NCBI RefSeq assembly: GCF_029846175.1
Contig: NZ_JARWAC010000001.1
Coordinates: forward strand, 248,001 to 312,000
Length of the DNA stretch: 64,000 nucleotides
Direction: 5' to 3'
Source of the DNA: Sphaerisporangium sp. TRM90804
GTDB lineage: Bacteria > Actinomycetota > Actinomycetes > Streptosporangiales > Streptosporangiaceae
Shown piece by piece: positions 1 to 64,000 of the stretch. The notes beneath the pieces are model-generated. The model worked only from the letters and a program-made list of their open reading frames with translations, was not told where the DNA came from and did no database searches. A program made the position numbers and the translations under genes. How positions within the stretch are numbered: the stretch's first letter is position 1; every line of letters starts with the position of its first letter.

Positions 1-190
1 CGAAGGCGAGGGTCATCAGCAGGCAGCCGCCGGAGCCTCCCGCTCCCGAGGAGGATCCGCCCGACGAGTGCCCCCGTGAGGACCCGTGGCCCCCTCCGTG
101 GCCGCCGCTGTCGCTGTCACCGCCGCCGCCGGAACTGCCGCCGCCACCGCTGCTGCTGCCGCCACCGCCGCCACCGTTCTCGGGAGGCAT
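1..190 (-). CDS. Gly/Ser-rich protein, N-terminal part (gene runs off the window)
   Basis: The reading frame starts at the ATG complementary to 188-190, behind a clear AAGGAG ribosome site 8 bases upstream, and stays open to the window edge. The first ~55 residues are almost only Gly, Ser, Asp and His (runs of GGGGG, SSS and GGHGGGHG), followed by a more hydrophobic stretch (GGCLLMTLAF) that could open a membrane segment. No family can be named from this fragment. A Gly/Ser/His-rich N-terminus before a hydrophobic core is common in small actinobacterial membrane or secreted proteins, but that is only a resemblance. The downstream gene on the same strand is outside the window. Confidence 0.6.
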   Translation of the reverse strand, partial: MPPENGGGGGGSSSGGGGSSGGGGDSDSGGHGGGHGSSRGHSSGGSSSGAGGSGGCLLMTLAF

Positions 191-257
191 CGCGATCACT
201 CCTTTCGTGGGGAAGGTATTGCTGATCTGCGGGGTTCGAGCTCCGAGGTGATCTCGA

Positions 258-1487
258 TCAGCCGAGCACCGGTTCGATGTTGAAGTCCAGCCACGCGGTG
301 CCGAAGTCCTGGAACACCAGGGTGCGGCCGATCGTGGCCGTGATGGTGCCCTTGGCGATGACCCCGTCTGACTCCCAGAGGCCGAAGACCGGCCCGCCGC
401 TGTCACCGGCGCTGCCGGCGGAGCCGGCGTTGTGTTCGGCGATGGTGAGGTCGTAGTAGCACTCGGAGTTGCCGTAGACGTCGCGGGCGCACATCACGTA
501 CGCGTCGGCGCTGACGAGGAAACCGCATCTCGCGCCGGTCACCGAGCCGGACGCGCACAGCCATTCACCCGGCGACACCCAGCCCCACCCCCGGACGCGC
601 TTGGTGAACTCGTTCTGGCCCACGCCGCCGTCCCAGATGCGGCCCCCGACGGGAGCCGAGATCAACAGCAGGTCGTGGGCCACGTGCTCATAAGCTCCGG
701 TACCGACGTAACGGCTGTCGTCGCCGTTGTTCCAACTGCCGCCGGGGCGGCCACAGTGCCCGGCGGTCAGTATGAAGGCCGAGTCGTACCTGATCACGGG
801 GAAGCCGGCGCTGCACACGGAGTCGTTGTCGTTGTTGTTGATGCGCGCACCACCCCAGAACGGGGCCGTGTCGTCGAGCCGTCCGGCGAGCCGTGGGCGT
901 TCCTGGCGGACGATGGTGGCCCGGATCCCGGCTGGTGGCTTGAGCTCGCCGGGGAGTGCGACCGGCAGGGGACCGGCCTGCTCGGTCTTGACGACGAGCC
1001 CGCTGCCGTCGTGGGCGATGACGACGCTGTGGAACGGCGTTCGCGGGTCGGCCCGCATGTGGTCCGCGATGGGGCGGGCCGCAGCCTCCAGCTCGGCGCG
1101 GGAATGGGAGGCGGGCGCCACCCGCACCCGCGCGGCGCGGCGGGCGTCCGCGATGGCGTCCTGGACCGCCCTCGGCACGGTGCCCTTCCACCAGACCACG
1201 ACCTCGTCTCCGCTCAGCGCGATGCCGGCGTAGCCGGCGGCCCGGGTGCGCTGGACGCTCCACCGGACGATGTCGGCGGCCTTCTTCAGCGGCTGCTGCG
1301 CTTCCATCCGGTGTCGCACGTCGTCGGCGATGTATCCGGAGGCGGCCGGGGTGGGCTTGGGGTCCTCCAGCGCCGCCGCCGTGGTCGCGGCGGCGGCCAG
1401 CACCGCGGCCGCGATCGCCAGAAGGCCACGGCGGACGCGGTCCGCCGTGCCCGCGTCTCCGCTTTCCGTCCCTGTGCTTTCCGTCAT
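258..1487 (-). CDS. Secreted trypsin-like (S1) serine protease with N-terminal pro-region
   Basis: 409-residue predicted extracellular peptidase. An Arg-rich start is followed by a hydrophobic Ala-rich segment (about 21-40) that fits a signal peptide or signal anchor. Residues ~45-200 look like a pro-region with an alternating alpha/beta pattern. The chymotrypsin-fold domain follows, with the triad visible: His244 in TAGHC, Asp272 in HDLLLI and Ser363 in GDSGGP. Several Cys residues (e.g. 225, 245, 311, 321) could form disulfides, as expected outside the cell. It is divergent from the SARP regulator gene, and the 136-base spacer carries SARP-like direct repeats, so control by that regulator is plausible. 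The Shine-Dalgarno sequence before the ATG is weak. Substrate unknown. Confidence 0.88.
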   Translation of the reverse strand: MTESTGTESGDAGTADRVRRGLLAIAAAVLAAAATTAAALEDPKPTPAASGYIADDVRHRMEAQQPLKKAADIVRWSVQRTRAAGYAGIALSGDEVVVWWKGTVPRAVQDAIADARRAARVRVAPASHSRAELEAAARPIADHMRADPRTPFHSVVIAHDGSGLVVKTEQAGPLPVALPGELKPPAGIRATIVRQERPRLAGRLDDTAPFWGGARINNNDNDSVCSAGFPVIRYDSAFILTAGHCGRPGGSWNNGDDSRYVGTGAYEHVAHDLLLISAPVGGRIWDGGVGQNEFTKRVRGWGWVSPGEWLCASGSVTGARCGFLVSADAYVMCARDVYGNSECYYDLTIAEHNAGSAGSAGDSGGPVFGLWESDGVIAKGTITATIGRTLVFQDFGTAWLDFNIEPVLG

Positions 1488-1546
1488 GGGCCCGTCCCGT
1501 CGTGGGGGGTGGAGCTCTCATGCTGGATCCGGCCGGCAGTCGGAAA

Positions 1547-1564
1547 GTTGTCGATATGTTGTCG
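1547..1564 (+). promoter_or_regulatory. Direct heptads GTTGTCG with 11-bp period (candidate SARP box)
   Basis: GTTGTCG occurs at 1547-1553 and again at 1558-1564, exactly 11 bp apart, on the same face of the helix. SARP regulators of the AfsR/DnrI family are known to bind heptameric direct repeats spaced by 11 or 22 bp. The site lies between the divergent protease gene and the SARP gene at 1624, so it could serve autoregulation, the protease, or both. Binding is inferred. Confidence 0.5.
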
Positions 1565-1576
1565 CACTATGTAGTG
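1565..1576. promoter_or_regulatory. Inverted repeat CACTA-TG-TAGTG
   Basis: A perfect 5+5 bp inverted repeat directly follows the GTTGTCG heptads and precedes the SARP gene by about 47 bases. It could be part of the same operator or overlap a -10 region. The sequence shows only the symmetry. Confidence 0.35.
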
Positions 1577-1623
1577 GTGTGTTCACAGCCGTGCGCCGGG
1601 GCGGGACGGGAGAGGCGGTCACC

Positions 1624-4425
1624 ATGGAATTCCGGCTGTTGGGACCGGTGGAGGTGGTCTCGTCGGGAAAGACGTTCGCGGTGGGCCCACCCCAACGGTG
1701 CGCGGTGCTGGCGGCACTGGCGGTGGACGCCGGCCGCCAGGTCACCGTGGAGACCCTGATCACGCGGGTCTGGAGCGACCGGCCGCCGGAGCGGGCCCGC
1801 CGAGCGTTGCAGGCGCACGTCACCAGGCTCCGGCGAGTGCTCGAACAGGCCGGCGCCCACGGGGGGACCATCGCGCCCCTGGTACGCCGCTCGGGTGGAT
1901 ACCTTCTCGGCGTCGAGCCCGAGCGGGTGGACGTCCACCGTTTCCGGCTCCGGTTCCGGCAGGCCCGTGAGGCCCGGCGCCCCGAGCCCGAGCGTGTGCG
2001 GTTGCTGCGTGAGGCGCTGGAGCTGTGGCAGGGCGAGGCGCTCGGCGGGCTGACCGGGAGCTGGGTCGAACGCACCCGTCAGGACTGGCGCCGGGAGCAC
2101 CTGGACGCGGTCCTGTCGTGGGCCGGCGCCGAACTGCGCGCCGGTGACGCCGCGGCCGTCATCGGCCCGCTCACCGAGGCGGCCCGCCAGAACCCCTTCC
2201 TGGAGCCGCTGGTGGCGGCGCTGATGCGCGCGTTGTACGTGGTCGGACGGTCGTCGGAGGCGCTCGATCTGTACACGGCCACCCGCGGACGGCTGGTCGA
2301 TGAGCTGGGGGCCGAACCGGGGGCCGAGCTTCGCCGCGTGCATCAGGGGATCCTCCGCGACGATCTCGACACGAATCCGGGGCCGGTGCCGGTCCGGACG
2401 TCTCCGGCGTCCGCCGTCGTTCCGGCACAGCTGCCGAGCGACGTACGCGGGTTCTGCGGTCGCGGCGACGAGCTGGCCAGGCTCGACGCCCTCGTCCGGC
2501 GGTCGCGAGAGCAGCCCACCGCCGTGGTCATCAGCGCGCTGACCGGGACGGCGGGGGTGGGCAAGACGGCCCTGGCGGTGCACTGGGCCCATCGGGTCCG
2601 CGACCGGTTCCCCGACGGGCAGTTGTACGTGAACCTGCGCGGGTTCGCCCCGGAGGGCTCGGCGATGGATCCCGCCGAGGCCGTGCGGGGCTTCCTGGAC
2701 GCCCTTCACGTGGCGCCGCGACGTGTTCCGGCCGACGTGGCCGCCCAGGCCGCCCTCTACCGCACCTTGCTGGCCGACCGCCGGATGCTCATCGTGCTCG
2801 ACAACGCCCGCGACTCCGAGCAGACCGGCCCGCTCCTGCCGGGCACTGCCGGGTGTGTGGTCGTGGTGACCAGCCGCAACCAGCTCTCCGGCCTGGTCGC
2901 CGCCGGGTCGGTGCCGCTCACTCTCGACGTGCTCGCTCCCGAGGAGGCGCGGGAACTGCTCACCCGGCGCCTGGGAGCCGACCGGGTCGAGGCCGAACCC
3001 GAAGCCGTCGCGGAGATCGTCCGCCGATGTGACCGGCTGCCGCTCGCGCTGGCCATCGTGGCCGCCCGAGCCGCCACCCATCCGGGCTTCCCCCTGCGAG
3101 CCCTGGCGGCGGAACTGCGCGCCGCGCACAGCAGGCTGGACGCTCTCACCGGCGGTGAGTCGGCCACCGACGTACGCGCGGTGTTCTCCTGGTCGTACCG
3201 CACCCTCACCCCCGACGCGGCCCGCCTGTTCCGGCTTCTGGGCCTGCACCACGGCCCCGACATCTCGGTCCAGGCGGCGGCCAGCCTCGCGGCCCTGCCC
3301 GTGCACCAGGTGCGGCCCCTGCTCGCCGAGCTCGCCCGTACCCACATGCTCGTCGAGCACGTGCCGGGCCGGTACGCCTTTCACGACCTTCTCCGCGCCT
3401 ACGCCGCGGAGAAGGCGCACGGCACCGACACCGCAGAGCGTCGCCGGGAGGCGGTCCGCCGAGCACTGGATCACTACCTGCGCACCGGTCACACCGCGGC
3501 GATGATCCTGCACGCGTGCCGGGATCCGATCACCCTGCCCGAACCCGCCCCCGGGGTGGTCCCCGAGGTCCTGCTGGATCTCGAACAGGCGCTGCGGTGG
3601 TACACCGCCGAGCACGCCGTACTGATGGCCGCCGTGGACCACGCGGTGAGCGCCGGTTTCGACACCCACACCTGGCAACTGGCCTGGACGCTCACCGACT
3701 TCCTCGACCGGCGCGGCCACTGGCATGACTGGATCACCACGCAGCGCGCCGCCGTGACGGCCGGTCGCCGGTCGGGCGAACCCGCCACGGAGGCCGGCGG
3801 TCACCAGCAGACCGGGCACGCGTACCTCCAGTTGGGCCGTTTCGCCGAGGCCGGCACCCATCTCGAACGCGCTCTCGCCCTCTATCGCCAGGCCGGTGAG
3901 CTTCCCGGACAGGGGCAGACCCACTACAGCTTCGCCGTACTACTGGGCCGTCAGGACCGTCACCGCGAAGCGCTCGAACACGCACGGCGGTGCCTGGAGC
4001 TCTTCCGCGCCGCCGCCCATCCGCACGGGCAGGCCCTCGCCCTCAACACGGTCGGCTGGCTGCACGCCGAACTCGACGACCACCAGGAGGCTCTCGCGCA
4101 CTGCGGCCAGGCGCTGACCCTGTTCCAGGAGATCGGCGACCGTCACGGGCAGGGCGAGAGCTGGGATCGCCTCGGCTACGCTCACCACCACCTCGGCCAC
4201 CACGCCGAGGCCGTCGCCTGTTACAAGAACGCGCTGGAGCATCTCCGGCGCCTCGGCGACCGCTACTGGGAGGCCGGCGTCCTCACACACCTCGGGGACA
4301 CCCACGAGGCCGCCGGTGACATCTCCGCCGCCCGCGCGGCCTGGCGGAGCGCACGGGACATCCTGGACGACCTCGACCACCCCGGGGCCGTGGAGGTCCG
4401 TGCCAGACTCGGCGCGGAGGCCTAA
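1624..4425 (+). CDS. AfsR/SARP-family transcriptional regulator (BTAD, NB-ARC, TPR)
   Basis: 933-residue regulator. Start chosen at the ATG at 1624 (MEFRLLGPVEVV) because it follows a GGGAGAGG site and matches the usual SARP N-terminus; an open frame upstream lacks this. Order: OmpR-like winged helix (~1-95), bacterial transcriptional activation domain (~100-245), NB-ARC ATPase with Walker A GTAGVGKTAL near residue 307 and a Walker B-like MLIVLDNARD, a winged-helix/ARC region, then several tetratricopeptide repeats (~700-930). Known relatives activate secondary metabolism or secreted enzymes after ATP-dependent oligomerisation. It is divergent from the secreted protease. The gene ends ahead of two strong hairpins. 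Target genes cannot be told from the sequence. Confidence 0.93.
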   Translation: MEFRLLGPVEVVSSGKTFAVGPPQRCAVLAALAVDAGRQVTVETLITRVWSDRPPERARRALQAHVTRLRRVLEQAGAHGGTIAPLVRRSGGYLLGVEPERVDVHRFRLRFRQAREARRPEPERVRLLREALELWQGEALGGLTGSWVERTRQDWRREHLDAVLSWAGAELRAGDAAAVIGPLTEAARQNPFLEPLVAALMRALYVVGRSSEALDLYTATRGRLVDELGAEPGAELRRVHQGILRDDLDTNPGPVPVRTSPASAVVPAQLPSDVRGFCGRGDELARLDALVRRSREQPTAVVISALTGTAGVGKTALAVHWAHRVRDRFPDGQLYVNLRGFAPEGSAMDPAEAVRGFLDALHVAPRRVPADVAAQAALYRTLLADRRMLIVLDNARDSEQTGPLLPGTAGCVVVVTSRNQLSGLVAAGSVPLTLDVLAPEEARELLTRRLGADRVEAEPEAVAEIVRRCDRLPLALAIVAARAATHPGFPLRALAAELRAAHSRLDALTGGESATDVRAVFSWSYRTLTPDAARLFRLLGLHHGPDISVQAAASLAALPVHQVRPLLAELARTHMLVEHVPGRYAFHDLLRAYAAEKAHGTDTAERRREAVRRALDHYLRTGHTAAMILHACRDPITLPEPAPGVVPEVLLDLEQALRWYTAEHAVLMAAVDHAVSAGFDTHTWQLAWTLTDFLDRRGHWHDWITTQRAAVTAGRRSGEPATEAGGHQQTGHAYLQLGRFAEAGTHLERALALYRQAGELPGQGQTHYSFAVLLGRQDRHREALEHARRCLELFRAAAHPHGQALALNTVGWLHAELDDHQEALAHCGQALTLFQEIGDRHGQGESWDRLGYAHHHLGHHAEAVACYKNALEHLRRLGDRYWEAGVLTHLGDTHEAAGDISAARAAWRSARDILDDLDHPGAVEVRARLGAEA

Positions 4426-4460
4426 CGCGTCGGATGATCCGGGTCGTCCGCATGACTGCG

Positions 4461-4486
4461 GCGGGCTCGGTCTGTGCCGAGCCCGC
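4461..4486. terminator. Perfect 10-bp stem hairpin after the SARP gene
   Basis: GCGGGCTCGG (4461-4470) pairs perfectly with 4477-4486 across a 6-base loop, 36 bases after the SARP stop codon. The tail has no strong T-run, as is usual in high-GC actinomycetes. With the next hairpin it separates two convergent genes. Confidence 0.75.
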
Positions 4487-4508
4487 CGCTTGGTTCTGTC
4501 CGGTCCTG

Positions 4509-4540
4509 CCTGACGCTCACCGGATCTCGTGAGCGTCAGG
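4509..4540. terminator. Perfect 12-bp stem hairpin between convergent genes
   Basis: CCTGACGCTCAC (4509-4520) pairs with GTGAGCGTCAGG (4529-4540) with an 8-base loop. It lies 35 bases beyond the stop of the GH62 gene on the minus strand and about 85 bases beyond the SARP stop, so it can act in both directions. Confidence 0.75.
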
Positions 4541-4575
4541 CGTCAGGCGTCAGGGCCGGACGGGTGTCGTGTCGT

Positions 4576-6054
4576 TCAGCGCTGGAGTGTCAGCAGGCCG
4601 GGACGGTAGGGCAGCAGGCCGTAGTCGACGCCGTCGGAGCTGGGGCTGCGGCCCTGGTAGAGCAGCTGCAGGTTGCAGGGGTTGATGGTCATGGTCTGGT
4701 CGGCGTTGGTGCGCAGCAGTTCGCCGTGGCTGATGTCGTTGGTCCAGGTGGCGCCGCTGTTGGCCTTGCCGGCGAAGGGGTTGCTCTCGCTGGTGGCCTG
4801 CGGGGTCCAGGAGCCGCCCAGGCTGGTGGCGGTGTAGGAACGGAAGTAGCGGCCCTGCGAGCCGATGGACTCCACCAGCATGAGGTAGCGGTTCTCGTTC
4901 TGCAGCTTGTAGACCTGCACCGCTTCGAACAGGTTGTTGGTGGTGTCGGTCATGATCGTGGTGTAGTTGGAGCCGAAGTTGCCGGGGAAGTTGCCGATGG
5001 GCATGCTGGCCCGGTAGATCCGGCCATTGTCCCCGGCGAAGAACAGGTACATGTTCTGGCTGTCGCCGATGAGCGCCTGGTCGATGGGCCCGGTGGTGGA
5101 GTTGGAGATGTTTCCGGTGAACAGGGGCTGCTCGGCCGACCAGCCGTTGGGGTTGACCGGGTCGGTGGAGGTCCGGTAGGAGAACTTGGAGCTACCCCAC
5201 TGGTAGGCCAGCACCCAGATGTTCCTGGGGGCGAAGTAGAACAGCGTGGGCGCCACGGTGGAGACGTTCATCGTGTTCTGGCTGGCCGAGCCCATCTGCG
5301 AGTAGTTGGAGAACAGGCCGAAGTTCATCGAGCCCCACCGGGTGCCGAAGTCGTGCGTGGTCGCGTAGACCAGCTGCTGACCGTTGTACGGGGCCACGGT
5401 GAAGTCCTTGAGCGAGACCCAGCCCGACTTCGGCTGAGCCAGCGGGCCCGTCGAGGTCCACCGGTACGTCGACGGAAGGGGACACTGGCCGGTCGACGTC
5501 GGCGTCGGGGTGGGCGTCGGGTTGGGGGTGCTTCCACCGACCGGGACGAGCTGCCACTGCTGGTTGGCGCCGCCCCAGTCGTCGTACTGGACGATGTTTC
5601 CGCCGTCGGCCGTGGACGCGCCCTGGACCTCCAGGGCCTTGTTGCTGTGGCGGCTGATCAGGCGGACGTGGCCGCCGTCGGAGTCGGCCAGGCGCCACTG
5701 CTGGTTGGTGCCGTTCCCGTCGGCCCACTGGACGATCGAGCCGCCGTTGGCGGTGGAGAAGTTGTAGACGTCCAGCACCTTGCCGGAGTGGCGCGACTTG
5801 ACGCGGTAGTAGCCGCCGCCGGAGTCGACGAACTGCCACTGCTGCTGGTTGCCGTTGTTACGGGTCCACTGGGTGATGCGCCCGCCGTCGGCGGTGGAGA
5901 GGTTGTAGACGTCCAGGGCCTTGCCGCTGTTGCGGTTCACCAGGACGTACCAGGCGTTGGTGTCGACGGTCGCCGCGTTCGCGGACGAGATAATGAAGAA
6001 ACTCGCAAAGAGGGCGGCGACCGTCGCGAGGACGGCCAAGGGCTTGTATCTCAC
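4576..6054 (-). CDS. Secreted GH62 alpha-L-arabinofuranosidase with N-terminal CBM13
   Basis: Removes arabinose side chains from arabinoxylan outside the cell. Start taken at the GTG at 6054, with GGAG six bases upstream; an ATG at 6078 overlapping the xylanase stop would add eight residues. Layout: signal peptide (~1-27, ending SSANA), one ricin-type beta-trefoil/CBM13 (~30-172, three QxW-type repeats), a Pro-Thr linker (~176-188), then GH62 (~195-492). Family catalytic residues appear in place: Asp217 in SLKDF (base), Asp325 in TGPIDQAL and Glu377 in NLFEAVQVY (acid). It is the last gene of a GH43-GH10-GH62 operon and is followed by paired terminators. Its CBM13 DNA is nearly identical to that of the GH43 gene. 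Confidence 0.93.
5545..5973 (-). repeat. CBM13-coding repeat, copy in GH62 gene
   Basis: This 429-base segment encodes the ricin-type module of the GH62 enzyme and aligns without gaps to 9157-9585 of the GH43 gene; I count about 18 mismatches by eye (roughly 96% identity). The rest of the two genes is unrelated, so the module was duplicated or homogenised as a unit. Confidence 0.85.
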
Positions 6055-6074
6055 GGTTCGCTCCGATTCCCGGG

Positions 6075-9669
<3,595 letters not shown>

Positions 9670-10084
9670 ATGAATCTCCAGAGGTTGTTGCTCGCGGTTC
9701 TCGTCGGCGAGTACGACCTGCGCGCCCTGGGAGGTGCCGCCGAGGCCCAGCTCTCGGCTGCCGTCGGCGCACCGGACACGAAAGGCGGCGTCGCCGCCGT
9801 AGCAAAGCCGGCGTTGTCGTTGGGGGCCTTCATGAGCACCCGCGTCGGCGGCCGCGCGGTCCGGCCGGCGGCGGACGCGCCGGCGACCTGGGTGGCGGCC
9901 GAGAGCGCGACGGTCGTGCCCGCCGACTGCGGGGGCTGACGACGGCTCGTGGACACGGAAGGGCTCCTGAAGATGAGGGGGGTGTCAGATGGGCGGTCGT
10001 GGAGACCACGGCCGCTCACCGGGGTTCATCCGGTCAGGCCGACGGATCGGCTGCCCATGACCTCGCGGGACGTGCGCTCGGCAT

Positions 10085-10098
10085 TGTTATCGCTAACA
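10085..10098. promoter_or_regulatory. LacI-family operator TGTTATCGCTAACA
   Basis: A 14-bp near-perfect palindrome (TGTTA....TAACA around CG) of the kind bound by LacI/GalR repressors. It lies upstream of the GH43-GH10-GH62 operon and about 290 bp from a second, perfect copy. The repressor gene is not in the window. Confidence 0.7.
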
Positions 10099-10273
10099 TC
10101 TCAACTGCCAGATATTCATGGCCTGCTCCATGGTCGCGTGACGCGGAGTACATCCGACTGTCGAGTCCGGCGTCAACGAGTCGCGAGCGTCGCTCACCTG
10201 CGCGTCACCACGGGGGCCTCTCCCGGCCTGGATATTTGTTCCAAGGGAGATCATGTCGCGCTGCCCGCACATC

Positions 10274-10284
10274 TGAAAGTTTCA
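10274..10284. promoter_or_regulatory. TGAAA-G-TTTCA palindrome (GAAANTTTC type)
   Basis: Perfect 11-base odd-centred palindrome. GAAANTTTC-type palindromes are known upstream of many actinomycete xylanase genes, so its place between two LacI-type sites before a xylanase operon fits that role. A longer version occurs at 14695-14709 upstream of the pectin lyase gene. Confidence 0.6.
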
Positions 10285-10383
10285 CGGATGTAACCGACTG
10301 GAAACCCGGTGGACTCAGGCGGAGGGCGGCCGGATGTCCCGGCTCCGGGTCGAGGCTGCCCGCGGGCCTCCGAGCCCCAGGCA

Positions 10384-10397
10384 TGTTATCGATAACA
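10384..10397. promoter_or_regulatory. LacI-family operator TGTTATCGATAACA
   Basis: Perfect 14-bp palindrome with central CG, matching the site at 10085-10098 at all but one position. Two operators ~290 bp apart would allow repression by looping. Confidence 0.7.
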
Positions 10398-10521
10398 AGG
10401 GTTGATCCAGGCGGTCGCGCCGTGTGACCGTCCCGGCCGTGAGACAGGCCTGCGAACACCCTTGAACCCGGTCCGGCGGGGTGCCTGGGCCGGGTCCCCG
10501 CCTTCCGCGGCAGGAGACGGT

Positions 10522-10740
10522 TCAGAGCGCCTCGGCGTTCATCGCGACGCCGGCGTGGTCGGTGTGCGCGTCGCACTCGATCACGGGTTTGCCCCGGCCG
10601 GCCGTGACGTCGACGAAGGCGCACTCGGCCAAGAGCGGCGGGTCGATGGGCGGCGTCCGATAGATGATCACGTGGCAAGGGTTGACCAGCACGGCCCGAC
10701 CGCTGTTCATCGCCCCGGCGCAGGTGATCTGGCCGGCCAC
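10522..10740 (-). CDS. Small hypothetical protein (72 aa)
   Basis: The minus-strand frame reads about 93% G/C at third codon positions over its last 63 codons, which marks it as truly coding. GTG start chosen at 10740 because an AGGGGGG site lies just upstream and codon bias drops before it; an ATG at 10710 is an alternative. The protein (GRAVLVNPCHVIIYRTPPID ... DAHTDHAGVAMNAEAL) has several His, Cys and Asp residues but I recognise no family. It has no signal peptide or membrane segment. The next sequence upstream is a degraded low-GC stretch, so this could also be the surviving end of an older gene. Confidence 0.5.
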   Translation of the reverse strand: MAGQITCAGAMNSGRAVLVNPCHVIIYRTPPIDPPLLAECAFVDVTAGRGKPVIECDAHTDHAGVAMNAEAL

Positions 10741-10895
10741 CGCCCCCCCTGTTTCGTCACCGGACCCTGCCTCGGAATCAATCATCTTCGCTACGCGACC
10801 CAACCGACCTCACGAAAGATCGAGGCTAGTCGCGAAGCGCCTTTCGTATTTCCGTCCACAGCCCGGACGATTCCAGGGAATTATTCGCCTGCGGC

Positions 10896-11169
10896 TCAGC
10901 AGTGGTCGGCGCGGATCCTGTGCTCGAAATCGACCTCCGTCAGCCGCTCCCCCCTGCTCAACACCTGCCTGGTGACCGCTAGATCCTGGGGCAACCTGAT
11001 CGAGCGGAACCCCTGTTCCCGCGGGGGAGTCACCTGATAGTCGCACGGAGACGCTGATGCTGGGCGGCAGAGGAAAGCTGAGAGGGACCTCCTCTTTCGC
11101 GAAGCGCTCGGTGTGCCCCAGCGTGATCCTCCCTTTTCGCTCGGCCGGTCCTGTCGGCTCTGAAACCAT
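10896..11169 (-). pseudogene. Probable frameshifted remnant of a hypothetical gene
   Basis: Two minus-strand frames each hold half of what reads like one protein. The upstream half starts at the ATG at 11169 (MVSEPTGPAERKGRITLG ... LPPSISVSV) and loses sense near 11045. The downstream half, one frame over, continues (DYQVTPPREQGFRSIRLPQD ... RIRADHC) to a TGA at 10896. A one- or two-base shift near 11040-11050 would join them. The region has lower GC than its surroundings. No family recognised. A sequencing error or two unrelated chance frames remain possible. Confidence 0.35.
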
Positions 11170-11427
11170 CCATACGGGCACTCCTGTATCGTGCCCTTCC
11201 ACCGAGAAGGAAACGACTGATTCCCCCGCGCACAGAGGCACGACGAATCTGAGCTTGGCACAGGACAAAGGCGACGGAGTCCGAAGGTGGTAACCCAGAA
11301 AACGGGCCTGAATCCAGTATGCGAATAGTAGATGTTCCATTGACGCATGTGCTCGGCATCGTGATCCGTGCCCCTATGGCAGTGGTGAGAAGGAGCGAGA
11401 TCCGCGGCGATCGGTAGGGTCGCCGGG

Positions 11428-12057
11428 GTGGATGGTTTGCGGGTGGTGTTGCTCGGGGGGACGTCGAATGTGGGGAAGTCGACGGTCGGGCGGGGGGTGG
11501 CTGCCCGGCTGGGGTTCGAGTGTCTGTCGACGGATGGGCTGGGGCGGCATCCGGGGCGGCCCTGGCGTACGCCCGACTGGGAGGTGCCGGAGCACGTCGC
11601 CGAGCATTACGGGACACTCGCGGTCGACGAGCTGATCACGTCCGTGCTCGACCACTACGAACGGCTGTGGCCTCGCGTCGAAGAGCTCGTCACGGCCCGC
11701 GCGGCCGGCGACGGGGCGGGGCTGGTGCTGGAGGGGTCGGGGCTGTGGCCCGACCGGGTCGCGGCGCTGGGGGTCCCGCACACGGGCGCGGTGTGGCTCA
11801 CCGCGGACCACGCCGTCGTGCGCGCCCGGGTGCATGCGGGCGGTCGCTATGAGGCGGCGACCGACGCGGAACGGCGCCTGATGGACAAGTTCCTGGCTCG
11901 GACGGAGCGATACCAGACCCTCATGGTGGATGCGGTCGACAGGCTGGGCCTGGATCGGGTCGACGTGGACGGCCGGTCTGTCGGAGAAGTGGTCGACTCG
12001 GTGCTCGCGGTCATCGGCTCGCAGGACGCGGTGGGGCGGTCGGCCTTTCGCACCTGA
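11428..12057 (+). CDS. P-loop kinase-like protein (zeta/AAA-type small NTPase)
   Basis: 209-residue soluble protein with a textbook Walker A at the N-terminus (LLGGTSNVGKST, residues ~8-19) and an overall small-kinase length. The pattern resembles 2-phosphoglycerate kinase-like or zeta-toxin-like proteins that phosphorylate small molecules, but the substrate is unknown. A basic helix (RRLMDKFLARTERYQ, ~148-162) could form the lid. GTG start at 11428 without a strong ribosome site. Convergent with the pectin lyase gene, with 34 bases between the stops. No antitoxin partner is adjacent, so a toxin role is not supported. Confidence 0.75.
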   Translation: MDGLRVVLLGGTSNVGKSTVGRGVAARLGFECLSTDGLGRHPGRPWRTPDWEVPEHVAEHYGTLAVDELITSVLDHYERLWPRVEELVTARAAGDGAGLVLEGSGLWPDRVAALGVPHTGAVWLTADHAVVRARVHAGGRYEAATDAERRLMDKFLARTERYQTLMVDAVDRLGLDRVDVDGRSVGEVVDSVLAVIGSQDAVGRSAFRT

Positions 12058-12091
12058 GCGCCGAATGCTCGACAGAGCCCGGCCGCCTCGG

Positions 12092-14428
12092 CTACCTGCG
12101 CGGGATTCGGAGGTGGGGGAGCGGCACCTTGGACCAGTCGAGGTCGGAGGTGAGGGGGAAGCTGGGGTAGGAGGGCTGGTTGTAGGCGGTCTGCTGCCTG
12201 GCGACCTCCGCCCGGTAACGGGGGTCGTGCATGAGGGTGTGGAGCTTGCGGTCGGTCAGCTCGGTGCTGAGGTACATCCTGATCGCGGTGCTGTCGGCGG
12301 TGCGCAGCAGGAGTTCCTCGCGCCAGTCGCCGAAGACGTCGGCCACCAGGGCGGGGTTGCCCTTGGTGCCGTTGTTGGCCAGGGTGCCCTCGGCGGTGAG
12401 CAGCGTGCCGCGGCGCCGGTCGTCGATCGTGGGGGTCTGCGGGACGGTGGTGGCGGTGCCGTTGACGATCTGGGTGGTCATGTCGGCGGCCCAGCGGATG
12501 CTCATGTTCGTGCCGGGGGCGTTCCGGCCCAGGTAGTCGCCGTCGGCCGACCACAGGCCCGCCTCGACCGCCTGGTTGGGCGGCATCGACGACCAGGCCT
12601 CGGCGCCGGGGACGGCGGGGTCGATGTCGCCGACCATGCCGCGGCCGGTGTCCACGCCGCTGTAGCCGCCGAACAGCACCTCGCCGGTCGCGGCGTCGCG
12701 CATCGCCCACCCGTAGGGCGCCCACGCGCCGCCCTCGTGCACCGACCAGATCTCCAGGCCCTCCCGGGCGAGGTCGAAGTCGCCGACGTGCAGGGCGTCG
12801 CCGTGGCCCAGCCGGACGCGTTGACCGGGCACGTTGCTCTGGGGCGGCCCTTCGGCGAACGAGGAGTACAGCAGGCCGCCGTCGTCGTCGATGGTCGCGG
12901 CGCCGTAGATCACCTCGTGCCTGCCGTCGCGGTCGACGTCGGCCACGCTCAGCGAGTGGAAGCCCTGCGTGGTGATGGAGCCGAACTCCGGGTCGGTGCC
13001 GTCGACCCCGTGCGGGGCGGCGTTGAACGGGTTGGACATCGGCACGTGGCCGCTGTCGACGGACCAGACCTCCGTCAGCCTCCGGCCGTTCCAGTCGTAC
13101 GCCACGAGCGTCGTGCGCGTGTAGTACCCGCGGGCGAAGATCGCCGACGGCCGCCTGCCGTCGAGGTAGGCGACGGCCGACAGGAACCGGTCGACGCGGT
13201 TGGCCGGCTCGACGCGGGCCATGGCGTAGTCGCCCCACAGCAGGCCGTCGTCGCCGCGCGCGGGCTTGTAGTGGATGGTCTGCAGCTCCCTGCCGTCGGC
13301 CCCGTTGAACACCGACAGGTACTCGGGCCCGGTGAAGACGAAGCCCGCGAACTCGCGCAGCCGGTTGTTGGCGCTGCGGGCGGGCGCGTAGACGTCGACG
13401 AAGTGGGTCGCCAGCTCGACGGCGGCCTCCCGGGTGAGCGGGTAGTCGTGGGCGGGCTCGATGCCGAAGGCCTGTTCGAGCGTCGCCGGCCAGCGCCCGG
13501 CGACCACCTCGGGGTGCTCGTGCCAGCGCAGGAACATCTCGACGAGATGGTCGAAGTAGCCGGCGGCGCTCGCCCGGTAGTCGTCGGCGTGGGAGTACCC
13601 GGCCCTGACGTCCTGCCGGGGCATGGTGATGTGGCGCTCGGAAACCACGTCGCCGTCGGCGTCGTAACGGATGATCTTCGTGCCGGGGGCGGTCTTGAGC
13701 ATCATCTCGGAGCGGCCGTCGCCGTCGAAGTCGTAGACGAGGAACTGGGTGTAGTGCGCGCCGGAGCGGATGTTGACCCCGAGGTCGAGGCGCCAGAGCA
13801 GGGCTCCGTCGAAGCGGTAGGTGTCGACGTAGGTGGGGCCGGTGTAGCCGCGCTGGGAGACGTCCTTGGAGTTGGAGGGATCCCACTTGACGACGTACTC
13901 GTAGCGCCCGTCGCCGTCGACGTCGCCGACGCTCATGTCGTTGGCCGCGTAGGTGTACGCCTCGCCTGCCGGCGTGACGCCGTCGGCCGGCCTGCGCAGC
14001 GGCAGGTCGTGGAACGGCGCCGGCCACGGCTTGGCCGCCGCGCCGCGCGGGCCCTCCCTGCCCCGGATGATCGCGGCCACGCGGTACTCGGAGGCGCCGG
14101 TGCCGGCGGTGTCGAGGTGGTTGGTGCTGCCGGTGACCGTCGCGATGGGGCGGCCGTCGCGGTAGACCCGGAAGTCGGCGCCGGTCATGCCGGTGGCGCC
14201 GGCGCCGGTCACCTCGTCGCCGAGCAGCCGCCAGCTGAGGAACACCCCCTGGCCGGTGGAGGCGGCGACCAGCCCGCGGTCGAGGTGCTCCACCTGGACG
14301 CCGCCGCCCGGCCGGCCGTGGCCGCTCGCGGCGTCGCCGGCCCGTGCCGGGCCCGCCGGCAGGCCCGCGCAGAGCAGTGCGGCCGAGGCGGTGAGGAGGA
14401 TGCGGCGGATGCTGCTGGGGGGACTCAT
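12092..14428 (-). CDS. Secreted PL11 rhamnogalacturonan lyase
   Basis: 778-residue extracellular polysaccharide lyase that cleaves the rhamnose-galacturonate backbone of pectin by beta-elimination. Start at the ATG at 14428, with GGAG seven bases upstream; a longer frame to 14482 lacks a site and would spoil the signal peptide. Signal peptide ~1-30 (ending GPARA). The body is the PL11 eight-bladed propeller with repeated Ca-binding Asp motifs (VGDVDGDGRYEYV, YDFDGDGRSEM, VADVDRDGRHEVI) and the family C-terminus (NQPSYPSFPLTSDLDWSKVP). Length matches YesW/YesX-like enzymes. A strong promoter and two inverted repeats precede it, suggesting substrate-controlled expression. Confidence 0.93.
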   Translation of the reverse strand: MSPPSSIRRILLTASAALLCAGLPAGPARAGDAASGHGRPGGGVQVEHLDRGLVAASTGQGVFLSWRLLGDEVTGAGATGMTGADFRVYRDGRPIATVTGSTNHLDTAGTGASEYRVAAIIRGREGPRGAAAKPWPAPFHDLPLRRPADGVTPAGEAYTYAANDMSVGDVDGDGRYEYVVKWDPSNSKDVSQRGYTGPTYVDTYRFDGALLWRLDLGVNIRSGAHYTQFLVYDFDGDGRSEMMLKTAPGTKIIRYDADGDVVSERHITMPRQDVRAGYSHADDYRASAAGYFDHLVEMFLRWHEHPEVVAGRWPATLEQAFGIEPAHDYPLTREAAVELATHFVDVYAPARSANNRLREFAGFVFTGPEYLSVFNGADGRELQTIHYKPARGDDGLLWGDYAMARVEPANRVDRFLSAVAYLDGRRPSAIFARGYYTRTTLVAYDWNGRRLTEVWSVDSGHVPMSNPFNAAPHGVDGTDPEFGSITTQGFHSLSVADVDRDGRHEVIYGAATIDDDGGLLYSSFAEGPPQSNVPGQRVRLGHGDALHVGDFDLAREGLEIWSVHEGGAWAPYGWAMRDAATGEVLFGGYSGVDTGRGMVGDIDPAVPGAEAWSSMPPNQAVEAGLWSADGDYLGRNAPGTNMSIRWAADMTTQIVNGTATTVPQTPTIDDRRRGTLLTAEGTLANNGTKGNPALVADVFGDWREELLLRTADSTAIRMYLSTELTDRKLHTLMHDPRYRAEVARQQTAYNQPSYPSFPLTSDLDWSKVPLPHLRIPRR

Positions 14429-14491
14429 GGGGGGCTCCACCTCGGGGGTCACTCGCGTCTGCCGCGAATTAAATCGATGCAACCAAGGCGG

Positions 14492-14520
14492 AAACTAAGG
14501 GCATTCAATGGCCTTGTCAA
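14492..14520 (-). promoter_or_regulatory. Sigma70-type promoter for the PL11 gene
   Basis: On the minus strand: -35 TTGACA (14520-14515), 17-base spacer, -10 TAGTTT (14497-14492). This is close to the HrdB consensus and places the start about 55-60 bases before the lyase ATG. Confidence 0.7.
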
Positions 14521-14532
14521 GAAATAGATTTC
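14521..14532. promoter_or_regulatory. Inverted repeat GAAAT-AG-ATTTC abutting the -35
   Basis: Perfect 5+5 bp inverted repeat starting at the base next to the -35 box of the lyase promoter. Position suits an activator or a repressor site; identity unknown. Confidence 0.4.
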
Positions 14533-14694
14533 GGGCGTTTCTTACGCGATAAACGCAGTTCACGGCACTGGAGAGGTCAATTCGTGCGGATTGAATCGTT
14601 CTACGCCGGAGGGAGCGCAGGCGGGGCTGTGGTGGGCGGGTGGTCCCGGGCCGGAAGGGCGCGCGGCCGGCGTCTTGGAGGCGTCGCCGGGGAT

Positions 14695-14709
14695 GGTGAA
14701 AGTTTCACC
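14695..14709. promoter_or_regulatory. 15-bp palindrome GGTGAAAGTTTCACC
   Basis: Perfect odd-centred palindrome containing the same TGAAAGTTTCA core as 10274-10284 upstream of the xylan operon. It is about 270 bases before the lyase start. Shared control of xylan and pectin genes is inferred. Confidence 0.55.
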
Positions 14710-14774
14710 CGCGTCCGGCCGGCGCCGGGGTTCGCGGGCCGGAACGGGCGCGAGGGTCCGAAGGACGTGCGTGT

Positions 14775-15224
14775 TCAGAGGGCGAGCTTGAAGCCCAGGT
14801 GGGAGTCGACGAAGCCGAGCGAGGCGTAGAAGCGGTGCGCGTCGGCGCGGGACCTGTCGGTGGTCAGCTGGACCATCCGGCAGCCCCGGGCGCGGGCGCG
14901 GTCGACGGCCCAGCGCATCATCTCCCTGCCGAGGCCCTGGCCGCGATGTGAGCCGGCCACGCGCACCGCCTCGATCAGCGCCCGCTCGCCGCCCCTGCGA
15001 GACAGGCCGGGGATGAACGTGAGCTGCATCGTGCCCGCCACCCGGCCGTCCACCTCGGCCACGACCAGCTCCTGCCGGGGGTCGGCGTCGATGGCCTCGA
15101 AGGCGGTGCGGTAGACCTCGTCGGACGGGTCACCCTCCCTCGCCGCGGCGATCGGGTCGTCGGCCAGCATGGCGACGATCAGGGGGACGTCTTCTCGCCT
15201 GGCGGCGCGGAAGGTTACGGACAT
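14775..15224 (-). CDS. GNAT-family N-acetyltransferase
   Basis: 149-residue acetyl-CoA-dependent acetyltransferase of unknown acceptor. Start at the ATG at 15224 (MSVTFRAARREDVPLI), which gives the usual GNAT beginning; an ATG at 15251 would add nine residues that look non-native. Motif A is visible as RVAGSHRGQGLGREMM (RGQGLG pyrophosphate loop), and the C-terminal motif B as DRSRADAHRFYASLGF. The ribosome site is weak. Stand-alone gene; neighbours give no hint of substrate. Confidence 0.88.
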   Translation of the reverse strand: MSVTFRAARREDVPLIVAMLADDPIAAAREGDPSDEVYRTAFEAIDADPRQELVVAEVDGRVAGTMQLTFIPGLSRRGGERALIEAVRVAGSHRGQGLGREMMRWAVDRARARGCRMVQLTTDRSRADAHRFYASLGFVDSHLGFKLAL

Positions 15225-15307
15225 GGGGGAAGGGTATCGAGGGGGGTTCATGGCGAGACGGGGTGACCTGGGCTGATCGCCCGGGGATAGTCGGAGGACC
15301 GGGGGAC

Positions 15308-15535
15308 ATGGCGGAGCAGTTCGACGAGCCGGTGACGGTGACGCCGTGTGAGGACGGGCCGTTGCTCGTGCGGGGGCCGTTCGTCCTGGTGACTCAGGAC
15401 GGGCGGCGGATCGACCCTGGGCGGGCGACGGTGGCGCTGTGCCGGTGCGGGCGCTCGGCCACCAAGCCGTTCTGCGACGGGTCGCACAAGGTGACGGGCT
15501 TCCGGGCGCCCAGCGCCCCGGACGGGGCCGCCTGA
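15308..15535 (+). CDS. CDGSH iron-sulfur domain protein (mitoNEET type)
   Basis: 75-residue protein carrying one complete CDGSH signature, CRCGRSATKPFCDGSH (C-X-C-X2-S-X3-P-X-C-D-G-X-H), which binds a redox-active 2Fe-2S cluster through three Cys and one His. Start at the ATG at 15308, 10 bases after GGAGG. No membrane anchor, unlike mitoNEET. Its last 142 bases overlap antisense with the 3-prime end of the glycosyltransferase gene. A haem-oxygenase-like diiron protein is the next gene but one, so a shared redox role is plausible but not shown. Confidence 0.9.
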   Translation: MAEQFDEPVTVTPCEDGPLLVRGPFVLVTQDGRRIDPGRATVALCRCGRSATKPFCDGSHKVTGFRAPSAPDGAA

Positions 15536-16644
15536 CGCAGGCGGCGGACCGTGTGGGCCGCCGTCCTCAGGCGCAGGCCGCGATAGGGTATGCCGCCGCG
15601 CAGGCGGCTGACCAGGGCGAACCAGATGCAGACCGATCGTTCCAAAATCCACGCGGGGGCGAACAGGGAGGCCGCGGCGGGGAAGACCCGGCGGCCCCCG
15701 GCGCGCCGGCGCCCGGCTTCGGCGAGCGCCACCGAGACGCCGGCGCACAGCGCCAGCGCGGCTCCGCGTCGCCGGAGCGAGCCGGTTCGCGCCGGCCGGC
15801 CGTGCCGTCTGGGCGGGCCGGTGTGCGGGGCGGTGGAGGGCCGTCGTCCGATCAGGCCGGCGGCCAGGGCGGGGAGCACGGCGAGGAAGAAGGCCAGGCG
15901 GGCCGGCTGGGCCAGGTCGTCGTAGGCCTGACGGATCCGCTGGGCCCAGAAGTGGCGGGCGTCCGGGGGAAGCCGGCGGACGTACAGGTCCAGGGGGCGC
16001 AGCTCGCGGCCGCCCGCCGCGCGGACGGTGCGGATGAGCTCCAGGTTCTCGAACATCGCGTCCCCGTCGTAGCCGCCCATCCGCAGGAAGGTGGAACGGC
16101 GGACCCCCAGGGTGCCGGGGTAGTCGGCGCCGAGTGCCCGGTTGAGCAGGGTGCGGGCCGTGTCCCACCGGGCGTGCCAGGGGGAGGGGTCGAAGTAGTT
16201 CTGCGGGCGCACCAGGTCGGCCTCGCCGAGGAGCGCCGCCACGCGGTGCAGCGCCGGCCCGTCGTAGCGGACGTCGTCGTCGGCGATGATCACGTTGTCC
16301 GTCCGGGCCAGGCGGATCCCGGTGACCACGCCGCAGACCTTCCCGTTGGCGAAGCGCAGGTCGCGGTCCGGGCGGACGTGCAGCACCATGTCCGCCCACC
16401 GGGCGGCGTGCCGGTCGAAGACGCCGGGCGGCGAGCCGTCCACCACGATCACCCGCGCGCGGCGGCTCAGCCATCGCAGGTACGCGGTGAGCTCCTCCAG
16501 GCCCGAGTCCTGCTCCCAGCGCAACGGCAGCACGTAGTCGACGGCGGGGCCCGCGCGCGGCGGCGGGTCGTCCACCGTGACGTCGAGCCGGGCGACCGCG
16601 GGGCCCGCGCGCGGGCGCGGCGGCGGGCCGGGGCGAAGGCTCAT
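15394..16644 (-). CDS. Family 2 glycosyltransferase-like protein
   Basis: 416-residue protein with a GT-A-like domain: YVLPLRWEQDSGLEELTAYL near the N-terminus, a VIVVDGSP strand, and IIADDDVRYDG as the DXD-like nucleotide-sugar/metal site (~residue 121). A hydrophobic segment follows (LAFFLAVLPALAAGLI, ~239-254) and a second one later (ALALCAGVSVALAEA), so it is probably membrane-bound. ATG overlaps the stop of the upstream diiron-enzyme gene (ATGA, 16641-16644), indicating translational coupling. The last ~47 codons overlap the CDGSH gene on the other strand. Donor and acceptor unknown. Confidence 0.82.
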   Translation of the reverse strand: MSLRPGPPPRPRAGPAVARLDVTVDDPPPRAGPAVDYVLPLRWEQDSGLEELTAYLRWLSRRARVIVVDGSPPGVFDRHAARWADMVLHVRPDRDLRFANGKVCGVVTGIRLARTDNVIIADDDVRYDGPALHRVAALLGEADLVRPQNYFDPSPWHARWDTARTLLNRALGADYPGTLGVRRSTFLRMGGYDGDAMFENLELIRTVRAAGGRELRPLDLYVRRLPPDARHFWAQRIRQAYDDLAQPARLAFFLAVLPALAAGLIGRRPSTAPHTGPPRRHGRPARTGSLRRRGAALALCAGVSVALAEAGRRRAGGRRVFPAAASLFAPAWILERSVCIWFALVSRLRGGIPYRGLRLRTAAHTVRRLRQAAPSGALGARKPVTLCDPSQNGLVAERPHRHSATVARPGSIRRPS

Positions 16645-17651
16645 GCCGGCCGGCTCGCGGCCAGGCCGGCCTCGCTCAGTGACGAGGCGTCCCGGCGCCA
16701 GGCGGCGAGGAGGTGTTCGGCGAAGAGGCGGTCGAGGGTGAGGGCGCAGGCGGCCCCGTACAGGACGTCGCCGGTCGCGGACGGTTCGGCCGCGGCGAAG
16801 CCGCCGCACATGTCGTTCAGGGCGATCTGCTCGTGGACGGCGTCCGCCTGGATGTGCTCGTCGTAGAAGTGGGCGGTCCCGGGGTCGGCCCCCAGCCGCC
16901 GCAGGCCTCGCGAGTACCTCATGTTCGGCAGGGACGAGGTCATCTCCAGGGCCGCCAGGTGGCCGAGCAGGGCGCCGCGCCACCTGCGGTGCAGCCCGAA
17001 CAGGGACATGACGTTCGAGCCGGCCAGCGTGATCGCCGGGACGTGGTCGACGTAGGCGCCGTAGGAGTCGTTCAGGCCGAGGCCGCGCATGGTCTTCCTG
17101 AACAGCTCCGAGTGCATCCGCTCCAGCCGGCCGCCGCCGTACTCGTCGGCCTGGATCTCGACGAGGGCCGCCTTGGGGGCGCCGTGCAGCCGGGGGATGG
17201 CCCAGGTGTGCGGGTCGGCCTCCTTGAGGTGGTAGGGCGACCGGTGGACGACGAACTCGCGGAACTGCTCCAGCGTCGCCTGACGCTGGAGGAACGCCGA
17301 CAGGGAGGGCCCGCCGTCGGAGGCGTCGACCAGCCGCGTCATGGCGTGGCGCAGCCTCGCCGGGGGGACGACCGGCGGCCGGGGGACGGCGCGCGCCAGG
17401 CCGTCCTCGAACCGGCGCTCCATGGCGGCGCGCGCCGCCAGGAGGGAGGGGTTCCACTCCCAGCGGTCGTCGACGTCGTCGAAGCCCTGGTAGTGCAGCT
17501 CGTAGCACACGTAGAGGGCGAGCTGCAGGTCGTCGTCCTCCAGGGGAGGTCCGCCCGCGGAGTTCGGGAGTGGCTCGACGTCGTGCGGGGTGCGGGTGAG
17601 TCGTTGGAAGAGATGAGAGGTGACGGGACCTCGGGGAAGAGGCAGCCGCAT
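16641..17651 (-). CDS. Haem-oxygenase-like iron-containing redox enzyme (HDO superfamily)
   Basis: 336-residue helical protein of the iron-containing redox enzyme family, with the haem-oxygenase-like diiron fold. Likely metal ligands sit in EIQADEYGGGR (~residue 185-195), in FYDEHIQADAVHEQ (~279-292, with two His and acidic residues), and an early Glu in YELHYQGFDD. Members use an Fe/Fe site with O2 for oxidation or C-C cleavage; the substrate here is not known. ATG at 17651 follows GGAG by seven bases. It is the first gene of a coupled pair with the glycosyltransferase and close to a convergent CDGSH gene. Confidence 0.83.
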   Translation of the reverse strand: MRLPLPRGPVTSHLFQRLTRTPHDVEPLPNSAGGPPLEDDDLQLALYVCYELHYQGFDDVDDRWEWNPSLLAARAAMERRFEDGLARAVPRPPVVPPARLRHAMTRLVDASDGGPSLSAFLQRQATLEQFREFVVHRSPYHLKEADPHTWAIPRLHGAPKAALVEIQADEYGGGRLERMHSELFRKTMRGLGLNDSYGAYVDHVPAITLAGSNVMSLFGLHRRWRGALLGHLAALEMTSSLPNMRYSRGLRRLGADPGTAHFYDEHIQADAVHEQIALNDMCGGFAAAEPSATGDVLYGAACALTLDRLFAEHLLAAWRRDASSLSEAGLAASRPA

Positions 17652-17904
17652 GTAAGCACTCCAGGAGATGGTTCGTCAGCCGAGTAGGACGGTGCCGTCG
17701 GCGGATCGGCCGGATGTGTGGCTTTCCTTTCGGCGTCGGCCTGTTCCGCGGTACGTGCCCGCTTCCGCGTCGCCGCGGATCCCTATTCGCCCCATACCCT
17801 CCCTCACCGTGGCAAACAGTGACATTAAGTAACTGTGACGCCATCCTGGTGCAGGCCCGCACCGGCATCCCGGCGGCCGGACGGGCGGCGGTAGCCTGGA
17901 GCGG

Positions 17905-18762
17905 TTGTCGGCCGGTGGCGCTGGGGGTGTGGTGGAGCTTCTTCACTCGGGGAAGGTCAGAGACGTCTACGAGGACCGCGGGGACATCGTCCTGGTGGCC
18001 TCCGACCGGGTCTCGGTGTACGACGTGGTGCTGCCGACGCCGATCCCCGACAAGGGCAAGGTGCTCACCCGGCTCTCGCTGTGGTGGTTCGAGCGGCTCG
18101 CGGACGTCGTGCCCAACCACGTCATCTCGGCCACCGACGTGCCGCAGGAGTTCGCCGGCCGGGCCGTGCGCTGCCGCAGGCTCGACATGGTGCAGGTCGA
18201 GTGCATCGCGCGCGGCTACCTCGCCGGGCTGGGGCTCAAGGAGTACCGGGCCACGGGGGCCGTCTCCGGCGTCACGCTGCCTGCTGGGCTGGCCGAGGGG
18301 TCGCGGCTGCCCGAGCCGGTCTTCACCCCCACCACCAAGGCCGCCCTCGGCTCGCACGACGAGTTCATCACCTTCCAGGACGTGGTGGCCCAGGAGGGCG
18401 CCGAGACGGCCGAGGAGCTGCGGCGGATCACGCTGGAGGTGTACCGGCGCGGGGCCGAGCTGGCGGCGGCGCGCGGCATCCTGATCGCCGACACCAAGCT
18501 GGAGTTCGGCCGCGCGGCCGACGGCACGCTGGTGCTCGGGGACGAGGTGCTGACCTCCGACTCCTCGCGCTTCTGGCCCGCCGACCGGTGGGAGCCCGGC
18601 CGCCCGCAGTACGCCTTCGACAAGCAGTTCGTCCGCGACTGGGCCGCCGGCACCGGCTGGGACAGGAAGGAACCGGCCCCGGAGGTCCCCGGCGACATCG
18701 TGGAGGCCACCCGCGCCCGCTACATCGAGGCGTACGAGCGCATCACCGGCGACACCTGGTAA
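17905..18762 (+). CDS. purC: Phosphoribosylaminoimidazole-succinocarboxamide synthase
   Basis: Purine pathway step joining CAIR and aspartate with ATP to give SAICAR. All family marks are present: LLHSGKVRDVYE at the start, IARGYLAGLGLKEY, and DEVLTSDSSRFWPADRW, plus a normal length (285 aa from the TTG at 17905). The start is uncertain: TTG 17905 has GGAG four bases upstream, while GTG codons at 17929/17932 would give the more usual N-terminus VVELLHSGKVRD. No other pur gene lies nearby in the window. Convergent with the LCP gene, with only nine bases between stops. Confidence 0.96.
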   Translation: MSAGGAGGVVELLHSGKVRDVYEDRGDIVLVASDRVSVYDVVLPTPIPDKGKVLTRLSLWWFERLADVVPNHVISATDVPQEFAGRAVRCRRLDMVQVECIARGYLAGLGLKEYRATGAVSGVTLPAGLAEGSRLPEPVFTPTTKAALGSHDEFITFQDVVAQEGAETAEELRRITLEVYRRGAELAAARGILIADTKLEFGRAADGTLVLGDEVLTSDSSRFWPADRWEPGRPQYAFDKQFVRDWAAGTGWDRKEPAPEVPGDIVEATRARYIEAYERITGDTW

Positions 18763-18771
18763 CCCCGGCGC

Positions 18772-20310
18772 CTATTTCTTGCAGATGTTCTGGGTGGCCG
18801 TCCTGGCGACCGGGGTGGCTGCCGCCGACGGGGTGGACGTGGTTCCGGTGGAGGGCTTGACGGTCACCTTGCCGGTGCCCTTGTAGGTGGCGCCGAGGAT
18901 GATCTCGACGCCCGGGACGTCGGCCTGGCGGGTCTCGGCGCCGGGGACGGCGGAGGCGAGGGTTCTGGCGGAGTCCTCGCGGCCGGCGGGGTAGCGGATC
19001 ACCGTGTTCTCGTACCTGGTGCCGGTGGTGACGGGTTCCAGGGGCACCAGGAAGCCTGCCTTGCGCAGGTCGGCGCGGGCGCGGGCGCCCAGGCCGTCGA
19101 TGTCGGTGCCGTTGACCACGCGCACCGCGATGCGGGACGGCGGGATGCTCAGGGTGGGCGCGGGGGTCGAAGACGGCGTGGCCAGGGCCCCGGCGCTCGG
19201 GGAGGTCGTCGTGCCGGCGGTTGGCGTGGGCTTCACCAGCGGCTCGTCGGCCTCGATGCGCTTGAACAGGTCTCTGGCCGCCGGCTTGTCCCACAGCACG
19301 GCCGACTCGCCGGTGGGGGCGGTGTAGTTCACGTTCGACAGCGGGACGGTGGCGAACGTGACGTCGTCGGTGGAGACGTCCTTGAGCTGGTTGGCCAGGC
19401 CCAGGAGGTCTTTGGCGAGGGCCTCGTCGACCGTGAGGGTCTTGAGGGTGGAGCCGACCAGGTCGGCGAGCTTCGCCGGGTTGGCCAGCGTGCCGCCGCT
19501 GAGCGCGCGCTGGAGCAGGGCCGAGATGACCTGCTGCTGGCGGTCGATGCGGTCGAGGTCGGAGCGCGCGGTGGCGCGGGTGCGCGCGTAGAACAGCGCC
19601 TTGACGCCGTCGAGCTCGTAGGTGCCGGGCGCGAGCTGGAAGCGGGTCTTGACGTCGTTGATCGCGACGGGCGTGCACACCGAGACGCCGCCGAGGGCGT
19701 CCACGACGTTGATGAAGCCGAGGACGTTGACCTCGACGTAGTGGTGGATGGTCATGCCGGTGGCGGCGGCCACCGTGCGGACCGCCAGTGGGGCCCCGCC
19801 GAGCGCGTACGCCGAGTTGATCTTGTGGGCGCCCTTGCCCGGGATGTCGACCCAGCTGTCGCGGGGGAGGCTGACCACGGTGACCTTCGAGTGGTCCTCG
19901 GACAGCCGGATCACCATGATGGTGTCGCTGCGCTGACCCACCTCGCGGCCGAGGTGCAGGCGGTTCTGCTGCTGACGCGTCAGGTCGTCGCGCTTGTCGA
20001 CCCCGACGAGCAAAATGTTCATGGCGCCCCGGGCGTCGGAGCCGGTCGTCCCCGCGTTCACCGACTTGATCTGCCCGGCGGCGTAGCTCGACAGCACCCA
20101 CAGCGCGCCCGAGCCCACCAGCACGGCGCCGGACAGCGCGCCGGCGAGCAGCACGCCGCGGGCGCCGGCACGGGTGCGCCTGGACGCCGGCCGCTGCGGC
20201 AGCCTGACGACGCCGTAAGCGTCACCGCCCACGCGGACGGCATCCTCTTCGGCGGGCCCGCGCGCGGGCCCAGGGGGAGCGCCGGGGGCGTCCGAGCCGT
20301 CGTCACTCAT
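18772..20310 (-). CDS. LytR-CpsA-Psr (LCP) family cell-wall glycopolymer ligase
   Basis: 512-residue membrane protein expected to move undecaprenyl-linked glycopolymers onto peptidoglycan. A ~50-residue cytoplasmic tail precedes one membrane segment (~52-75). The LCP domain (~95-260) shows NILLVGVDKRDD, RSDTIMVIRL, VSLPRDSWVDIP and HKINSAYALGG with the conserved Arg/Asp residues, and RSDLDRIDRQQQVI. A Thr/Pro/Ser linker (~345-375) leads to a LytR_C domain (~377-475, IAVRVVNGTDIDGLGARARA) and a low-complexity tail ending in NICKK. A glycosyltransferase gene starts 93 bases away, divergent, consistent with a cell-envelope function. Confidence 0.94.
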   Translation of the reverse strand: MSDDGSDAPGAPPGPARGPAEEDAVRVGGDAYGVVRLPQRPASRRTRAGARGVLLAGALSGAVLVGSGALWVLSSYAAGQIKSVNAGTTGSDARGAMNILLVGVDKRDDLTRQQQNRLHLGREVGQRSDTIMVIRLSEDHSKVTVVSLPRDSWVDIPGKGAHKINSAYALGGAPLAVRTVAAATGMTIHHYVEVNVLGFINVVDALGGVSVCTPVAINDVKTRFQLAPGTYELDGVKALFYARTRATARSDLDRIDRQQQVISALLQRALSGGTLANPAKLADLVGSTLKTLTVDEALAKDLLGLANQLKDVSTDDVTFATVPLSNVNYTAPTGESAVLWDKPAARDLFKRIEADEPLVKPTPTAGTTTSPSAGALATPSSTPAPTLSIPPSRIAVRVVNGTDIDGLGARARADLRKAGFLVPLEPVTTGTRYENTVIRYPAGREDSARTLASAVPGAETRQADVPGVEIILGATYKGTGKVTVKPSTGTTSTPSAAATPVARTATQNICKK

Positions 20311-20402
20311 CGCGGTGCCCCCCTCGGGCCGAGAACGGTCATCGATGAGGATGGCCCTTCCTCCGCCAACGGGTTGCCGTCCCCACCCGCTCGTACAGTA
20401 GC

Positions 20403-21440
20403 GTGAGCGCCGCCATGAAGGAGTTCCCCGACTCGCCCCGCACCAGCCCGTCCGTTCAGGTCTGGCCGCCCGTGTCCGTCGTCATGCCGGTGCTCAACGA
20501 GGAGCGGCACCTGCGTGAGGCCGTACGACAGGTGCTCGCCCAACGTTACGACGGCCCGATCGAGGTCGTGCTCGCCGTCGGCCCCTCGCACGACCGCACG
20601 CAGGAGGTGGCCGACGCCCTCGCGGCCGAGGACCCCCGCGTCACCGTCGTGCCGAACCCCACCGGCCGCACGCCCAACGCGCTGAACGCCGCCATCGGCG
20701 CCGCCCGCAACGCGATCATCGCCCGGGTGGACGGCCACGCCATGCTCCCCGAGGACTACCTCAGGGTGGCGGTCGAGACGCTTGAGCGCACCGGCGCCGA
20801 CAACGTCGGCGGCGTCATGGCCGCCGAGGGCGTCACGCCGTTCGAGCAGGCCGTGGCGCGCGCCATGACGTCCCGCATCGGCGTCGGCAACGCCCGCTTC
20901 CACACCGGAGGCCAGGCCGGCCCGGCCGACACCGTCTACCTGGGCGTCTTCCGGCGTTCGGCGCTGGAGCGTGTGGGCGGCTACGACGAGCACTTCCAGC
21001 GCGCCCAGGACTGGGAGATGAACCACCGCATCCGCGAGACCGGCGGCCTCGTGTGGTTCCAGCCCGCCATGCGCGTGTCGTACCGGCCGCGGCCGACCGT
21101 CCAGGCGCTGGCCAAGCAGTACTTCCACTACGGCCGGTGGCGGCGTGTCGTGGCCCGCACCCACGAGGGCACGATCAACCTGCGCTACCTCGCCCCGCCC
21201 CTGGCGGTGCTGGCGATGCTGGCGGGGCTGGCCGTGTCGCCGTTCTTCTGGCCGGGCCTGCTGGTGCCCGCCGCGTACGTGGCGGCGATCGTCGCCGGTT
21301 CGGCGCTCACCGGGCGCGGCCTGCCCGCCGGCGCCCTGGCACGGCTGCCGCTGGTCTACGCCACCATGCACGTCGCGTGGGGGTGGGGCTTCCTCACCAG
21401 CCCGCCGCGCCTGAGCAAGGCGTCACCGGCCGTCTCGTAG
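20403..21440 (+). CDS. Family 2 glycosyltransferase, membrane-associated
   Basis: 345-residue GT2 enzyme. VSVVMPVLNEERHLREAV opens the GT-A fold, IIARVDGHAML supplies the DXD-like site (~residue 111), and RAQDWEMNHRIRETGG is the acceptor/ED-type motif. Two or three membrane segments at the end (~265-330) place the active domain at the inner membrane, as in cell-wall or succinoglycan-type glycosyltransferases. GTG at 20403 used; ATG at 20415 is possible. No ribosome site is seen, and TACAGT at 20394-20399 could be a -10 giving a nearly leaderless messenger. The stop codon directly touches an abnormal G/C-only tract. Confidence 0.88.
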   Translation: MSAAMKEFPDSPRTSPSVQVWPPVSVVMPVLNEERHLREAVRQVLAQRYDGPIEVVLAVGPSHDRTQEVADALAAEDPRVTVVPNPTGRTPNALNAAIGAARNAIIARVDGHAMLPEDYLRVAVETLERTGADNVGGVMAAEGVTPFEQAVARAMTSRIGVGNARFHTGGQAGPADTVYLGVFRRSALERVGGYDEHFQRAQDWEMNHRIRETGGLVWFQPAMRVSYRPRPTVQALAKQYFHYGRWRRVVARTHEGTINLRYLAPPLAVLAMLAGLAVSPFFWPGLLVPAAYVAAIVAGSALTGRGLPAGALARLPLVYATMHVAWGWGFLTSPPRLSKASPAVS

Positions 21441-21497
21441 CCCCCTGGCGGGGGCCCCCCCCGGGGGGGGGGGGGGCCGGGCCCCCGGGGGCCCCCA
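21441..21497. other. G/C-only homopolymer tract, possible assembly junction
   Basis: Apart from one T near its start and one A at its end, this stretch is only G and C, with runs of up to 14 G and eight C in a row. It begins at the first base after a glycosyltransferase stop codon and ends inside a truncated aminotransferase gene. It looks like a collapsed or artificial join rather than natural sequence. Confidence 0.65.
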
Positions 21498-22074
21498 CGG
21501 CCGCGACGTCGCCGTAGGGGTAGACGACGATGCCCGGCAGGCCGGGGAAGCGGAAGGAGTTCTCCGACGACCCGGTCAGGCTCCCCGCGCCGAGGGTCTT
21601 GCCGTGGAAGCTGATGTCGGCCCGCAGGATGGTGCCGCGCCGCCCGCCGTGGTACTTGTACGCCATCTTCACGGCGCCCTCGTTGGCCTCCGCGCCCGAG
21701 TTCGGGAAGTAGGAGATGTTCAGGTCCCCCGGCAGCAGCGCGGCCACGTTGTGGCTGAGCGCGGCGACGTACGGGGAGAAGAACGCCTTGTGCACCTCCA
21801 TGCGCCCCCGCTCGGCGAAGCGGCGGCGCGCCGCCACGATGCGCGGGTGGTTGTGGCCGTGGTTCAGTACGCCGACCCCTCCGGTGACGTCGAGGATGCG
21901 CCGCCCGTCGCGGGTCCAGATGTGGGCGCCCTCGGCGCGTTCGACGAGCTCGCGGCCGAAGCCGAAGGTGGTCATGAGATTCACCTGGCTGCGGCTGACG
22001 TATCTTCTGTAGAGATCCTGCACCTGTTTCACAGGGAGGCTTTCGCACTCCTCGACGCCGATCAGATCAGACAC
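21498..22074 (-). pseudogene. Class III aminotransferase, 3-prime truncated at the G/C tract
   Basis: The first ~190 residues of a PLP-dependent class III aminotransferase: GAHIWTRDGRRILDVTGGVG, HNHPRI, YFPNSGAEANEGAVKMAYKY and ISFHGKTLGAGSLTGS are all characteristic of the acetylornithine/aspartate aminotransferase family. GTG start at 22074 behind AAGGGAAGG. Sense is lost after VYPYGDVAAV, where the G/C-only tract begins; the second half of the usual ~430-460 residues, with the PLP-binding Lys, is missing. The frame drifts on to a stop at 21394 inside the neighbour. Either a real deletion or an assembly error. Confidence 0.8.
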
Positions 22075-22407
22075 GTCCACCCTTCCCTTACGTGTTCGCA
22101 CGAATTCCGCAAGGTGCCGGTCTTCTCCGGACGGCCGAGAAGACCAGAGACATGGCGTCGATACTGTTCGAAGCGGCTATACCCCGCACCATACGAACCT
22201 GTATAGGTCGGCGTCAGGGCACGGCGGGCGAGGGCGGAAACGACGTGCGCGCGGGATTCACCGGTGCGATGCGGGGTCGGCGGCGTCCGGGGAGAATGGT
22301 TTCCGGTTCGCCGCCAGGGCCGACTCCGAACGTCCCCCGGCGGCCGTGGCGGGCTCGGCGGGGGTCACCGCGCGTGATCGGTCACCCGGCCGGCGCCGGG
22401 CGGTGGG
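22075..22407. other. Intergenic region without a recognised gene
   Basis: 333 bases between the aminotransferase start and the stop of the second SARP gene, both on the minus strand. A lower-GC part (22090-22210) probably carries the aminotransferase promoter. No clear operator, RNA gene or terminator found. Confidence 0.4.
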
Positions 22408-24816
22408 TCACAGTTCGACGCCGTTGATCAGATGCAGGGCGTGCAGGATCGTGGTGCTGGTGCGCCAGCACTCCTTGGCCTGCTCGTCGTCCCCGAGGTC
22501 CTGGAACGCCTGGCCCAGGCCCCGCCAGTGCTCGGCCATGCGGTGGGTCCCGCCGCGGCCGCCCGCCAGGTCGGCCTCCAGCGCCTTGTAGTACCACAGG
22601 GCCGCCAGGTCGGGCCGGCCGGCCAGACGGTACGCCTCGGCGAGGCCCCCGTACCCCTGGCCCGCCTGCACGGGGTCTCCGGTTCGCCGGGGCAGGGCCG
22701 CGACCGGGTCGTGGGCGTCGCCCGCCTCGCCGAACGGTCCGAAGCGGATCCCGGGGAGGGCCGTCTCGCCGTGCGGCCGGTGCGACGGGGCGCCGACGGC
22801 GGCCGGCCGGCCGTCCCCGAGCGCGCGGGGAGCCCGGTGGGCGGCGGCGGTCAGGCCGGCCAGCTCGTCGTCGAGCCGCGCGGTGTCGGCGGTGAGCCCC
22901 GTCGACAGGCCGAAGTGCCGGAACGCCCTGCCGCCGAACCCGGTGTTCGGCCTGGCCCGCCGGGGGTGGATCCGCTCGACGGTGCCGGCGATCAGCAGGT
23001 GGCCGCGCAGCGCCCGCTGCGCGGCCCGCGCCTCGTCGTCGTGGGTCTCCTCCCGCCGGGCCTGTTCGCGCGCGAACAGGCGGAGCAGGCCGTGCATGCG
23101 GTACCACCCGGGCTCCGCGGCCTCCAGGAGGTGGGCGTCGGCGAGGTGGTCCAGCAGGTCCGCGGTCTGCGCCTCCGAGCGGTCGGCGAGGGCCGCGGCG
23201 ACCTCGACGCTGATGTCGGACCGGCCGAGCAGGCTCAGCAGCCGGAACATCCGGGAGCCCTCGTCGTCCAGGGCCCGGTAGCTGATCATGAAGCTCGCCC
23301 GTATGGCCCGGTCGTCGGCCTCCAGCTCCGACAGGCGGTGCTCCTCGATCGCGAGGCGGTCGGCGAGGGCGCGCGGCGACAGGCCCGGACGGGCGATCAT
23401 CCGGGCGGCGACGATCCTGATCGCGAGCGGCAGACCTCCGCACAGCCGTACGATCGCGCGCGCCGCCCACGGGTCGGCGGCGACGCGCTGCTCGCCGACC
23501 AGCCGCCCGAACAGCGTGAACATCTCGGCCTCGGCCATGACGCCGACCCGCAGGTGCGTGACGGCGTCCAGGGAGGTGAGCATCCTGCGGCCGGTGATGA
23601 CGACGCGGCAGGTGGGGCTGGCCGGCAGCAGCGGCCGCACCTGGGCGGCGTCACGGGCGTTGTCGAGCAGCAGCAGCAGGTGCTTGCCGTCGGTCAGCGA
23701 GCGGAACCGCGCCGCCGCCTCGTCCACGTCGGCCGGCACCGCCGTGTCGTCCCCGAGGGAGCGCAGCAGGCGGGCCAGGACGTCGGCCGGCTTCAGCGGG
23801 GCGGCGCCGGGTGTGGAGCCGTGCAGGTTCACGTAGAGCCGGCCGTCGGGAAACCGGTTCGCGACCCGGTGGGCCACGTGGACGGCGAGCTCGGACTTGC
23901 CGATGCCGGCCGGCCCGGTGATCGCGATGACGACGGCCGCGCCCGGGCCCGCGGAGGTCAGCGACGTCCACAGCCGGGTCTTCTCCGCGGCCCGGCCGGT
24001 GAAGGCCGGCGAGTCGATGGGCAGCTCGGCCGGGGCGAAGGCCCTGCGGCCGGTGACGGCTCGCGGCAGGGACAGTGCGGGGTTGTCGGCGAGGATGCGC
24101 CGGTGCATGCGGATCAGGTCGGGGCCGGGGTCGATGCCCAGCTCCGCGGCGAGCGTCTCCCGCGCGCCCTGGTACACCGCGAGCGCGTCGGCCCGGCGGC
24201 CGGAGCGGTACAGGGCCAGCATGAGCTGGGCCGTCAGCCGTTCGTTGAGCGGGTCCTTGCGGGTCAGCGCCTCCAGGTCGGCGAGCACCTCGCCGTGCCG
24301 GCCCAGCGCGAGGCGCGCCTCCAGCGAGGCGTCCACCACGGTGGCGCGCAACCGCTCCAGCCGCGCCGTCTCCCCGCGCAGCGGCGGGGGCAGGGGCAGC
24401 CCCTCCAGGACGGCTTCGCCGCGCCACAGGCCGAGGGCGCGCGTCAGCCGGTCGAGCGCGACGTCCTCACGCCCGTCGGCGAGCGCCTGCCGTCCCTTGG
24501 CGGCCAGATCCTCGAACACGGTCACGTCGACCTCGCCGGGGGCGGCCCGGAACACGTAGCCGTTGGAGCCCGTCTCGATGCGCGAAGGCGCGCCGAGCGC
24601 CCTGCGCAGCGCGGAGATGTAGGTGTAGAGGTTGGCCTCGGCGGTGGCGGGAGCCTGCTCGTGCCAGAGCCAGTCGAGCATCCGCTGACTGCTGATCGCC
24701 GTGCCTACGTTGAGCAACAGGGCGGCGAGCAGGACTCGCTGTTTTCTCCGCCCGAGTGCGATCGGCGTGCCATTGGGCCCCCGGACCTCGATCGGCCCGA
24801 GGATCTTGAAATCCAC
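22408..24816 (-). CDS. SARP/AfsR-like regulator with BTAD and NB-ARC domains
   Basis: 802-residue regulator. GTG start at 24816 (MDFKILGPIEVRGPNG). OmpR-like winged helix ~1-95, BTAD ~98-245, NB-ARC with Walker A GPAGIGKS (301-308), Walker B-like LLLLLDNARDAAQ, and the ARC/winged-helix region to ~600. The C-terminal ~200 residues are rich in Pro/Arg and only the last ~90 resemble TPRs (AALWYYKALEADLAG, QAFQDLGDDEQAKECWR), so the repeat domain looks shortened compared with the SARP at 1624. It lies next to a truncated aminotransferase, which might mark the edge of a biosynthetic cluster, but nothing else here supports that. Confidence 0.9.
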   Translation of the reverse strand: MDFKILGPIEVRGPNGTPIALGRRKQRVLLAALLLNVGTAISSQRMLDWLWHEQAPATAEANLYTYISALRRALGAPSRIETGSNGYVFRAAPGEVDVTVFEDLAAKGRQALADGREDVALDRLTRALGLWRGEAVLEGLPLPPPLRGETARLERLRATVVDASLEARLALGRHGEVLADLEALTRKDPLNERLTAQLMLALYRSGRRADALAVYQGARETLAAELGIDPGPDLIRMHRRILADNPALSLPRAVTGRRAFAPAELPIDSPAFTGRAAEKTRLWTSLTSAGPGAAVVIAITGPAGIGKSELAVHVAHRVANRFPDGRLYVNLHGSTPGAAPLKPADVLARLLRSLGDDTAVPADVDEAAARFRSLTDGKHLLLLLDNARDAAQVRPLLPASPTCRVVITGRRMLTSLDAVTHLRVGVMAEAEMFTLFGRLVGEQRVAADPWAARAIVRLCGGLPLAIRIVAARMIARPGLSPRALADRLAIEEHRLSELEADDRAIRASFMISYRALDDEGSRMFRLLSLLGRSDISVEVAAALADRSEAQTADLLDHLADAHLLEAAEPGWYRMHGLLRLFAREQARREETHDDEARAAQRALRGHLLIAGTVERIHPRRARPNTGFGGRAFRHFGLSTGLTADTARLDDELAGLTAAAHRAPRALGDGRPAAVGAPSHRPHGETALPGIRFGPFGEAGDAHDPVAALPRRTGDPVQAGQGYGGLAEAYRLAGRPDLAALWYYKALEADLAGGRGGTHRMAEHWRGLGQAFQDLGDDEQAKECWRTSTTILHALHLINGVEL

Positions 24817-25174
24817 TCAGTGTCACCCCGCTGTGCGCAGTGCCTACAAGTACAGCAATAAATACATATATATGCGGATTTGGCCAATGATCGAGGCAAG
24901 TGAGCGTGGAAGGTACTTCCTTGAAAGGAACAAGAAGATGACGAGAGGTGCGATGTCCAGCTTTCAGCTACTTTCACGGTCGCGCTAGCCCGCAGGTCAG
25001 ATGTCGGCCACCGGATCAGGGAGGAGAAAGCAAAACCACCGACATTACACGGCGAAGTGACCGCCGTCATCGGCGCGTTCCGCAAAAATCTCCGGCGAAA
25101 AGTGGATGACCCCGCGTTCCCCTCCGGCCCGCTCGCGCCGGGCGGTTTCCATGATCGCGGGCGGCCGGGCCGTC
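24817..25174. other. AT-richer control region upstream of the second SARP gene
   Basis: 358 bases with a clear drop in GC around 24845-24960 (ATAAATACATATATATG). Contains a nested inverted repeat (24908-24930) and two CTTTCA hexamers 10 bp apart at 24961 and 24971. It lies upstream of the SARP gene and downstream of hutI. Short open frames here lack codon bias. Confidence 0.5.
24908..24930. promoter_or_regulatory. Nested inverted repeats GGAAG-GTA-CTTCC / TTCCTT-GA-AAGGAA
   Basis: Two perfect inverted repeats share the central TTCC: 24908-24920 and 24917-24930. They lie about 95 bases upstream of the SARP start in the AT-richer region, a typical operator position. The binding protein is unknown. 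Confidence 0.4.
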
Positions 25175-26401
25175 CTACGCCCGCGCCGGCCGGGCGGCCG
25201 AGGCCTCAGGCCCGACCGGCCGGTCGCCGCCCGCGACCAGCCTGCCGCGCCGCCAGACGCGCCGCACCAGCGGCACTCCCGGGCGGTAGGCCAGGTGGAC
25301 GTGGGAGGGGGCGTCCAGCAGCACGAAGTCGGCCCACGCCCCGGGGCCCAGATGCCCGACGTCCCGCCTGCGCAGCGCCTTCGCCCCGCCCATCGTCGCG
25401 GCCCACACCGCCTCGGCGGGGGTCATGCGCATCTCGCGGACGGCCAGGGCGACGCAGAAGGGGATGTTCGTCGTGTAGCTGGAGCCGGGGTTGCAGTCGG
25501 CGGCCAGCGCCACCGTGGCGCCCGCGTCGATCAGCCGCCGCGCGTCCGGGTAGGGCGAGCGGGTGGAGAACTCCGCGCCTGGCAGCAGCGTGGCCACCGT
25601 GTCGCCGGAGGCCAGCGCCGTCACGTCGTCGTCGGTCAGGTGGGTCAGGTGGTCGGCCGACGCGGCTCCCAGCTCCACCGCGATCCGCACGCCCGGGCCG
25701 GGGCCGAGCTGGCCCGCGTGCACCCGGGGGACGAGCCCGCGTTCGAGCCCGGCCGTGAGGACGGCCCTGGTCTGGTCGCCGTCGAACGCCCCGCGATCGC
25801 AGAACACGTCGATCCACCTGGCGTGCGGCGCGCAGGCGTCCAGCATGGGGCCGCGCACCAGGTCGGTGTAGGCGTCCGGGTCGCCCGCGTACTCCGGCGG
25901 CACCACGTGGGCGCCGAGGAAGGTCACCTCGCCGGTCGCCTCGGCGGCCAGGCGCAGGGAGCGCGTCTCGTCCTCGACGGTCAGGCCGTAGCCGGACTTG
26001 CACTCGACGGTGGTCGTGCCCGACCTGAGCGCCTCGGCGACCAGCCTGGCCAGGTTGGCCCGCAGCGTGTCGTCGGAGGCCTCGCGCGTGGCGGCCACGG
26101 TGGTGCGGATGCCGCCGGCGCTGTAGGGGCGGCCGGTCATCCGCGCGGCGAACTCCTCGGTGCGGTCGCCGGCGAACACCAGGTGCGCGTGGCTGTCCAC
26201 GAAGCCGGGCACGACCGCCAGGCCGCCGGCGTCGAACCGCTCCTCGGCGTGTCCGGGGGCCCGCCCCCGGGGCCCGGCCCAGGCCACCCGGCCGTCCTCG
26301 ACGACCAGCGCCGCGTCCTCGACCAGTCCGAGCGGCCCGTCGCCCAGGGCCGGGTCGTTGGTCACCAGCGACCCGATGCCGTCGATCAGTACCGAAGCCA
26401 C
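25175..26401 (-). CDS. hutI: Imidazolonepropionase
   Basis: 408-residue metal-dependent amidohydrolase opening the imidazolone ring in histidine breakdown to give formimidoylglutamate. Metal-site motifs: [43 protein letters not shown] and [18 protein letters not shown], all typical of HutI. GTG start at 26401 with a GAGGGGGAA site. It is the last gene of the minus-strand hut operon, separated from hutF by an unusual 215-base C-rich spacer. Confidence 0.95.
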
Positions 26402-26616
26402 GCCGCTTCCCCCTCGCTCACGCTCATGACCGCCCGCCCGCACCGTGCCCTGCCCTCCCGGCCCGGCGTCACATCCTCGCACCGCCGCGCCGCACATCAC
26501 CGCGCGCGGCATCACCGCGCGCCGCACCGCCGTGCCCCGCACGACCGCGCCCGCATCGCCCCCCCCCGCGCCGCCGTGACACGTCTCGCGGCGCCGGGGC
26601 TCACGCCGCGCGGCCC
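26402..26616. other. C-rich repetitive spacer between hutF and hutI
   Basis: On the plus strand this spacer is strongly C-rich with few T, contains CATCACCGCGCG twice 15 bp apart (26495-26506, 26510-26521), many CCGCAC/CACCGC words, and a run of nine C (26559-26567). An open frame runs through it because of composition. Such long gaps are absent elsewhere in the operon. Confidence 0.5.
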
Positions 26617-27948
26617 TCATGTGACGGCCGCGACGGCGTCGGCGAGCAGCGCGGGGACGTCGCCGAGCAGCAGGTGCCGGCCCTCGGAGACGATGTGGCG
26701 GCCGCCGGCGACGACCTCGCGGACGTCGGCCGCGGTCGCGCCGAACACCAGCGACTCCACCAGCGCGTCGGACGGCGAGCCGGCCATGCGGACCGAGTCG
26801 AGCGTCACCGTCACCAGGTCGGCCGGGGCGCCGGGCTCGATGGCGCCGGCCTCGGGCCAGCCGAGCGCGGCGTGGCCGTCGCGGGTGGCCGCGCGCAGCA
26901 GGTCGGCGGCGAGCCAGTTGCCCCGTCGCCGGCGCGCCAGGCGCTCGTCCAGCTCGACCGCGCGGGCCTCCTCCAGCAGGTCGACGACCGCGTGGCTGTC
27001 GCTGCCCAGCGACAGCGGCGAGCCGGCGTCGGCCAGGGCCCGCGCGGGGCCGATGCCGTCGGCCAGATCCCGCTCGGTGGTCGGGCACATGCAGACGCCG
27101 GTGCGCGTCCCGCCGAGCAGCGCGACGTCCCCGGGCGTCAGGTGCGTGGCGTGGACGGCCGCCGACAGCGGGCCGAGCGCGCCGCTGTCCCCCAGCAGCT
27201 CCGCCGGGGTGCGGCCGGTCGCGGCCAGGCACGCCTCGTTCTCGGCCACCTGCTCCGACAGGTGGAAGTGCAGCGGGGCGCCGCGCTCGCGCGCCCAGGA
27301 GGCCACCGTGCCGAGCTGGGCCGCGGGCACCGCGCGGACCGAGTGGATCGCCGCACCGACCCGCGCGTGCCCGTCCCCCTTGAGCCCCGCGGCCCGGTCG
27401 GCCCAGGCCGCGGCGTCGCCGTCGCCGAACCGCAGCTGCGGGCCCTCCAGCGGGGCGTCGAAGCCGCCGCGCAGGTAGCAGGTGTCCAGCAGCGTGACCC
27501 GGACGCCCGCCTCTGCCGCCGCCGCCGTCAGCGCCTCCCCCATGACGTTCGGGGACGCGTAGCGCCGCCCGGCCGTGTCGTGATGGAGGTAGTGGAACTC
27601 GCCGACGCAGGTGACCCCGGCCAGGGCCATCTCGGCGTAGGCGGCGCGGGCGAGCGCGTGGTAGGTCTCCGGGGTGAGCCGGGCCGCCACGCGGTACATC
27701 TGCTCGCGCCAGGTCCAGAACGTGCCCCGGCCGCGCTGCGTGCGCCCGCGCAGCGCCCGGTGGAAGGCGTGCGAGTGCGCGTCGGCCAGCCCCGGCACCG
27801 TGACGCCCCGCAGGCGCACGGCGCCCGGCGGCGCCTGCGCCACCCCCGGGCGCACGCGGGTGACCCGGCCGTCGCCGGCCTCGATCACCACGCCGGCCTC
27901 GGTGGCCTCCCCGCCCAGCCAGGCGTGGTCGGCGTAGTACACGGTCAC
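26617..27948 (-). CDS. hutF: Formimidoylglutamate deiminase
   Basis: 443-residue amidohydrolase that converts N-formimidoyl-glutamate to N-formyl-glutamate and ammonia. Metal and active-site motifs: [42 protein letters not shown] and [17 protein letters not shown], in the order and spacing of HutF. Its presence means the pathway goes through formylglutamate. GTG start at 27948 ([13 protein letters not shown]). It sits between the M20 amidohydrolase and hutI. Confidence 0.93.
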
Positions 27949-28054
27949 CGTTCCGCCCGCCCCGCCCGCCGTCCCGTGCCGGCGCCACGCGGCGGGCGGC
28001 CGGGAGCGGGCGCGGCGGCGCGCGGCCGGGCCCGGCGGGGCGGGGACGACGGGG

Positions 28055-29398
28055 TCACCCGCATGCGAGGTCCTCCAGGACCGAGGCCAGGGCCGAGACC
28101 CCGGTGACGCAGTCGCCGGTCTCGGCGTGTTCGGCGGGGCTGTGGCTGACGCCGGTCGGGTTGCGGACGAAGAGCATGGCGCTCGGGACGAAGGCCGACA
28201 GGACGCCCGCGTCGTGCCCGGCTCCGGTGGGCAGGGCCGGCGCGCCGCCGAGCGTGGACGCGATGCGGCGCGTCAGCTCGCCGCCGAACTCCACCACCGG
28301 CGTGGCCGACTCGGCCACCACCTGGACGCGCACGCCGTGCGCCGCCGCCGCCGTCTCGGCGGCGGCGCTGACGTCCGCGACGATGGCGTCCAGCGTCGCC
28401 GCGTCGGGGGCGCGGCCGTCGAGCCAGGCGTCCACGCGGGACGCGATCGCGTTGGTGCCGTTGGGGTCGACGCGCACCTTGCCGAAGGTGGCCAGGCCGC
28501 CGTGGCGCTCCGCCGCCCGTCTCCCGGCCAGCACCGCGGACGCGAACGGCAGCATCGGGTCGCGCCGGTCGGCCAGGCGGGTGGTGCCGGCGTGGTTGGC
28601 CTCGCCGTGGAAGGTGCAGCGCCAGCGGCCGTGCGGCCAGATGGCGCTCGCCACGCCGACCGGGGCGTCCAGGTCGGCCAGCGCCCTGCCCTGCTCGACG
28701 TGCAGCTCCACGAAGGCGCCGATGCGGGCGAGCGCCTCGGCGTCCCGCCCGAGCGCTCCGGGGTCGGCTCCGGCCTCGCGCATCGCCTCGGCCAGCGTCA
28801 CGCCGTCGCCGTCGCGCAGCGCGCGGGCGTCGCCGGGGTCCAGGACGCCGGTGAGCAGGCGGCTGCCGACGCAGGCGACGCCGAAGCGCGCGCCCTCCTC
28901 GTCGGTGAAGTTCACCACCGCGACCGGCCTGGACGGCACGACGCCGCGCGCGCGCAGCTCGTCCACGGCCAGGAACCCCGACACCACGCCGAGCGGGCCG
29001 TCGAAGGCGCCGCCGCCCGGCACGCTGTCCAGGTGGCTGCCGGTCACCACCGCGTCCGGCCCCGGGCCGTGCCACCACGCCCACTGGTTGCCGTTGCGGT
29101 CGCGCTCGTAGGTCATCCCGCGGAGCGCGGCCTGGCTCTCGAACCAGGCGCGCAGCGTCAGGTCGACCGGCGTCCAGGCGAACCGACGGTACCCCTCGGC
29201 CCCGCCGTCCCCGATCGACGCGAGGCTCCGCCACATCCGCTCGAACCGGTCGCGCGGCGGGACCGCGGCGTCCGGCGAGGCCGCGGCCGGCGGCACGCCG
29301 CGCCCGGCTTCAGCGTCCGGGCGGGAGCCCGGCGCGCTCGCCGCGAGCCGGCCCGGCCGGGGGGAGGCCGCGGGCACGGGGCCGGTGCTCCCCGTCAT
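28055..29398 (-). CDS. M20 amidohydrolase (allantoate amidohydrolase/AllC-like) in the hut operon
   Basis: 447-residue metallo-amidohydrolase. Binuclear-site ligands are visible: [15 protein letters not shown] (His, Asp), [11 protein letters not shown] (Glu-Glu), ELHVEQG (His) and GVSHSPAEH (His). The first ~50 residues are Pro/Ala/Ser-rich and not part of the domain, so a later start is possible; ATG 29398 is favoured because it overlaps the hutU stop (ATGA). By similarity it would act on allantoate or N-carbamoyl amino acids, but its place between hutU and hutF suggests it removes the formyl group from formylglutamate, the HutG step otherwise missing here. The same gene order is known in Streptomyces. 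Confidence 0.88.
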
Positions 29399-31062
29399 CG
29401 GGGGTCCCCGCCCGCCATGGGGATCGGCACGCCACGCTCGGCCGCGACCTCAGAGGCGCGGTCGTAACCGGCGTCGACGTGCCTGATCACGCCCATGCCG
29501 GGGTCGTTGGTCAGCACCCGCTCCAGCTTGAGCGCGGCCAGAGGCGTGCCGTCGGCGACGGTCACCTGCCCCGCGTGGATGGAGCGGCCGATGCCGACGC
29601 CGCCGCCGTGGTGGATCGACACCCAGGTCGCGCCGGAGGCGACGTTGACCATGGCGTTCAGCAGCGGCCAGTCGGCGATGGCGTCCGAGCCGTCGAGCAT
29701 CGCCTCGGTCTCCCGGTACGGGGAGGCGACCGACCCGCAGTCGAGGTGGTCGCGGCCGATCGCCAGCGGGCCGCGCAGCTCCCCGGAGGCGACCATCTCG
29801 TTGAACCGCAGCCCCGCCTTGTCACGCTCCCCGTACCCGAGCCAGCAGATGCGGGCCGGCAGCCCCTGGAAGGCGACCCGCTCGCCGGCCAGCCCGATCC
29901 ACCGGGCCAGCGACTCGTTCTCGGGGAACAGGTCGAGCACGGCGCGGTCGGTGGCGGCGATGTCGCGGGCGTCACCCGACAGCGCGGCCCAGCGGAACGG
30001 GCCCTTGCCCTCGGAGAAGAGCGGGCGGATGTAGGCCGGCACGAAACCGGGGAAGTCGAACGCCCGGGCGTACCCGGCCAGCTTGGCCTCGCCCCGGATG
30101 GAGTTGCCGTAGTCGAAGACCTCCGCGCCGGCGTCCATGAAGCCGACCATGGCCTCCACGTGCCGGGCCATCGACTCCCGTGCGCGCTCGGTGAAGCCGG
30201 CCGGGTCCTTGGCCGACTCGGCCCGCATGTCGTCGAAGTCGACGCCGAGCGGCAGGTACGCCAGTGGGTCGTGCGCCGAGGTCTGATCGGTGACGATGTC
30301 GACGGGGGCGCCCATCTCCAGCAGCCGGGGCAGCACGTCGGCGGCGTTGCCCAGCAGGCCGATCGACAGCGGGCGCCGCGCCGCGCGCGCCTCGGCGGCG
30401 AGCCGCAGGGCGTCGTCGAGGTCGGCGGCCTCCACGTCCAGGTAGCGGTGCTCGATGCGGCGGGCGATGCGGGAGGGGTCGCACTCGACGCAGAGGGCCA
30501 CCCCGCCGTTCATGGTGACGGCGAGCGGCTGGGCGCCGCCCATGCCGCCGAGGCCGGCGGTGAGCGTGACCGTGCCGGCCAGGGTGCCGCCGAACCGCTT
30601 GGCGGCCACCGCGGCGAAGGTCTCGTAGGTGCCCTGCAGGATGCCCTGGGTGCCGATGTAGATCCAGGAGCCGGCGGTCATCTGGCCGTACATGGTCAGG
30701 CCGAGCGCCTCCAGCCGGCGGAACTCCTCCCAGGTGGCCCAGTCGCCGACCAGGTTGGAGTTGGCGATCAGCACGCGGGGCGCCCACTCGTGGGTGCGCA
30801 TCACGCCGACGGGACGGCCCGACTGCACGAGCAGCGTCTCGTCGTCCCCCAGGCCGGTCAGCGTGCGGGCGATGGCGTCGAACGAGGGCCAGTCGCGCGC
30901 GGCCTTGCCGGTGCCGCCGTAGACGACCAGCTTGTCGGGATGCTCGGCGACCTCGGGATCGAGGTTGTTGTGCAGCATGCGGTAGGCCGCCTCCTGCTGC
31001 CACCCCTTGCAGGTCAGACGGTCGCCGCGGGGCGACCGGATCACCCGGGTCTCGTCACTCAT
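29395..31062 (-). CDS. hutU: Urocanate hydratase
   Basis: 555-residue NAD-dependent urocanase, second step of histidine breakdown. Strong signature: [52 protein letters not shown], and the active-site Cys in [17 protein letters not shown]. Start at ATG 31062 with an excellent AGGAGG site. First enzyme gene of the operon; its stop overlaps the start of the M20 gene. The RpiR regulator ends 29 bases upstream, so it is probably in the same transcript. Confidence 0.97.
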
Positions 31063-31091
31063 GGATTTCCTCCTCTTGGCCGACCCGAGCG

Positions 31092-32132
31092 CTACCCGGG
31101 AAGGAACAGCCGCCGTTCGGCGGCGCTGTTCTCGAACTCCTCCAGGGACGCCTGTTCCCGGGTGGGCAGCGCGTAGATCATGGAATGGACCAGGGCCGCG
31201 CACAGCACGGTGGGCGCGGCCTGGGAGTCGAAGGCGAACTGCGAGCTCACGGGCGCGGCGAGCACCGCGTCCGCGTGCTCGGCGAGCGCGCCTGAGGCGT
31301 CGTCGGTGACCAGCGCGACGCGCAGGCCCGCGCGGCGCGCCCAGACCATGCCGTCGCGCAGCTCGCGCGGGTGGCGCGGCAGCCCGAACACCAGCGTCCA
31401 CGTGGCCCCCGCCTCGGCGGCCCGGCTCAGGTGGTCCTCCAGCGTGGATCCTGGGGCGTCGACGACCCGCACGTCGGGGTGGGCCTTGGCGGCCAGGTAG
31501 CCGAACAGGTGGGCCAGCGGCGCCGACACCCGGAGCCCGACGACCGGCAGCGGGCGCGAGGCCGCCAGCGCGGCGGCGACCTCGGTGAGCTTCCGGGTGT
31601 CGGCGAGGCTGTCGCGCAGCAGTTCGAGATTGCGCAGCTCGGAGCCGACCATGGTCTGGACGGCGTTGAGCGGGACGGGCTCGGCCGCCGGGCCGCGGCC
31701 GTCGCGCAGCGCGGCGCGCAGGTCGTCGCGGAACTCGGGGAACCCGGCGAAGCCGAGCGCGAACGCGAAGCGGGTGACGGACGGCTGGCTCGTGCCGACC
31801 GCCTCGGCGATGTCGACGCTGGTGAGGAACACCGCCTGGTCGGGGCGTTCCAGCAGGTAGCGCGCGATCCGCCGCTGGGAGGGCGACAGCCGGTGCCCCT
31901 CCACCAGCTCCCTGAGCCGGGCGGCGACCCGCGAGGACTCCTCGTACGCCACGGCCGCGGCGGGAGCGGCCGGGGCGACCGCCCGCGCCCCGGGCGCGAC
32001 GCCGGCGGGGCGATCCGGCGCCTCGGGCGCGACGCGGTCGGGAGCCGGCGCATCGGGCGCGTCGCCGGTCGGCGAGGCGGCCGGGCGGCTGATGCGCGTG
32101 ACGGCGGGGTCGCGCACGCCCTCAGCACCCAT
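31092..32132 (-). CDS. RpiR-family regulator with SIS domain
   Basis: 346-residue regulator. After a low-complexity Pro/Ala-rich leader (~1-60) comes the RpiR helix-turn-helix ([20 protein letters not shown] ... [17 protein letters not shown], ~80-140) and a SIS sugar-phosphate-type domain (~185-310, [20 protein letters not shown]). It heads the hut operon, so histidine-pathway control is the likely role, with the SIS domain sensing an intermediate. The start is unclear: ATG 32132 overlaps a short upstream ORF and has no ribosome site of its own; GTG 32195 and a start at 32252 are in frame, but their sites are poor. Confidence 0.88.
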
Positions 32133-32187
32133 CGGCGTGCGGGGGGCCGGCGAGCGGTCGCCTGGCCCGCGTGTCCGACTTGCCCAT
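32122..32187 (-). CDS. Short leader ORF (21 codons) ahead of the RpiR/hut genes
   Basis: ATG at 32187 follows AAGAGGTGA with good spacing, a better site than any start of the regulator itself. It reads [20 protein letters not shown] plus Cys, then TGA, and overlaps the ATG at 32132 by 11 bases. This layout suits translational coupling of the regulator to the leader. It contains one His near the end but is not a classic attenuator. It could instead be the true N-terminus separated by a frameshift. Confidence 0.4.
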   Translation of the reverse strand: MGKSDTRARRPLAGPPHADGC

Positions 32188-32223
32188 CCATTCACCTCTT
32201 GCCGTGTATGTAAATCTTCATGC

Positions 32224-32252
32224 AGGATTGTCGGCGCATACCTCCATGTCAA
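32224..32252 (-). promoter_or_regulatory. Promoter for the RpiR-hut operon
   Basis: On the minus strand: perfect -35 TTGACA (32252-32247), 17-base spacer, -10 AATCCT (32229-32224). The predicted start (~32217) is 30 bases before the leader ORF. Short direct and inverted CATG/GCATG elements surround it and may be operator parts. Confidence 0.5.
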
Positions 32253-32301
32253 GAAGCATGCCCGAAATCCCGGGTAACGTGCGCGGTAAGGGGCTTCTCA
32301 G

Positions 32302-33855
32302 ATGGCGTCGCGGACGATCACCCTGGACGGGGCCCGCACCCGCCCGTCCGACATCACCGACATCGCATGCGCCGGTGCCCGGGTGAGCCTCGCCCCGGAA
32401 GGGCTCGACCGGGCGGCGGGGGCCTGCCGGGCCGCCGTGGAGATCGCCGCCCGCCGCCCGTTCTACGGCCGCACCACCGGCGTGGGGGCCAACCGCTCAC
32501 AGGACGCCGGCGACGACGGCGGCCACGACCTGCGCCTGCTGCGCAGCCACGCGGGCGGCATAGGGCCGCACCTGCCCGACGCCCACGTCCGCGCGATGCT
32601 CGCCGTCCGGGCCAACCAGATCCTGGCCGGCGGCGCCGGGCTGCAACCGGCGTTCGCCGAGGCGCTGGCGGCGGCCCTGAACTCCGGGTACCTGCCCCGG
32701 ATCCACGAGATCGGCGGCCTGGGCACCGGCGACCTCACCGCGCTGGCCGAGACCGGCCTCACCCTCATCGGCGAGCGCCCATGGGCCGGGCCGCACGCTC
32801 CCACCGGCCCGTCCTCCGCCGGGCGGTCCCCGTCCTCGCGGGAGCCCCAGCCCGGTGAGCCTCCCGGCAGCGGCAGCGACGGCGGCGCCGGGCCCGGCGG
32901 GGGCACCGCGCCGGAGCCGATCGTGCTGCGGGCGGGGGACGCGCTCGCGTTCTGCAGCAGCAACGCGCTGACGGTCGGGCAGGCGGCGCTCGGGTGGTCC
33001 CAGATCGCCGGGCTGCTGGCCGCCACCCACGTGGTCGCCGCGCTGTCGCTGCTTGCCGTGGACGGCAGCGCCGAGCCGTACGACGAGCGGGTGCACGCCC
33101 GGCGCCCGCACCCGGGCGGCGTGGCCGTGGCGAGCGAGATGCGACGGCTGCTCGGCGACGCGCACCCGGCGGGCGCCCGGGTCCAGGACCCGTTCGGCTA
33201 CCGCTGCCTGCCCCAGGTGCACGGCCCGGCGGTCGACGCGGCGGCGGCGCTCGCGCGGGTCCTCGAGATCGAGATCAACGCGGCGTCGGAGAACCCGCTG
33301 GTGTCGGCGGCCGACCTGACCGTCCACCACCACGGCGGCTTCCACCAGGCCACCCTCGGCCTCACCCTGGACCACCTGCGCGTGGCCCTGCTCCACACCG
33401 CGCACCTGTCGGCCGCGCGCCTGGCCACGCTGATGGAGCCCGCCTTCACCGGCCTGCGGCCCTTCCTGGCCGAGGGGCCGCCCGCCAGCTCGGGGGCCAT
33501 GATCCTGGAGTACTCCGCCAACTCGGCCCTGGCCGGGCTCCGCAACGCGGCCTACCCGGCGGCCCTCGGCCACGCGGTTCTGTCGCGGGGCATGGAGGAG
33601 CACGCCAGCTTCGCCGCCCAGTCGGCGCGGCAGACCCTGGAGGCGGCTTCGGCCTACCGGCTCGTGCTGGCCTGCGAGCTGGTCGCGGCCGTACGGGCCC
33701 TGCGCGGGCGCGGCGCCCGCCCCGCTCCCCCGGCTCCGGTGGCCGCCGCCTTCGCCACGGCCGCCGCCGAGCTGGACGCGGACGCCGCGGACCGTCCCCT
33801 CAGCGCGGACGTCGAGACCGCCTCCTTCCTGCTCGACCGGCTCGCCGCCCTCTGA
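32302..33855 (+). CDS. HutH-like aromatic amino acid ammonia-lyase with altered MIO motif
   Basis: 517-residue member of the histidine/phenylalanine ammonia-lyase family, divergent from the hut operon and so probably the histidase (urocanate-forming) step. The Tyr-loop FYGRTTGVGANR (Tyr55), the core SENPLV and the GGFHQATLGL region are recognisable. The prosthetic-group tripeptide, normally Ala-Ser-Gly in a GASGDLAPL context, is Gly141-Thr142-Gly143 in GGLGTGDLTALAE. A Gly/Pro/Ser-rich insertion (~161-213) follows. Start ATG 32302 after AAGGGG. Whether a Thr-derived MIO analogue can form, or the protein has another role, is open. Confidence 0.85.
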   Translation: MASRTITLDGARTRPSDITDIACAGARVSLAPEGLDRAAGACRAAVEIAARRPFYGRTTGVGANRSQDAGDDGGHDLRLLRSHAGGIGPHLPDAHVRAMLAVRANQILAGGAGLQPAFAEALAAALNSGYLPRIHEIGGLGTGDLTALAETGLTLIGERPWAGPHAPTGPSSAGRSPSSREPQPGEPPGSGSDGGAGPGGGTAPEPIVLRAGDALAFCSSNALTVGQAALGWSQIAGLLAATHVVAALSLLAVDGSAEPYDERVHARRPHPGGVAVASEMRRLLGDAHPAGARVQDPFGYRCLPQVHGPAVDAAAALARVLEIEINAASENPLVSAADLTVHHHGGFHQATLGLTLDHLRVALLHTAHLSAARLATLMEPAFTGLRPFLAEGPPASSGAMILEYSANSALAGLRNAAYPAALGHAVLSRGMEEHASFAAQSARQTLEAASAYRLVLACELVAAVRALRGRGARPAPPAPVAAAFATAAAELDADAADRPLSADVETASFLLDRLAAL

Positions 33856-33948
33856 CCGGCGGCGCCGCGGGCCGCCGACGTGTCACGCCCGGCTGGGCGG
33901 GCAGGTCTGTGGCCGTAGGGGATGCCGGACGGGGAGGCTGGGCCTTCG

Positions 33949-34737
33949 ATGTTGCTCGTGGGAACCTCCGGGTGGCAGTACACCGACTGGCGCGGCGTGC
34001 TCTACCCGCCCGGCCTGCCGCAGCGGCTGTGGCTGGAGCGGTACGGGGAGGCGTTCGAGACCGTCGAGAACAACAACGCCTTCTACCGGCTGCCGTCGCG
34101 CGAGACGTTCGAGAGCTGGCGCGAGCGGACGCCGGACGGCTTCGTGATGGCCGTCAAGGCGAGCCGCTTCCTCACCCACATCAAGCGGCTGAAGGAGCCG
34201 GAGGAGCCCGTGGACCGGCTGATGGCCGCCGCCGAGGGGCTCGGCCCCAAGCTCGGGCCGGTGCTGGTGCAGCTCCCGCCGACCCTGCGCGCCGAGCCCG
34301 AGCGGCTGGACGCCTGCCTGCGCCGGTTCCCCCGCCACGTGCGGGTGGCCGTCGAGCCGCGCCACCCCTCCTGGTGGACCGCCGAGGTGCGCGCGGTGCT
34401 CGCCGAGCACGGCGCCGCGCTGTGCTGGGCCGACGCCCTCGGCCGTCCGCGCAGCCCGCTGTGGCGCACTTCCGGCTGGGGATACCTGCGCTTCCACCAG
34501 GGCCGCGCCCGGCCCTGGCCGTCCTACGGCGACGCGTCGCTGCGGTCGTGGCTGCACCGGCTGGGTGAGACGTGGGACATGGGCGACGACGTCTACGTGT
34601 ACTTCAACAACGACCCCGGCGGGGCCGCCGTGCGCAACGCGGCGCGCTTCGCCGCGCTGGCCGCGCAGGAGGGATGGGCGGTGAGCCGCGTGTCACCCGG
34701 CCTGCCGGAGGAGGGAGCGCGGCCGGCGAGCGCGTGA
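33949..34737 (+). CDS. DUF72 family protein
   Basis: 262-residue TIM-barrel-like protein of the widespread YecE/DUF72 family, function unknown. The start at ATG 33949 gives the usual MLLVGTSGWQYTDWRGVLYP; a GGGGAGG site lies 11 bases before it. Other family marks: VENNNAFYRLP, FVMAVKASRFLTHIKRL, VAVEPRHPSWW and VYVYFNNDPGGAAVRNA. Predicted cytoplasmic. It follows the HutH-like gene by 93 bases on the same strand but no functional link is evident. Confidence 0.92.
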   Translation: MLLVGTSGWQYTDWRGVLYPPGLPQRLWLERYGEAFETVENNNAFYRLPSRETFESWRERTPDGFVMAVKASRFLTHIKRLKEPEEPVDRLMAAAEGLGPKLGPVLVQLPPTLRAEPERLDACLRRFPRHVRVAVEPRHPSWWTAEVRAVLAEHGAALCWADALGRPRSPLWRTSGWGYLRFHQGRARPWPSYGDASLRSWLHRLGETWDMGDDVYVYFNNDPGGAAVRNAARFAALAAQEGWAVSRVSPGLPEEGARPASA

Positions 34738-34815
34738 ACCGGACGCCCCCGCGGCCGTCAGGCGGACCACCCGGGCATGACCGGGCGGCCCGTCGCGGCC
34801 GAGAGGCGAGCGCGG

Positions 34816-35724
34816 TCAGATCTCCTTGAGGATCTTCTCCAGGGCGCTCTTGGTGTCCGACACCGGGACGGCGTCGAGGCACAGGCGCTCCATGACGGCC
34901 TGATAGCGGTCGAGGTCGTCGCGCTTGTCGAGGTAGATCGCGCTGGTGAGCTGCTCCAGGTAGACCACGTCGGGGAGATCCTGCTCGGCGAAGCGCAGGA
35001 TGCTGAACGGCCCTCCCGCCGCCGCGTGGCCGCCCGCGCTGAACGGCATGACCTGCACGGTGACGTTGGCGGAGGCGACGGCCTCGATCAGGTGCGCGAT
35101 CTGGCCGCGCATCACCTCGCGCCCGCCCAGGGGGCGCCGCAGCGCGGCCTCGTCGATCACGGCCCACAGGTGGGGAGGATCGGGCTGGGCGAGCAGCTTC
35201 TGCCGGGCCATGCGCAGGTCGACCCGGCGCTGGATCTCGGCCTCGGGCCCGTCGACATGGCCGAGCAGGACGACCGCGCGGGCGTACTCGGCCGTCTGGA
35301 GCAGGCCGGGGATGAACTGCACCTCGTAGGAGCGGATGCGGGTGGCCGCCTCCTCCAGGCCGACGTACGCCTCGAACCAGTTGGGCAGGACGTCGTCGTA
35401 GTTGTGCCACCAGCCGGGCCGGTTGGCCTGCGCGACGAGCGACAACATGGAGTCGCGCTCGACCTCGTCGGTGACGCCGTACAGCGTGAGCAGGTCGGCG
35501 ACGTCGCGGACGCGGAAGCCGACCCGCCCGTGCTCCATGCGGCTGATCTTCGAGTGCGAGGCGCGGATCGAGTGCCCGGCGACCTCCAGCGTGATGCCGC
35601 GCTTCTCACGAAGGCGGCGGAGCTGGGAGCCCAGCAGGATGCGGAGGACCGTAGAGCTGCCCCGCTCCCGAGCCATCATGTTCAGCGGAGGCGGCTGGTC
35701 CCCCTCGGCTCGGGCTGTGATCAT
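34816..35724 (-). CDS. XRE-family DNA-binding protein with DUF5753 (WhiJ-like)
   Basis: 302-residue regulator: helix-turn-helix at ~25-85 (LRRLREKRGITLEVAGHSIR ... SKISRMEHGRVGFRVRDV) followed by the DUF5753 domain (~100-290, FEAYVGLEEAATRIRSYEVQ, IPGLLQTAEYARAV, VQVMPFSAGGHAAAGGPFSI). Start at ATG 35724, seven bases after AAGGA. Paired with a DUF397 gene 147 bases upstream on the same strand and a divergent HATPase gene, the standard whiJ/abaA-like arrangement that controls development and antibiotic production in Streptomyces. Its partner and target here are unknown. Confidence 0.92.
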   Translation of the reverse strand: MITARAEGDQPPPLNMMARERGSSTVLRILLGSQLRRLREKRGITLEVAGHSIRASHSKISRMEHGRVGFRVRDVADLLTLYGVTDEVERDSMLSLVAQANRPGWWHNYDDVLPNWFEAYVGLEEAATRIRSYEVQFIPGLLQTAEYARAVVLLGHVDGPEAEIQRRVDLRMARQKLLAQPDPPHLWAVIDEAALRRPLGGREVMRGQIAHLIEAVASANVTVQVMPFSAGGHAAAGGPFSILRFAEQDLPDVVYLEQLTSAIYLDKRDDLDRYQAVMERLCLDAVPVSDTKSALEKILKEI

Positions 35725-35871
35725 GGGCATGTCCTTAGCGCGGCGGGGTGATCAGTGTCTCACGTGTCGCGGTCACAGAGAAGTTCACGATACCCCTGAG
35801 GCACTGTTACGGATATACCCCAACATTACCCTTAGGCTACGATTTTCAACACTCAGTAGCCGGACCGAATC

Positions 35872-36108
35872 TCAAAACGCCAGGTCATCGAACTCCCCGT
35901 CCTTGGCCCCCAGGATGAAGGCCGCAATTTCCCCGCGACTGTAAATCAGCGCCGGCCCGGCCGGATGGTGCGAGTTGCGGACCGCCACGCCCCCGTCGGG
36001 GAGGCCGGCCACCTCGACACAGTTACCACTCGGATTGCTGTGAGCACTCTTGCGCCAGCGCACCCCCGCAAGGTCCGCAGCGGGCATGCCGTTGGAGATC
36101 TCGGCCAT
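35872..36108 (-). CDS. DUF397 small protein (BldB/WhiJ-partner type)
   Basis: 78-residue protein with the DUF397 core VRWRKSAHSNPSGNCVEVAG and a conserved C-terminal part (ALIYSRGEIAAFILGAKDGE). Such proteins are usual partners of XRE-DUF5753 regulators and relate to BldB. Start at ATG 36108, five bases after AAGG. The flanking DNA (35760-35870 and 36200-36300) is lower in GC than the genes, as often seen around such loci. Confidence 0.92.
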   Translation of the reverse strand: MAEISNGMPAADLAGVRWRKSAHSNPSGNCVEVAGLPDGGVAVRNSHHPAGPALIYSRGEIAAFILGAKDGEFDDLAF

Positions 36109-36331
36109 CACGCCTTCTTTTGCCTCTGGAATCAGACGAATGCTGACATTTGTCTCGCCGGACCCCTCACCCCGAGAGACGACCCAGATGGGCGTTCCCC
36201 GTCCCAAGACCCATCATACCGCCTGTGCGTTTGCACGTGCATCGGTACTTGCATCCGCACGGCTGGGAAGAGCACTATGGCTTAGGCGCATACTTTTCCC
36301 CTATAACGACCTAACCTCACAGGGCTCACCT

Positions 36332-36952
36332 ATGACTGGGTACAGGACATCCCCCACCGCCGCCTCCTCGCACGACGAGGGCTGGGAAGGCTGGCCGATG
36401 GCGCTCGACTGTGTCCTGTCACCCACCGGCCGGCACGCGGGCGGCGTCCGTGAGGAGCCCGAGACGCCCGAGCTGGCGATCTGCGAGCTGAGCCACGACC
36501 CGTTCGCCGCGCGGACGGCGCGGGGTTTCACCAGGACGACCCTGCGCGCCTGGGGGCTGGGCGCGCTGCTGGACGACGCCGAGCTGGTCATCGGCGAACT
36601 GGTGATCAACGCCCTGCGGCACGGCGTGAGCGAGCTGGACGAGCCGCCCGGCGAGCACGTCACGATCATCCTGGGCCTCACCCGCGACGCCCTCATCATC
36701 GTCGTCACCGACCCGAGCGAGGACCGCCCCTCCCCGCGCGACCCCGACCACGGCGCCGAGGGCGGTCGCGGGCTGCAGGTGGTGGCCGGAGTCAGCCACA
36801 GGTGGGGATGGGCCCCGCTGCGCTCGCCGGGCAAGGCCGTGTGGGCGGGCTTCCGCCTGCCCGGGGACCACGGACGGGCACTGCGGAAATCCGGCATTGT
36901 GCGTACAACGCCCCACGGCACCGTGCACACTGGAGCCAGGCCTTATCGCTGA
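36332..36952 (+). CDS. HATPase (RsbW/AbaA-like) ATP-binding regulatory protein
   Basis: 206-residue GHKL-type ATPase without a histidine-kinase dimerisation domain, as in anti-sigma or AbaA-type regulators. N-box ELVIGELVINALRHG (~residue 87-100), a VVTDPSE segment in the G1 position and the G2 box EGGRGLQVVAGV are visible. The first ~45 residues are unconserved. Divergent from the DUF397/XRE pair across a short AT-richer spacer, so it completes a whiJ/abaA-like trio. ATG 36332 is nine bases after AGGG; a start further in is possible. Confidence 0.85.
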   Translation: MTGYRTSPTAASSHDEGWEGWPMALDCVLSPTGRHAGGVREEPETPELAICELSHDPFAARTARGFTRTTLRAWGLGALLDDAELVIGELVINALRHGVSELDEPPGEHVTIILGLTRDALIIVVTDPSEDRPSPRDPDHGAEGGRGLQVVAGVSHRWGWAPLRSPGKAVWAGFRLPGDHGRALRKSGIVRTTPHGTVHTGARPYR

Positions 36953-37034
36953 GCGTCCGCGGTGTCCCAAGTGAGCGTTTCCCCACAAGACGGATATCGT
37001 CTCCCCCGCGGGTGTCCGGTGGAACGGGGAGATC

Positions 37035-37859
37035 ATGGCGGAGCACGAAGGGCTGAGCCTCGGCTTCGATCCCGCCATCCCGAACGAAGCCCGCATGTAC
37101 GACTACTTCATGGGCGGCAAGGACAACTTCGCCGCCGACCGTGAGGCGGCGCGGCTGGCTCTGGAGGTCGCCCCCGAGCTGCCCATCATCTGCCGCGAAG
37201 GCCGCAGGCTCCTCGCACGTATGGTGCGCCACCTCGCCGCCGCCGGCATCCGGCAGTTCATCGACATCGGCTGCGGCCTTCCGACGCAGGGCAACGTGCA
37301 CGAGGTCGCCCAGGCGGCGGCGCCCGGCTCCCGCGTGGCCTACGTCGACAACGACCCGGTGGTGGCCCTGCACGCCCAGGCCCTGCTGGAGAACGACGAG
37401 CACACGGTGGTCGTCCAGGCCGACATGCGTCAGCCCGAGCGCGTCCTCGGCCATCAGCGCCTGGGGAACCTGATCGACCTCGACGAGCCCGTCGCGATCC
37501 TGATCTTCTTCACGCTGATCATGATTCCGACGGACGAGGAGGCCGCGCGCATCGTCCGCGGCTTCCGCGACGCCGCCGCGCCCGGCAGCTACCTGGCCAT
37601 CGCCCACAGCGTGTCGGACGTGAAGCCCGAGACCACCGCCAAGCTCGCCGCCCTCTACCAGGACGGCGGCGTGGTGCCCGGCGTCCCGCGCCGCGACCAG
37701 ATCCGCGCCAAGGCCGACGTCGAGCGCCTCTTCGACGGCATGAGCCTGCTGGACCCCGGCGTCGTCTACCTGCCCGCCTGGCGCCCGGACGAGGGCGAGC
37801 GGGTCATCGACCCCGAGTCGGTCTGGTCCGTCGGCGGCGTCGCGCGCAAAGAGCGCTGA
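37035..37859 (+). CDS. S-adenosylmethionine-dependent methyltransferase (DUF574 / Methyltransf_19)
   Basis: 274-residue protein of the actinobacterial SAM-methyltransferase family often found beside XRE/DUF397 genes. Motifs: PNEARMYDYFMGGKDNFAAD, FIDIGCGLPTQGNVHEVAQ (SAM loop), AYVDNDPVVALHAQALL, VVVQADMRQPERVL, and AILIFFTLIMIPTDEEAARI. ATG 37035 directly after GGGGAG. It lies 82 bases after the HATPase on the same strand. The methyl acceptor is unknown; several copies per genome are usual in Streptomyces and relatives. Confidence 0.92.
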   Translation: MAEHEGLSLGFDPAIPNEARMYDYFMGGKDNFAADREAARLALEVAPELPIICREGRRLLARMVRHLAAAGIRQFIDIGCGLPTQGNVHEVAQAAAPGSRVAYVDNDPVVALHAQALLENDEHTVVVQADMRQPERVLGHQRLGNLIDLDEPVAILIFFTLIMIPTDEEAARIVRGFRDAAAPGSYLAIAHSVSDVKPETTAKLAALYQDGGVVPGVPRRDQIRAKADVERLFDGMSLLDPGVVYLPAWRPDEGERVIDPESVWSVGGVARKER

Positions 37860-37987
37860 CCGCCAACCCCGGAGGGCTGTCTCCGCAGGTCACAGGCGTA
37901 GCGTTGCCCGAAGGACGGCACGCCGCCGGCCGTGGCGGCGGTGCCGGGCGGCACGGAGGGCAGCCGGCCGCCCGCCTGGGAGGCCTG

Positions 37988-39256
37988 ATGACCGCCATCA
38001 CCGCCGGCACGCGGCAAAGGACGGGGCTCGCCGCCCTTCTCGGGGTGCTCGGGCTGCTCGCGGCCTTCCCCCCGCTCGGGACGGACATGTACCTGCCCGG
38101 CCTGGTGCCGATCGCGCGCGACCTCGGCGCGCCGGTCACCGCCGTCCAGCTCACGCTGAGCGCCTTCCTGGCGGGCATCGCCGCCGGGCACCTCGTGCTC
38201 GGCCCGATGTCGGACCGCCACGGGCGGCGCGTCACGCTGCTGGCGTGCCTTGCCGCCTGCGCCGTCGCCGGCGTCCTGTGCGTGCTCGCGCCCACCGTCT
38301 GGGTGCTGGTCGCCGCGCGGCTGGTGCAGGGCTTCACCGCCGCCGCCGGCGTCGTGATCGGCCGTGCCGTCGTGCTCGACCTGAGCCGGGGACGCGACGC
38401 CACCCGCCTGTTCGCCGCCCTGACGGCCGTCCTGGCCGTCACCCCGGTCCTCGCCCCCCTCGCCGGAGGCGTGCTGGCCGCCACGGTGGGCTGGCGTGCG
38501 GTGTTCGCCGTCCTGGCCCTGATCTCGCTGCTGACGCTCGCCGCCGCGCTCGTGGCCCTGCCCGAGACGCTGCCCCGCCGCCTGCGCCGCCGCGGGAGCC
38601 TCGCGGCGTCGCTGCCCGAGGCCCTCGCCCTGCTGCGCGACCGCGTCTACCTCGGGCACGCCCTGGCCCTCGCGCTGGCCTTCGGCGCCCTGACCGCCTA
38701 CGCCGCGGCCGCCCCCTTCGTGCTGACGCAGGTGTTCCGCCTGTCCACCGCCGCGCTGTCGCTGACCCTCGCCGTCAACGCGCTCGCGCTGGTGACCATG
38801 GCGGCGCTGTCGGCCCGGCTGGTCTACCGCCTCTCGTCCCGGCGGCTGCTGGAGGCGGGGCTGGCCGTCCTGCTGGCCGCCAGCGCCGCGCTGTACGTGC
38901 TCGCCGTGGCCGGGCGCCTCCCGGCCGCGGCCTTCCTGCCGCTGCTGCTGGTCGCGGTCGCCTCCCTCGGGCCGGTGCTCGGCGACGCCGCCGCGATCGC
39001 CCTCCAGCGCGCCTCGCACGCGCCGGCGACCGGCGCGGCGCTGCTCGGGACGCTGCAGTTCGGCGTCGGCGCCCTGGCCGCGCCGCTCGCGGGCCTGAAC
39101 GGCGACCGCACGGCCGTCCTCATGCCGCTCGTCATGGGGGCGTGCGCCGCGCTGGCCCTGCTCGCGTTCGCCCTCACCGGCGCCGCCGGGCGACTCGCCG
39201 AGGGAGGGGCGGCGGACGCCCGGGACGTCGGCGCCCGCTCCCGCGACCCCCGCTGA
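37988..39256 (+). CDS. Bcr/CflA-type multidrug efflux MFS transporter
   Basis: 422-residue inner-membrane protein with 12 predicted membrane helices. Bcr/CflA marks are present: FPPLGTDMYLPGLVPIARDL in helix 1, LVLGPMSDRHGRRVTLLACL as the MFS motif A, and VQGFTAAAGVVIGRAVVLDL. Start ATG 37988 (MTAITAGTRQRTG) behind GGGAGG; an upstream extension would lack sense. Likely proton-coupled export of small drugs. It is a stand-alone gene, 128 bases after the methyltransferase. Confidence 0.92.
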   Translation: MTAITAGTRQRTGLAALLGVLGLLAAFPPLGTDMYLPGLVPIARDLGAPVTAVQLTLSAFLAGIAAGHLVLGPMSDRHGRRVTLLACLAACAVAGVLCVLAPTVWVLVAARLVQGFTAAAGVVIGRAVVLDLSRGRDATRLFAALTAVLAVTPVLAPLAGGVLAATVGWRAVFAVLALISLLTLAAALVALPETLPRRLRRRGSLAASLPEALALLRDRVYLGHALALALAFGALTAYAAAAPFVLTQVFRLSTAALSLTLAVNALALVTMAALSARLVYRLSSRRLLEAGLAVLLAASAALYVLAVAGRLPAAAFLPLLLVAVASLGPVLGDAAAIALQRASHAPATGAALLGTLQFGVGALAAPLAGLNGDRTAVLMPLVMGACAALALLAFALTGAAGRLAEGGAADARDVGARSRDPR

Positions 39257-39621
39257 TCCGCCCGGTCACCGCACGCCCGGCGACCCGGCGCACCGCGGCC
39301 GCTCCACCTCGTTCCGGGCGGCCCGCGCCGGCCCGGCCGCTCCGCCCACGCCACGGGCGGCCCGTGCCGCCACGCCCGCCGGACACGCCCACCCCTATAC
39401 GCGGTGAACTCACGGGGGGCGGCGCCGGTTCCCCGCCCGCCGGCACGCGGGGGCGGTTCCGGCACCCTTGATGATCTCGCACGATTACGGACGGTGGGGG
39501 CCGTTCCCACGTCCCGGCCCCGATCGCGGAACGATCACAGGGTGGGACGGAGGGTTCTCCCTCAGCGCGTCGACGCGAAACAGACGTTACTTTTGCCCCA
39601 TACCCCGTAAAATCCGCCGAT
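39257..39621. other. Intergenic region before the CbiX-like gene
   Basis: 365 bases with no gene that has coding bias. The last ~60 bases fall in GC and hold a likely promoter: TAAAAT at 39608-39613 ends nine bases before the GTG at 39622, so the transcript may begin at or near the start codon. Confidence 0.5.
39608..39613 (+). promoter_or_regulatory. -10 box TAAAAT, probable leaderless start
   Basis: TAAAAT differs from the consensus at one position and lies eight bases before the GTG start codon. No Shine-Dalgarno sequence is present, which agrees with a leaderless messenger. The -35 region is weak (around 39585-39592). Confidence 0.5.
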
Positions 39622-40467
39622 GTGAACGAAGGTCAGCACCCTCCCCAGGAGCTCCCGGTCCGCGAACGCTCGTTCCGGACCAGCTCCGGCCGGCACCGGC
39701 GTCCGGTGCCGGCGAACCTGCCTCCCGAGGCTCCCGCGCTCGTGCTGGCCGTTCCGGGCACCGGCGGCGACGTGCCCACAGCCGTCAAGACCATCGTCGG
39801 CGTCGACCACCCGCAGCTCGACGTACGGCTCGTCCAGCTCGGCGACAGCAAGTCCAGCCTGGCCGAGACGCTGGTCGACTGCGCGGCCAAGCGTCCGGAG
39901 GGCATGCCGGCGGCCATCGTCGTCCCCCTGGTCACCGGCCCGCACCAGCAGGTCTACCGCGCCATCCGCGAGGCCGTCGCCGAGTGCGACGTGATCACCA
40001 CCATCGCCGACCCGCTCGGCCCGCACCCGCTGCTCGCCGAGGCCCTGCACGTCAAGCTGTCGGAGAGCGGGCTCGCCCGCGCCGACCGCATGCGCCTGTT
40101 CAACATCGCCGCGCCGGTCGACGGCATCATCGTCGCGACCGTCGGCGGCCAGGAGGCGGTGCGGGCGGCGGACGCCACGGTCGTCCTGCTCGCCGCCCGC
40201 CTCACGCTGCCGGTGGTGGCGGCCTCGCTGGACGCCTCGCCCGGCGTGGGCGACGCGGCCCAGCGGCTGCGCAACATCGGCGCCTCGCGCCTGGCCCTGG
40301 CGCCCTTCCTGATCGGCCCGGAGATCGACCAGGCGAAGATCACCAAGGCCGCCGAGGCGGTCGGCGCCGGGTGCGCCGAGCCCCTCGGCGCGCACAGCGC
40401 GGTCGCCCAGCTCGTGGCGCTCAGCTACGGCAGCTCGCTCACCGGAGTGGATCCGGACCCGCAGTAG
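39622..40467 (+). CDS. CbiX/SirB-like chelatase-family protein
   Basis: 281-residue protein with two CbiX-like halves: ALVLAVPGTGGDVPTAVKTI with AAIVVPLVTGPHQQVYRAIR in the first, and TVVLLAARLTLPVVAASLD with RLALAPFLIGPEIDQAKITK in the second. Family members insert Co or Fe into tetrapyrroles, with a metal-binding HGS motif at the start; here that place reads PGTGG, without His, so chelatase activity is doubtful. No cobalamin or sirohaem gene is near. GTG start at 39622, leaderless by position. Its last 29 bases overlap the end of the convergent ligase gene. Confidence 0.78.
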   Translation: MNEGQHPPQELPVRERSFRTSSGRHRRPVPANLPPEAPALVLAVPGTGGDVPTAVKTIVGVDHPQLDVRLVQLGDSKSSLAETLVDCAAKRPEGMPAAIVVPLVTGPHQQVYRAIREAVAECDVITTIADPLGPHPLLAEALHVKLSESGLARADRMRLFNIAAPVDGIIVATVGGQEAVRAADATVVLLAARLTLPVVAASLDASPGVGDAAQRLRNIGASRLALAPFLIGPEIDQAKITKAAEAVGAGCAEPLGAHSAVAQLVALSYGSSLTGVDPDPQ

Positions 40468-41944
40468 GCACGACGCCCAGCGGCCCGGCGGGGTCGGGCC
40501 AGGTGTGCACGGGCTCGTGGGAGAACGACAGGTCGAGGTAGCTGGAAAGCATGGCCGCCCGGCTGTTCGGCTCCTCCCCCAGCGCGGCCAGGGCGGCGCG
40601 CTGCCAGGCCGCGCCGGTGCGGCGGCGCCTGACCCGCTCGGTGACGATGCCCAGCAGCCGCTCCGCCTCCTCGTCGTCCACCCCGGCGGACGCCAGCCCC
40701 TCGCGGGCCACGGGGATCAGGGCCAGCGCCAGGTCGGCGGCCTTGGCCGGCTCGGCCCGGTCGGGCCAGGCGAGGGTGGCGTCCAGCCCGTTCCTGGCCG
40801 CGCGGTAGAAGTTGCGGTAGGCGTCCGCGAACGGGAAGGAGCCGACCCAGGTCGGCTCGGCGGCCATCGCCAGCACCAGCCCGACGAGGAACGCCGCGTT
40901 GGCCGCCATGTCGGCGCACGTGGGACCGGCCGGCAGCGCGCGGAACTCCACCCGCAGGTGACCGCCGTCCGCCGGGTCGTAGACCGGCCGGTTCCACTGC
41001 CAAACCGTCCCCTGGTGCAGCCGCAGCTCGGCCAGCTTCGGCACGCCGGCGCCGCGGACGGCGGCCAGAGGCTCCTCCTCGTCCAGCACCGGAGCGACCG
41101 GCTCGTACTCGCGCACGCTCTGCTCGAACAGCTCCTGCGCGCCCTTCTCGACCCAGCCGGAGCCGAAGCACACCCGGCCGTCGACCCGCCACGGGCGGGC
41201 GGGGTCGCGGTCGTCGGCGGACGCCTCGAACAGCGCGATGCGGGTCTCCTCCCACAGCTCGCGCCCGAGGAACGACGGGGAGTTGCCGCTGACCGCGAGC
41301 ACCGGGCCGATGGCGAGCTGCGCGGCGTTGTAGACGGCGGCGAAGTCGGCCGGCTGGGTGCGCAGGTGGATCTGCCAGGAGGTGTTGGCGCTCTCCAGGA
41401 TCACGTCCTCGACCTCCAGCTCCAGCCGGTCGGCGCCGCGGATCGCGACGCGGAACGGCTCGGCGCGCACCCGCCGGATGCCCTCGCTGAGCGCCCGGTA
41501 GCGGGCCTCGTCGCTCAGGACGTCGGGGGTGAAGTCGAACTCGGTGAGCGTCGGCAGGATGCCGATCGGCACGACGCGGCCGCCCTCGGAGCGGGCGGCG
41601 CGGTCGGCCACCGCCATCAGCTCGCGCGCCTCGGCCTCCAGCGCCGAGAAGGGCCGGCCCGCCAGCGGCAGCGGGGTCAGGTTGACCTCCAGGTTGAAGC
41701 TGCCCAGCTCCAGCACCACCCGCTCGTCGCCGGCGGCCGCCCGGACCTCCTTGTTGCGGCGCATCGGCCGGCCGGCGCCATCGATGAGGAAGAACTCCAG
41801 CTCGGCGCCCAGAGACGCGGGCCCGACGCCGAAGCCGGGCCTGTCGAGCAGCTCGCGCAGGGCGAGGAGGCAGTCGTCCAGCCGCCCGCCGAAACGCTCG
41901 TACTCGGCTTCGGAGAAGCGCTCCTTGGCCACTTCCTGTCCCAT
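40439..41944 (-). CDS. Glutamate-cysteine ligase family protein (GCS2/EgtA-like)
   Basis: 501-residue ATP-dependent carboxylate-amine ligase-like protein. It shows SLGAELEFFLIDGAGRPM at the substrate site, VVLELGSFNLEVNLTPLPLAG, ESANTSWQIHLR, LAVSGNSPSFLGRELWEETR and HLRVEFRALPAGPTCADMAAN. These fit the GCS2-type family that makes gamma-glutamylcysteine or related conjugates, but the product in this branch is not established. ATG 41944 after GGAGGG. Actinomycetes usually use mycothiol, so a role in ergothioneine or another thiol is possible. Overlaps the convergent CbiX-like gene by 29 bases. Confidence 0.88.
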   Translation of the reverse strand: MGQEVAKERFSEAEYERFGGRLDDCLLALRELLDRPGFGVGPASLGAELEFFLIDGAGRPMRRNKEVRAAAGDERVVLELGSFNLEVNLTPLPLAGRPFSALEAEARELMAVADRAARSEGGRVVPIGILPTLTEFDFTPDVLSDEARYRALSEGIRRVRAEPFRVAIRGADRLELEVEDVILESANTSWQIHLRTQPADFAAVYNAAQLAIGPVLAVSGNSPSFLGRELWEETRIALFEASADDRDPARPWRVDGRVCFGSGWVEKGAQELFEQSVREYEPVAPVLDEEEPLAAVRGAGVPKLAELRLHQGTVWQWNRPVYDPADGGHLRVEFRALPAGPTCADMAANAAFLVGLVLAMAAEPTWVGSFPFADAYRNFYRAARNGLDATLAWPDRAEPAKAADLALALIPVAREGLASAGVDDEEAERLLGIVTERVRRRRTGAAWQRAALAALGEEPNSRAAMLSSYLDLSFSHEPVHTWPDPAGPLGVVPTAGPDPLR

Positions 41945-42217
41945 CGTGCCGCCCTCCAGCCGTCGCGGTCCCCGTCGTGACGTCCCTGTCCCGGCGGGAA
42001 CGTTTCATGCCTCCTACCTCGGCCGAGGCGGTGACAACCTCCCGGCCCGGCGGCGCCGCCTCCCCGCAGGTGCGGCGGCGCGGCCGTCCCACCCGCCGCC
42101 CCGCCCCCACGTGACCTCCCGCGACTCCACGGACACGCCATTGACTCGGGCGCGCCGAGTCGGTATGCCTGAACAACGCCATGTCAGGTGAGGGCCCGGC
42201 AGTGGAGGCGATGGCAG

Positions 42218-43339
42218 ATGCGCGTGCTCGTGCACGCCTACCCGTGGGACGTGATCGGCGATCCGCTTTTCACCGCCCGTGTGCAGGCGCTCGGCGTCGA
42301 CGGCGTGAACCTCGCCGCCGCCTACCACGCGGTCAGGGCCGCGACCCCGTGGCACCCTGAACGGGCCTATCTCGACGCTCGGCACTCCGCGCTCTACCGC
42401 CCCGTCCGCCCCGAGGCGTGGGCCGGCAGGCGCCTCGTCCCGGCCGCGCCCGGGTGGATGGACGAGCCCGACTCCTTCGGCGCCGCCGCGGCGGCGCTCA
42501 CCGCCGCCGGCGTCCCGGTGACGGCGTGGGTGGTGCTCACGCACAACTCCCTGCTCGGCGAGGCCAACCCCGACGTCACCGTGGTGAACTGCTACGGGCA
42601 GTCCTACCCGTGGGCGCTGTGCCCCTCGCGGGCGGAGGTCCGCGAGTACGCCGCCACCCTGGCCGCCGAGGCCGTGCGCGAGGCGCCGCCGGCCGGCGTG
42701 CTGCTGGAGGCCTGCGGGCAGCTGGGCGCCGACCACGGCGGCCGGCACGACAAGACCGACGGCGCCTACGACGCCCGGGCGCGGCGCATGCTGTCGGTCT
42801 GCTGCTGCGCGGCCTGCCGGACCGGCTGGGCCGGGCGCGGCGTCGACGCCGATCGTGTGGTGCGCGACCTGCGCGCGGCCGTGCGGTCGCGCGAGCACGA
42901 TCTCGACCCCGCCACGCTCGCGACGCTGCTGGCCGTGCGGCACGAGGCGGCCGACGAGCTGCGCAACCGGGTCTGCGACACGCTGCCCGGGCTGCCGGTG
43001 GCGCTGCACGGCAGCCCCGACCCCTGGGCCACCGGCGCCAACCCCGGCTTCGGCGCGAACGCGGGCAAGGACGTCGACGCCGTCGTGGTGCCCTGCTGGC
43101 CCACCGGCCCGGAGTCCCCCGAGATCGTGAAGCTCGCCCGCCGGATGCTGCCCGCCGACGTCGCCGTCGGCTCTTACGTGACCGTGCTGCCGCCGGCCCG
43201 CCCGGATGACGTCGCCGCGCACGTGCGGCGGCTGGTCGAGGCGGGGGCGGGCGAGATCCACCTGTACCACGCGGGCCTGGCCGGGCCCGCCCGCCACGGC
43301 CTGCTCGCCGAGGCCGCCCGGGCCGCCACGTCCGTCTGA
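42218..43339 (+). CDS. Putative TIM-barrel glycosidase-like protein in sugar-acid cluster
   Basis: 373-residue soluble protein of unknown function. Repeated beta/alpha pattern (MRVLVHAYPWDVIG, GVDGVNLAAAYHAV, VTAWVVLTHNSL, GVLLEACGQLGA, VALHGSPDPW, VAVGSYVTVLPP, GEIHLYHAGLAG) fits a TIM barrel. A Cys cluster CCCAAC (~residues 191-196) resembles that in uncharacterised glycosidase-like barrels, where a CFC-x2-C motif binds or stabilises. Start ATG 42218, nine bases after GGAGG. It is directly upstream of the IlvD/Edd dehydratase gene (83-base gap), so it likely acts on the same sugar or sugar acid. Substrate not predictable. Confidence 0.65.
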   Translation: MRVLVHAYPWDVIGDPLFTARVQALGVDGVNLAAAYHAVRAATPWHPERAYLDARHSALYRPVRPEAWAGRRLVPAAPGWMDEPDSFGAAAAALTAAGVPVTAWVVLTHNSLLGEANPDVTVVNCYGQSYPWALCPSRAEVREYAATLAAEAVREAPPAGVLLEACGQLGADHGGRHDKTDGAYDARARRMLSVCCCAACRTGWAGRGVDADRVVRDLRAAVRSREHDLDPATLATLLAVRHEAADELRNRVCDTLPGLPVALHGSPDPWATGANPGFGANAGKDVDAVVVPCWPTGPESPEIVKLARRMLPADVAVGSYVTVLPPARPDDVAAHVRRLVEAGAGEIHLYHAGLAGPARHGLLAEAARAATSV

Positions 43340-43381
43340 CCCTCGCTCGCCGGGAGACGTCCTGAGTCGCCCGATCCGTCG

Positions 43382-43394
43382 CCTCTCTGAGAGG
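43382..43394. promoter_or_regulatory. Palindrome CCTCTC-T-GAGAGG
   Basis: Perfect 13-base odd-centred palindrome two bases before the TGATATATCA operator in front of the dehydratase gene. Could be a weak terminator of the upstream gene or part of the operator. Confidence 0.3.
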
Positions 43395-43395
43395 G

Positions 43396-43405
43396 TGATA
43401 TATCA
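43396..43405. promoter_or_regulatory. Operator TGATATATCA upstream of the dehydratase gene
   Basis: Perfect 10-bp palindrome 17 bases before the GTG of the IlvD/Edd gene, likely over the -10 region. A variant (TGGTATATCA) lies at 47850-47859 before the oppositely directed DapA-family gene. The GntR gene between them is the obvious candidate binder. Confidence 0.6.
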
Positions 43406-43422
43406 GGATACGAGGAGGACAT

Positions 43423-45147
43423 GTGCAGCGTCTGACGCCTGAGCAGTTGAGAAGCCATCGCTGGTACGGCACCGACAGCCTCCGCTCCTTCAGCCACCGT
43501 GCCCGCACGCGCCAGCTCGGGCTGGCCGCCGAGGAGCACATGGGACGGCCCGTGGTCGGCATCCTCAACACCTGGAGCGAGCTCAACCCCTGCCACATCC
43601 ACCTGCGCGAGCGCGCGCAGGACGTCAAGCGCGGGGTGTGGCAGGCCGGCGGCTACCCGGTGGAGCTGCCGGTCATGTCGCTCTCGGAGACCTTCCAGAA
43701 GCCGACGACCATGCTCTACCGCAACCTGCTGGCCATGGAGACCGAGGAGATGCTGCGCTCGTACCCGGTCGACGCGGCGGTGCTCATGGGCGGCTGCGAC
43801 AAGACCACGCCCGCCCTGCTCATGGGCGCCATCAGCATGGACCTGCCGTCGGTCTTCGTGCCGTGCGGCCCGATGATCCCCGGCAGCTACCGCGGCGAGG
43901 TCCTCGGCAGCGGCAGCGACATGTGGCGCTACTGGGCCGACAGCAAGGCGGGCCTGGTCGGCGAGGAGCAGATGCGCGGCGTGGAGGAGGGCATCGCCCG
44001 CTCCCCCGGCCACTGCATGACGATGGGCACCGCCTCCACGATGACCTCGGTCGCCGAGGTGCTCGGCATGACCCTGCCGGGCGCCGCGTCCATCCCCGCC
44101 GTGGCCTCGGCGCACAACAGGATGGCGGCGGCCAGCGGCCGGCGCGCCGTCGAGCTGGCCTGGCAGGACGTCCGCCCGTCCACGGTGCTCACCGCCGGGG
44201 CGTACGCGGACGCGGTCACCGCCGTCCTCGCGCTCGGCGGCTCTTCCAACGCCGTCATCCACCTGGTGGCCATGGCGCGGCGCAGCGGGGTGGAGCTGAC
44301 GCTCGACGACTTCGACCGCGCCTCCCGCACCGTCCCCGTGCTGGCCGACCTGCGGCCGAGCGGCGCCTACGTGATGGAGGACTTCTACCTCGCGGGCGGC
44401 CTCCCGGGGCTGCTCAACCGGATCGCCGACCTGCTGCACCTGGACCGGCCGACCGTCGCCGGGTGCACGATGGGCGAGGCGATCGGCGGCGCCGAGGTCC
44501 ACGACGACCGGGTGATCCGCGAGCGGCAGGACCCGCTGTCGGCCGAGGGCGGCCTGGCGGTGCTGCGCGGCAACCTCGCCCCCGACGGGGCCGTCATCAA
44601 GCACGTGGCCGCCGACCCGCGGCTGCTCGCGCACACCGGCCCGGCGGTGGTCTTCGACGGCCACCGCGACCTGATGCGCCGCCTGAACGACGAGAGCCTG
44701 CCCGTGACCGCCGACTCCGTGCTGGTGCTGCGCGGCGCCGGGCCGCGCGGCGGGCCCGGGATGCCCGAGCACGGCATGCTGCCCATCCCCGACCGCCTGC
44801 TGAAGGAGGGGGTGCGCGACATGCTGCGCGTCTCCGACGCCCGCATGAGCGGCACGAGCTACGGCGCCTGCGTCCTGCACGTGGCCCCGGAGTCGCACGT
44901 CGGCGGGCCGCTCGCCCTGGTGCGCGACGGCGACCCGATCACGCTGGACGTCGCGGCCCGCCGGCTCACGCTGGACGTGCCCGAGGAGGAGCTGGCCCGG
45001 CGCCGCGCGGCCTGGACGCCGCCCGCGACCGTCTACCGCCGGGGGTACGGCTCGCTGTACGACGCCCACATCATGCAGGCCGACCAGGGCTGTGACTTCG
45101 ACTTCCTCCAAGGCGCGGGGGGCGCACCCGAACCGGACACCGAGTGA
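43423..45147 (+). CDS. IlvD/Edd-family sugar-acid dehydratase
   Basis: 574-residue Fe-S dehydratase. Cluster-ligand Cys residues appear in ELNPCHIHL, MGGCDKTTPALLMG (with the Lys that carries the Mg-binding carbamate in this family) and PGHCMTMGTASTM; the C-terminal SDARMSGTSYGACVLHVAPE is diagnostic. It groups by context and length with L-arabinonate/pentonate-type dehydratases rather than biosynthetic IlvD, because the cluster also has DapA- and RraA-family lyases and a GntR regulator and no branched-chain genes. It would make a 2-keto-3-deoxy acid. GTG start at 43423 after GAGGAGG. Exact sugar acid unknown. Confidence 0.9.
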   Translation: MQRLTPEQLRSHRWYGTDSLRSFSHRARTRQLGLAAEEHMGRPVVGILNTWSELNPCHIHLRERAQDVKRGVWQAGGYPVELPVMSLSETFQKPTTMLYRNLLAMETEEMLRSYPVDAAVLMGGCDKTTPALLMGAISMDLPSVFVPCGPMIPGSYRGEVLGSGSDMWRYWADSKAGLVGEEQMRGVEEGIARSPGHCMTMGTASTMTSVAEVLGMTLPGAASIPAVASAHNRMAAASGRRAVELAWQDVRPSTVLTAGAYADAVTAVLALGGSSNAVIHLVAMARRSGVELTLDDFDRASRTVPVLADLRPSGAYVMEDFYLAGGLPGLLNRIADLLHLDRPTVAGCTMGEAIGGAEVHDDRVIRERQDPLSAEGGLAVLRGNLAPDGAVIKHVAADPRLLAHTGPAVVFDGHRDLMRRLNDESLPVTADSVLVLRGAGPRGGPGMPEHGMLPIPDRLLKEGVRDMLRVSDARMSGTSYGACVLHVAPESHVGGPLALVRDGDPITLDVAARRLTLDVPEEELARRRAAWTPPATVYRRGYGSLYDAHIMQADQGCDFDFLQGAGGAPEPDTE

Positions 45148-45235
45148 CGCTCCACTCGAAGCGCCTACCAGTCGCCTTTACCATGTAGATCATGACTTGC
45201 CGGTTTCGGGAGTAGCCGCACGAGATCACGATGGG

Positions 45236-45937
45236 ATGCGAAACGATATGCCGGTGTACGACACCACCGAGGAGCCGGCCCTCCAGCCGGTGGCCCGCGC
45301 CACGACGCGAACCGATCTCGTCGCCGGCTCGATCCGGACGGCGATACTCTCCGGCCGCATCAAGCCGGGCGAGACGCTGGTGGAGCGGCGGCTCGCCGAG
45401 CAGCTCGGCGTCTCCAAGACGCCGGTGCGCGAGGCCCTGATCGGGCTCGCGGCCTCCGGGCTCGTGACGATCAGCCCGAACCGCGGCGTCACGGTCAGGG
45501 TGCTCGACACCGTCGACCTGCGCAAGGCCACCGAGGTGCGGCTGCTGCTCGAACCGTGGGCCGTGGCCGGCGCGGCCCGCCACGCCCGCCCCGGCGGCCT
45601 GCCGTCCGCGCGGCGGGCGCTGGCCGAGGCCGGCGAGCTGCTGTCCGGGCAGGACCCGGCGGCGCTGAGCCTGGCCAACCGCCGGTTCCACCGCGCCCTG
45701 TACTCCGGCTGCGGCAACGAGCTGGTCACCGCGCACCTGGACAACCTGCAGGACCTGACCGCCCTCGGCGCCGTCACGGTGCTGTGGCGGCGGTGGCCCA
45801 CCTGGCGGGAGGAGTTCGAGGAGCACGAGAGAATCCTGCTCGCCGCCGAGGCCGGTGACGCCGCCCAGGCCGAGCGCCTCACCCGGGCGCACGTCAAGCG
45901 CTCCCTCACCCACCTCGCCCCCGCCCCCGCCTCCTGA
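45236..45937 (+). CDS. GntR-family regulator, FadR/FCD type
   Basis: 233-residue regulator. Winged helix ~20-85 (LVAGSIRTAILSGRIKPGE, LVERRLAEQLGVSKTPVREA) and an FCD ligand-binding domain ~95-225 (ATEVRLLLEPWAVAGAAR, LANRRFHRALYSGCGNELV, EEHERILLAAEAGD), where Asp/His residues usually bind a metal and a small organic acid. ATG 45236 chosen; ATG 45248 is also possible. It lies 88 bases after the dehydratase, same strand, and probably represses both arms of the cluster through the TGRTATATCA sites until the sugar acid is present. Confidence 0.93.
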   Translation: MRNDMPVYDTTEEPALQPVARATTRTDLVAGSIRTAILSGRIKPGETLVERRLAEQLGVSKTPVREALIGLAASGLVTISPNRGVTVRVLDTVDLRKATEVRLLLEPWAVAGAARHARPGGLPSARRALAEAGELLSGQDPAALSLANRRFHRALYSGCGNELVTAHLDNLQDLTALGAVTVLWRRWPTWREEFEEHERILLAAEAGDAAQAERLTRAHVKRSLTHLAPAPAS

Positions 45938-46128
45938 CGCCCCGGCCGTTCCGGTGTCTCGGCCTCGCCGCTAAGCGCGGGTCCAGGGGAACTCGCCGCG
46001 CACCGTCGCCTCCCGTCGCCGGTCGGGGGACGCGAAGGCCCCAGTGCCCGTCGGTGTCCGGGCCGCGAGGGATCCCCCGGGCCGCTCCTCACCGCGCCCG
46101 CGCGACGACGCGCGGCGCGCCCCCGCGC

Positions 46129-46914
46129 TCAGCGGGGTCTCCGGTCGGCGGGCAGGGAGGCGTGGTAGCGGCGCAAGGTGTCCTCGTCGGGGGGGTAGGT
46201 GCCGCGCAGCGGGGCGCCGGCCTCCACCTCCCGCTGGATGAACTCCTCCATCCGCTCCTGCTCCAGGGCCTTGCGTGCCACCTCGGCGGCCATCTGGCGC
46301 GGTACGCACACCACGCCCTCGGCGTCGGCCACGATCACGTCGCCGGGGTAGACCGGCACCTCCGCGCAGCCGATCGGCACCTGCAGGTCGACCGCGTGGT
46401 GCCGCGCCAGGTTGGTGGTGGCGCAGACCCCGGCCGCGAACGCCGGGAGCTCCAGCTGGGCGAAGAACGGCGAGTCGCGCACCGCCCCGTCGGTGACCAG
46501 GCCCGCCGCGCCGCGGCGCAGCATGCGGGTGGCCAGAATGCCCCCGATGCACGCCGCCCTGGTCTGGCCCCGGCAGTCCATCACCAGCACCTGGCCCGGC
46601 CCCACCGACTCGACCGCGCGCCGCTGCGGGTGGTCGTAGTCGGAGAACACGTCCAGCACGTCGAGATCCTCGCGGGCGGGGATGTGGCGCAGCGTGAAGG
46701 CCTCCCCCACCATCCGGGTGCTGGCGGGGTTGAGCGGCCGCAGCCCGGCGAGGAACGCGTTGCGCAGCCCCCGGGCGAAGAGCTGGGTGGTGACGGTGGC
46801 CGTCGACACCCGCCGCAGCGCCTCGATCACCTCGGGCGTGACGGCGTCGTCGTCACGCTCCGGGCCGGGCGCCCCTACCGGCCCCGGGCCGCCGGCGTCC
46901 CGCGGGCCGGTCAC
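46129..46914 (-). CDS. RraA/HMG-aldolase-like family protein
   Basis: 261-residue protein. The RraA-fold signature is clear: GQVLVMDCRGQTRAACIGGI, GAAGLVTDGAVRDSPFF (Arg and Asp of the pyruvate/metal site), and YPGDVIVADAEGVVCVP. Enzymes of this family act as 4-hydroxy-4-methyl-2-oxoglutarate aldolases or oxaloacetate decarboxylases, and often sit in sugar-acid pathways. The N-terminal ~25 residues are Gly/Pro-rich. GTG start at 46914 overlaps the DapA-family stop by four bases (GTGA), so they are coupled. It probably splits a keto acid product of the pathway to pyruvate. Confidence 0.88.
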   Translation of the reverse strand: MTGPRDAGGPGPVGAPGPERDDDAVTPEVIEALRRVSTATVTTQLFARGLRNAFLAGLRPLNPASTRMVGEAFTLRHIPAREDLDVLDVFSDYDHPQRRAVESVGPGQVLVMDCRGQTRAACIGGILATRMLRRGAAGLVTDGAVRDSPFFAQLELPAFAAGVCATTNLARHHAVDLQVPIGCAEVPVYPGDVIVADAEGVVCVPRQMAAEVARKALEQERMEEFIQREVEAGAPLRGTYPPDEDTLRRYHASLPADRRPR

Positions 46915-47816
46915 GCGGCACCTGCCATGACGCGCAGCGAGCCCAGCAGCGCGGCGACCTCGGCCCGTTCGGTCTCCGGCAGCGGGGAGATCGGTGGCCG
47001 CACGTCTCTTCGGCACAGGCCGAGCTGGGCCAGCGCCTCCTTCACCACCGACACGTTGTTGGCGTTGCCGTGCCGGGCGCGCAGGTCCTCGAACGGTTTG
47101 AGCCGCCGCCACAACCGCATCGCGCCGCCGGTGTCGCCCGCCCGGAGCCGGTGCAGCAGCGCGAGCGACAGCTCCGGGACGACCGCGGCCAGCCCGGAGG
47201 TGAAGCCGCGCGCGCCACCGGGCCAGTAGAACGGCGCCCAGCTCTCGGCCAGCCCGCAGACCCACACCAGCCCACCGGCCTCGCCGGCCATCTCGGCGAA
47301 GCGCAGCGGGTCGGGCACCGCGTACTTCACCCCCACCACGTTCGGGCACGCCTCCGCCAGCCGTCCCACCGCCCGGGCCGTGACGAGCGGCGAGCGGACG
47401 TAGCAGACCACGCCGAGACCGGGCACGGCGTCGGCCACGGCCCGGTGGTAGGCCACCCAGCCGTCCTGCGACTGGTACGGGTGGACGGGCTGGTGGACCA
47501 TGACACCGTGCGCCCCGAGCGCCGCCGCCCGAACCGCCTGCCGCGCGGCCAGCGCGGCGTCGTGCCCGACCCCCGCGATCACCGCCGCCCCGTCCGCCGC
47601 GCTCACCGTGAGCGCCAGCACGCGGTCGCACTCCTGCGGGGACAGCGAGTAGAACTCCCCGGTGTTGCCGTTCGGGGTGACGGCCACCACCCCCGCCGCC
47701 ACCATGCGCGACACCATGTCGGCACAGGCTCCCTCGTCGACGCGCCCCGCGGCGTCGTAGGGCGCCACCGGCACCGCCACGACCGATCCGAGCGCATGCC
47801 TGACCTTTTCGAGCAT
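46911..47816 (-). CDS. DapA/NAL-family 2-keto-3-deoxy acid aldolase or dehydratase
   Basis: 301-residue Schiff-base lyase. VTPNGNTGEFYSLSPQE carries the carboxylate-binding GNTGE, Tyr in GVVCYVRSPL is the proton relay, and Lys in PNVVGVKYAVPDP is the Schiff-base residue. Not biosynthetic DapA: the context (sugar-acid dehydratase, RraA-like aldolase, GntR) points to a keto-deoxy sugar acid aldolase or dehydratase. ATG 47816 after AGGGGG. First gene of the minus-strand arm; operator TGGTATATCA is 34 bases before its ATG. Confidence 0.92.
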   Translation of the reverse strand: MLEKVRHALGSVVAVPVAPYDAAGRVDEGACADMVSRMVAAGVVAVTPNGNTGEFYSLSPQECDRVLALTVSAADGAAVIAGVGHDAALAARQAVRAAALGAHGVMVHQPVHPYQSQDGWVAYHRAVADAVPGLGVVCYVRSPLVTARAVGRLAEACPNVVGVKYAVPDPLRFAEMAGEAGGLVWVCGLAESWAPFYWPGGARGFTSGLAAVVPELSLALLHRLRAGDTGGAMRLWRRLKPFEDLRARHGNANNVSVVKEALAQLGLCRRDVRPPISPLPETERAEVAALLGSLRVMAGAA

Positions 47817-47849
47817 CGCCGTTCCCCCTGACTTGCCGCTGTCGAGGTC

Positions 47850-47859
47850 TGGTATATCA
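47850..47859. promoter_or_regulatory. Operator TGGTATATCA upstream of the DapA-family gene
   Basis: Matches the palindrome at 43396-43405 at nine of ten positions. It lies 34 bases before the DapA-family start, over its probable -10 (TATACC on the minus strand), so repression by the cluster's GntR protein is plausible. Confidence 0.55.
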
Positions 47860-48314
47860 AGACATCGCCATGTCGCCTATGCCATATCCGGCGCCATGCT
47901 CCCCGCGGGACGCCTCGCCCCACCGTCACCGCGCCGCCACCGGCGCCCGCCGCCCGCGCGAGCGGAACCTCGACGGCATGCGAGGTCAGCGGGGTCCGTT
48001 CCCCGTGGAGCCCCGCGCCGGCGGCGGCGGGTGAAGCCGAGGCGACGAACTCGTCACACCGCGGCGCCGAGGAAAGCGCTCGCCGGACCGCGGGCGGCGC
48101 GGAGTCAAGACGAGTTCCCGCTTCGGCACCGTCCCCGGGCGCCCATTTCGTGCACCGTGACAAGCGTTTCCACGAGCGCGCGGACGGGCCGTGGGACGAC
48201 CCTCCGAGGCCCGGTTCGAGGGTGTCGGAAATAAATAAAGATTCTGTTTGAACCGTCCCCCCGGGGGCCGCGTACCTCCGACCGTACGCACATGCAGATG
48301 ACATAGGAGGCCTG
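47860..48314. other. Intergenic region upstream of the TIGR03118 gene
   Basis: 455 bases with no gene I can support. The last ~80 bases include an AT-rich run (GAAATAAATAAAGATTCTG, about 48229-48247) that probably belongs to the promoter of the gene at 48315. Confidence 0.45.
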
Positions 48315-49520
48315 ATGCGGCCACGCATCGTCACGTTCTGCGCTGCGGCACTCGTCCTGGGCATAACCACCGGCACGATCCCCGCGCACGCCACGTCAGA
48401 GTCCACGCCGACCAAGGAGTCCGCCAAGTCCACCACCACGAAGACGGCCACGCGATTCGCCGGGGTTCCCCTCATCTCGGACGTGGCCGGCAAGGCGGAC
48501 GTCACCGACCCCAAGCTGGTCAACCCGTGGGGTCTGGCCATGGGTAAGACGCTGTGGGTCTCCAACGCCGGCACCGGCTCCGCCACCGTCTACTCGGGTG
48601 GCGCGGGGCTCATCACCAAGGAGAAGACCGAGGTCACCATCCCCGGTGGCACGCCCACCGGGCAGGTCTTCAACGGTGGCGAGGGATTCGAGATCCACAG
48701 CAAGGGCGCGAGCGGTCCGGCCCAGTTCATCTTCGCTAGCCCCAGCGGCGCCATCAGCGGCTGGAACGCGGAGGTGGACCCCAAGAACGCCATCATCTCG
48801 GCCTTCACCAGGTACGCCGACTACAAGGGTCTGGCCATGATGCCGACCAACCGCGGCAACTTCCTGCTCGCGGCCGACTTCGCCCACAACCGGATCGACG
48901 TCTTCGACGAGGACTTCCGCCGGGTGCGGATGTCGCGTTCGGCCTTCCGCGACCGCGCCCTGCCGTCCAGCTACTCGGCCTTCAACGTCGAGATCGTCGG
49001 CAGCGCCGTCTACATCGCTTACGCCAAGCGGGACGCCCGGACCGGCAAGTCGATCGCGGGCAAGGGCCTCGGCTTCATCAGCCGGTTCTCCGCGACCGGC
49101 CGCTTCCTCGGACGCGTCGCCGCCCGTGGCGCGCTCAACGCCCCGTGGGCCATGATCGAGGCCCCAGCGGGCTTCGGCCAGTACGCGGGAGCACTGCTCG
49201 TCGGCAACTTCGGCAACGGCTGGATCAACGCCTGGGACCGCAGGACCGGCCGCTTCCTCGGCCCGCTGCGCGGCACCAACGGCAAGCCCCTCGCCTGGGA
49301 AGGCCTGTGGGACCTGGAGCGCGGCACGGCGGCCAGCGGCGGCGAGAACGCCATCTGGTTCTCGGCCGGAGTCCAGAAGGCCCAGCACGGCCTGGTCGGC
49401 CTGATCATGCCCTCCAACGCGGCGAACACCACGCCGAGGCCTTCCTCCTCACCGACGGCCCCCCAGCCGAAGCCCTCCTCCGACAGCAACAACAACAGCA
49501 ACAACGACTCGGGCTACTGA
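48315..49520 (+). CDS. Secreted TIGR03118-family protein (predicted beta-propeller)
   Basis: 401-residue exported protein of unknown function. Signal peptide ~1-26 (ending IPAHA), then a Ser/Thr/Lys-rich stretch, then the TIGR03118 body: VPLISDVAGKADVTDPKLVN, NPWGLAMGKTLWVSNAGTGS, VTIPGGTPTGQVFNGGEGFE and a repeated strand pattern typical of a propeller. Unlike most relatives it ends in a Pro/Ser/Asn-rich tail (from ~372) that might span the wall. ATG 48315 behind a perfect AGGAGG. Followed by a strong terminator. No co-transcribed partner. Confidence 0.85.
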   Translation: MRPRIVTFCAAALVLGITTGTIPAHATSESTPTKESAKSTTTKTATRFAGVPLISDVAGKADVTDPKLVNPWGLAMGKTLWVSNAGTGSATVYSGGAGLITKEKTEVTIPGGTPTGQVFNGGEGFEIHSKGASGPAQFIFASPSGAISGWNAEVDPKNAIISAFTRYADYKGLAMMPTNRGNFLLAADFAHNRIDVFDEDFRRVRMSRSAFRDRALPSSYSAFNVEIVGSAVYIAYAKRDARTGKSIAGKGLGFISRFSATGRFLGRVAARGALNAPWAMIEAPAGFGQYAGALLVGNFGNGWINAWDRRTGRFLGPLRGTNGKPLAWEGLWDLERGTAASGGENAIWFSAGVQKAQHGLVGLIMPSNAANTTPRPSSSPTAPQPKPSSDSNNNSNNDSGY

Positions 49521-49542
49521 TCACTGGAGGTGACACACCCGG

Positions 49543-49575
49543 GAGCCGCGCTTCAGCCGCGGGCTGGCGGCTCCA
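49543..49575. terminator. Hairpin GGAGCCGC/GCGGCTCC after the TIGR03118 gene
   Basis: An 8-bp perfect stem (49543-49550 with 49568-49575) with a 17-base loop that can itself fold, 22 bases after the stop codon. Probably a secondary terminator ahead of the stronger one at 49641. Confidence 0.5.
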
Positions 49576-49640
49576 CCACATCGGGAATTCTCTGTAATCA
49601 GAATTAACAATGCTTTCGACCCGCCCGAATGAGCGGAAGT

Positions 49641-49671
49641 CGGCTGCGAGGGTGGCGCGCCCTCGCAGCCG
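49641..49671. terminator. Strong 12-bp stem terminator between convergent genes
   Basis: CGGCTGCGAGGG (49641-49652) pairs perfectly with CCCTCGCAGCCG (49660-49671) around a 7-base loop and is followed by GCTTTC. It lies between the TIGR03118 gene and the end of the minus-strand operon, and can serve both. Confidence 0.8.
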
Positions 49672-49751
49672 GCTTTCGGTCGTTCGGGCGATGTTTCCCA
49701 AACACCTGACTTGACAGCGGAAACACGCCCGAGTAAAGCCCGGAGCCACCC

Positions 49752-50552
49752 TCAGCGGACGGCGGCGAACGCGACGCTCACGATGCACGCGATCATGGTG
49801 GACAGGATGACCACGATCATGACCGTGGAGAGCGGGCTGCGGCGCCGGGGCGGCGGCATGCCCGCCGAGAGCACTCGCGGGGCGGCGGACGGCGTCACCG
49901 CCGGGGCCGTCGGCGTGGGAGAGGGCCCGCGCCGCGCCGGAGGCGACGCCGACGGATCGGGCCGGGCCCGCACGATCGCCGGCACCGGAACCGCGACGCG
50001 CGGCGGCCTCGGCGGCCGGGCCCGCGGGGGCGCGGGCGCGGCTCGCGGCGGGGAGGCCGCCGGTGGCGGGGCCGGCGGAGCCGGGGGCGCGGGCTGAGGC
50101 GGCGCCGGGCTCGGGACGGCCGGCGGCGCGGGCCGCGACGGCGGGGCCGCGGCGCGCGGGCAGACGGGCGGGGCGTTCAGCACTTCGAGGCGGAGCCGGA
50201 GGCTCACCACGACGTCGAGGTCGACGCAGACGACGATGCCCGTGCCCGCGACGAGCCGCTGGCGCCCGGCCTCCCCCGGCCGCCCCGGTGCGCCCGCCTC
50301 CTGGCCGCCGACCACCACCCTCGCGGCGCCCGGCGCAGCGCCGCCGCCCGGCGGGCCGGTGACCGGCGCCCCGCCGGCACCGGGCGCGCCGCCGGTGACC
50401 GGCGCCGCGCCCCGGGCTTCGCCGGCACCCGGATCAGGCGAGGCGACGTGCGGCGGGCCGGACGAGGCGGCGGACGGGAGGGGGGCGGCGGCGGTGAGTG
50501 CGGCGATGGACATGGCCAGGAGCGCCGCGGTGCGCGAGGGGGCCATGGTCAT
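49752..50552 (-). CDS. Proline-rich exported protein with C-terminal membrane anchor
   Basis: 266-residue protein of unknown function. Signal peptide ~1-28 (MTMAPSRTAALLAMSIAALT...), a central part with VAGTGIVVCVDLDVVVSLRL (~100-120), a long Pro/Ala-rich stretch (~130-230) fit to cross the cell wall, and a C-terminal membrane helix (STVMIVVILSTMIACIVSVA) with few residues after it. Hence an extracytoplasmic protein held in the membrane at its C-terminus. ATG 50552 overlaps the DUF4239 stop (ATGA), so the two are translated together. It ends the minus-strand run that includes the MoxR/VMAP genes. Confidence 0.7.
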   Translation of the reverse strand: MTMAPSRTAALLAMSIAALTAAAPLPSAASSGPPHVASPDPGAGEARGAAPVTGGAPGAGGAPVTGPPGGGAAPGAARVVVGGQEAGAPGRPGEAGRQRLVAGTGIVVCVDLDVVVSLRLRLEVLNAPPVCPRAAAPPSRPAPPAVPSPAPPQPAPPAPPAPPPAASPPRAAPAPPRARPPRPPRVAVPVPAIVRARPDPSASPPARRGPSPTPTAPAVTPSAAPRVLSAGMPPPRRRSPLSTVMIVVILSTMIACIVSVAFAAVR

Positions 50553-51328
50553 CCGATCGAGGGGATCTGCTGGAACTCCAGCAGCGCGGCCGTGAACGCG
50601 TCGGGCCCGACGGAAAGGCCGCTGGCGAACACGTGGGAGATCTGCCAGGTGAGGTAGACGCCCATGCCGAGCAGGCCGGCCATCAGCGACAACGGAACCA
50701 GTGTCCAGCCCCGGGGCCTGGCCCCGGCCAGGAACGGGAAGAGGATGACGAACAGGCCGGTCACGATCGTGAGCGGCAGCACGCCGGGCGGCGGGGCGGC
50801 GCGGGCGTCGGCGGCGCGCTGTCGGCGCGAGGACGACATGTCCTGCACCTGGTCGAGCACGTCGGCCTGGGCGTTCCTCGCGTCGTCGGTGGAGGTGACC
50901 ACACTGGTGACCTGCGTGCGCAGCGCGTTCAGCCGCGCCTCGCCCTCGGGGCTGAGCCGGCCCTCGGCCATGAGCGGCCACTCCTTGTCGACCACGAACC
51001 GGACGTAGTCGTGCACCCGCCCCTGCACCTGCGCGTTGGCGGGGGCGGGGAGGCCGGCGGCCGCCCAGTAGGTCTCCACGGCCGCGTGGCTCTCGGTGTA
51101 GGTGTTCAGGCGGGCGGCGTCGGCGGTCGTCCACGGGACGACGATCGCGATGGCGAAGACGAGCAGGAACAGGGCCGAGAGCATCGACCCGGCGTGCCCG
51201 GCGGTCGGCCCGTCGGGGACCGGGTCGGAACTGCCGCGGCCGTATCTGCGGAACAGGAACGCGGCCGCCCCGACGACGCCGAGCGCCGCGGCCACGGCGA
51301 GAACGCCTACCAGCATGACCATCTCCAT
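50549..51328 (-). CDS. DUF4239 (bestrophin-like) membrane protein
   Basis: 259-residue membrane protein with about four helices: ~5-28, ~50-70, and a pair near ~195-240. The soluble loop holds the DUF4239 core (ARLNTYTESHAAVETYWAA, HDYVRFVVDKEWPLMAEGRL, ALRTQVTSVVTSTDDAR). Members are distantly like bestrophin channels, but no transport has been shown. ATG 51328 behind GAGG; a candidate promoter (51388-51415) suggests its own transcript as well. Its end overlaps the start of the Pro-rich anchored protein. It lies 154 bases after the NTPase gene, same strand. Confidence 0.85.
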   Translation of the reverse strand: MEMVMLVGVLAVAAALGVVGAAAFLFRRYGRGSSDPVPDGPTAGHAGSMLSALFLLVFAIAIVVPWTTADAARLNTYTESHAAVETYWAAAGLPAPANAQVQGRVHDYVRFVVDKEWPLMAEGRLSPEGEARLNALRTQVTSVVTSTDDARNAQADVLDQVQDMSSSRRQRAADARAAPPPGVLPLTIVTGLFVILFPFLAGARPRGWTLVPLSLMAGLLGMGVYLTWQISHVFASGLSVGPDAFTAALLEFQQIPSIG

Positions 51329-51387
51329 AACCTCGTATGGCGTGAACGCCCGACCCCTTGCCGAACGCATGCCGTGACATGGCTATC

Positions 51388-51415
51388 ACATTAGGTGACC
51401 ATCCAGGGCGGACAA
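51388..51415 (-). promoter_or_regulatory. Candidate promoter for the DUF4239 gene pair
   Basis: On the minus strand: -35 TTGTCC (51415-51410), 16-base spacer, -10 TAATGT (51393-51388). This would start transcription ~50 bases before the DUF4239 ATG. Moderate match to consensus. Confidence 0.4.
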
Positions 51416-51482
51416 TCGCGGAGATGTGGATGGCAGAGGTGAGATGTCCGCCATCGGACAGCCGGCACGAGGGCCCGGCGCG

Positions 51483-54400
51483 TCAGGCGCGGCCGCCCCG
51501 GGCGGGGTAGCGGCCCAGAATGCTGTGCGCCTCCTTGCGCCGGCCCAGGGCGAGCAGGGTGGAGGCGAGGTTGCCGGCCGAGGTGAGGGTGTCGGGATGG
51601 CGTTCGCCCAGCACGCTGCCGCGCCGTTCGAGGACGTCGCGGTAGAGGTTGGCGGCCTCCCTGCGCTTGCCCTGCGCGAACAGGGTCGTGGCCAGGTTGT
51701 TCTTGGAGGTCAGCGTGTCGGGGTCGTCGTCACCGAGCACCTGCCGCCGCCGCCCGTACACGTCGCGGTAGAGGTTGGCGGCCTCCCTGCGCCTGCCGAG
51801 CGCGTACATGAGCGTGGCCAGGTTGTTCTGCGAGGTCAGCGTGGCCGGGTCGTCGTAGCCCAGCACGCGGCAGCGCCGGGCGTAGACGTCCTCGACGACG
51901 GTCAGGGCCTCGCCGCGCCGGCCGAGGGCGTACAGGCCGACGGCGAACTCGTCGCCCGCCGCCAGCGTGTCGGGGTGGTCGTCGCCCAGCTTCCTGCGGC
52001 GCCGCTCGTACACGACGCTGTTGACGGTGTGCGACTCGCGCCAGTGGCCCAGCTCGCCGCGGCCGACGGCGCGCTTGCCGAGGACGGCGCCGGGCTCCAG
52101 GTTGTGCGCGCCGAGGTAGGGCTGCGAGCGTTCGAGCAGGCCGCACAGGGACTCGCGGCGGCTCGGCCCGTCCGACGGCGGGTGCAGCCTGAGGAACGAC
52201 TGGTAGACCGCGCGGACGCGCCGCCCGTAGTCGCCGGTGACCTGCCCGAGGGCGGTGAGCAGCGCTTCCGGGCGCGCGTTGGCCAGGTAGTCGACGTCGG
52301 TGACGAGCCTGTCGACCCGGCCGGCCGCGGCCGCGTGCGCGGCGAGGTACCGCAGCGTGTACGGGTGGGCCGTCTCCCACAGGCGCACGCCGTCGTGCAG
52401 CTCGCCGACCTGGCCCAGCAGGAAGGAGGTGAAGACGCCGTGCACGGACGCGGCGTCCGACTCCTCCTGGAAGCTCCCGCGCAGGGCCGCGTGGTAGAGG
52501 CGGTGGACGGGCCGGCCGTCCTCGACGGCGTCCACGACGTACGAGCCGGCGACGCCGCGCAACCACTCGACGTCGGCCCGGGTGTACCTCTCGCCCGCCA
52601 GGCGGGAGGCCAGCGGCGCCCAGAACTCGCCCGGCAGCCCCTCCCCCGCCGTGTACGCCAGCGGGCGCAGCAGGTCCTCCACCCGGGCGGCGTGCTCGCC
52701 GAGGCGGCTGGCGAGGTCGAACCGCAGCGCCTCGCCGGGGATGCTCGGCAGGCTCTCGCGCCAGCCCTGGTCGGCGGGGTCGGGGACGGCGTCGCCCGCG
52801 GCGAGCGTGGTGGCGACGATGCGGGCCACCAGGAACGACGGCGCGGCGGCCGCGGCGACGGCGGCCGCGACCGCGGCCACCGCGGGGTCGGGCGCCTCGC
52901 GGAACGGGCTGCCGGGGCGCGCGTGGCGGAGCAGGCGGCCGGTGTAGCCGGCGAGGGCCTCCTGGTCGGCGTACCGGGGGTCGTCCAGGTCGATCACCAG
53001 GGCGGGGGCCTGGTCGAGCCGGCTCACCAGGTGCCGGCGGGTGCCCACCAGCAGGCGCAGGCGGCCCTCGCCCCACCAGACCAGCGGCAGCAGCACCTGG
53101 TCGATCAGGGTGTGCGGCGTGAGGGCCTCGTCGATGCCGTCGACGACGGCGGTGAAGGGGCCCGCGCGATCGTCCAGGGCGGTGACGAGGTCCTCGACGG
53201 TGTCGGCGTCCACGCCGGCGGTGGCCGCGAGCTGCCCGAGGACCTGCTGGTCGGTCAGGCCGCGGACGTGCAGGGCCGCGTCGACGGCTCCGTCGTCGGG
53301 GACGGCGGTCGCGGGCAGGCCGTCGAGCGGGACCTCCGGGCGGAACCGGGGGTCGGCGAGCAGGGCGACCATGCCGAGCACCGCGCTCTTGCCCGACCCG
53401 GGCCCGGCCGTGACCGCGAGCATGGGCGCGGCGCGGCTCGGGCGGTCGGAGCCGCGCAGCCAGCGCACGATCTCGGACAGGGCCTCGCGCCGGCCGGAGA
53501 AGTGCCATCGGGCGTCCTCCTCCTCGCCGCCGCGCGCGAGCGGGAGGAAGTGCCGCCGCAGGTGGGTCTCGCCGTGGTCGGCGCGCGGGGCCCCGGGGCC
53601 GGCCGCGCCGTCGCGGGCGCCGCCCTGGCCGTCCACGCCGCCGTGGAACGCGGGGTGCCGCGCCGGGACGGCGTCCCCGAAGGTCTCGGCGCCCGGCTCG
53701 CCCCCGGGCGCGGGGGCGCCGGGCCGCGGGGGCGCGGGCGCGGCCGGAGCGGGGGCGGCGGGCGGAGCAGGGGCGGGCGGCGCGGGCAGGCCTAGGCGGG
53801 ACAGGACGTGCCGGTGCAGCCTCGCCCAGGGGATGCCGTCGGCGTCGCGTTCGGCGAGCCCGGAGGGGTCGGCGATCAGGCCCGACACCCGGGCGACCGG
53901 CGTGTAGGAGTGGCGTTCGACGAAGCCGGTGACCTCGGCGAGCACCCGTTCGGCCTCGTGGGTGCGCAGGGTCTCGAACAGGGCGGCGCGCACGCCGGGG
54001 ACGAACTCGTGCGGCACGTCCTCCAGCCGGGTCGGCCCGGTCACCGGGAGCGGCTGGATGAGCCCGCTGAACAGCACCTCGGCCAGGACGGTCGGCGGGC
54101 TGCCCGGGAGCATGGCCTCCTGGACGATGCGCATGATGGTGACGTTCAGCGGGACGACCGACAGCAGGGTGGCCAGCTTGAACGCCTCGGGTGTGGCCGC
54201 CGCGTGGAAGGCCTGGAGCGGGACGGCCGGGTCGGCCGAGCCGTTCGCGTGGCCGGGCCCGTGCGGCGCGGCGCGGGCCCGCGCCCCGGCGGGGCCGGCG
54301 GCGGCGCCCGCGGACTCCGGCGGGACGGCGGGGCCCGGCGAACCGGGCGGCTCGGCGGGGACGTCCCGGGACGCCGCGACGGCGCGGACGGGGGGCGGGA

Positions 54401-55474
54401 AGACGGCCACGGCGGTCTCGATGCCGCGGTCGCCGGTCGCGGCGACCAGCTCGGCCCAGGGGCGCACCCAGTCGGGCGCGATCTCCAGCAGCGGGACGAC
54501 CACGCTTCCCGGGGCCAGGGTGCGCGTGCGCCTGCGGTGCCCGGTGAAGGCCAGGTCGGCGTTGGCGGCCGAAGGCCCGGTGCGGCGCAGGCGCCCGGCG
54601 ACGACGGGCAGCGCGGTGCGGTGCCACAGGTGCTCGGGCAGCACCTGCAGCACCGCGACGGGCCCGGCCGAGGCCCACTGCCGAACGGCCTCGCGCACCC
54701 CGGGGTGCCGCCAGGCCGGGGCGACGCCGTCGGTGAGCAGCAGCACGAGGCGGCGGCCGGTGCGGTCGCGTACCTCAGACAGGTCGCGCGACCGGCTGGC
54801 GGGGTCGGTGACGTGCGCGGTCAGCCCGGGTGCGCCGCCGGGTTCGGCGTGCAGGTAGCGCACGCGCACGTCGCGGAAGGCGCCCAGGTGCTCCAGGAGC
54901 CGGCGCACCTCCTGCGCGAGCGGCTCCCACAGCATGAGGCTGGTCGGGTGGCCGTCCACGACGAGCACGACGTCCAGCCAGCGCCCGGTCGTGGGGCGCA
55001 GCACCGGCACCCGGGACAGGAAACGGTGCTCGGCGACGTGCTGGGCGGTGGCCTCCTCGTCCAGCTCCCAGGAGTGCGCGACCGGGACGCGCTTCTTGAA
55101 CGGGCGCAGGGCGCGCAGCAGGTCGAGCCGGGCGGGAAGGCGTGGCTCCCCGCCGAGGCGCACGTGCCTGGCCGGGGCGCGGCCCGCGCCGCCGGGCGGC
55201 GTGGGCGGCGGCGGGGCGAACACGGGGATCTCGGGCTCGTTCGGCGGTTCGACGAGCACGGGCACGACCTCCGCCGGGGCCGGGGGACGTTCGCGTGTGT
55301 CGTCGCCGGTGTCGCGGCCGGCCTCTTCGTCGTCGCCTCCCTCGGCGGTCTCGGGCGCCGTGGCGCGGACGGGGAGGCGGGTGGCCAGCCAGAGCACCTC
55401 GGCGACCTCCCTGGGCGTGGGATCGCCGACCCCGCCCACCTCCCCGAACAGCGCGCGGAAGCGCTCCAGCGACA

Positions 55475-55475
<1 letters not shown>
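51483..55475 (-). CDS. vWA-like / P-loop NTPase / TPR protein (SAV_2336-type N-terminus)
   Basis: 1330-residue multidomain protein. Residues ~130-360 form a vWA-like domain with a degenerate metal site (WLDVVLVVDGHPTSLMLW) and RRLVLLLTDGVAPAW, as in SAV_2336-type proteins. A helical/winged region follows (~415-560). After a Pro-rich linker (~563-650) comes a STAND/NACHT-like NTPase: Walker A TAGPGSGKS (~689-697), Walker B FTAVVDGIDEA. The last ~160 residues are kinesin-light-chain-type TPRs (GDDHPDTLAAGDEFAVGLYA and three more). ATG 55475 shares its A with the MoxR stop (TGATG). The order suggests sensing by vWA/TPR and switching by the NTPase in a conflict or signalling complex. Confidence 0.85.
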
Positions 55476-56465
<990 letters not shown>

Positions 56466-56473
<8 letters not shown>

Positions 56474-58418
56474 CGGCCTGATACCTCTCCTGCGCGTACC
56501 TCATCGGGGGGTCGGAGATCCGCCGCTCGGGGTCGTCCCAGAGCAGGACCAGGCCCTGAGCGTAGTGCGCGGGGGCCCGGGCCGACACCGCCTCGCCGCG
56601 CAGGATCCGCACGCGTTCGGGCCACGGCGTGGACGCCTCGCGCGCCGCGGGCCCGGTGAGTTCGGCGTGGAAGTCGTGCGCGGCGCAGACGTCCCGCCCG
56701 GTGTCCGCCCGCGCCCCGGCGACGGGCCGGGCGCGGGGTTCGAGGGCGTCAGGCGCCCCCGTGCCGGACGCGCACCGGGGGTGGTCGCCCCGTGGGCAGT
56801 CGAGGGTGTCGGTGCGCCGCCAGATGATCACCGGGATGCCGGCCGCGAGGGCGACCTCCAGGGCCGCGCCGGAGGAGGTGTGCCGCGGGGATCCGGCGAG
56901 CACCAGGGCCGCGAGGGTGGGGTCGGACTCGATCCAGCCCTCCAGCACCTCGTGGTCCAGGCGGTCGCCGTTGCAGACGAGCGCGGGCGCGCCGGCCGAG
57001 TCGCGCAGGAAGTGGTTCCACCGCCGCTTCCAGTCGGGGTGCAGCTCCTCGTCCTCCAGGCGCTCCAGGTCGCGCAGGACGACGGGGTGTTTGCGCCCGA
57101 GGCTGGACCACGCGCGGCGCGGCCACAGCTTCCAGGAGTCGAAGTCCTCCTCCATGAGGTCGCGCGGGACGATCAGCTCGACCATGGTGGTCTCGCCGGA
57201 GCGGCCCAGGATCGCGAGCTGCTCGGGTAATCGCTCCCTGACCAGGGCGAGCGCCTCCGGCAGCGGCCCGGCCGGCGACTCCGGGCCCGCGGGAGTGATG
57301 GCCGCCGGCCCCTCGTACCGCCACATGCCGACGTGGTAGCGGGTGTGGTCGCGCCGCGACGGCCGCAGCCGGACCATCACCGAGGACGGCGGGCCGGGCC
57401 GCCGCGGGGTCAGCGGCGTGTGCAGGCGGTCGCCGAGGCCGAGCATGCCGGCGATGAGGTGCACCCGTTCGGACAGGCGCGCGCCCGCCGCGCCGTGCGT
57501 GGCGCCCGCGAGCGTGGCCGCGTAGCGCAGCCCCCGGGGGACGTCGTCGACGGTGCGGGCCATGGCCTCCAGTTCGCTGACCACGTCGCGATGTTCGTGC
57601 ATGGGCGTCTCGGGCAGCGGCACAAGCGGGCCGGCGACGGCCGCGAACGCCGCCTTCGGGTTGCCCGCGCCCGGCAGCCCGGACATGAGCGCGAACATCG
57701 CGCGCTCCTCCGACCTGGGGATGGCTCCCCGGCGCGCCGGGGAGGCGGCGGCCAGCTCGTCGGCGGCCGACGCCCAGCCGTGGTCGCGTCCGTGGAAGGC
57801 GTCGTGGGCCCGGATGAGACGGCTGTAGGCCGCGGGGGCCAAGCGGCGCAGGGCTCCGACGGGCACGGCCAGCCCGCCCATGTCGGTGTCCTCCATGCGG
57901 GTGGCCTTGACCATCGCGCACACGCCGCCGGATCGGGTGTTGAGCACGGGGCCGCCGGACATGCCCGGGGGCACCTCGTCCCTCTTCAGGCGGAGCATCA
58001 GGCCGCCGTCCAGATCCTGGTCGCTGCTGTAGGCGAAGTCGGCGGTCAGCCGCTCGGGGACGGCGCGGTACTTGTCGGAGTAGCCGGCGGCCTTGAGCAG
58101 CGTGCCGCCGTCGGGGATGCGGTCGTCCAGCCAGACGCACGGATGGGCGTCGGGCGGGCGTGCCAGCGTGATGATCGCCAGGTCGGGGTAGGGCCAGATC
58201 TCCCCGCCCTCGGGTGCCGGGGAGGCGTCGGCGATCGTGCCCTCGAACTCGCCGCCCTCCCAGAAGACCTTCACCGGGTCGCCGGGCCGGCCGGCGACGT
58301 GGGCGCAGGACACGACGTGCCCGGGTGCTGCGAAGAACCCGCTGCCGAACGTGGAGCCGCGCACCTGCACCAGGCAGCTCTTCATCAGCCGGCCTAAGTG
58401 GTCCGCCGTTGTCATCAT
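56466..58418 (-). CDS. Trypsin-like protease fused to VMAP-C-type domain
   Basis: 650-residue protein. The N-terminal trypsin-fold domain has a full triad: His40 in VVSCAHVAG, Asp79 in YPDLAIIT and Ser154 in PPGMSGGPV. There is no signal peptide, so it is cytoplasmic. The helical middle (~200-330) is followed by a ~300-residue C-terminal part (VMVRLRPSRRDHTRYHVGMW, ELIVPRDLMEEDFDSWKLWP, LGRKHPVVLRDLERL, AGIPVIIWRRTD) resembling the vWA-MoxR-associated protein C-terminal domain. In predicted conflict systems such a protease is the effector. ATG 58418, 31 bases after the Trypco1-like gene. Assignment of VMAP-C is from memory of the family pattern. Confidence 0.85.
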
Positions 58419-58449
58419 GTGGTCGACTAGCGCCTCCCCGTGGACCGCC

Positions 58450-58815
58450 TCACCCTGTGGAGGACCGCGCCGCCGGGCGCGGGCCGCCGGAACCGCCGGC
58501 CTCCGCCTGGGGCGGACTCGACCAGCTCATGCAGACCTTCAGCGTGGCCGTGCCGCTCGCCCCCGCGAGCGCCGCCACCAGACCGTCCTTGCCGACCGCG
58601 ACCTCGATGCCGAACTCGACGCTGACCTGCTCGGGCCCGGCGCCGGCCACCGCCTCGCGGACGTTGGCCGCGACGGCCCGCAGGGTGGTGTCGAAGCCCT
58701 TCACCGTGCGCACCGCGCCGTCGAACAGACCCGAGTCGCGCGGCCCCGGCTGCACGCTGACCCGTGCCCAGATGGTCTGCCCGTCGGGCAGGGCCACCTC
58801 AACCAGTTGCTGCAT
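58450..58815 (-). CDS. CU044_2847-like / Trypco1 (trypsin-co-occurring) small protein
   Basis: 121-residue protein. Its core (QLVEVALPDGQTIWARVSVQ, VKGFDTTLRAVAANVREAV, EQVSVEFGIEVAVGKDGLVA) follows the trypsin-co-occurring domain 1 pattern: two beta strands, helices, then V-EFG-V strands. Such proteins are typically encoded next to trypsin-type conflict effectors and may regulate or deliver them. ATG 58815 (MQQLVEV). It is directly upstream of the protease gene on the same strand. The C-terminal ~25 residues are Gly/Ser/Pro-rich and unstructured. Confidence 0.82.
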   Translation of the reverse strand: MQQLVEVALPDGQTIWARVSVQPGPRDSGLFDGAVRTVKGFDTTLRAVAANVREAVAGAGPEQVSVEFGIEVAVGKDGLVAALAGASGTATLKVCMSWSSPPQAEAGGSGGPRPAARSSTG

Positions 58816-58971
58816 ACGTCGCACCCCGCCCGTCGTCGTCCATCGTGCAACCGATAGCCGCGTGCCGCCACGTGTAAGGGATTCTATGCCTTCACGGCAT
58901 CGCGGGCGCCCCGCCGGAATTCGCGCGGAAGGGCCCAGGCTACGAGAGACGGCCACGGTGTCTCCAGCGGT

Positions 58972-59433
58972 TTACGGCGGCGTCCCCGGGGCCCGGCGCA
59001 CCTCGTCCAGGCGGCCGGCGGCCTCGGGGTGGCCGGCCTCGGCCGCGCGGGCGAGCCAGACGGCGGCCGATCGGCGGTCGCCGCGGTCGGCGTGGACGGT
59101 GCCGAGGCGGAAGGCGGCGCACCTGTGGCCGGCGCCGCCGGCCAGCTCGTAGAAGAAGAGCGCGGCGCCGATCTCGCCGTCGCCCTCGTAGGCGACGCCG
59201 TACCCGTAGGCGAGCTTGGCCGCCTCCGCCCGGGGGGAGGCGAGGCCGCGGAGCCGCACCGCGTCCTCCTGTCCGGCGTCCGCGGCCCGGCGCAGCCGGT
59301 CGCGGGCCTCCGGCAGCCGGTCGTCGAGCAGCGTGACGAGCCACGACTGCAGGCAGGCGCCGATGTCGCCGGCGTCGGCGCGCCGGGCCAGGCGGGCGGC
59401 GAGGCCCGCCTCGGCGGGGGTGTGTACGGTCAT
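58972..59433 (-). CDS. Sel1/TPR-like repeat protein
   Basis: 153-residue soluble protein of helical Sel1-like repeats (LRRAADAGQEDAVRLRGLAS, AAKLAYGYGVAYEGDGEIGA, AFRLGTVHADRGDRRSAAVW, LARAAEAGHPEAAGRLDEVR), used for protein-protein contact. ATG 59433 after GGGGGAGG, possibly too close to the start. It is the most upstream gene in the minus-strand run leading to the Trypco1-like, protease-VMAP, MoxR and NTPase genes, with 156 bases before the next. It may be an accessory of that system or just a neighbour. Confidence 0.75.
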   Translation of the reverse strand: MTVHTPAEAGLAARLARRADAGDIGACLQSWLVTLLDDRLPEARDRLRRAADAGQEDAVRLRGLASPRAEAAKLAYGYGVAYEGDGEIGAALFFYELAGGAGHRCAAFRLGTVHADRGDRRSAAVWLARAAEAGHPEAAGRLDEVRRAPGTPP

Positions 59434-59565
59434 GGCCTCCCCCGGAGACGGTGGCGACGATCATGGGCGGGTCGGCACCATGCTCGCACCGATCCGGACG
59501 TCACACAGCAGGATCCCGCATTCCGCACTCTTCGGACAGGTCCTCGGCGCGGGGCGGGAGGGCGC

Positions 59566-60579
59566 TCAGAGGGAGCCGGTCAGGTAGCGCTCCGCCAGGT
59601 CGCAGCTCCCCCGCGTGTAGCCCGCGCCGAGCTCGCGGGCGGTGTCGACCGCGGAGTGGGAGCCGATCCAGGCGACCAGCAGGAGGCGGCGGAACATGAT
59701 GAAGGTCCAGATCTCACGCTCGTCCTCGGCGGGCAGGCCGAGCTCGGTCCGGTAGCCGCGCACCCACGAGTCGACCATCTCCGGGACGCGCGGATGGTGC
59801 TCGATGAAGCTCACGGCGGCGGCCAGGTCGTAGAGGTACCAGCTCAGGCCGCAGTCGTCGAAGTCGATGACGGTGACGGCGGCGCCGCCCGCCGGGGCGG
59901 GGTCGACGAGCAGGTTGGCCAGGCGCAGGTCGGCGTGGATGAGCCCGTAGCGGTCGGGGCCCGTGCCGAAGCGGGCCAGGCGGTCGCGCAGGGCCGACTC
60001 CAGGCGCGAGAGCACCGCGCGCGCCTCGCCGTCCACGCCGGCGCCGTCCTGCCACCTGCCCCAGCGCGGCCGGGGCCCGAAGGCGGCGTCCACGTCCCAG
60101 TGGAAGCGGGTGAACCCCGGCGGCCGTGCCCATCCGCGGGCGTGGCGGTGCATGCGCGCGGTGAGCGCGCCGAGCGGTTCGAAGTCCTGGACCAGGCTGT
60201 CCTCGGCGGGCTCGGCGCCGGGGACGAACGCGAACATCACGCAGGTGCGCGGGGCCGCCCCGGGGTCGTCGACGGCGACCAGCCGCGAGCCGTCGAGGGC
60301 CGGCAGCACCGCCGGCGTCGGCACGCCCGCCTCCTCGCGCAGCGCGGTCAGCCAGTCGAGCTCGGAGGCGATCGCCTCGGGTGCGTGGTAGCCGAGCCGG
60401 TGGACCCGCAGCACCGTGCGGGCGTCGCCGTCGGTGGCGAGGAAGGTGGCGTTCTCCGACACGTTGATCAGCTTGACCTCGGCGTCCGGCGACAGGCCGT
60501 ACCGCCGCAGCGCCCGGCGGGCCACCCCCTCGACCCGGGCGATGACGTCGCCCCCGCCCGACAGGTCGTGGACCTCCAT
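59566..60579 (-). CDS. APH-family phosphotransferase (homoserine-kinase-II/aminoglycoside-kinase-like)
   Basis: 337-residue protein-kinase-fold enzyme. Catalytic loop YGLIHADLRLANLLVD (Asp and Asn in place) and the metal site TVIDFDDCGLSWYLYDLA are clear; the N-lobe has FLATDGDARTVLRVHR. Members phosphorylate aminoglycosides, choline, homoserine or other small alcohols, so substrate and resistance cannot be claimed. ATG 60579 with a GAGGAG site. It lies 132 bases upstream of the Sel1-like gene, same strand. Confidence 0.88.
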   Translation of the reverse strand: MEVHDLSGGGDVIARVEGVARRALRRYGLSPDAEVKLINVSENATFLATDGDARTVLRVHRLGYHAPEAIASELDWLTALREEAGVPTPAVLPALDGSRLVAVDDPGAAPRTCVMFAFVPGAEPAEDSLVQDFEPLGALTARMHRHARGWARPPGFTRFHWDVDAAFGPRPRWGRWQDGAGVDGEARAVLSRLESALRDRLARFGTGPDRYGLIHADLRLANLLVDPAPAGGAAVTVIDFDDCGLSWYLYDLAAAVSFIEHHPRVPEMVDSWVRGYRTELGLPAEDEREIWTFIMFRRLLLVAWIGSHSAVDTARELGAGYTRGSCDLAERYLTGSL

Positions 60580-60657
60580 GCGCTCTCCTCGTGATCACGG
60601 CCGCAACGGCGAAACGTCCGGATGATAACGAGCGGCGGCCCCGACCGCGAAGACGGA

Positions 60658-60696
60658 GGCCGGGCGCCCGCACCGGTGCGGTGCGGGCGCCCGGCC
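60658..60696. terminator. Perfect 16-bp stem terminator after the chitinase gene
   Basis: GGCCGGGCGCCCGCAC (60658-60673) pairs with GTGCGGGCGCCCGGCC (60681-60696) across a 7-base loop. It starts 17 bases after the chitinase stop codon on the minus strand. This is the strongest hairpin seen in the window. Confidence 0.85.
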
Positions 60697-60712
60697 GTGG
60701 GGCTGGTACGGG

Positions 60713-62083
60713 TCAGAAACCGGCGGTGATGCGGGTGAAGTCCCAGTTGCTCTGCGGGACGCCGCTGCAGGTCTCCGTCAGGCCGCCCGAGCAGGGGCGG
60801 TCGCGGTTGACCGACCAGAACGCGAAGCGGGTGAGGCCCCTGGCCTTGGCCCAGTCGCGGATCTGCGTCCAGGCCGCGGTCGTGGTCGTCTCCCGCTGGT
60901 CGGACAGGCCGTTCATGCCGGAGATGCCCATGCGCGCGTACGCCTGGGCGTCGGACCAGCCCCACGCGCTCTTCAGGGCGTTCTTCAGCCCTTCGGAGGC
61001 GCTGACGGTGTTCTGGTAGATGTTGCTGCCGCCGAAGTTGAACGGCATGATCGTGTAGTTGTCGATCGGGACGTTCAGGGCCCTCGACTGGTTGATCAGC
61101 CGGATGCCGTGGGAGTCGGGGCCGTTGATCCCGGTGCCGAAGGTGACCGCGATCTTGACGTTCGGGTTGTTCTGCTTGACGATCTTCAACCCGTTGAGGA
61201 TGCGGTCCTGAACGGTGTAGTTGGAGAACTCGTCGGTGTTCTCGATGTCGAAGTCGACCACGGCGGGCCCGACGGCGTTGATGACCTCCTGGACCGCCCC
61301 GGCGAAGGCCGCCGGCGTGGAGCAGTTCGGGCCGAGCTTGTTGCCCGACCAGCCGCCGAAGGACACCTGGACGCTGCCGCCCGCGCCCTTGATGGCCGAG
61401 ATCGTCTGGGCGTCGGTGCCGCCGGTCAGCGGCCTGCTGCCGTCCCACCTGGGGACGCAGCCGCCGCCGGACAGGATGAACGCCATGGTGAACGACCGGA
61501 CGCCGGTCGCGCTCATCACCGAGGTGGCGCTGGGCGGGCTGCCCCAGCCCATGTAGAGGTACGGCGCGCCCGGCATCTTGCCGGCCGGGGGCGGCGGGGT
61601 GGTGCCGCCCGGCAGCGTCCACCGCTGGTTGGCGGAGGCGCTGCAGTCCCAGATCTGCAGGGGCGTGCCGTCGGCCGAGCTGGGACCGGTCGCGTCCAGG
61701 CACTTGCCCAGGGCGCGCAGGGTGCCGTCGGAGGAGGCCGTCCACGACTGCGCCGCCGAGCCGTTGCAGTCGTAGATCTGCACCTTGGTGCCGTTCGCGG
61801 TGCTCGCGGCGTTGACGTCCAGGCACTTGCCGAGGGCGCGGATGGTGCCGTCGGTGCCGGTCGTCCACGACTGGGCGTTGGTGCCGTTGCAGGTGTAGAG
61901 CTGAACCTGGGTGCCGTTGGCGCTGCTGGCGGCGGCGACGTCGACGCACTTGCCGCCGTAGCCGGTGATCTGGCCGGTCGCGGCGTGGGCGGGCGTCAGG
62001 CCCGTCGCGATGAGGGGAAGGGACGCCACGAGGGCGCCCGCGAGCAGCCGCAGTCGGAGACGGCCGGAGCGTTCCGGATTCAT
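60713..62083 (-). CDS. Secreted GH18 chitinase with N-terminal ricin-type CBM13
   Basis: 456-residue extracellular enzyme. Signal peptide ~1-35 (ending TPAHA), ricin-type lectin ~36-157 (three repeats with QSW/QRW, each with CVDV/CLDV Cys), Pro linker, then a GH18 TIM barrel ~172-456. The catalytic DxDxE reads VVDFDIE (Asp277, Asp279, Glu281), and SFGGWSGN precedes it in the SxGG position. Its lectin differs from the xylan-operon modules (more Cys). ATG 62083; an ATG at 62119 would add 12 residues. No DasR-type site is evident upstream. Its own transcript ends at the 16-bp stem. Confidence 0.92.
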   Translation of the reverse strand: MNPERSGRLRLRLLAGALVASLPLIATGLTPAHAATGQITGYGGKCVDVAAASSANGTQVQLYTCNGTNAQSWTTGTDGTIRALGKCLDVNAASTANGTKVQIYDCNGSAAQSWTASSDGTLRALGKCLDATGPSSADGTPLQIWDCSASANQRWTLPGGTTPPPPAGKMPGAPYLYMGWGSPPSATSVMSATGVRSFTMAFILSGGGCVPRWDGSRPLTGGTDAQTISAIKGAGGSVQVSFGGWSGNKLGPNCSTPAAFAGAVQEVINAVGPAVVDFDIENTDEFSNYTVQDRILNGLKIVKQNNPNVKIAVTFGTGINGPDSHGIRLINQSRALNVPIDNYTIMPFNFGGSNIYQNTVSASEGLKNALKSAWGWSDAQAYARMGISGMNGLSDQRETTTTAAWTQIRDWAKARGLTRFAFWSVNRDRPCSGGLTETCSGVPQSNWDFTRITAGF

Positions 62084-62518
62084 GGGGGGTGTCGCTTTCT
62101 TGGAGGGCCGAGCCTGCACGAGGCGTTGCGGTGGAAACCATCCCGGGCGCGCCTTAGGAACAGCCGGTCACACAGGGTGCCGGCCGCCATCTGACAAGAA
62201 GGTTTCCTAACTAATTGGTGCCCCTGATTTAACGCTCGACGGCCACAGGGCGTCAAGAGAGCGGTTTCGGCAATCGCGGACGGCCGGCTCAGACGGTGCG
62301 TTCCGGGGACGTGCCGCCACGGGGGACGGGGCCGGACTCCCGGTCTCGTGCCGTATCTGTCCGTTCTATCCCCGATAGGGGGTTCCGCGCTTTCCGAGAT
62401 CCCGCCCCCGCCCGCGTGCCTCCCGGGCTGCGGTGATCTTCCCGGGCCCGCCGCCGTTGGCTAGCGTGGTGCGGTAGGCACCGGTGGCCCGCCGTCACCG
62501 CCCTTTACCGGAGGTGGC
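62084..62518. other. Intergenic region upstream of the chitinase and GerW-like genes
   Basis: 435 bases between divergent genes. A lower-GC patch at ~62190-62235 (TTTCCTAACTAATTGG) probably holds the chitinase promoter or operator, with GTTAGGAAACC on the minus strand. No perfect palindrome found. Nothing coding recognised. Confidence 0.45.
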
Positions 62519-62857
62519 ATGGACCTGCGCCAGTTCTTCGAATACCTGCCCACGGCCCAACGCGTGTACGGCGAGCCGTACGAAAAGGACGGCGTCACGG
62601 TCATCCCCGCGGTGGCGATGCGCATCGCGGGCGGATTCGGCCACAACGACTCCAAGGGCCAGGGGCCGATCCACGGAGGCGGCGGTGGCGGGCTGGCCTT
62701 CGTGCGCCCCGTCGGCTCGTACGTCATCGGCAAGGACGGGGTGTCCTGGGAGCCCGTCGTGGACGTCAACCGCATCGTCTTCGGCGGCCAGATCCTCGCC
62801 GGGCTGGCACTGATGGTGTACGCCCTGCGCACCGGCGAGCGCAAGAGGCGCCGCTAG
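62519..62857 (+). CDS. GerW/YtfJ-family sporulation-type protein
   Basis: 112-residue protein. RVYGEPYEKDGVTVIPAVAM and the Gly-rich HGGGGGGLAFVRPVGSYVI are the YtfJ/GerW family pattern, and the C-terminal GGQILAGLALMVYALRTGER can form one membrane-near helix. In Bacillus the relative is a spore inner-membrane-associated protein; in actinomycetes function is unknown. ATG 62519 after GGAGG. Followed by a hairpin and the CorA gene. Confidence 0.88.
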   Translation: MDLRQFFEYLPTAQRVYGEPYEKDGVTVIPAVAMRIAGGFGHNDSKGQGPIHGGGGGGLAFVRPVGSYVIGKDGVSWEPVVDVNRIVFGGQILAGLALMVYALRTGERKRRR

Positions 62858-62870
62858 CACGCCTCCCCCG

Positions 62871-62891
62871 GCCCCGCCATCGCGGCGGGGC
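62871..62891. terminator. Hairpin GCCCCGCC/GGCGGGGC
   Basis: 8-bp perfect stem with a 5-base loop (ATCGC), 13 bases after the GerW-like stop codon and before the CorA gene. Likely terminator. Confidence 0.6.
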
Positions 62892-62946
62892 TGCGCGGCG
62901 ACCGTGCGTCGCGGGCCCGGGAGGGGCGAAGCTAGTCTTGACCGTC

Positions 62947-63915
62947 ATGGTCCGTACCCGCCTCTACCGCGACGGCGTCCTCGCGGCCGAGGGCTTTCCG
63001 ATCGCCGAGGTCTCCGATCACCTGCACGACCCCTCGGCCACCGTCTGGTTCGACCTGTGCGCACCGCCGCCCGAGAAGCTCGCCCTCATCAGCGAGGAGC
63101 TCGGGCTGCACCCGCTGGCCGTCGAGGACGTCCTGCACCCGCACCAGAGGCCCAAGCTCGACGTCTACGAGAGCCACCTGTTCCTCACGGTGTACAACGT
63201 CGTGCTGGACAACGGCGGGCTGAAGCTCTGCGAGATCTCGGTGTTCGTGACCAGGAACGCGCTGGTGACGGTGCGGTCGGACGACACCTGCGACATCGAC
63301 GCCATCACCGCGCGCTGGGACGGCAGCCCCGGCATGGCCAAGCACGGGGTGTCGTTCCTGCTTCACTCCCTGCTCGACTACGTCGTCGACGGCCACTTCG
63401 AGGTCGCCCAGACGCTGGACGACCGGGTCGAGGGCCTGGAGGACGACCTGTTCGGCGAGCAGCCGACCGACGGCCGGGCGCTGCAGCGCCAGATGTTCGA
63501 CCTCCGGCGGACGGCGGTGCGGTTCCGCCGGGTCGTGGTGCCGATGCGCGAGGTGGTGAGCAGCCTCATGCGCCGCGACCTGCAGATCGTCCGGTCGGAC
63601 ATGACGCCGTACTACCAGGACGTCTACGACCACGTGCTGCGGGTGTCGGAGTGGACCGACTCCCTGCGCGACCTGATCGGCAACGTCTACGAGACGCACC
63701 TGAACCTTCAGGGTTACCGGATGAACGACATCATGAAGCGGGTGACGAGCTGGGCGGCGATCATCGCCGTCCCCACCGCGATCACCGGCTTCTACGGGCA
63801 GAACATCCCCTACCCGGGTTTCGCGCAGGCGTCCGGCTTCTGGGTCTCGACCCTCACGATCGTCGCGGCCTCGCTCGTGCTCTACGTCGTCTTCCGCAAG
63901 AACGACTGGATCTGA
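62947..63915 (+). CDS. CorA-family Mg/Co transporter with GQN in place of GMN
   Basis: 322-residue inner-membrane protein. N-terminal soluble domain (HPLAVEDVLHPHQRPKLDVY, LFLTVYNVVL), long helix (~170-270) and two membrane segments at the end. The family signature YGMN after the first membrane segment is YGQN here (TGFYGQNIPYPGF; Gly284-Gln285-Asn286). Other CorA marks (NVYETHLNLQGYRMNDIMK) are normal. ATG 62947 used; TTG 62938 also possible. Divalent-cation transport is likely, with the pore-mouth motif altered. It could be a variant transporter of unknown ion preference. Confidence 0.9.
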   Translation: MVRTRLYRDGVLAAEGFPIAEVSDHLHDPSATVWFDLCAPPPEKLALISEELGLHPLAVEDVLHPHQRPKLDVYESHLFLTVYNVVLDNGGLKLCEISVFVTRNALVTVRSDDTCDIDAITARWDGSPGMAKHGVSFLLHSLLDYVVDGHFEVAQTLDDRVEGLEDDLFGEQPTDGRALQRQMFDLRRTAVRFRRVVVPMREVVSSLMRRDLQIVRSDMTPYYQDVYDHVLRVSEWTDSLRDLIGNVYETHLNLQGYRMNDIMKRVTSWAAIIAVPTAITGFYGQNIPYPGFAQASGFWVSTLTIVAASLVLYVVFRKNDWI

Positions 63916-63932
63916 CGGCGACCGCGGTCGGC

Positions 63933-64000
63933 TCAGCGCCGGCCGCCGCGCCCGTCCTGGATGGCGAACCACTCGGCGTCCGACACCGGCGGGGTGCCGA
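63933..64000 (-). CDS. C-terminal end of an unidentified gene (runs off the window)
   Basis: A minus-strand frame with strong G/C third positions ends at TGA 63935-63933: GTPPVSDAEWFAIQDGRGGR plus Arg. The composition marks it as coding, but 21 residues are too few to name. It converges on the CorA gene with 17 bases between. Confidence 0.6.
   Translation of the reverse strand, partial: GTPPVSDAEWFAIQDGRGGRR

What the first reader, a model, noticed from the sequence alone, without database searches (positions are those of the whole stretch)
49752..59433. Coupled trypsin-VMAP / MoxR / vWA-NTPase-TPR locus: a candidate NTP-dependent conflict system
Seen: a Trypco1-like protein, a cytoplasmic trypsin fused to a VMAP-C-like domain, a MoxR ATPase and a vWA-like/STAND/TPR protein lie head to tail, with an 8-base overlap, then a 1-base TGATG overlap. 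DUF4239 and a Pro-rich anchored protein follow, joined by ATGA. Known: vWA-MoxR-VMAP ternary systems were predicted as regulated immune/conflict systems. Inferred: the protease is the effector, held off until the vWA/NTPase/TPR arm senses a trigger. Unusual here are the fusion of vWA-like, NTPase and TPR in one chain, a degenerate MIDAS, and possible membrane partners.
Basis: partly seen in the sequence, partly recalled or inferred. Interest (0 to 1): 0.85.

Follow-up and report, generated by a model that had tools for sequence, protein, structure and literature searches.

The report
Actinobacterial trypsin–VMAP ternary conflict system
An actinobacterium carries a block of genes that matches a known class of predicted bacterial immune system built around a switchable protease, here with an unusual exchange of its NTPase module; what it does has not been tested.

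Summary
The core claim holds. On the minus strand, Trypco1, trypsin–VMAP-M0–VMAP-C, MoxR and a vWA–STAND–TPR gene lie head to tail, as in the published VMAP ternary conflict systems (Kaur et al. 2020). VMAP-C scores 138 bits, the SAV_2336/vWA half 357 bits, and the MoxR has both class motifs. VMAP-C and vWA halves co-diverge (Mantel r 0.84, 46 systems).

Three claims fail. (1) The bestrophin-like ("DUF4239") and Pro-rich genes are not partners: in same-genus genomes they stand without the system, and of 73 VMAP-C places only this one has a bestrophin gene within 15 kb. DNA similarity to the relatives stops at 51,431 and resumes from 59,539, so the system is most simply an ~8.1 kb gain holding five ORFs. 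(2) vWA–NTPase–TPR in one chain is the commonest architecture: 48 of 68 vWA ORFs. (3) The altered MIDAS is a clade trait; both aspartates are kept.

New detail: the NTPase is not the usual NB-ARC but a STAND like those of caspase–STAND–WD40 proteins, on 1 of 68 vWA ORFs, this one. Immune function is untested. New member of a known kind.

The parts
51432..59538 (.). block of about 8.1 kb, most simply a gain, between two genus-conserved genes; holds all five ORFs below
   Evidence: blastn against ten same-genus loci: similarity ends at 51,431 at the latest and resumes at 59,539 at the earliest (59,539 to 59,582 in the loci matched there); no block protein matches any of the ten loci by tblastn at 1e-3; G009 has about 0.2 kb at this place
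58972..59433 (-). orphan 153-aa ORF, TPR/Sel1-like by eye; membership in the system unproven
   Evidence: third-position GC 0.98; no homologue but itself in the protein search (2895 candidates scored); only TPR_2 at E = 7
58450..58815 (-). Trypco1 protein, 121 aa (start chosen at the internal ATG; the frame is open from a GTG at 58956)
   Evidence: PF19493 3.7e-13, 50.3 bits against cut-off 24.6; NF041216 1.4e-12
56466..58418 (-). VMAP protein, 650 aa: trypsin-like protease (25-169; H40, D79, S154), VMAP-M0 (234-332), VMAP-C (360-630)
   Evidence: Pfam; triad invariant in 55 aligned sequences; model with HtrA/Deg-type protease fold
55475..56473 (-). MoxR-type AAA+ ATPase, 332 aa, overlapping VMAP by 8 bases
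   Evidence: AAA_5 1.5e-5; N-terminal motifs WLVYTG and PPWRTF
51483..55475 (-). vWA subunit, 1330 aa: SAV_2336/vWA half (1 to about 570), WD-type STAND NTPase (about 631-1110), TPR repeats (about 1110-1330); overlaps MoxR by 1 base
   Evidence: NF041121 356.8 bits; module borders from BLAST; TPR_10 5.4e-35; vWA fold

Best explanation
It is a VMAP-type vWA-MoxR ternary conflict system of the trypsin/Trypco1 subtype, most simply gained as one ~8.1 kb block. Shown here: family profiles and order, an intact protease triad, co-divergence of VMAP-C and vWA halves, absence from the ten same-genus relatives, and a different STAND module on the vWA chain. Inferred: the resting complex holds the HtrA-like protease of VMAP inactive, with Trypco1 as its small partner. 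A trigger bound by the TPR arm opens the STAND module, which oligomerises the vWA chain. The MoxR ring, coupled through the vWA fold, uses ATP to remodel VMAP, and the protease then cleaves cell or invader proteins and stops growth. Identity I hold at about 0.97; the direction of signalling (vWA arm senses, protease acts) at about 0.5.
Against: No experiment on a VMAP ternary system was recognised in the paper listings seen (two searches showed 20 of 270 and 20 of 56). PADLOC gives only weak protease and AAA hits. The best NCBIfam hit of the MoxR, MadB, is at 60.8 bits against a cut-off of 475. Co-divergence is also expected of any two genes that descend together. TPR and STAND could equally be scaffold or effector, and Kaur et al. 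read the C-terminal parts as effectors. Trigger and substrate are unknown. The STAND match in Pfam is below its cut-off.
Confidence: 0.5

Rival explanations
1. Kaur et al. direction: the VMAP middle region senses the invader; MoxR and vWA reorganise the complex, and the VMAP trypsin cuts the vWA chain (for instance in its Pro/Ala-rich linker, about 523-640) to free a STAND-TPR assembly that is the true effector.
For: This is the model of the founding paper (section 35 part 1). The linker is long; its modelled start is of low confidence (525-548 below pLDDT 50; the model ends at 575). Sister systems keep the core but carry other C-terminal parts (DUF3320 with a weak kinase match, TPR), as expected of swapped effectors.
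Against: Here the C-terminal parts are STAND and TPR with no recognised toxic domain, while the protease triad is intact. The 2024 PNAS paper argues for the opposite direction.
Confidence: 0.3
2. Not immunity but regulated proteostasis or complex assembly, as in RavA-ViaA or NorQ-NorD: the MoxR-vWA pair services a cell complex and the protease is quality control.
For: Closest Foldseek match of the vWA half is in a NorQ-NorD complex; the protease fold is that of HtrA/Deg proteases.
Against: Patchy presence: 55 of 200 family genomes over the cut-off and none of ten same-genus genomes; place in a variable slot; differing C-terminal modules on the vWA chain.
Confidence: 0.15
3. One reading: the bestrophin-like and Pro-rich proteins are membrane partners of the ternary system.
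For: Same strand and 112 bases downstream of the vWA stop.
Against: The bestrophin-like gene is in 10 of 11 genus genomes, own included, and eight of the ten relatives have it near the gene at 59566-60579 without a VMAP system. Of 73 VMAP-C places in the family only this one has a bestrophin gene within 15 kb; the next nearest on the same contig is 51 kb away. Contig breaks limit this for some genomes.
Confidence: 0.03

Closest known systems
VMAP-type vWA-MoxR ternary systems (Kaur et al. 2020, PMC7159879; outline, passages and sections 9, 12, 13, 15, 16, 19, 24 and part 1 of 35 seen)
   Same: Order VMAP, MoxR, vWA; trypsin on VMAP with a Trypco1 gene beside it; VMAP-M0 and VMAP-C; STAND and TPR on the vWA chain. 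The paper finds apoptosis-related domains, chiefly STANDs, in about 33% of systems and superstructure repeats or scaffolds in about 70% of vWA proteins.
   Different: The STAND resembles those of caspase-STAND-WD40 proteins, not the AP-ATPase/NB-ARC that the paper calls most common; no peptide-processing gene was recognised at 44-64 kb (names partly by eye, no dedicated search).
Trypsin-VMAP systems, mostly of Streptomyces (for example P0122-P0140 with P0002-P0016)
   Same: Same core: VMAP 50-55% and vWA half 48-53% identical; the eleven of these vWA proteins that were aligned share the one-residue insertion in the MIDAS loop.
   Different: By precomputed Pfam lists and two scans their vWA chains end in kinase-like, DUF3320, AAA or TPR parts; none has both the vWA half and the WD-type STAND.
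SAV_2336-NB-ARC-TPR chains (NCBI 'FxSxx-COOH system tetratricopeptide repeat protein' and like, for example P0030)
   Same: vWA half, NTPase and TPR in one chain.
   Different: NTPase is NB-ARC; 32% identity in the vWA half for P0030.
Caspase-STAND-WD40 proteins (for example L166:6151-10401 in the same genome)
   Same: STAND 47% identical over 467 columns.
   Different: There it sits between a caspase-like part (read by eye) and WD40 repeats; here between vWA and TPR.

Membership tests
VMAP ternary system | VMAP-C domain | tested here: met
   PF20028, 138.3 bits against cut-off 27
VMAP ternary system | gene order VMAP > MoxR > vWA, same strand | tested here: met
   SAV_2336/vWA gene within 2.6 kb downstream on the same strand at 66 of 73 VMAP-C places of the family
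VMAP ternary system | MoxR with N-terminal WxhapG and PsWRxa motifs | tested here: met
   WLVYTG and PPWRTF by regular expression; both motifs in 56 of 67 MoxR ORFs
VMAP ternary system | third subunit is a vWA domain with two metal-site aspartates | tested here: met
   vWA fold matches (modest scores); D174 and D249 invariant in 44 aligned sequences. The SxS part of the site is altered.
VMAP ternary system | N-terminal vWA extension motif [D/E]xxx[D/E]xxxa | tested here: inconclusive
   By eye the sequence has E23xxE26xxW29, one residue shorter in each gap than the printed motif; W29 is kept in 90% or more of 44
VMAP ternary system | C-terminal vWA extension with conserved S, E, R | tested here: inconclusive
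   E466 invariant in 44; by eye the R of PGVR is present and the S of ASP is replaced by T
VMAP ternary system | congruent divergence of VMAP and vWA subunits | tested here: met
   Mantel r 0.842, 0 of 2000 permutations as high, 46 systems. Seven pairs were matched by equal contig length only; loci failing my score limits were dropped; shared descent alone also gives such a correlation.
VMAP ternary system, trypsin subtype | Trypco1 or Trypco2 gene beside a trypsin-bearing VMAP | tested here: met
   PF19493 next upstream, 31-base gap; Trypco1 upstream on the same strand, ending within 3 kb, at 16 of 73 VMAP-C places
VMAP ternary system | acts against invaders | not testable with these tools
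   needs a phage challenge
FxSxx/peptide-processing subtype | metallopeptidase and short precursor gene nearby | not tested
   No dedicated search; none recognised among the genes at 44-64 kb
nSTAND1 family of Pfam (C-terminal half) | profile score over the curated cut-off | tested here: not met
   19.1 and 21.4 bits against 27.1. That it is a STAND at all rests on 42-48% BLAST identity to P0017-P0029 and 47% to the own-genome protein.

The most novel reading that the evidence does not exclude
The fused chain is an Apaf-1-like switch moved from a caspase to a trypsin: a STAND module of a kind that elsewhere, including in this same genome, sits behind a caspase-like domain in caspase-STAND-WD40 proteins has been grafted onto the vWA platform with a TPR sensor, so that its oligomerisation now drives the MoxR-gated VMAP trypsin. 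This would make STAND modules interchangeable triggers for unrelated proteases.
Probability: 0.25. Interest if true: 0.6.

Novelty: new member of a known kind. Interest (0 to 1): 0.38.

Why it matters
No experiment on a VMAP ternary system was recognised in the listings seen, and two opposite models are in print for who senses and who acts. A compact case with an intact protease, no recognised toxic domain on the vWA chain, and a nearly empty site in a relative for a clean comparison would let the two models be told apart. If the STAND exchange is real grafting, it shows how trigger modules move between protease systems.

Tried and rejected
Bestrophin-like and Pro-rich genes as system partners: rejected.

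STAND fused from a neighbour gene: the sister system in NEAU-GS5 has a WD40-nSTAND1 gene with a caspase-like start (by eye) just upstream (L019:4184-8581), but it shows no significant similarity to our chain (best E 1.3). A STAND at 47% identity is elsewhere in the own genome, too distant to call a recent donor.

VMAP-C fold: the trypsin part filled both structure lists, so VMAP-C was not tested.

Repeats at the block ends: longest shared word 8 bases, direct and inverted, reached in 43% of shuffles. Phage relatives: none. Plasmids: two records with a 31% match over a third of the protein, its protease end. PHROGs: weak AAA and TPR hits only. The genome-collection scan gave one locus. A class-wide search of 394 genomes at E 1e-40 gave one relative besides the own genome, so the neighbourhoods of the close Streptomyces relatives were not seen.
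Full report
What is there. Searches give, on the minus strand and in reading order, an orphan 153-aa ORF (59433-58972), Trypco1 (58815-58450), the 650-aa VMAP protein (58418-56466), a 332-aa MoxR (56473-55475), the 1330-aa vWA chain (55475-51483), a bestrophin-like protein (51370-50549) and a Pro-rich protein (50552-49752). Pfam and NCBIfam name the parts: Trypco1 PF19493; Trypsin_2, VMAP-M0 PF19916 and VMAP-C PF20028; AAA; SAV_2336_NTERM NF041121, TPR, and a sub-threshold nSTAND1. The bestrophin-like protein matches PF14023; the Pro-rich one and the orphan match nothing.

It is a VMAP ternary system. Kaur et al. 2020 (PMC7159879; sections 9, 12, 13, 15, 16, 19, 24 and the first part of 35 seen) describe the order VMAP, MoxR, vWA, a VMAP-C domain, MoxR motifs WxhapG and PsWRxa, and Trypco1 or 2 often beside trypsin-bearing VMAPs. 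The window meets these. Of 200 genomes drawn from the same family, 55 hold VMAP-C over Pfam's cut-off, at 73 places; the SAV_2336/vWA gene lies within 2.6 kb downstream on the same strand at 66 of the 73. Of the seven others, three are near contig ends. Distances between VMAP-C regions and between vWA halves correlate strongly over 46 systems (r = 0.842, 0 of 2000 permutations as high); loci in which either part scored too low were dropped, and joint descent alone would also give a correlation. Both window subunits have the same nearest relatives, a group mostly of Streptomyces. Seven of its pairs were matched by equal contig length in the search listing, which is an inference.

The vWA chain is a mosaic. 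BLAST against the 120 listed homologues splits it into residues 1-570 (48-53% to SAV_2336 proteins P0002-P0016, which continue as kinase-like, DUF3320, AAA or TPR parts), about 631-1110 (42-48% to STANDs in P0017-P0029, several with caspase and WD40 parts in their listed domains) and TPR repeats. By my profiles, 85 of the 120 have the vWA half and 27 the WD-type STAND, and only the window's own protein has both. The search listed the best 120 of 157 hits from 8000 scored candidates, so rarity elsewhere is not proven. In the fetched loci, 68 vWA ORFs could be classified (67 of the family, window included, and one of the same class): 48 carry NB-ARC plus TPR, 19 carry neither NTPase profile (some of them cut short), and one, the window, carries the WD-type STAND plus TPR (for 67, for L090). 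So an NTPase and TPR behind the vWA is the rule, and only the kind of NTPase is new. Kaur et al. already report apoptosis-related domains, chiefly STANDs, in about a third of systems, and superstructure repeats or scaffolds in about 70% of vWA proteins.

The system is most simply a gain. The bestrophin-like gene is in 10 of 11 genus genomes (own included), at 65-73% identity in the others, and the gene at 59566-60579 is in 10 of 11. In eight of the ten relatives both are on one contig close together: about 0.2 kb apart in G009, and 1.5 to 5.9 kb apart in the other seven, with other cargo between them (two-component genes, oxidoreductases, membrane proteins; labels by eye). G007 (bestrophin at a contig edge, no match to the 59566 gene) and G003 (no bestrophin) differ. 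Nucleotide similarity to the relatives stops at 51,431 at the latest and resumes between 59,539 and 59,582; none of the five block proteins matches any of the ten loci. Where relatives carry other cargo a break is expected anyway, so the cleanest evidence is G009. Loss in all ten relatives is not excluded but less simple. VMAP-C over the cut-off is absent from the ten same-genus genomes (G001 has one match below it). Block GC is 0.763 against 0.728 for the rest of the window, and no end repeats stand out. Bestrophin-like genes occur in 40 of the 55 VMAP genomes, yet only the window has one within 15 kb of a VMAP-C place.

How it may work. Two models are in print. Kaur et al. let VMAP sense and its protease free the effectors on the vWA chain. 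A PNAS 2024 paper (PMC10907252, passages only) lets the vWA chain sense and the VMAP protease act. Here the vWA chain ends in STAND and TPR without a recognised toxic domain and the protease is intact, which leans to the second, but does not settle it. A Science 2023 paper lists vWA-MoxR-VMAP parts near type III CRISPR loci (PMC10910872, passages). Trypsin-like proteases in antiphage or lytic systems have been tested elsewhere (PMC12799240 and PMC13236601, passages). I recognised no experiment on a VMAP ternary system in the listings I saw, which cover open-licence papers only and in part a capped list.

Verdict. It is a new member of a known, so far as I saw untested, kind with one exchanged module.

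Noticed in passing
window 49752-51370: A two-gene unit, bestrophin-like protein plus a Pro-rich protein; in several same-genus relatives the partner keeps a motif like [IV]C[LIV][DE][VL]D[VL][VL]V[SR]LR and a hydrophobic C-terminus (read by eye, no count made). Function unknown; not part of the ternary system.
   Followed up: partly
L167:5425-8516 (own genome, contig 4): A second Trypco1 gene (2.9e-25) overlapping a 927-aa trypsin-like protein without a VMAP-C match: a possible trypsin/Trypco1 system of another kind.
   Followed up: partly
L166:5019-10401 (own genome, contig 3): A STAND-WD40 protein with a caspase-like start (by eye), next to a 375-aa protein that looks like an alpha/beta hydrolase by eye (no Pfam hit), the pairing Kaur et al. 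describe for caspases; its STAND is 47% identical to the window's.
   Followed up: partly
L019:4184-8581: In the closest relative with a genome context (Streptosporangiaceae bacterium NEAU-GS5) a WD40-nSTAND1 gene with a caspase-like start (by eye) lies just upstream of the Trypco1/VMAP genes.
   Followed up: partly
L080-L089: The interval between the bestrophin-like gene and the gene at 59566-60579 is a variable slot in the genus: about 0.2 kb in G009, different cargo in others.
   Followed up: yes
family loci, for example L132-L159: A large subgroup of VMAP systems has its Trypco1 gene downstream, mostly 6.3-6.7 kb after VMAP-C, rather than upstream of VMAP (Trypco1 downstream within 15 kb at 22 of 73 places, upstream within 3 kb at 16).
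   Followed up: no
[not shown]
   Followed up: partly
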